From positions 358 through 23,837 of the IMG/VR virus record IMGVR_UViG_3300030104_006818: DNA of 23,480 nt; one strand, 5' to 3'. A program made the translations under genes and the position numbers. The notes beneath the pieces are model-generated. The model ran no database searches and was not told where the DNA came from. It saw nothing but the letters and a program-made list of their open reading frames with translations. Positions 1 through 23,480 of this stretch are shown here, in pieces. Numbering within the stretch: position 1 is the first letter of the stretch; every line of letters begins with the position of its first letter. The DNA comes from a virus.

Positions 1-535
1 CAATTCCGACCATGTTGGTGGCAATAGAAACAGCGGGGGCAGTTTTGTCATCATCAGAATCATTGAGAGTGACTTCTACTTCCGGAAGAGTTCCTCTAAT
101 TTTAAGAACCTCTGATTTGCGGAACCTACCAGCGGTATTATAGTTAACAAAAAGAACTTGAAACACATCATCTGCTAAAGTAACACTTGCGTCTGCATAT
201 GATACAATAGTCGCTTCGACTCCAGTGGATTCTGCTATAATTTTTTTACCTAAAAAACTCTTTAAGGTGTCAATTGTGAATGATGTGTCCTTCATTCGCA
301 AAGCGGTGCCACTCGATTCTGTTATTTCTCCGCCTCGAATGGAAGCACCCTCTTCAAAGAAATGATCAGCGAATTTTTCAGTTTGATTTTGTAAAATAGT
401 TTGTAGTTGGGTTATTTCTCTTGCTTGAAGAGGAAAACCGGGACGAGACATGATCCGAACAAATTTTTTATCCGGGTCGAAATCATCGTAGTATGGGTTT
501 TTTCCGTGAAAGTCTTTTCTGTATGATTTTGTCAT
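1..535 (-). CDS. DUF4815-like virion structural protein, N-terminal part (3' end outside window)
   Basis: This frame is open from an ATG at 535 to the left edge, giving about 178 residues with no stop. The N terminus has the pattern MSRPGFPLQAREITQLQTIL followed by a glutamine-rich stretch. I associate this with the DUF4815 family of large structural proteins found in baseplate clusters of marine T4-like phages. It is the last visible gene of the minus-strand baseplate operon and starts 8 bases after the gp8 stop. In T4 the genes after gp8 are gp9 and gp10, so a role at the baseplate periphery (fibre attachment or wedge) is a reasonable inference from position. The family name is recalled from the motif rather than searched. 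The full length is unknown because the gene leaves the window. Confidence 0.72.
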   Translation of the reverse strand, partial: MTKSYRKDFHGKNPYYDDFDPDKKFVRIMSRPGFPLQAREITQLQTILQNQTEKFADHFFEEGASIRGGEITESSGTALRMKDTSFTIDTLKSFLGKKIIAESTGVEATIVSYADASVTLADDVFQVLFVNYNTAGRFRKSEVLKIRGTLPEVEVTLNDSDDDKTAPAVSIATNMVGI

Positions 536-543
536 TTTATCCC

Positions 544-2481
544 TTAGAAGTCAAAATTAATTTTGAACAGATCAAGTTGCTCTATGTTCCTTGTTACTTG
601 CTCTATACCTGTTATGTATAAGATTTTCCCGGAAAAAATATCTAGTTCCGGAGGATCCACACTAGTAATATCTAGTTCTAAATTATTTACTGCCAGTGTT
701 TCTCCAGCGATAAAACCGACAGTATCAGATGAAGAACCAGAAACAACTTTGGTCAAGAACAAATCTCCACTACCACCAGAGATATTTGTAAAATCGAGAA
801 CAATACCATTCCCACCACTTCCGCCAGTTGCACCAGCGTCGAACGGAATATTGATATATGGTGTTCCGGGATCAAACGAAAGTCCGTCTGTTCTACTGAC
901 TCCCAGTCTGTGTGAGCATCGGTACACTTCGGTAAAAGAAGAACGAATTGAGTCTTCTAATAAAGTATTAGTGACTTTTGCTGTTTTTCCTGTGAAGGTG
1001 AATCCTCCAGTATTTGGATTTCCTGTAAAGGTATAAACAGTTTCACCGTTTCTTAGTTTAGAGTTCAGTCCATCCAACACCACTTGACCACGGGTAAGAC
1101 TAAATTTAGTAAATGGGTTGGTTTTTGATGCAACTGCTCCTGTGTTATATGATTCAGAACCAAAGAGATATTCTCCTTGTTTTGCCCAATCATCGGTAAA
1201 TGTTTGACCTGCGGTTGCCTCTAGGTCTACAGTGGTCCGGACGTATGCCTCTGTGCCTGCAACTGTACCGGAACTAGTATGTCCTGCTCCAATCTCGGGA
1301 GACAACCATAAACCAAATTGTCTATAATCATTACCCAAAACTGCTTTTTGGTTTTCTCTTCCTTCGATTTTAACCAGAATCGAGAGTCTAGATGCCAACA
1401 AGTCAAAGATAGGATCTCTCCCCACCTCCCCTGTTGGGTCTACCACGGTGCTTAGTTCAGTAGCAGGATCTACGGTGGGAGATGCTGTCGCTGTTACTTG
1501 TGTGTAATTTGTACCTTTGTTTGCAACAACAACTGTTTCTATGGTGTTCGCAGCATAAGAGTGCATCTTTGCATATGCTGTTGCATTTGAACCATCTCCG
1601 GTGAGATTTATTGTAGGAATTATTTCGTAAAGACTGTTTGAATCTGGAAGGACACTCCACACTGATTCTAAAGTTGCCTCTTTTCTGGAACCGTCATAAT
1701 CTGTAATTTTTCTAAATTGCCCTGCTCCAGTACCAGAGACAATTCTAATGGTATATTCGTTATAAATGTCATCTGTTCCGGGAACTCGTAGATCTAATCT
1801 TACTTTGTTGGTTGTGGCAGAAGTCACTTTGTGTCCAGCAGATGCTTTTATAGTGTAAATATATTCGGCACCGATAGTGTCTACATTAACTGCACTAAGA
1901 ACACCTCCACCTGACGTATACTGAACGGCGTATTGTAATTGTTTATCATCAGAACCGTAAGCAAATGGTTTGTTGTTGTATATGGGAAGTTCTTTGATTG
2001 GTATGTAAGATGAATCTACGAAGTCTATTAGATCTGATGGAACTTTATACATAAATTTCCAAACATAACCATTGGAAAGGTATATTAGACTGGTTCCTGT
2101 TCCAACAGGTTCTTCTATAGATTTTTTCCCTCCACCATTTGAAATACAGACATAGACATTCCCATCTGTCGTATAAACATAAAACTTCTTGCTGGAGTTG
2201 TCTGTGGTGATCGTATAAGGTTGATAAATTGTTCCCGATGTCCAGTTAACTCTTGGGATCATCAAAGCAACATTTGAGTCTGTAAGAATTTTTGCTGTTT
2301 GTAGTTGTCTTCTAGTTTTTATCTCATCATTGATTGAGTTTAGAGATGTCGAGATTGCAGGAAAGCGGAAAGTGTCATCTGTGCCTGCAATAAACAAGGC
2401 AACACTATTATCCAACGATGAGAATTGTCGTTGAAGTTCCCGTGCGAGAAAAACTTTAAGATTACTTGATAGTGCTGTCAT
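544..2481 (-). CDS. 8: Baseplate wedge subunit gp8 (enlarged)
   Basis: The 645-residue product matches T4 gp8 at both ends. Near the N terminus it has IPRVNW (residues 75-80), then a YTITTDN strand, a VYVCISN strand and a GYVWKFMYKVP segment (about 138-148). These parallel the T4 stretches IPRRDW, PYTFRIN, VYRCLD and GYVWEYLFEIP. The C terminus (about 617-643, SGKILYI through QLDLFKINF) parallels the T4 gp8 end with SGEMIYM and EEINILFTF. T4 gp8 is about 334 residues, so this protein carries roughly 300 extra residues, Gly/Ser/Thr-rich and probably beta-structured, between the two conserved ends. gp8 forms part of the six wedges around the baseplate hub. It lies directly after the gp7-slot gene, the same order as T4 6-7-8, with a 7-base gap. 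Confidence 0.88.
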   Translation of the reverse strand: MTALSSNLKVFLARELQRQFSSLDNSVALFIAGTDDTFRFPAISTSLNSINDEIKTRRQLQTAKILTDSNVALMIPRVNWTSGTIYQPYTITTDNSSKKFYVYTTDGNVYVCISNGGGKKSIEEPVGTGTSLIYLSNGYVWKFMYKVPSDLIDFVDSSYIPIKELPIYNNKPFAYGSDDKQLQYAVQYTSGGGVLSAVNVDTIGAEYIYTIKASAGHKVTSATTNKVRLDLRVPGTDDIYNEYTIRIVSGTGAGQFRKITDYDGSRKEATLESVWSVLPDSNSLYEIIPTINLTGDGSNATAYAKMHSYAANTIETVVVANKGTNYTQVTATASPTVDPATELSTVVDPTGEVGRDPIFDLLASRLSILVKIEGRENQKAVLGNDYRQFGLWLSPEIGAGHTSSGTVAGTEAYVRTTVDLEATAGQTFTDDWAKQGEYLFGSESYNTGAVASKTNPFTKFSLTRGQVVLDGLNSKLRNGETVYTFTGNPNTGGFTFTGKTAKVTNTLLEDSIRSSFTEVYRCSHRLGVSRTDGLSFDPGTPYINIPFDAGATGGSGGNGIVLDFTNISGGSGDLFLTKVVSGSSSDTVGFIAGETLAVNNLELDITSVDPPELDIFSGKILYITGIEQVTRNIEQLDLFKINFDF

Positions 2482-2488
2482 ATTACTC

Positions 2489-4945
2489 TCAGTTTGTTAC
2501 GTTACTATATTCAATATCATTTACCATAAGACTTATTGGAATATCCATCCAACTAGTATCGTATGTTATACTAGTATATATCTCACTATTAAATGAGATA
2601 TCAACCAGTCTACTAGCACCAGAGGATTCACCCACAATAGGACTTGGTTGTCCTGCCCAGTCCCCTAAGAATTTTGCTAGGTCTGCTCCATCAACAATTC
2701 CATCATCGTTTATATCTCCAATACCTCCTGTTGCACCCCATTCACCCAAGAGGACAGCAAGATCTTGTCCATCAATGTTCCCGTCTTGATTGAAGTCGGA
2801 CTCAGATAACCCTGTCGTAAATCTTCCGTTGTATACTTCGATAACTAGAGTATCTACTCCAAGATTGTAAAACGCTGTATTATTTCCTTGGTGATAAACT
2901 GAGGGTTCAAACGCCAATACTCTTCCTATCGCCTTCGGTTCGTTATATTTTTCTTGCCCAACAAGTTCTCCGATGCTATATGGTATTGTGTTTAGAAGAG
3001 TATCTGTAGATTCTTCATATGAGGATCCGTCCCGTGACGCATGGATATTGGATTTTGTAGTATTGTCTTCTCTAACTGGACGCATTGGAATTCGTACAAT
3101 ATCCCTTGAACCAGTTACTCCAAGGTTGGATAATCCTAAATGTGCTGGGTGACGATATACAATCCAGTAGTCTGCTGTTGCAGAGTCAGTCCCGACAACT
3201 TGAACAATCTGACCACCAGAGAATCCCCCGGAAAGACTTGTTTCAGATGGAGAAGTGTAACCACCAAAATGTGTCGCCCCTTGCGCCCCGGCGACGAATG
3301 TATTTCCTCTGCTTGAACCAGACGGGAAAGAACCATACAATCCTGCATGTTCTCCATCACTGTCGGTGGTTACTCCGATGTATCCGGTTCCGCCCAACGC
3401 ACCTTTTACAATCGTGCGGGTGGTTTCGACTTGATCAAATAGGAGTGGAAGATCTTGTCCGGTAGTATTGTATAAAACTCTATCTGGATTATGTGTGTGT
3501 CCTAGTTCCGGGAACAGGTGGGGGGTGCCGCTTGCTCCTGAAGTGAGAGTTATTCCCGCAAAATCTCCAGCGGTTCTTCCGTCTTGACCGTTATAACCTG
3601 TTGGATAAAAATCGCTGTGAACACCACCGAGGGTAAAACCTCTAGGATCGATGGTGGTTCCAAATGTGTGTGGGAGGTAGTGACCAATGATTGGACGGAA
3701 AGTGCTTGTCGCATCTTTATCCATTCCTGCATCACCAGACATCGAAACTTCATTTATATATTCTGAGAACATTAAAGTGCCGGATGGATGCACCAATTTA
3801 CGAACTGCATCAGCGAATACTTTTAGACTTTTATTTACTCTGATAATATAAGAATAATTTTGATAAAAGAAACTATCTTGAATGAAGGATCTTCCACTGA
3901 TCATTCCAGTATCATCTTTGTATGTGTCTGGACCATCAGTCAATACTACTTCACCCAAAGCAGACAGACTAGCACCAGTCCCACTAAATGTTTCAAACGA
4001 AAATAATAGATTTTCATTTGCTCGATAAACTCCAAAGTTTTCTTTATACTCAAATCCCCTGATATCGCCCAGTGGTCCAATGTTGTTTACTTCTGCATTT
4101 AGCAGTTTGTTTCCATATTGATCAGAAACTGTTACATTGTCGCCCAATTCATACCCAGTACCCCCGGCAGTAATTTCTAAAGAAGCAAGCGTGGGTAAAA
4201 CTGGAATTGTATATGCAGCAGAAGTCGTACCACTTGTGATAACCTCTACCGGATTGTTTGTGCTAAACGTACCCGAGATGTCCTGAACGGCAAGTGAAAA
4301 GAAATCTAACCCACCCTCATGAACAAAATCAACTCTATCAATCAATGCTGTTGCATATATCTCTTTGTTGCGGGGAGTTTTTTGTACTATCAAACTATTC
4401 TCTATTGATTTTGCTTCATCGATAGAAAACAGAGGGGCAATTCTAATAAATTGTCTATCATCAAATGTACTAGCGGAAAGTTTTAGAATTCTATCTTTTG
4501 GATAGTCGATATCAATCGTCGTGTTAAATAATACACGGAAGAGCAAATCAAAGGATGCCTTGGATCCTTTCGACCTATACATGTAACCAACATTTTTAAT
4601 TAAAGTTTTTTCGTTAGCACCATCCGCTAGGGTATATGGGAAGTCTTTGATAAACGTGTTTCTAAAATATTCTAAAAACTTGTCAAGAGTTTGGTCAATA
4701 TCATTATATGTGTTTAGTCTAACACCTTCTGCTCTTGGATTTCCGTGCTGTTCCGACCACTCATAATATGCCTCTACAAACTTTAGAAAAGTATCATAGT
4801 TCTCTAATACAAAATCAGGAAGTTGGTCTAATAGTTGTGAGGAAAATCTTTCATCAACCGCCGGTGTGTATGGGAGGCGATCAAATGTATATCCGTCAAT
4901 TCTTAGTGGTAGGAGGAGTGACCCACCAAATACTTTTAATGGCAT
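2489..4945 (-). CDS. Large baseplate structural protein in the gp7 position, with dockerin-like repeats
   Basis: This 818-residue protein sits between gp6 and gp8, the slot of T4 gp7 (about 1032 residues). The N-terminal 160 residues include LPDFVLENYDTFLKFVEAYY and a region with NVGYMYRSKGSKASFDLLFR, a pattern I know from structural proteins beside gp6 in marine T4-like phages. The middle is Gly/Thr/Ser-rich and looks beta-structured. Residues 715-764 form two dockerin-type loops: D717-x-N719-x-D721-G with D725 and D728-L729, then D744-x-N746-x-D748-G with D752 and D755-L756. Each is followed by a hydrophobic helix ending in EWG or DWA. A Pro/Gly/Ser linker and about 50 more residues follow. 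Orthology to gp7 is inferred from position, not from clear sequence identity. A wedge or baseplate-peripheral role is likely. Confidence 0.7.
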   Translation of the reverse strand: MPLKVFGGSLLLPLRIDGYTFDRLPYTPAVDERFSSQLLDQLPDFVLENYDTFLKFVEAYYEWSEQHGNPRAEGVRLNTYNDIDQTLDKFLEYFRNTFIKDFPYTLADGANEKTLIKNVGYMYRSKGSKASFDLLFRVLFNTTIDIDYPKDRILKLSASTFDDRQFIRIAPLFSIDEAKSIENSLIVQKTPRNKEIYATALIDRVDFVHEGGLDFFSLAVQDISGTFSTNNPVEVITSGTTSAAYTIPVLPTLASLEITAGGTGYELGDNVTVSDQYGNKLLNAEVNNIGPLGDIRGFEYKENFGVYRANENLLFSFETFSGTGASLSALGEVVLTDGPDTYKDDTGMISGRSFIQDSFFYQNYSYIIRVNKSLKVFADAVRKLVHPSGTLMFSEYINEVSMSGDAGMDKDATSTFRPIIGHYLPHTFGTTIDPRGFTLGGVHSDFYPTGYNGQDGRTAGDFAGITLTSGASGTPHLFPELGHTHNPDRVLYNTTGQDLPLLFDQVETTRTIVKGALGGTGYIGVTTDSDGEHAGLYGSFPSGSSRGNTFVAGAQGATHFGGYTSPSETSLSGGFSGGQIVQVVGTDSATADYWIVYRHPAHLGLSNLGVTGSRDIVRIPMRPVREDNTTKSNIHASRDGSSYEESTDTLLNTIPYSIGELVGQEKYNEPKAIGRVLAFEPSVYHQGNNTAFYNLGVDTLVIEVYNGRFTTGLSESDFNQDGNIDGQDLAVLLGEWGATGGIGDINDDGIVDGADLAKFLGDWAGQPSPIVGESSGASRLVDISFNSEIYTSITYDTSWMDIPISLMVNDIEYSNVTN
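2654..2803 (-). other. Dockerin-like double calcium-binding repeat (protein domain region)
   Basis: This segment encodes residues 715-764 of the gp7-slot protein. Two copies of the pattern D-x-N-x-D-G-x-x-D-x-x-D-L are separated by about 27 residues. Each is followed by an amphipathic stretch (AVLLGEW and AKFLGDW), the usual layout of a type I dockerin pair of F-hand calcium loops. In bacteria dockerins bind cohesin modules or cell-surface assemblies. What it does in a virion is unknown. Confidence 0.75.
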
Positions 4946-4958
4946 TTTCTATCTCCCA

Positions 4959-6893
4959 TCAATACCCTCCACCAGAAGACGAGGACGAAGAACCGCCGCC
5001 TGACGGCGTTATCGGTGTAGAACTTTGTGAGGGGGTAGATTGTGCCTCGGGCGATGACACATAGACACCGGAGGTGGTTGATTCCCCAGATACCGTAATC
5101 GCTATCGCAGTGGAGTCATCACTATGATCATTGAAAAGAATTTTATCACGAATAGAAATGTATCTTTGGTTTCTCGCTGTGGCATAAATTTTAATAACAG
5201 GATCATCTGCTGGAGATGAAACTTGAACTTGATTTATACTCACAACACCGTTTACATAATCAACAGTCCCTGCATTCTGTAAAACTAGTTTTTTACTTTG
5301 TCCCTCCGTTTGAAAGAAAGAAATTTTACCAAATCCATCATCTTCAATAAAAACATCTTTTGTTATGCTGTCTGTTGGATCAAGATATTTAAACACATTG
5401 GAAGAAATAACGGACATGTGTCCATCGTGTGGATGCATAATTGGGTTTCCATATGAAATAATATATGAAACATCTCTAACCGATGTTGGTAATATTCTTT
5501 TCTCCATGACCACCGAAACAGCAGATGATGAAATTGCAGAGGAAGTTGCATCTATATCAGATAGTAATTTTGATATAGAAAAGGTTTGATCGAATTTGCC
5601 TAAATTATTATCAATATTTCGTATTACGCTATTGCGAATGGCAGAGACAACCGCATCGGAAGATAGTGTTGTTTTGGTTACATCATAGATGCTGTTAATG
5701 TTAAATCTAAGAAAAGTATAGTCCGGATCAATTATCACTGGTGTAATTGAAAGTGGTGCTTTTGTTTGAAGAAAATCTTTAACTTGAGTTTTAACAACGT
5801 CACTTACAAGTGTACCAATGCTAGGTTTCAGAGCAATGAAAACACTTCCGAAGGTTGGCGGGTCTGCTTCTTCTCCACCATAAACAAATACCGAATCAAA
5901 TCCCGTAAAATTAGATTCAACAAGAGAAGAGTAATCACTTTTTGTAACCGCTCTATTTTGTGAAGTAAACGCTCGGGGTGCTTTAAATCTTATCGTATCC
6001 ACTGTTTCTAAATCGGTGCCACCTTGGGCAACAGATTTAACTTCAACAATGTTCCCGGCATTTAGATATGTGAATGCTCTTGCACTTTCTGTTTCTCCAT
6101 TACCAGCACCATTTGCCGCAGTCCCGGATGTGATCAAGTAGGTAATTGTTATTACGTTTCCTGACTCTAATTTTTTCCCAATCACACCATCACCAAAGTA
6201 GATCTGAAATTCTCCTGATGTGTTTTCTTCAATCCAATAAACTAAAGAGTCAGCGGTTATTTCTGTAAGATCTCCAGATCTAGACCATGTGTCAGTGAGA
6301 CCGCTGGTGTCATTTTGTGAATTTTGAACTCGGACTTTCACTGTTGATATATCAACATTTTTGTCGTTTATTTTATATTTTCTATTTGAGTCTGCATCGG
6401 GTACAATGTAACTAGCATTAGATAAGGAACCTTCTTTAACTTTCAGGTTTACTATTGCGGGGGTGTCTGCACTTGTCCAGTTGATTTGTGCTGTGTCAAC
6501 ATTTACAAAGGTATATGGTTTACCGTTGAGAACCGTTGAAAATTGTGCGCCCGGTAAAAGAAAATTAGAATCCGGATTATCAAGTAGGGTAACATCCACT
6601 GTTGCAGTTGGTGCAGTTTTTGAATTTGGTGTATAACCAAGAGTCTTTGCAATGGAAACAACGGATGCTCTCTTTACTGCACTATCTAAAAACATTTCGT
6701 TGGCGACTACATTGTTATAGAAACCTTGATAATATGTGTTATATGCAAGAAGATCAATGAGGACCGCCATACCCGATCCCTCAAAGTCGTAGTCTTTGAA
6801 TTCGCTTTGACCTTTAAGGAAATTCTTTAAGTTTGTTTTAATATCTTCAAACTCAATAGAGTTCACTGATAAGTTTTTTCTGTTTGTCGCCAT
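4959..6893 (-). CDS. 6: Baseplate wedge subunit gp6
   Basis: The 644-residue product is close in length to T4 gp6 (660). It opens with the conserved arrangement FEDIKTNLKNFLKGQSEFKD, YDFEGSGMAVLIDLLAYNT and NEMFLDSAVKRASVVSIA, diagnostic of T4-type gp6 (baseplate J-like family). gp6 dimers form the inner ring that joins the wedges around the hub. The last 35 or so residues are a low-complexity Ser/Gly/Pro/Thr tail ending in GGGSSSSSSGGGY. The gene starts in a 1-base overlap with the gp25 stop (TAATG), and a 13-base gap leads to the gp7-slot gene. The order gp25, gp6, gp7-slot, gp8 supports the call. Confidence 0.93.
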   Translation of the reverse strand: MATNRKNLSVNSIEFEDIKTNLKNFLKGQSEFKDYDFEGSGMAVLIDLLAYNTYYQGFYNNVVANEMFLDSAVKRASVVSIAKTLGYTPNSKTAPTATVDVTLLDNPDSNFLLPGAQFSTVLNGKPYTFVNVDTAQINWTSADTPAIVNLKVKEGSLSNASYIVPDADSNRKYKINDKNVDISTVKVRVQNSQNDTSGLTDTWSRSGDLTEITADSLVYWIEENTSGEFQIYFGDGVIGKKLESGNVITITYLITSGTAANGAGNGETESARAFTYLNAGNIVEVKSVAQGGTDLETVDTIRFKAPRAFTSQNRAVTKSDYSSLVESNFTGFDSVFVYGGEEADPPTFGSVFIALKPSIGTLVSDVVKTQVKDFLQTKAPLSITPVIIDPDYTFLRFNINSIYDVTKTTLSSDAVVSAIRNSVIRNIDNNLGKFDQTFSISKLLSDIDATSSAISSSAVSVVMEKRILPTSVRDVSYIISYGNPIMHPHDGHMSVISSNVFKYLDPTDSITKDVFIEDDGFGKISFFQTEGQSKKLVLQNAGTVDYVNGVVSINQVQVSSPADDPVIKIYATARNQRYISIRDKILFNDHSDDSTAIAITVSGESTTSGVYVSSPEAQSTPSQSSTPITPSGGGSSSSSSGGGY

Positions 6894-7273
6894 TACCTTA
6901 ACCTCTTAAGTGTTATTGGAACTAGTGTAGTTCTTGTGTCCCCGGTCATTCTAAATCCAATGGTCACTTCAAATTCATTTCTTTCTATCTGTACCACAAC
7001 ATCTACTCGAATTATTTCTATACGCGGTTCAAAGTTTCTTAAAACAGTCCTAATTCTTGCCTCTATTTCACTAGCAATAATTGGGGATGCTGGTTCAAAA
7101 AGAAGTCCGCGTATGGAAGAACCTAATGACGGATTAAACGGTCTTTCTCCAATATCGGTCAGGATTAAATTTTTTACCGCTGCTTTGATTGCTGATGCGT
7201 CTGTAAGAATAGACACATCATTAGTGACGGGGTTACGGGAAAAATTTAAATCGATGTCGCTATATTTTGTCAT
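6893..7273 (-). CDS. 25: Baseplate wedge subunit gp25
   Basis: This 126-residue protein (T4 gp25 is 132) contains the signatures of the gp25/lysozyme-like sheath-initiator family. They are GERPFNPSLGSSIRGLLFE (about 42-60) and the EPR core motif at residues 82-84 within FEPRIEIIRV. Despite the historical name, gp25 is structural: it joins the wedge to the first sheath ring and has equivalents in type VI secretion and contractile pyocins. It lies 17 bases after the uncharacterised 291-residue gene and overlaps the gp6 start by 1 base. Confidence 0.95.
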   Translation of the reverse strand: MTKYSDIDLNFSRNPVTNDVSILTDASAIKAAVKNLILTDIGERPFNPSLGSSIRGLLFEPASPIIASEIEARIRTVLRNFEPRIEIIRVDVVVQIERNEFEVTIGFRMTGDTRTTLVPITLKRLR

Positions 7274-7290
7274 GTCTTATTATCTATACG

Positions 7291-8166
7291 TTATATTCCA
7301 GCGAGTCCTTTAAAATTAGGAGTACCTATTTTTCCTAACAACCGAGTTCCGAAACACGGTTCATCCAACATTGAAAGAACACTTAATCCTGTGGTTTTTT
7401 TCGCTATAAAGTCAAGTGCTGCTTCAAACTGGAGATTATCATCATTTATCAAAGCAGGGATACTTGCTTGAAAATCTTTTAGACCTGCTCCCAACCTAGA
7501 CAGATCTTCAAGTCCTTCTACTCCTCCTGTTGGAAAATTAGTTAAAAAGTTTCCAACATCCCCATCTACCAAAGAATTCATAGATCTCATCATATCATCG
7601 CCGGGACCAAATAGACTATTAAAAATAGGAGAATAGTGATCCTCTGCTGCTTGAGCAGGATCTCTTAATGTTTCTTTTAATGAATTAAATTGTGATGCCA
7701 CAGAATGTAAACCAGCAAGTCCGGGATACTCGCCTTGGATACCACCGGGACCATATGTATCAGAACCAAATGCGTCTTTGATACTCACTCCACTAAGTCT
7801 GTCACTGTGTATTCTAAAATCATCAATATTTGAATTTACTCCCTCTAGGTTATCTGCAAGAAAACCAAAAGTCGTCTGTGAACCCAATGGGTTTTCGGTG
7901 ATAATGGTGGTTATGGTCCCATCCTCCCCAACGACCTCCTCAACTGATATTGTAATACCTGCGGACGCTCCTCCTAGATTATTAATCTCTGCAAGTGCGC
8001 CGCCAATCGCACCTTGCACCTCTCCCATCGCACTCTCTATGGGATTCTGGAAAGCACCATCTTCTGAACCAACAAGTTCCATGATTGCTTTTTCTGCACT
8101 ACTCAAATCTAATCCGGGAATATCACACCCGGTAACATCTAGCAGTGGTCTTGTAAAAACTGGCAT
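7291..8166 (-). CDS. Uncharacterised baseplate-operon protein between PAAR and gp25
   Basis: The 291-residue product has no domain I can name with certainty. The N terminus (MPVFTRPLLDVTGCDIPG) is followed by a helical region, a short beta-like insert (about 71-93, ITISVEEVVGEDGTITTIIT), then more predicted helices. The C terminus has a compact motif with DEPCFGTRLLGKIGTPNF. I have a general memory of similar proteins between PAAR and gp25 in marine T4-like phages, annotated only as structural. It starts 3 bases after the PAAR stop, so it is co-translated with the spike tip. A role at the spike-hub interface or as an assembly factor is inference from position only. Confidence 0.75.
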   Translation of the reverse strand: MPVFTRPLLDVTGCDIPGLDLSSAEKAIMELVGSEDGAFQNPIESAMGEVQGAIGGALAEINNLGGASAGITISVEEVVGEDGTITTIITENPLGSQTTFGFLADNLEGVNSNIDDFRIHSDRLSGVSIKDAFGSDTYGPGGIQGEYPGLAGLHSVASQFNSLKETLRDPAQAAEDHYSPIFNSLFGPGDDMMRSMNSLVDGDVGNFLTNFPTGGVEGLEDLSRLGAGLKDFQASIPALINDDNLQFEAALDFIAKKTTGLSVLSMLDEPCFGTRLLGKIGTPNFKGLAGI

Positions 8167-8169
8167 ATT

Positions 8170-8436
8170 CTATCCTCCTGTAACTGTACTTGCTGCTGTT
8201 GTTATTCTATGAACACCACATCCTGCTTGGTCGCCAAGTCTCGCCATTGGTATTCCTTCCACATAAACACTGTTTGAACCAGTAACAATATTCACAACAT
8301 GGATATGATCCCCGTAGGGGTGGGGTGCTACCATGCTCCCCAGTCGTGCAACAGGTTTGCCCTCTATAAAAACAGAGTTTGCTCCTGTGATTATTGTTCC
8401 ACTACACTGGTCACCTACCCTTGCTGCTGGTTTCAT
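8170..8436 (-). CDS. PAAR-motif spike-tip protein (T4 gp5.4-like)
   Basis: This 88-residue protein is a full-length PAAR domain. It starts with MKPAARVGDQCSG and contains two related halves, ANSVFIEGKPVARLGS (about 19-34) and SNSVYVEGIPMARLGD (about 54-69). These are the internal pseudo-repeats of PAAR cones. Candidate metal ligands are H39, H44 and H46, with C73 or H76. PAAR proteins bind the blunt end of the gp5 beta-helix and form the sharp, zinc- or iron-stabilised tip that pierces the outer membrane. The ATG overlaps the stop of the beta-helix gene by four bases (ATGA), implying coupled translation. Confidence 0.93.
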   Translation of the reverse strand: MKPAARVGDQCSGTIITGANSVFIEGKPVARLGSMVAPHPYGDHIHVVNIVTGSNSVYVEGIPMARLGDQAGCGVHRITTAASTVTGG

Positions 8437-9596
8437 GACACACTCGCAAATTCAAAGTCTTCGTTTTGCACCGCACCGAGGTTTCTTGTTCCATAGAACT
8501 TATACAAAGGAGAATCTCTCCTAATTCTAAAATCATCATTATCATAATCAACGAAGTCTGCGGTTGTAATTGCAATCACATCAATCATGTCTTCGTATGA
8601 GTCCATGTTGGAAAAGTTACCATTGGTATTGGAACCCATTGCTAATATCTGTGCGCCGGATTGTCGAGAATCATCTGCGTTCGCATCGATGCCATGATCC
8701 CCGCAGTCAAATATAATACAACCTTGTAATGATCCTTTTCCGGGAAGTTGCGAAGAGGCACCCGTGGCATCCACACCAGATCCACCGACTTTGCAAATGG
8801 TGCAGTTTGCGACATCTAAATCTGTTTTCACCGAGGTGCTGTCTTGTTTAATCCCTTGTCCTTTGACATTGAATATTATACAATCTCTTACCCTTCCGGT
8901 GAGTGCTGTCAAATAAAGTCCGCCTTGATCACCACCAGCAGCAACTGTTCCGTCACCTTTGCCTGCCGGACCAATAATTCTACAATTATCTAATGATACA
9001 TTAGTGGTCGCCTTGACAACCGCATCAAACTCAGATCGAGCAGTATCGGTTATTTGAAACACACAGTCATGATAAGCGGCGGTGGTTATAGTTGCACAGT
9101 GGGCACTAGTATTTCTTGCGAGACATTTGAAGTTACAACCGACCCAGTGTTGTTGATCAACATCGGCAGTTTGACTTTCAAAAACACCAATTTGAGAATA
9201 TGAAGTGTTTGTGTTTTCAAAAGATAGACATTTGTAATATGTGTTTTCCTCTGCATCAACCATTGCGGTATTTGCACTACACACAAACAAAGGATAATCT
9301 GTCAAGTCCAAAAAAAGACCTGATTCCTGAAACTTAGGTCGAAGAATATTTCCACTTGAATCTGCACCGACCCATTGATTTGGTTGAGTTGATGTGGGGG
9401 CAGAACCACTGAATGTTAACTTGGTTGTGCAATCATAAGTTCCTGTGAGAAACACAAACCGCTTGTTCGCTCGGTCGAGTCCTTCGATGTTCGTTGACCA
9501 GTCGCCACTGCTAATCGCAGGGAGAGCGTTGGCGACGGAACTACCAGAGTTATCTCCAGCACCAGCAGGTGAAATGAATACGTCAGTTAATGCCAT
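8433..9596 (-). CDS. Right-handed parallel beta-helix protein, candidate tail spike or fibre
   Basis: The 387-residue product begins with TDVFISPAGAGDNSGSSVAN, a common opening of pectate-lyase-like right-handed beta-helix proteins. From about residue 150 to 310 it shows a ladder of short strands with N/D-C-x-I patterns (for example NCRIIGPAG, DCIIFNVKGQGI, NCTICKVGGSGVDATG, GCIIFDCGDHGIDAN), typical of PbH1 coils. Such proteins are often surface-binding or depolymerising tail spikes. No catalytic residues can be assigned by eye. It lies between the collagen-like fibre (1-base TAATG overlap) and PAAR. A fibre-tip or spike role is inferred. The sharp C-terminal end with RRDSPLYKF and LGAVQ is typical of uncharacterised beta-helix proteins. 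Confidence 0.8.
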   Translation of the reverse strand: MALTDVFISPAGAGDNSGSSVANALPAISSGDWSTNIEGLDRANKRFVFLTGTYDCTTKLTFSGSAPTSTQPNQWVGADSSGNILRPKFQESGLFLDLTDYPLFVCSANTAMVDAEENTYYKCLSFENTNTSYSQIGVFESQTADVDQQHWVGCNFKCLARNTSAHCATITTAAYHDCVFQITDTARSEFDAVVKATTNVSLDNCRIIGPAGKGDGTVAAGGDQGGLYLTALTGRVRDCIIFNVKGQGIKQDSTSVKTDLDVANCTICKVGGSGVDATGASSQLPGKGSLQGCIIFDCGDHGIDANADDSRQSGAQILAMGSNTNGNFSNMDSYEDMIDVIAITTADFVDYDNDDFRIRRDSPLYKFYGTRNLGAVQNEDFEFASVS

Positions 9597-12500
9597 TAGT
9601 CTGCTCCCTCAAATCTAATATATTCCATGAACCCTTGGACTAGTGTTATGCCGGATCCTATACCATCGATGTTCATGTAGATATAGTTGGGTCCATCAAT
9701 AGAGTTAACTGTAGCAGTCGCACCGAACGATGACACAGGGGCATTAACGGTTCCGACCAACGCCGAGTTACTCACACCAGCAGACATGTCGAACAAATCA
9801 GTTGGTTGGATCTTTCTATAAGATGCAGTAATTCCACCTGTTATCCCTGTGCGAATTCCTATCTCAGTTATTTTTGCACCATATGGTATTCTGTGAAGTG
9901 CGGATGTCTTCGCACCGGTCCCGATACTAGATGATGCCTGAATTGTAAAGTGAGCAACCTGTGATGGCGTTACTAATACATTTCCAGTTGTACCGTTGAC
10001 AGATGTTACAAGATCGTTTGCACTTTGTATATTACTACCATCATGGAAGGAGATACCAGCACCAACTACCATGCCATACTGAAATCCAACTTGTCCACTG
10101 CCCATGTCCATCGAGATTCCCTCGACTCGTTGGAATCTATCTCCAATTCGTCCGGTTGTCATAAGGAAATACATGCTACTTGTTGGACCTGATAGACCTT
10201 CAAGTCTTGCAGCACCACTTGCACCAAGAGCAAAGGTTGGTTTTGATCCCCCTAGATCCCCACCAGAGAAATTATACTCTGTATCACTGCCCTGAGTGAA
10301 TGGTATGCCATCGGTATCATTACAAACCGGATTACTGATGTCACATTTATTTCCGGTATCCAAAACAAGACTTAGGTCGAAGGTAAACCCATCGTTGAAT
10401 GAACCTGTTTCAACCTCATTTGTATTTCCGTCCCCGTCTGTTAAAGTATAGAAAAAGTTCCAGTTGTGTTGCTGAGTTACAATGGGAGATCGAGGATCAC
10501 CGCCCGATGCCACCTGAGTAACAGTATATGTGGTTCGGATTTCACTGATACTAGAACCAGATGAACCAGATGCACCACATGCTCCCGTGTTTCCCTGTAC
10601 ACCTTGGGCACCGGCGGCACCATCATCGCCCTTCACATTTCCTAAGTTCGGAGACGCTAATACATTTCCTTCACCATCAATCTGGTCTACAACAAGATTA
10701 TCACCACTAAGTCTTGGGTTTGTTAATCCGGCACCAGATGCACCGGTGGAACCAGATGCACCAGATGCACCGGTGGAACCAGATGCACCAGTGGATCCCG
10801 TGCTTCCTCGGGCACCAGCGGCACCATCATCGCCCTTCACATTTCCTAAGTTTGGAGATGCTATCACAGTTCCATCAGCATCAATCTGGTCTACTACAAG
10901 ATCAGTTCCACTGAGTCTTGGGTTTGTTAACCCGGCACCAGATGCACCAGTCTCTCCAGATGCACCAGTGGAACCAGATGCACCGGTAGCACCAGATGCA
11001 CCGGTAGCACCAGATGCACCGGTGACACCATCGACACCTTTTGATGACTTACTAATCCGCACCAGTTGACCATCACTAAAAGTACCAACATTTCGGATGG
11101 TCTGAAAACTGATAAGACTATAAACAGCAGGGTCTGCACTAGCATCGAGCGTGAATGCATTGGTAGATGCTTGAATTATTTTTTCAACAGTGAAATCCTC
11201 ACTTGTGATAATAATAATATCATTTTTAGAAATACCTGATGACAGAATCGGGGTGGCGACACCATTTTTATCTTTGTCTGTAATTTTAAATATTGAATCG
11301 AGGTGGACTTCACCATTTGCATCAACATCACCCGCCGTGGTTTCAAATATATACGGCGCACCGGCGGGAAGACCCTGATCTCCCTTCACACTTCCTAAGT
11401 TCTTGGATATTGATACATTTCCTTCACCGTCAATTTGATCTACTAAAAGATCATCACCACTAAGTCTTGGGTTTGTTAACCCGGCACCAGATGCACCAGT
11501 CTCTCCAGATGCACCAGTGGAACCAGATGCACCGGTAGCACCAGATGAACCGGTGTTACCTCTAGGACCAGAGGCACCATCTTTTCCAGATAATCCAGCG
11601 GTCGCCCCATCGGACGTAGTTCCATCAGAGGCAATGTTTGTAATTGTTAAAATCGGAACACCCTCTGCGTTCGGTGTAATTGTTACCTCGACACCCTTAC
11701 CATCGTCACCGACCACTTTGTCATCGCTGATTGTGGTTGTAGTCCCATCGCCTTTAGTTTGAGTTACAACTAGGTTGTCCCCGTCACGAACAGCAGATAT
11801 GCTATCGCCTTTGACAACGCCAAGGTTTACTGTTTCAGTTTCTCGAATATCACTCTCTGTTGGTTTATCAAGTTGAACAACCAACTCACCATCGACAATG
11901 TTGAGTTCAGAAATACCGGCACCGTCTTTGCCATCCTCACCCTGTAGACCTCTTTCAAATTCACTAACCAATGTGGTGTCGGTTCTATTAAAAGCAACTA
12001 ATTGGGTTGTGTTGTCGCCCGCACTGAAATTTTTAGGAGGAACTCTTTCTGCAAGCGGTTGGGTTTCTGTCAGATATGCATGAATGTCTTCGATGTTGTC
12101 CTCTAGAAGTTTAGCAATTTGATCTGTTACATCTTGGAGTTCACCAAAAACTTCTACGCCGACAAAATCTAATTCTATACCCGCATTACTTGCGTTTGTC
12201 CTGTTTCTCTCTATTTCAGCATCAGAGAAATATCCTGCGCCATCGTATACTGTCCCTGCATATGATTCACTACCGCTTATGTCTAAGTTAAATGAGAATG
12301 GATCAATCGACCTGCCCTTGGCAGCATCTCTTTTTTTCTTTACTCTTTTTGTAAATCCATAATACTCAAAGGGTCGAATCGCACCACTCGCACTGCCAGA
12401 ACGAAGTGTGTCAGAGGATCCGGAGGAATCTCCCTCGTTTGCCAGTGGATTGAAATCAATCGACCTACCCTTGGCAGCAATTCTTTTTTTCTTTTTTCCC

Positions 12501-12631
12501 TTTGTGAATCCATAGAACTCAAAGGGAATAAGTGTGCTTCTGTGAACTGGGGTATCATAGTAGTGCAATCGCAGAAAGATTCTACGAATTCTTAGATCAC
12601 GAATGGTTTGTTGTACTAACTCGTATGCCAT
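9596..12631 (-). CDS. Collagen-like tail fibre or structural protein
   Basis: The 1011-residue protein has four Gly-X-Y collagen-like stretches (about residues 352-390, 534-569, 600-634 and 670-694), made mostly of GAT, GAS and GST triplets. Between them lie near-identical modules opening with GLTNPRLSG and ending in LGxVKGDxG (about 390-425, 569-600 and 634-668). Two more diverged copies precede them (about 235-315). The N terminus has a duplicated block, YGFTK followed by KKKR, then AAKGRSID (residues 36-59 and 87-110). Residues 694-1011 form a beta-rich C-terminal head. Collagen-like stretches in phage fibres usually trimerise into rigid rods. Length polymorphism by repeat recombination is expected. 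It starts 1 base after gp5, so fibre and spike are co-expressed. Which fibre it is (long, short or neck) cannot be decided. Confidence 0.85.
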   Translation of the reverse strand: MAYELVQQTIRDLRIRRIFLRLHYYDTPVHRSTLIPFEFYGFTKGKKKKRIAAKGRSIDFNPLANEGDSSGSSDTLRSGSASGAIRPFEYYGFTKRVKKKRDAAKGRSIDPFSFNLDISGSESYAGTVYDGAGYFSDAEIERNRTNASNAGIELDFVGVEVFGELQDVTDQIAKLLEDNIEDIHAYLTETQPLAERVPPKNFSAGDNTTQLVAFNRTDTTLVSEFERGLQGEDGKDGAGISELNIVDGELVVQLDKPTESDIRETETVNLGVVKGDSISAVRDGDNLVVTQTKGDGTTTTISDDKVVGDDGKGVEVTITPNAEGVPILTITNIASDGTTSDGATAGLSGKDGASGPRGNTGSSGATGASGSTGASGETGASGAGLTNPRLSGDDLLVDQIDGEGNVSISKNLGSVKGDQGLPAGAPYIFETTAGDVDANGEVHLDSIFKITDKDKNGVATPILSSGISKNDIIIITSEDFTVEKIIQASTNAFTLDASADPAVYSLISFQTIRNVGTFSDGQLVRISKSSKGVDGVTGASGATGASGATGASGSTGASGETGASGAGLTNPRLSGTDLVVDQIDADGTVIASPNLGNVKGDDGAAGARGSTGSTGASGSTGASGASGSTGASGAGLTNPRLSGDNLVVDQIDGEGNVLASPNLGNVKGDDGAAGAQGVQGNTGACGASGSSGSSISEIRTTYTVTQVASGGDPRSPIVTQQHNWNFFYTLTDGDGNTNEVETGSFNDGFTFDLSLVLDTGNKCDISNPVCNDTDGIPFTQGSDTEYNFSGGDLGGSKPTFALGASGAARLEGLSGPTSSMYFLMTTGRIGDRFQRVEGISMDMGSGQVGFQYGMVVGAGISFHDGSNIQSANDLVTSVNGTTGNVLVTPSQVAHFTIQASSSIGTGAKTSALHRIPYGAKITEIGIRTGITGGITASYRKIQPTDLFDMSAGVSNSALVGTVNAPVSSFGATATVNSIDGPNYIYMNIDGIGSGITLVQGFMEYIRFEGAD
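10621..11497 (-). repeat. Repeated GLTNPRLSG modules alternating with Gly-X-Y repeats
   Basis: Three blocks of roughly 120 bases (near 10621-10744, 10822-10948 and 11380-11497) are closely similar at the DNA level. They are separated by short tandem repeats of the form GGTGCATCTGGTGCTACC-type triplets on the coding strand. The blocks encode the inter-collagen modules of the fibre. This is the most repetitive part of the window and a likely site of repeat-number variation or misassembly. Confidence 0.8.
12303..12530 (-). repeat. Two-copy direct repeat in the fibre gene N terminus
   Basis: Two similar blocks of about 74 bases (near 12303-12376 and 12454-12530) share CGACCTRCCCTTGGCAGCA and a T-rich tract. 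They encode the paired YGFTK...KKKR...AAKGRSID segments. The spacing is about 150 bases. The lysine/arginine-rich core is unusual for a virion fibre. Confidence 0.75.
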
Positions 12632-12632
12632 A

Positions 12633-13538
12633 TCAATTCAACCTAATTGCATTTCCTTGAACGGTCACGTTTGACCCTGCGGTTATTTTTACCTCTCCGC
12701 CTGCATTCATGGTGAGATTTCCACCGACAATGTGTTCAGCGTTACCATCAACCTGAAGAGTACAATCTTGTTTTGTGTAGATTGCGGAGTTTCCTTCTAC
12801 AGTAATATTTAAGTTACCTTTAACATGAAGGTTGTTGTTTTTTATGACTGCCTCATACTTGTCGCCAACAATTTTTATAACTTGTTTGCCATCTGGATGT
12901 ACTTCCTCGAATGTGCCTGACCTATGATATTTATGCAGTCTCTCTGCACCCGGAGTGTCATCAACTTCATGGAGGTGACCAGACTCGGACTGCTTAACGT
13001 GGTTGAATGGGTATTTTGCGTCGAATGGTGTCTCAGGTTCCTCGACTTCCGATCCCCCACCGACACCGCCAGCGAGAGTCATCTTATCGATATCACCTTT
13101 TTTCTTTTCGACAACAGTTCCCTCTTCTTCTCCCCGAGCAACTTTGTTTGTATCTGGTTCTTGTAGTAAACTTTCAATTGGATAGAATCCGGATGGATCA
13201 TTGAACCCTTCATTTGGATTTGCTTTTTCTAAAGGTACTCCTCCGAGAGTCCCAAGTATCATTGGTTCCTGTGCAGAATCTCCATCACGGAAAAAACCAA
13301 ACACCCACGTTCCCTCTACAGGACCGATTGGTGTTTCACCGATCCCATTCATCGCAGCAGATGTAATTGGTGATACGGGATATGCCCAAGGGAGATCTTC
13401 ACTTGGGAGTTCTTGTTTATTTTCAGTATGAAAACCTAGACAACGAACCTGTACACGACCCAACATCTCCGGGTCATTTCTATTTTCAACAACACCTTGA
13501 AACCATATAAATCCATTTTTACCTGCAAAAAATTCCAT
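12633..13538 (-). CDS. 5: Baseplate central spike gp5 without lysozyme domain
   Basis: The 301-residue protein has an N-terminal OB-fold (about 1-115: GFIWFQGVVENRNDPEMLGR, then VEGTWVFGFFRDGDSAQEPM and ILGTLGG), as in T4 gp5 and VgrG-type spikes. A linker of about 70 residues follows. The C-terminal part (about 215-301) is a run of short beta strands with VxG/VEGN/VGGN spacing, matching the triple-stranded beta-helix of the membrane-piercing needle. T4 gp5 (575 residues) has a lysozyme domain between these parts. It is absent here, leaving no visible peptidoglycan hydrolase in the spike. The gene overlaps the gp27-like gene by 1 base (TAATG) and is followed 1 base later by the fibre gene. 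Confidence 0.9.
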   Translation of the reverse strand: MEFFAGKNGFIWFQGVVENRNDPEMLGRVQVRCLGFHTENKQELPSEDLPWAYPVSPITSAAMNGIGETPIGPVEGTWVFGFFRDGDSAQEPMILGTLGGVPLEKANPNEGFNDPSGFYPIESLLQEPDTNKVARGEEEGTVVEKKKGDIDKMTLAGGVGGGSEVEEPETPFDAKYPFNHVKQSESGHLHEVDDTPGAERLHKYHRSGTFEEVHPDGKQVIKIVGDKYEAVIKNNNLHVKGNLNITVEGNSAIYTKQDCTLQVDGNAEHIVGGNLTMNAGGEVKITAGSNVTVQGNAIRLN

Positions 13539-14884
13539 TATCTTTTCTCCACCATATTCGATTCGCTCTGATCACTAGTCCCCATGAAGGTTGATTTATC
13601 AGCGATGGGTACTTCATAGGAGTTCTTTGCTAACATCAAAGTATTGGTATACCCATCGGGAGTTAAGGTGTGACGTAAAGTTGTTATTAAAAATCTACCG
13701 CTCAACCTAGAGTCATACCATTCTGTGTCTGCGGAATCAACGGGCGATGCCTTGGGACTAAAAAACTCAACAACACTACCCACCCGCAACAGAGAATTTC
13801 CAGAAACACTTATTCTTATTTTTATTGTGTCCATAAGAAGTCTTGAGGACATTACTCGTTGCAACCAATCCTCTTGGTTTTGCACGTTGGGAAAATTGGC
13901 ACCCATCAATCCTGTTTGTTTTGTTGTTAAATTAAAACTAGTGTCGGGTGATGTTGTGTATATGCTATCGTTCTTCGTCACACGGTTATCCGTCAAGTAC
14001 CTTACATTTGTATCTTTGTTGTAATTGTATACTTTTTTTCCCCACTGCTTTGTGGTAACATCGTGTTGATATAGAACCGATGAAAAAGCACCCCCCATGT
14101 GTTCTTTTAATTTTTGGTTGTTCTTTATAAGTGTGATGTTTTTTACGTTTGTAAAATCTCTAGACAGATCTGCATTTTCTTCATCTCGTAAACCCACAGG
14201 AACCTGAAAATAAGTGATCATGCTTTCAGAGGAACATAATTGACTTAACGTAATAAATTTATGCCCATCCACTGTCTCGAAAAAAACATAATTTGTCTCG
14301 TCATTTTTTTTCTCGGGAATTGCTCGGAGTGCCAACCACTCTAAAGTTTTTAGTGGAGTCCATCTGGGAATAACAAATTTTTGTTCGTTCTTGGTTGACT
14401 GTGCTTCTAGATCTCCGCCAATATATTCACTGTAAATATTTTTTGCAATATCACTTATTTTCCCTTTAACTGATTTTGATATTCTTTTTGATTTGCTTAT
14501 GGGAACTGTTGGCGAAACAAAACGTAACCGGTAAACCTCACCCCTCTCATTTGAGGATCGAACCCGATCCGTAACTTCGGCAACATAAAATTTTAATTTT
14601 ATGGGATCAGAGTCGATACCGGGTGTACGAAATTCAACATGCAGCGATTCGTGTCCTGATATTGGAAATGTGTTTAGTAGATCCACTCCATCTTTAATTA
14701 AAACAGAACCAGAAATAGCAGTGGTATCAATGTCCTCGACAAAAGTAAAGTTTTGATATAGTGGTTTTAAATCAACCTTACCCCCAGAGTCACTTTCAAG
14801 AAAAAGAGAAATTAACTCAAAGTCATCTTTTTTTGTATACTCATCACTCGGGGAAAGTGTTGGTTGTATATTAATATCAGACAT
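13538..14884 (-). CDS. 27: Baseplate hub subunit, gp27-like
   Basis: The 448-residue product lies directly before gp5 and has the expected size class (T4 gp27 is 391). The N-terminal region has the layered strands of tail-hub domains: LYQNFTFVEDIDTTAISGSV, then a FYVAEVTDRV strand. The middle has WTPLKTLEWLALRAI (about 175-189), as in gp27/gpD-type hubs. The C-terminal part has LRVGSVVEFFSPK and GRFLITTLRHTLTPDGYTNT, the strand pair that ends many hub proteins. gp27 trimers form the base on which the gp5 spike sits. Sequence identity to T4 gp27 is weak by eye, so the call rests on architecture and the adjacent gp5. It is 1-base coupled to both neighbours. Confidence 0.75.
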   Translation of the reverse strand: MSDINIQPTLSPSDEYTKKDDFELISLFLESDSGGKVDLKPLYQNFTFVEDIDTTAISGSVLIKDGVDLLNTFPISGHESLHVEFRTPGIDSDPIKLKFYVAEVTDRVRSSNERGEVYRLRFVSPTVPISKSKRISKSVKGKISDIAKNIYSEYIGGDLEAQSTKNEQKFVIPRWTPLKTLEWLALRAIPEKKNDETNYVFFETVDGHKFITLSQLCSSESMITYFQVPVGLRDEENADLSRDFTNVKNITLIKNNQKLKEHMGGAFSSVLYQHDVTTKQWGKKVYNYNKDTNVRYLTDNRVTKNDSIYTTSPDTSFNLTTKQTGLMGANFPNVQNQEDWLQRVMSSRLLMDTIKIRISVSGNSLLRVGSVVEFFSPKASPVDSADTEWYDSRLSGRFLITTLRHTLTPDGYTNTLMLAKNSYEVPIADKSTFMGTSDQSESNMVEKR

Positions 14885-15774
14885 TATGTACTAAGAACCT
14901 CTCGTAATTCTCTCACAACATTTTCTAAAAGTTCTGGACTAAGTAATTTTAATTTTCTATTTAATTCATTCTTGCCGAACTCATATTCTTCGTTGGTAAT
15001 GATATAATTTGTATCATTGTCGTTGATATAATTTTCTAATACAGTTTGTGTCACCCCGACAGGAATGGAAGAGAAACCATCACCAGTCTGACCAAGTGGA
15101 ACTTGGTTTCCTAGATCATCGGGAGGAGTTGCCATTGGATTGAGTGTGATGTTATCGTTTTCAAAATGATGAAGTGCATAGCGACTATCGATCACCTTGC
15201 GAACTTGTCCACGAATTTCTGTATTATAACCACGGACAATAACATCTCCGGGTGTAATTGTTCCTTCCAATTGATAAAGTTGAACTGCGGAAAGTTCTGG
15301 AATATACTTTTTAATAATTCCCAGCACCTTGTCTTGCCCCATGTCTTTGTAACTATTTCTTTTCCCAAGGTATAGGGTTATTGTATCTCCCTCCGTGAAA
15401 GTTTGGACTTCAGATCCTGCTCCAAGTGGATGTTTAAAAAATTCTTGAGTGATACCTTCGGGAGAGAGAAACAAGGTTTTTGATGGATATTTTTTATCAA
15501 TAAACGAGTCCAAAGATCTAGATCTTAGTGGGAAAGAATATTGGGGATCTGTTAGATCATTAAACAACAACACCACCCAAAAATATTTTTGATCACCATA
15601 CACTTCGAGTGCGACTTGTTCCGGTGTTGTGCCTTCTTTGATGTCATATAGAAGAAAACTACCCGCTGATTCTTTTACTCTATCAGAAAAACCAACACGA
15701 ACTAAAATGTCTTGAATTTGTTCAAGTTGACCAGATGTTGGATATTGTAATAACGGAAAATTTTTAAAGTACAT
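14884..15774 (-). CDS. 53: Baseplate wedge subunit gp53
   Basis: The 296-residue protein starts with MYFKNFPLLQY, characteristic of gp53 in T4-like phages. It then has a LysM-like segment (about 44-78: LYDIKEGTTPEQVALEVYGD, then YFWVVLLFN), as described for gp53. The C-terminal part contains ALHHFENDN and EYEFGKNELNRKLKLL, also conserved in the marine versions. T4 gp53 is 196 residues, so this form is longer by about 100 residues, mainly between the LysM-like segment and the C terminus. gp53 clamps adjacent wedges together when they assemble round the hub. The start overlaps the gp48 stop (TGATG) and the end overlaps the gp27-like start. Confidence 0.9.
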   Translation of the reverse strand: MYFKNFPLLQYPTSGQLEQIQDILVRVGFSDRVKESAGSFLLYDIKEGTTPEQVALEVYGDQKYFWVVLLFNDLTDPQYSFPLRSRSLDSFIDKKYPSKTLFLSPEGITQEFFKHPLGAGSEVQTFTEGDTITLYLGKRNSYKDMGQDKVLGIIKKYIPELSAVQLYQLEGTITPGDVIVRGYNTEIRGQVRKVIDSRYALHHFENDNITLNPMATPPDDLGNQVPLGQTGDGFSSIPVGVTQTVLENYINDNDTNYIITNEEYEFGKNELNRKLKLLSPELLENVVRELREVLST

Positions 15775-16856
15775 CAGAATCCATCCTTGACATGTTGTCT
15801 TGTAATATATTCTGCTTCCTTGAAGGAAAGCGATAAAGTAATTTTAGGAGGCATTCCATTTTTGAATGCGTAGTAAACATCATCCGGGGTATAGTTCGTG
15901 CTAATTGAATCTAAGAAACAACGACTTAACTTAGGAATTACTGGATTGTCTCTCACAGTTCCTTCTCCTGTTTTATCAAATGTTCTGTATTTGATTTCAA
16001 ACTCAGAGGGAAACTGAAAGAAGGCACTGTTGGCAGACAATTCAGGGTAGGCATGGAACCGAAAAACTTTAATAATTTGTGCTACGGTTTCCGCCTCTTC
16101 TACATTTCTGGGAATGAATACGAAGTTGAAAGCAAAAGTTCTCATATCAATTCCCTGAAATATTTGTTCTTTTCGTGGATTCATGACAACACCAAGTTCA
16201 GCAGAAATTGCTGTCTCAGTGTTTAATGATTCTTGCCCCAGCACCCCTGCTGCCTTGTCTGCCGCACCCGCTAATTTTTTCAATGCTCCGAGAGCAACGG
16301 TACTGGTGGTTGCAGAAGCACTTGATAGATTTTTTAATCCAGCAAACGCCGTTTCTTCGTATTTCATGGTATCTTTATATTCTATCCCACCGGGAACATA
16401 AAGAAAAACAGAATCGTTGGTTGTCTCTGTTGCCTTGGAAAGTCTAGTATCATTTAGAACAGTCTCAGGTTCTCTGGCGTTATCTCCAAAGTCAAGAAAC
16501 TTATCAATTTCTTTTTTTGCCTGAACGACCTCGCCTTCGGTTTCGTTCGTTTGCTCTGTTCCTGTTGCCTCTTGTTCACCAAAACCAAGTGCGCCCTTTG
16601 TTTTCTTTACCAGACTACTTAACCCACCATTTTGTTTAAAGAAAATTCTAAACTCCAACCAATTTATAATTCCATTGGTGTTTTCTGCGTTTGGATTTTC
16701 TGCTGCCAAGAGGTCAGATGGATAATAAAGTGGAGTCCCATTTGTTATGGAATTCATAGATCCACTTCTTCTGCTGCTGCTAAATGCATTATCAACAGTT
16801 GCTGCTGTTCTCTCGAATATATCTCCACTAGATGCTTGTGGGGTTTCTTCTGCCAT
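15774..16856 (-). CDS. 48: Baseplate tail-tube cap gp48
   Basis: The 360-residue protein matches T4 gp48 in length (364) and shows its conserved C-terminal half: FAFNFVFIPRNVEEAETVAQ, FRFHAYPEL, FPSEFEIKYR, and the end with CFLDSISTNYTPD and ISLSF-like strands before a final GF. The N-terminal 150 residues are polar and more variable. gp48 and gp54 cap the hub and start tube polymerisation, and they share the tube fold, so a gp54 identity cannot be wholly excluded. It is the first gene of the minus-strand operon, with AGGAG located 7-8 bases before the ATG. The divergent gp4 gene starts only 23 bases away, so any promoter must lie inside gp4 coding sequence. Confidence 0.85.
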   Translation of the reverse strand: MAEETPQASSGDIFERTAATVDNAFSSSRRSGSMNSITNGTPLYYPSDLLAAENPNAENTNGIINWLEFRIFFKQNGGLSSLVKKTKGALGFGEQEATGTEQTNETEGEVVQAKKEIDKFLDFGDNAREPETVLNDTRLSKATETTNDSVFLYVPGGIEYKDTMKYEETAFAGLKNLSSASATTSTVALGALKKLAGAADKAAGVLGQESLNTETAISAELGVVMNPRKEQIFQGIDMRTFAFNFVFIPRNVEEAETVAQIIKVFRFHAYPELSANSAFFQFPSEFEIKYRTFDKTGEGTVRDNPVIPKLSRCFLDSISTNYTPDDVYYAFKNGMPPKITLSLSFKEAEYITRQHVKDGF

Positions 16857-16879
16857 GTTTTGCTCCTAGATATATGTAT

Positions 16880-17317
16880 ATGGCATATAAAGGAAAATAC
16901 AAACCATCTCGCCCAGATAAATACCAAGGAGATCCTACAAAAATCACCTACCGTAGTCTCTGGGAGAGAAAATGTATGAAACTCTTTGATGATAACCCCA
17001 ATGTTTTAACATGGGCATCCGAAGAGATCTGTATACCTTATGTATCTCCTGTGGATGGAAAAAAACACAGATACTACCCAGACTTCATGGTAGAACTTCG
17101 CAACAAGAGTGGAGAAATTGAAACTCTTATGATAGAAGTAAAACCTCTCAGACAAACTAAAGAACCAAATAAACCCACCAGTGGTAGGATCACCCGTAGA
17201 TACATGACTGAAGTAAAAACATACGCTATAAATAATGCAAAGTGGAAAGCAGCAGAACAAGTATGTCGTGATCGTGGGTGGTGTTTTAAGATCATCACAG
17301 AGAAAGAAATATTCTGA
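16880..17317 (+). CDS. 4: Head completion protein gp4 (nuclease-like)
   Basis: The 145-residue product from the ATG at 16880 starts MAYKGKYKPS, the usual opening of gp4 in marine T4-like phages. An upstream in-frame ATG at 16874 would add only two residues, and longer extensions run into gp48 and have no family support. It has YRSLWERK (about 24-31), YYPDFMVEL (65-73) and IEVKP (85-89), giving a PD-(D/E)xK-like set: E29, D68, E86 and K88. T4 gp4 (also called gp50, about 150 residues) is needed to finish DNA-filled heads before tail joining. The ribosome-binding site is weak. The stop overlaps the next start by 1 base (TGATG). Confidence 0.9.
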   Translation: MAYKGKYKPSRPDKYQGDPTKITYRSLWERKCMKLFDDNPNVLTWASEEICIPYVSPVDGKKHRYYPDFMVELRNKSGEIETLMIEVKPLRQTKEPNKPTSGRITRRYMTEVKTYAINNAKWKAAEQVCRDRGWCFKIITEKEIF

Positions 17318-17913
17318 TGTTGTTCGAGGAAATTAAGAAAGTTGCTCCACCCCTCTCATCGTTTCTGGAGAAAGTCGCTCCTGAACTTCGGGGAGAAGAG
17401 GTTGCCATAAGAAAACCAAAATCAATTCCACGATCAATTAGATTTGTTGGTAAGTGTTATTTGTTCCAGTATAGAAATCCTGTTGGCAAGGGTACGCCGG
17501 ATTTGCCATACTTTCATCTTTTTCCAATGGCAATTAATTTAGAACAAAGATCCAACACGATGCTTGGTCTGAACCCATTCTACCTCCCACCAGAACTACG
17601 AAAAGATCTTATAGAGAACCTGATAGGTCGTCTTGATGGAGATATTGAAGACGAAGATTCAAGATCCAAAATAACTTACAAAACTATTGCTAAATATAGA
17701 AGGAGTATGCGTCATGCGTTTCCTTGTATTAAGCAATACAGACACAACCTGATGGGTTCTGCTGTTATAGAAATGAAACCCTCATTGTGGCGTGAATTTT
17801 ATCTTGGTGATATATCTAAAAAGTTTGAAACTTTCTTTCGAGGAGGATCGCCACGAAGTGTCTGGGCGGACAGTAAACGAAAGAGCATTGAAGAAGCAAA
17901 AAGGAAAAAATAA
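17317..17913 (+). CDS. Conserved-looking phage protein of unknown function
   Basis: The 198-residue protein is coupled to gp4 by TGATG. The central part has YLFQYRNPVGKGTPDLPYFH followed by LFPMAINLEQR and LGLNPFYLPPELRKDL. The pattern G-x-N-x-x-Y-L-P-P-x-x-R reminds me of a family of unassigned marine T4-like phage proteins near head-completion and baseplate genes. The C-terminal 50 residues are basic. Neighbouring gp4 and the T4 order 2-4 raise the possibility of a DNA-end or head-completion role, but I see no sequence support for gp2 and do not assign it. Confidence 0.75.
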   Translation: MLFEEIKKVAPPLSSFLEKVAPELRGEEVAIRKPKSIPRSIRFVGKCYLFQYRNPVGKGTPDLPYFHLFPMAINLEQRSNTMLGLNPFYLPPELRKDLIENLIGRLDGDIEDEDSRSKITYKTIAKYRRSMRHAFPCIKQYRHNLMGSAVIEMKPSLWREFYLGDISKKFETFFRGGSPRSVWADSKRKSIEEAKRKK

Positions 17914-17915
17914 TT

Positions 17916-18080
17916 ATGAGCAACAAACAAACCAACCCTCTCACTGACTGGGAAATTCCTACTATCTGGGAAATTATTGATAGAATGGAGTTTAAATATT
18001 TGTTGGGTGAAGAGAAGAAACCAGAGCGTCCGGCAAAGAAGAAAAGAAAATACACGAAAAGGAGTAAGAAAAAGTCATGA
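17916..18080 (+). CDS. Small basic protein, 54 residues
   Basis: An ATG at 17916 follows AAGGA and an A-rich spacer. The frame runs 54 codons to a TGA that overlaps the next start (ATGA). The first 30 residues are acidic/hydrophobic (TDWEIPTIWEIIDRMEFKYL). The last 18 are dense in Lys/Arg (AKKKRKYTKRSKKKS), suggesting contact with nucleic acid or an acidic protein. It fills an otherwise empty 163-base gap with coupled junctions on both sides, which supports it being real. No homologue is recognised. Confidence 0.7.
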   Translation: MSNKQTNPLTDWEIPTIWEIIDRMEFKYLLGEEKKPERPAKKKRKYTKRSKKKS

Positions 18081-18721
18081 GCATGTTTGGGTTTAACGTC
18101 AACAAATTTATGTCCGAAATTGGAAAATCGGGTGTAGCATATCCACATCGTTATGAAATACTTTTTGGATCAACCCGGCAGGGGACACAGTTGTTTGATC
18201 GTGGAACCAGTGAAAAATTAAATGCTAGACTTGAATCTGTCTCTCTCCCCGCTAGTGTTATTGGAAGCAGTGCAGTAAAACTTCAAGGGATCGATAGAGA
18301 AATGCCATACGGTAGACTCTACGAGGGAGATCTTACTATGGTTTTTCTAGAGGACCGAACCTTTAATGTTAGAAAAACATTTGAAGCGTGGCAAAGATTG
18401 ATAATCGACGAGGAAACTTTTCATTGTGGTTACTATGATGAATATGTGTGTGATCACCTCGATGTTACAATGTCCGACCTCAAAGAAAAAGAAGTTTACA
18501 AGGTTCGTCTTTTTGATTTGTTCCCCAAGTCAGTTAATGCGGTAGAACTATCAGCAGCAGGGGAGGCACTTGTAAAAACAGAAGTTGCTATTTCGTTTAG
18601 ACGCTGGGTCAGTAATCCAGAAGAGTCCAGTGGTGGGCAAAATGAAACAATAGCAGATACAGGACCAAACAATCCACCAAGACCACCAAGACCACCGAGG
18701 ACCACTGGGTTTTTCGGTTAA
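18077..18721 (+). CDS. Tail-tube-fold protein (gp19-type, gp54 possible)
   Basis: The 214-residue protein has the features of gp19-like tube proteins. They are an early strand ending in ARLESVSLPAS (about 50-60), REMPYGRLYEGDLTMVF (about 75-91), FNVRKTFEAWQRLI (about 97-110), VYKVRLFDLFPKSVNAVELS (about 141-160) and VAISFRRW (about 173-180). T4 gp19 (163 residues) has the same sequence of elements. The C terminus carries an extra 30 residues ending in three PPR-type repeats and GFFG. Its place before the gp26/gp51-like chaperones and tape measure suits a tube or tube-junction protein. The main gp19 could lie elsewhere with gp18, in which case this would be a gp54-like initiator. Confidence 0.72.
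   Translation: MSMFGFNVNKFMSEIGKSGVAYPHRYEILFGSTRQGTQLFDRGTSEKLNARLESVSLPASVIGSSAVKLQGIDREMPYGRLYEGDLTMVFLEDRTFNVRKTFEAWQRLIIDEETFHCGYYDEYVCDHLDVTMSDLKEKEVYKVRLFDLFPKSVNAVELSAAGEALVKTEVAISFRRWVSNPEESSGGQNETIADTGPNNPPRPPRPPRTTGFFG
18674..18700 (+). repeat. Three 9-base repeats encoding Pro-Pro-Arg
   Basis: Copies CCACCAAGA, CCACCAAGA and CCACCGAGG are adjacent and in frame at the C terminus of the tube-fold protein. They give a short proline-arginine tail. Confidence 0.85.
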
Positions 18722-18748
18722 ATTATTTTGAAAGAAGGATAAAATATT

Positions 18749-19438
18749 ATGGCATTACCAAAGGTAGAAACACCAACATACAAACTAAAGATTCCATCCA
18801 CAGGAAAAAGTGTAAATTACAGACCTTTCTTGGTCAAAGAAGAGAAACTTCTGATGATGGCGAAAGAGGGTGGCGATACATCCCAAATGGTGGACACGCT
18901 AAAGAAACTAGTTTCGGCGTGCATCGAAGATGATATTGATGTAAATTCACTGACAACATACGACATCGAGTATATTTTCTTGATGCTTCGAGCAAAATCT
19001 GTCGGAGAAGAGGTTGAGGTGCTAGTCACCTGTGAGCATTGTGGTGCAAAAACGCCAATGTCTTTGATGATCGGTAAAGATATTAAACTACACATGGGAG
19101 AGGAAGTCGAGTCGCGGGTGGCGTTAACCTCTGATGTTGGGGTCATTCTTAAACACCCAACAGTTGATGCGATATCCAAGGTCAACACAGAGGACTCTAT
19201 GGAAGTCCTGATTAGTTGTATTGAATCGATTTATGATTCCACGACTGTCCACGATGTAAAAGACTACCCGAAACAGGAGGTTCTTGATTTCGTGGGGGCG
19301 TTAAATGTAAAAGAACTACAAAAACTCCAAAACTACTTTGACAACATGCCAAAGATAAAATGTGATATAACATACACATGTGAGGAATGTGGTAAAGAAA
19401 GTCGTCTGGTGATTGAGGGACTTTCAAATTTTTTCTGA
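18749..19438 (+). CDS. 26: Baseplate hub assembly protein gp26 / tail-assembly chaperone, zero-frame product
   Basis: The 229-residue product resembles T4 gp26 (208 residues). It has an N-terminal segment with KIPSTGKSVNYRPFLVKEEK, a helical region, and two CxxC pairs (C95/C98 and C211/C214) that could bind zinc. T4 gp26 is a hub assembly factor not found as a major virion part. The gene follows an AAGGA ribosome site by 9 bases. Its last codons, TCA AAT TTT TTC TGA, contain overlapping slippery heptamers, and the -1 frame is open for 59 more codons. The protein is therefore probably made in two forms, the shorter ending here and a 288-residue fusion. Confidence 0.85.
   Translation: MALPKVETPTYKLKIPSTGKSVNYRPFLVKEEKLLMMAKEGGDTSQMVDTLKKLVSACIEDDIDVNSLTTYDIEYIFLMLRAKSVGEEVEVLVTCEHCGAKTPMSLMIGKDIKLHMGEEVESRVALTSDVGVILKHPTVDAISKVNTEDSMEVLISCIESIYDSTTVHDVKDYPKQEVLDFVGALNVKELQKLQNYFDNMPKIKCDITYTCEECGKESRLVIEGLSNFF
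19426..19435 (+). promoter_or_regulatory. Predicted -1 programmed ribosomal frameshift site
   Basis: The ten bases AAATTTTTTC contain A AAT TTT and T TTT TTC in the gp26 reading frame. Both fit the X-XXY-YYZ rule, and the gp26 stop TGA is the next codon (19436-19438). A shift at either heptamer gives the same protein sequence. The -1 frame has no good start of its own. Confidence 0.75.
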
Positions 19439-19614
19439 TTTGCCTCTCTCATGACACACTGGAGTCTTTGTACCGTGTGAATTTCTTGATGATGCAAGAT
19501 CATAAATATAGTTTGACGGAACTAGAGAATTTAATTCCGTGGGAAAGACATGTATTCATTGGATTATTACAAGAGCATCTTGAGAAACAAAAAGAGGCGT
19601 ATAAGGAACGATAA
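19435..19614 (+). CDS. 51: gp51-like -1 frame extension of gp26
   Basis: From the slippery site the -1 frame reads 59 codons to a TAA that overlaps the tape-measure ATG (TAATG). The peptide contains LSHDTLESLYRVNFLMMQ, HKYSLTELENLIPWER and a helical end with LLQEHLEKQKEAYKER. I recognise this as the gp51-like type in marine T4-like phages, and it resembles the T half of G/GT chaperones (W/Y-R followed by an LTPWE-like motif). The only in-frame ATGs (19489 and 19492) lack a ribosome-binding site and would remove the first 18 or 19 residues, including LSHDTLESLYR. Expression as a gp26-gp51 fusion is therefore the best reading. T4 gp51 itself is a separate, longer protein, so the symbol is by similarity of role. 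Confidence 0.75.
   Translation: MICLSHDTLESLYRVNFLMMQDHKYSLTELENLIPWERHVFIGLLQEHLEKQKEAYKER
19455..19479 (+). other. Possible stimulatory hairpin downstream of the slippery site
   Basis: CACAC (19455-19459) can pair with GTGTG (19475-19479), and GG (19461-19462) with CC (19473-19474) around a one-base bulge. The distance of 19 bases from the slippery site is longer than usual for a frameshift stimulator, so its role is uncertain. Confidence 0.35.
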
Positions 19615-21236
19615 TGGCATTACCACCTAGAGACGAAAAAGGTCGATTTACCAAACCACTCATGGAACTATTGGGTCCGCGAGGTGAGGATGAAAAGAAC
19701 ACTGATGCTATTGTCAATGCTGTCGAAGCATCTGCTGCAAAGATAACAAGTGCTGTAGATGAGGGTTCTGATGGTGCCGGTAAAGAGCAACGTCAAGAGG
19801 AAAAGAAAGATAGAAAAGGTCTTTTCAAGAGTCTATCCTCCACTATTCTGGGTGGCATGGGTGAAATTGGAAAGAACATAGGAAAAATTGGAAAGAAAGG
19901 TGGGGGTCTTGTAGAGTCTCTTCTTGGTAGTATTGGACTAGGTATACCCGCTCTTGGTATGCTCGGAGCGGGGTTGACTGGACTTGGGTTGTCAATTACC
20001 GGTGATCTCTTTCCAAAAATCAAACCAATTGTATCCGCACTTAAACTACTCGCTTATTCTGTATTTGGACCAGTCATTGCAATTATAGATTTTGCAGTCG
20101 GGTTCTTCAAGGGATTTGCAAACTCAGAAGAAAGTAACTTTGGTGCAAAACTTGTAGATGGACTAGTTGGTGGTGTTGCTCAAATTGTCGATACTCTTAC
20201 ATTTGGTTTGATAGGATTCGACGCAATCAAAGATTTCTTAGATCCGATTTATCAACCGTTCAAGGATGCATTCTATAATATTTCTGCCATTATCAATGAT
20301 CCAGACAAAGGTATCTTTGGTAAGATCATGGGAGTGATCGGTGAGATATTCCTTGCAATTGGTAGATTCCAATTGAATATTATTACGAAAATAGGTGAAG
20401 TCATTGCTAACGTCGGGTCTTACATTTTATTTGACCTCGGTCCAATGTTGTTCGAGAAGTTGAAAGAGGGATTTAACTTCTTGTTTGATTTCTTTACAAT
20501 CGAACTCCCTGCGTATCTCCCCGTAATATACGAAACGGTGAAGAACGCTGTCCTTGAGGTTGGCAATACTCTTTACAACTTCTTCTTTGAAACGGTTCCA
20601 AATTTCATCATGGAACTTCCGGGAATGATTGGTAACGCAGTCCTTCGAGTCGGAACTTATCTTTTAGATGTTTTCCAATATCCCATAACGGTTCTAGGTG
20701 AGTGGTTTACCTCCGCTAAACTTAGCATACAAATATTGATGGCGAAAGCAGCAAAATATATCGCAGAAGTCTTAAACGTGTTTGGTGCCGATGAGGATGA
20801 TCCCGCCGTTATCGCAGCACAGAAAAAAATAGATCAATTTGAAAGAGAAAAAGCACAACTTGATGCTGTAGTGGCGGAGAGAAAAGCGATGGAGGCGAAG
20901 GAAGAGGCGAAGCAGGCGAATGAAAGATTTGAAAGACTTGCTCGTCGAGGACAAGATAAGGCACTTGGTGCGTACGTTCGTGGCATGGATAGAGATGAAC
21001 AAAGATTGTTTATGGAGGCACGTGCCGCTAAAACCGGACAATCCATTCAAGAAGTGCAAAAAGAAATTATGTTTGCCGAGCAAGACCGATACACATCTGG
21101 AATGGAACGTCAGACACAAATAAATCAAATCAATACCACCAATGCACCGACAACGAATGCAATGGAAATGAACCCAGAACCATCAACCGACATAGAAGGT
21201 CGAGCGTTGGTGGGATCTGCTCAATTATCGGTATAA
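19614..21236 (+). CDS. 29: Tail tape-measure protein (gp29-type)
   Basis: The 540-residue protein has a polar N terminus (ALPPRDEKGRFTKPL), a Gly/Lys-rich stretch (about 75-100) and several hydrophobic segments from about 105 to 330 (for example LGIPALGMLGAGLTGLGLSI). A charged coiled-coil-like region follows (about 405-450, QFEREKAQLDAVVAERKAME). This layout fits tape-measure proteins. T4 gp29 is 590 residues. Its start overlaps the stop of the gp51-like frame (TAATG), and in tailed phages the tape measure directly follows the frameshifted chaperone pair. By the T4 length ratio the tail would be slightly shorter than T4's, which is inference only. A terminator follows the stop. Confidence 0.82.
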   Translation: MALPPRDEKGRFTKPLMELLGPRGEDEKNTDAIVNAVEASAAKITSAVDEGSDGAGKEQRQEEKKDRKGLFKSLSSTILGGMGEIGKNIGKIGKKGGGLVESLLGSIGLGIPALGMLGAGLTGLGLSITGDLFPKIKPIVSALKLLAYSVFGPVIAIIDFAVGFFKGFANSEESNFGAKLVDGLVGGVAQIVDTLTFGLIGFDAIKDFLDPIYQPFKDAFYNISAIINDPDKGIFGKIMGVIGEIFLAIGRFQLNIITKIGEVIANVGSYILFDLGPMLFEKLKEGFNFLFDFFTIELPAYLPVIYETVKNAVLEVGNTLYNFFFETVPNFIMELPGMIGNAVLRVGTYLLDVFQYPITVLGEWFTSAKLSIQILMAKAAKYIAEVLNVFGADEDDPAVIAAQKKIDQFEREKAQLDAVVAERKAMEAKEEAKQANERFERLARRGQDKALGAYVRGMDRDEQRLFMEARAAKTGQSIQEVQKEIMFAEQDRYTSGMERQTQINQINTTNAPTTNAMEMNPEPSTDIEGRALVGSAQLSV

Positions 21237-21240
21237 TAAA

Positions 21241-21268
21241 AAAACCCCCGGATTTCTCCGGGGGTTTT
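21241..21268 (+). terminator. Strong, probably bidirectional rho-independent terminator
   Basis: AAAACCCCCGGA pairs with TCCGGGGGTTTT around a TTTC loop, giving an 8-bp GC-rich stem with flanking A and T runs. Reading plus it ends the tape-measure operon. Reading minus it provides a U-run after the gp32 stop at 21300. It sits between two convergent genes, as expected for a shared terminator. Confidence 0.95.
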
Positions 21269-21299
21269 CTTTGCTCCCTAACAAGAAGCATTGTCTCGA

Positions 21300-22190
21300 T
21301 CAATCCTCACTAGCGAGTCGCTCGAAGTAGGACATTGCATCGTCCTCTTCAGTTGGTGCTGAATCCTGCACCGTGGGAGTTGTGGTTTCATCACGACCAA
21401 AACTCTCCTCAGACTCAAGCGATGTGTTTTCAGCAGTTTCCTTGGGTGCGGAACTGCCGAGGACCATATCGAGACGGGACTTGAGTTCATCATATGACTT
21501 GTAATTGCTGGGGTCGATGAACTCATTCAACTTATATTCGCTTTCCCACAACTTCTTCAGGCGATCATCATCACCGTCGAACAGTTCGGACATCGAATCG
21601 AATCCGGACTTGTCATAGTTGAGGAAACCTGCAACTTTGCGAATACGAAGTCTAAAGTTTGCACCTTTCCAGAAGTCGAAGGGGACAATTGCCTCTTCGT
21701 CTGAGAATTCAGGTTTCATTGCATCCTGAATCTTCTGGTAGATCTTGGTGCCGTAACGGTAAAGGAAAACCTTACCGTTGTTTTCGGGATTGGCAGGATC
21801 ATCGACAACAAGGACGTTGGAGACATAACTCTTCTTTCGCTTGTATCGTTGGGAAACGAGATCCTTCTTTGCCTGATCCCCGCTGTTCCAGAGACGAGTG
21901 TTCATCTCCGAGACAGGATCTTTCTCCCCGAGAGTGGTACGGGAGTTTTCGATATACCAACCTCCCGGTCCCTGAAATCCGTGGGAATAGTAAAGTACAA
22001 ATGGGGTGTCTTCACCCGGTGCTTCTGGGAGGAAGCGAATAGTAGCAGTGCCGGTTCCCGCATCATCAACTTGCGGTCGCCAGAAACGATCATCCTTGTA
22101 CGAATTCCTCTTGGAATCATCCATTGCAGACAACTTTTCAATAAGTGCGTCTGAGTTCTTGCTGTTCTTTTTCATTGCTTCAAATGACAT
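21300..22190 (-). CDS. 32: Single-stranded DNA binding protein gp32
   Basis: The 296-residue protein (T4 gp32 is 301) has the conserved core KRKKSYVSNVLVVDDPANPE followed by GKVFLYRYGTKIYQKI (about 117-154). It also has FDFWKGANFRLRIRKVAGFL NYDKSGF (about 172-198), split here for length. The C terminus is acidic and ends TEEDDAMSYFERLASED, as needed for recruiting replication and recombination partners. The protein contains no cysteine, so the T4 zinc site (one His, three Cys) is absent; LWNSG replaces that region (about 100-104). The ribosome site TAGGAG lies 10-15 bases before the ATG. A sigma70-type promoter and a leader hairpin lie upstream. Confidence 0.95.
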   Translation of the reverse strand: MSFEAMKKNSKNSDALIEKLSAMDDSKRNSYKDDRFWRPQVDDAGTGTATIRFLPEAPGEDTPFVLYYSHGFQGPGGWYIENSRTTLGEKDPVSEMNTRLWNSGDQAKKDLVSQRYKRKKSYVSNVLVVDDPANPENNGKVFLYRYGTKIYQKIQDAMKPEFSDEEAIVPFDFWKGANFRLRIRKVAGFLNYDKSGFDSMSELFDGDDDRLKKLWESEYKLNEFIDPSNYKSYDELKSRLDMVLGSSAPKETAENTSLESEESFGRDETTTPTVQDSAPTEEDDAMSYFERLASED

Positions 22191-22200
22191 GTGTTTTATT

Positions 22201-22206
22201 CTCCTA
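22201..22206 (-). promoter_or_regulatory. gp32 ribosome-binding site
   Basis: On the minus strand TAGGAG precedes an A-rich spacer and the gp32 ATG at 22190. The leader between the hairpin and the ATG is A-rich and apparently unstructured, the kind of sequence gp32 itself binds in T4. Confidence 0.8.
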
Positions 22207-22216
22207 TGTCTGTTTT

Positions 22217-22235
22217 CAACTGTTTCCGTCAGTTG
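22217..22235 (-). promoter_or_regulatory. Hairpin in the gp32 leader, candidate autoregulatory element
   Basis: On the minus strand CAACTG, loop ACGGAAA, CAGTTG forms a 6-bp stem at or near the expected 5' end of the gp32 transcript, about 26 bases before the ATG. T4 gene 32 mRNA has a leader pseudoknot that nucleates gp32 binding and shuts off translation. I found no second stem that would make this a pseudoknot. Confidence 0.5.
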
Positions 22236-22244
22236 TATGTGTTA

Positions 22245-22272
22245 AGTATAACATCTGTTCTGTGTTTGTCAA
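22245..22272 (-). promoter_or_regulatory. Sigma70-type promoter for gp32
   Basis: On the minus strand TTGACA (22272-22267), a 16-base spacer and TATACT (22250-22245), with TGT just before the -10 giving an extended -10. The -35 box overlaps the end of the gp33 gene. This gives gp32 host-polymerase expression independent of gp33 read-through. Confidence 0.8.
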
Positions 22273-22493
22273 GGGGTAGACCACAATTTTGGTGTCCTTG
22301 GCAAAAGATTTATTTCCTCGCCCTCGACCCTTATTTTTTCTTTGATTGGATTGCTGAGATATTTTGCCCCAAGAGACGGTTCTATTTCTAAATCACTACA
22401 AATTTCCACGACCGCTTCAATATACCCACATTCATTTTCTAATACATGTTTCTCTACTGATTTCGAGAATTCTTTTTCAAGTTTATCAAACAT
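22269..22493 (-). CDS. 33: Late-transcription co-activator gp33
   Basis: The 74-residue product aligns by eye with T4 gp33 (112 residues). YIEAVVEICSDLEIEPSLGA (about 24-43) corresponds to the T4 helix with YLEATTAFLEE, and AKYLSNPIKEKIRVEGEEIN LLPR (43-66, split for length) to AKFIPSGIIEKIQSEAIDEN LLR. gp33 binds the host RNA polymerase flap and links it to the sliding clamp for late promoters. The T4 clamp-binding tail (LDFLL) is not seen; the end is PKLWSTP. The start is preceded by GGAGA. It lies upstream of gp32, as gp33 does in T4 (33-59-32), with gp59 absent between them. Confidence 0.8.
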   Translation of the reverse strand: MFDKLEKEFSKSVEKHVLENECGYIEAVVEICSDLEIEPSLGAKYLSNPIKEKIRVEGEEINLLPRTPKLWSTP

Positions 22494-22523
22494 TATTTCT
22501 CCGTGTTCAAGGTTAAAAACTCA

Positions 22524-22538
22524 CTACATACTATGTAG
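22524..22538. repeat. Perfect 15-bp palindrome between gp33 and the divergent gene
   Basis: CTACATA-C-TATGTAG is a perfect inverted repeat with a one-base centre. It covers the likely gp33 transcription start and overlaps the -10 box by two bases, which suits an operator. No protein that would bind it is identified. Confidence 0.6.
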
Positions 22539-22565
22539 CATACACTATTAAATGGAGATTGTCAA
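22537..22565 (-). promoter_or_regulatory. Sigma70-type promoter for gp33
   Basis: On the minus strand TTGACA (22565-22560), a 17-base spacer and TATGCT (22542-22537). The -35 overlaps the start region of the divergent gene at 22565, and the -10 abuts the 15-bp palindrome. It would produce a leader of about 35-40 bases before the gp33 ATG. Confidence 0.75.
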
Positions 22566-23425
22566 TGGCAAATGGAATTACAGCAGCAGATCATGTAACA
22601 TTAAATTTAGGTGAGGGTGGTGCCGTAATTGCCACCGATTTTGTAGACTCGACCAGTATCGGATACGGTAGTGCTGGCACGGATGGTGGCAATGGACCTG
22701 CTCACTTTCAAGTCGTTAAATTGAGTACAGGCGGTGCAGGAGAGGTTGCTCTTTTATCAAAAACTGCTCCAGTATTTGCATCAATAGCATCCATAGGAGA
22801 TTCTGGATATCTTGCAAATGGTTATCTCGCTATTCGTGGTAACACTATGGGAGATCAAGCAGTTCCCGTGAGTCTGTCGGGTGCAACCCTTGAAGTTAAT
22901 AGTATTACCATAGTTGGGGGTACGATTGATCAGATTGCAAATGGTGTATCTGCTGACATTAGAAGTGTTGCCTCTGGAGTGACATTTAGTGTCGTTGGAC
23001 CCGGATCTCGATCTGGGGGAGATCAAGCAGTATTCGTAGGAACCACGGCAACCGATACTGTTGCCGTCACTGGTGCCGTTGATATTGCAAATGTCGCACT
23101 TCCAGTTGGGATCACATCATTCACTAAGACCTTTAATGACTCAACATTACAGACGTTTAATGGATTTACTCTTTCCTCTGGTGTTAAAGTTAAAAATTAC
23201 TACAGTGGTCTAGAAGGACTAACTCCGGGTGCATCTGGTCCGGGTGGTGGTCTCTTGTGTGTTGGATACACCGGCGCACTCGTCGCAGGAGCATCTACTG
23301 GATATTTGCTGTCACCGGGCGAGGAAGTTTTCATTGAAATCAATAACGTCGATAAAATTCTTGCAACATCTGTAAACTTTGACTCCGCAGAGTCATTTTG
23401 TCATGCTTCAATACTAGGAACATAA
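22565..23425 (+). CDS. Virion-like protein of unknown function
   Basis: The 286-residue protein starts at the ATG at 22565, six bases after GGAGA (22554-22558). A TTG two codons upstream is in frame but overlaps the ribosome-site spacing and is less likely. The sequence is Gly/Val/Thr/Ser-rich and beta-like throughout (ANGITAADHVTLNLGEGGAV at the start). It has a C-terminal segment GYLLSPGEEVFIEINNVDKI that resembles the GEEIFIEVDNL-type ending I associate with small phage structural proteins. A decoration or fibre-related role is only a guess. It is followed 3 bases later by another start codon. Confidence 0.7.
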   Translation: MANGITAADHVTLNLGEGGAVIATDFVDSTSIGYGSAGTDGGNGPAHFQVVKLSTGGAGEVALLSKTAPVFASIASIGDSGYLANGYLAIRGNTMGDQAVPVSLSGATLEVNSITIVGGTIDQIANGVSADIRSVASGVTFSVVGPGSRSGGDQAVFVGTTATDTVAVTGAVDIANVALPVGITSFTKTFNDSTLQTFNGFTLSSGVKVKNYYSGLEGLTPGASGPGGGLLCVGYTGALVAGASTGYLLSPGEEVFIEINNVDKILATSVNFDSAESFCHASILGT

Positions 23426-23428
23426 CAA

Positions 23429-23480
23429 ATGGGAGCAGCACGGCATCGCGTAACGGCAGGTAGACACTTAGGTGCTGGGC
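23429..23480 (+). CDS. Start of next gene (truncated by window edge)
   Basis: An ATG three bases after the previous stop opens a frame of 17 codons to the edge (MGAARHRVTAGRHLGAG). Too little is present to assign it. The spacing suggests it is co-transcribed with the preceding virion-like gene. Confidence 0.5.
   Translation, partial: MGAARHRVTAGRHLGAG

Follow-up and report, generated by a model that had tools for sequence, protein, structure and literature searches.

Probable programmed −1 frameshifting between gp26 and a gp51-like frame in an uncultured T4-type phage

Introduction

In the DNA of an uncultured T4-type phage, the gp26 gene ends in a run of T residues, and a second, gp51-like frame opens at its stop codon. 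The locus raises the question of how that second frame is translated: as a gene of its own, or as an extension of gp26 made by ribosomes that change frame. In phage lambda, the short chaperone gpG coats the tape measure protein, the extension carried by the long form gpGT recruits tube subunits, and both leave before maturity (PMC5009743). The same 2016 review of frameshifting describes G-T frameshifting as conserved in long-tailed phages "except T4". T4 gp26 and gp51 have been counted among the chaperones of hub assembly, and the final particle lacks gp51 (PMC3004832), which fits a chaperone that leaves before maturity. The window, the whole stretch of 23,480 nucleotides analysed here, comprises bases 358–23837 of a record of 24,583 bases from an uncultured virus. 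A search of a phage collection found no close DNA relative of it among named phage records.

Results

The gp26 gene (18749..19438, + strand) encodes a protein of 229 residues and ends with a TGA at 19436–19438. It matches PF12322 over its full length (E 4e-63; 213.6 bits against a curated cut-off of 24.5), covers positions 5–232 of the 282 of phrog_150, and has a confidently predicted structure (pLDDT 89.8), consistent with a short, G-like tail-assembly chaperone (TAC-N). The 3' end of the gene reads TCA AAT TTT TTC TGA. The −1 frame (19435..19614, +) holds 59 codons and a TAA (19612–19614) that overlaps the ATG of the next gene at 19614, and its 59-residue peptide matches phrog_634 ("baseplate hub assembly catalyst", gp51) at positions 58–114 of 121 (E 1.2e-21). 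It is thus a candidate T-like C-terminal extension of a long chaperone. Upstream of gp26 lies a gene with a tail-tube fold (18077..18721, +; phrog_45 "tail tube", E 6e-31). Downstream lies a gene for a protein of 540 residues (19614..21236, +), assigned as the tape measure by its position and by phrog_991 ("tail length tape measure protein", E 3e-5). The initial annotation, made from the letters alone, had given the junction sequence, the stop, the 59-codon frame and the TAATG overlap exactly as they are; its assignment of the peptide to the gp51 type and its likening of the gene order to that of lambda G/GT are borne out by these profile matches. The same gene run on the + strand encodes a DNA end protector (phrog_429) and a head-completion protein of the gp4 type (16832–17317, +; phrog_218, head-completion nuclease), the latter matching the N-terminal domain of TnsA-like endonucleases (PF08722, E 5e-24).

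Two overlapping heptamers of the X-XXY-YYZ form had been described before the stop codon, and both are present: A_AAT_TTT (19426..19432, +) and T_TTT_TTC (19429..19435, +). Since TTTTTTC is common in the window (22 copies against 11.4 expected), the motif alone is weak evidence for a slip site. Relatives were therefore collected by gp26 similarity (33–91% identity), with an intact gp26 end required, and the loci were reduced to less than 80% identity; with the addition of phi-pp2, Moby, Atu_ph04, ACG-2014e and Sf-CH1b they form 33 lineages outside the Tevenvirinae and Ackermannviridae. An in-frame NNT TTT TTY lies near the gp26 end in 33/33 of these lineages, and in every collected locus with an intact gp26 end, T4 and the Ackermannviridae apart. 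The residue ahead of the two phenylalanines varies (Ser, Asp, Asn, Ala, Thr or His), yet the third base is T in both the NNT and the TTT codon in all 33, the first phenylalanine codon being TTT throughout. The last base of the heptamer is C in 26 of the 33. Given each gene's own codon usage, the conservation of the heptamer has a log10 P of about −19 (−18.9), a value that is indicative because the lineages share ancestry. An invariant phenylalanine column elsewhere in gp26, taken as a control, is split between 13 TTT and 20 TTC; synonymous sites in the gene are therefore free to change. The gp26 stop lies 0, 1, 2, 3 or 8 codons 3' of the heptamer across relatives, indicating that what is held fixed is the heptamer rather than the stop. 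The comparison of gp26 3' ends that had been proposed as a check thus finds the run kept and the −1 frame coding, although of the two heptamers only T_TTT_TTC is conserved. A_AAT_TTT was rejected as a slip site because its preceding codon and base vary among relatives, and it is probably incidental.

The Ackermannviridae were set aside as bearers of the same site; they have a homologous open −1 frame but no canonical heptamer. Their junction (L005, L096–L113) reads GA[A/G] ATT TTC AT[T/C] TAA, with TAATG in three loci. Vibrio phage D503 was likewise set aside as a bearer of the slip site.

Substitutions in the −1 frame follow the pattern of coding sequence under purifying selection. Its pN/pS in the window is 0.10, 0.06 and 0.02 against the three closest relatives (L006, L007 and L008, respectively). 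Across 79 locus pairs the median is 0.21, the other two frames giving 1.1 and 1.8. In all 61 pairs that are comparable in every frame, the −1 frame has the lowest value of the three. Conserved residues begin within the first codons past the slip site, ahead of any start codon in most lineages. No credible start was found in the −1 frame of the window, in agreement with the initial annotation: a TTG at codon 12 is the earliest candidate, followed by a GTG at codon 15, and no ATG appears until codon 19, where it sits behind conserved residues and lacks an obvious ribosome site.

It could be argued that the −1 frame is nevertheless a gene in its own right (gp51), reached by translational restart at an internal start codon. 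Many GenBank records annotate it so, among them those of P-SSM4, phiM12, Melnitz, Cr30 and Moby. In Cr30, phi-pp2, Atu_ph04, Moby, phiM12 and the locus L057, an ATG in the −1 frame does overlap the gp26 stop (TRATG), and the heptamer is kept there too. Because of this overlap, restart may yield a free C-terminal domain in the non-cyanophage lineages that carry TRATG. The window has no overlapping ATG, however, candidate starts shift in position between relatives, and one locus (L061) has no ATG, GTG or TTG within the first 30 codons of the frame. Restart also leaves unexplained the synonymous constraint on NNT TTT TTY in every lineage and the existence of homologues fused in frame. As an account of the locus as a whole it is therefore very unlikely. 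The loci in which TRATG stands beside the heptamer are L004, L057, L116, L117, L118 and L092.

The fused homologues are provided by T4 itself and by other two-gene phages. T4 gp51 (249 residues) matches phrog_150 over positions 13–280 of 282, and T4 gp26 matches it over positions 14–235. On this profile evidence, T4 gp51 is not a second half but the long form in full, a gp26 homologue with an added C-terminal domain. Since T4 gp51 spans the entire fused profile and T4 gp26 its short part, T4 would use two genes where the present phage uses one. A profile of the fused marine proteins aligns with a T4-type gp51 profile over nearly its full length (hhalign 99.2%, E 6.5e-20), and the T4-type gp51 proteins that align along the fused profile include that of Thanatos-2. 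In whole genomes, T4, Thanatos-2 and Vibrio phage TDDLMA each have a short gene and a long, in-frame gene. In TDDLMA the two stand in tandem, a large gene follows where a tape measure would be expected, and CDS0179 is the in-frame fusion. Syn30, Melnitz, Cr30, P-SSM4, phiM12, phi-pp2 and Atu_ph04 have one gp26, with the tail domain directly after it in another frame. The tail domains of Moby and of Klebsiella phage May have diverged too far to be matched securely by profile, and their assignment follows from the open −1 frame.

Structures were predicted for gp26 and, as a natural fusion, for a T4-type gp51. The gp51 model repeats the strand and helix order of gp26 and adds three helices. Comparison of folds with the solved HK97 chaperone (2ob9) gave a non-significant match (rank 37, E 2.8, TM 0.38 on target), and a sequence search of solved structures with the fused profile gave no match.

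Elements that might stimulate slippage were sought on both sides of the heptamer. A GAGG (19415..19418, +) resembling a Shine-Dalgarno sequence precedes the slip site by 10 nt. The glutamate codon at this position is GAG in 13 of the 19 lineages with glutamate there, against 6.0 expected (P 5e-4), and none of 300 synonymous shuffles reaches the mean strength with which the region pairs with the anti-Shine-Dalgarno CCUCC. In dnaX, −1 frameshifting is stimulated by a Shine-Dalgarno element placed some 10 nt upstream. The GAGG-like element is absent in many lineages, and its role as a putative 5' stimulator is for that reason suggestive. Downstream RNA structure across relatives is weakly above background (mean z −1.39; controls −0.52), and nothing is marked in the 3' fold of the window itself (z −1.41 and −0.43). 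No clear stem-loop common to the relatives emerged, and on these grounds one was not adopted as the 3' stimulator.

A change of frame on the T run could also be made by RNA polymerase rather than the ribosome. The run has six T, and in some lineages, where the codons read TTT TTT, seven or more. Six T interrupted by a C is short for transcriptional slippage. Furthermore, the prevalence of heptamers that end in C, together with their fixed phase, fits tandem tRNA slippage, and the SD-like element that many lineages carry 10 nt upstream agrees with frameshifting by the ribosome. Slippage by the polymerase is thus a highly improbable explanation. That one in-frame gene was split by a homopolymer error in sequencing or assembly, for which the T6 run and the in-frame T4 gp51 and TDDLMA CDS0179 might speak, is scarcely credible and is excluded in practice, since independent contigs share the frame relation (L006–L008, at about 91% amino-acid identity, and dozens more distant), all intact contigs sampled outside the T4 type, independently sequenced isolate genomes among them, show the break, and the stop codons of frame-broken relatives differ in identity and distance.

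Discussion

The results make it very probable that a programmed −1 frameshift at the end of gp26 gives rise to a short and a long chaperone of the G/GT kind. This reading is favored by the synonymous-site signature of the heptamer, purifying selection on the −1 frame, the lack of a start codon, the gene order and the in-frame fused homologues. We infer that the fusion is produced, how often, and what it does. Most ribosomes would stop at the TGA at 19436 and release gp26 as TAC-N, and a minority would slip back one base on T_TTT_TTC and read past the stop, yielding a fusion of 288 residues that ends in the gp51-like domain (TAC-NC). Their roles would follow those of lambda G/GT: gp26 probably coats the tape measure, the added domain would recruit tail-tube subunits, and both forms would leave before the tail is completed. 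The likeness drawn to lambda is one of layout, in that tube, G-T and tape-measure genes follow in the same order; a difference is the heptamer, which in the present phage is T_TTT_TTC.

In T4, the two proteins come from genes on opposite strands and no slip site is found at the gp26 end. The short form of the present phage is homologous to T4 gp26 and the whole fusion to T4 gp51. The initial annotation had suggested that T4-type gp26 and gp51 are the two halves of a G/GT-like chaperone. Its frameshifted chaperone is supported, but the halves do not hold for T4, where gp51 corresponds to the entire fusion. Most sampled lineages of the T4 superfamily appear to follow the G-T frameshift rule, and T4 reaches both proteins by way of two genes. 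Many cyanophage-type records annotate gp51 as separate or truncated, or omit it; most such gp51 annotations should be read as a frameshifted extension of gp26.

The initial annotation also did not know this idea to be standard. It is not new, to judge from passages in PMC10885494 and PMC12846349, which attribute both the paired chaperone genes of T4-like phages and their poly-T signals for frameshifting to Vladimirov, Gautam and Davidson (2022, Virology 566:9–15). The principle of frameshifting in T4-like chaperones thus appears to be already published, and the present locus is therefore a further example of it. As those passages describe the earlier work, the systems are alike in having a short and, in some phages, a fused long gene; the present phage differs in being uncultured and in having no close DNA match among named phages. 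The reviewed literature did not yield three points, all of which may be in Vladimirov et al.: the breadth of the site, which extends to KVP40-type phages and to phages of Agrobacterium, Stenotrophomonas and Sinorhizobium; the GAGG ahead of the heptamer; and the overlap of stop and start codons in non-cyanophage lineages. A comparable arrangement is described for the chaperone of phage Adele (PMC12846349), in which a −1 frameshift with a conserved GTTTTT at the TAC-N end precedes the tape measure. The likeness is to the layout as described, and Adele belongs to a different phage family, the Vandenendeviridae.

The slip site is retained in KVP40-type phi-pp2; in T4 and Thanatos-2 there are two genes instead. 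It is possible, if rather doubtful, that the T4 superfamily used frameshifting ancestrally and that gene duplication took its place within the Straboviridae, that non-cyanophage lineages use both the frameshift and restart at TRATG, and that many marine members have a 5' SD-like stimulator.

Elsewhere in the window, two genes on the − strand encode large proteins. One (2489–4945) encodes a baseplate-wedge-like protein of 818 residues (PF23786), in which residues 711–732 match Dockerin type I weakly (E 4e-4, just under the Pfam cut-off). Two calcium-binding repeats of the DxNxDGxxDxxD type can be seen by eye in that region, which is unusual for a phage baseplate protein. The other (9596–12631) encodes a protein of 1011 residues with three stretches of collagen repeats (PF01391, E 2e-13) that is probably a tail fibre.
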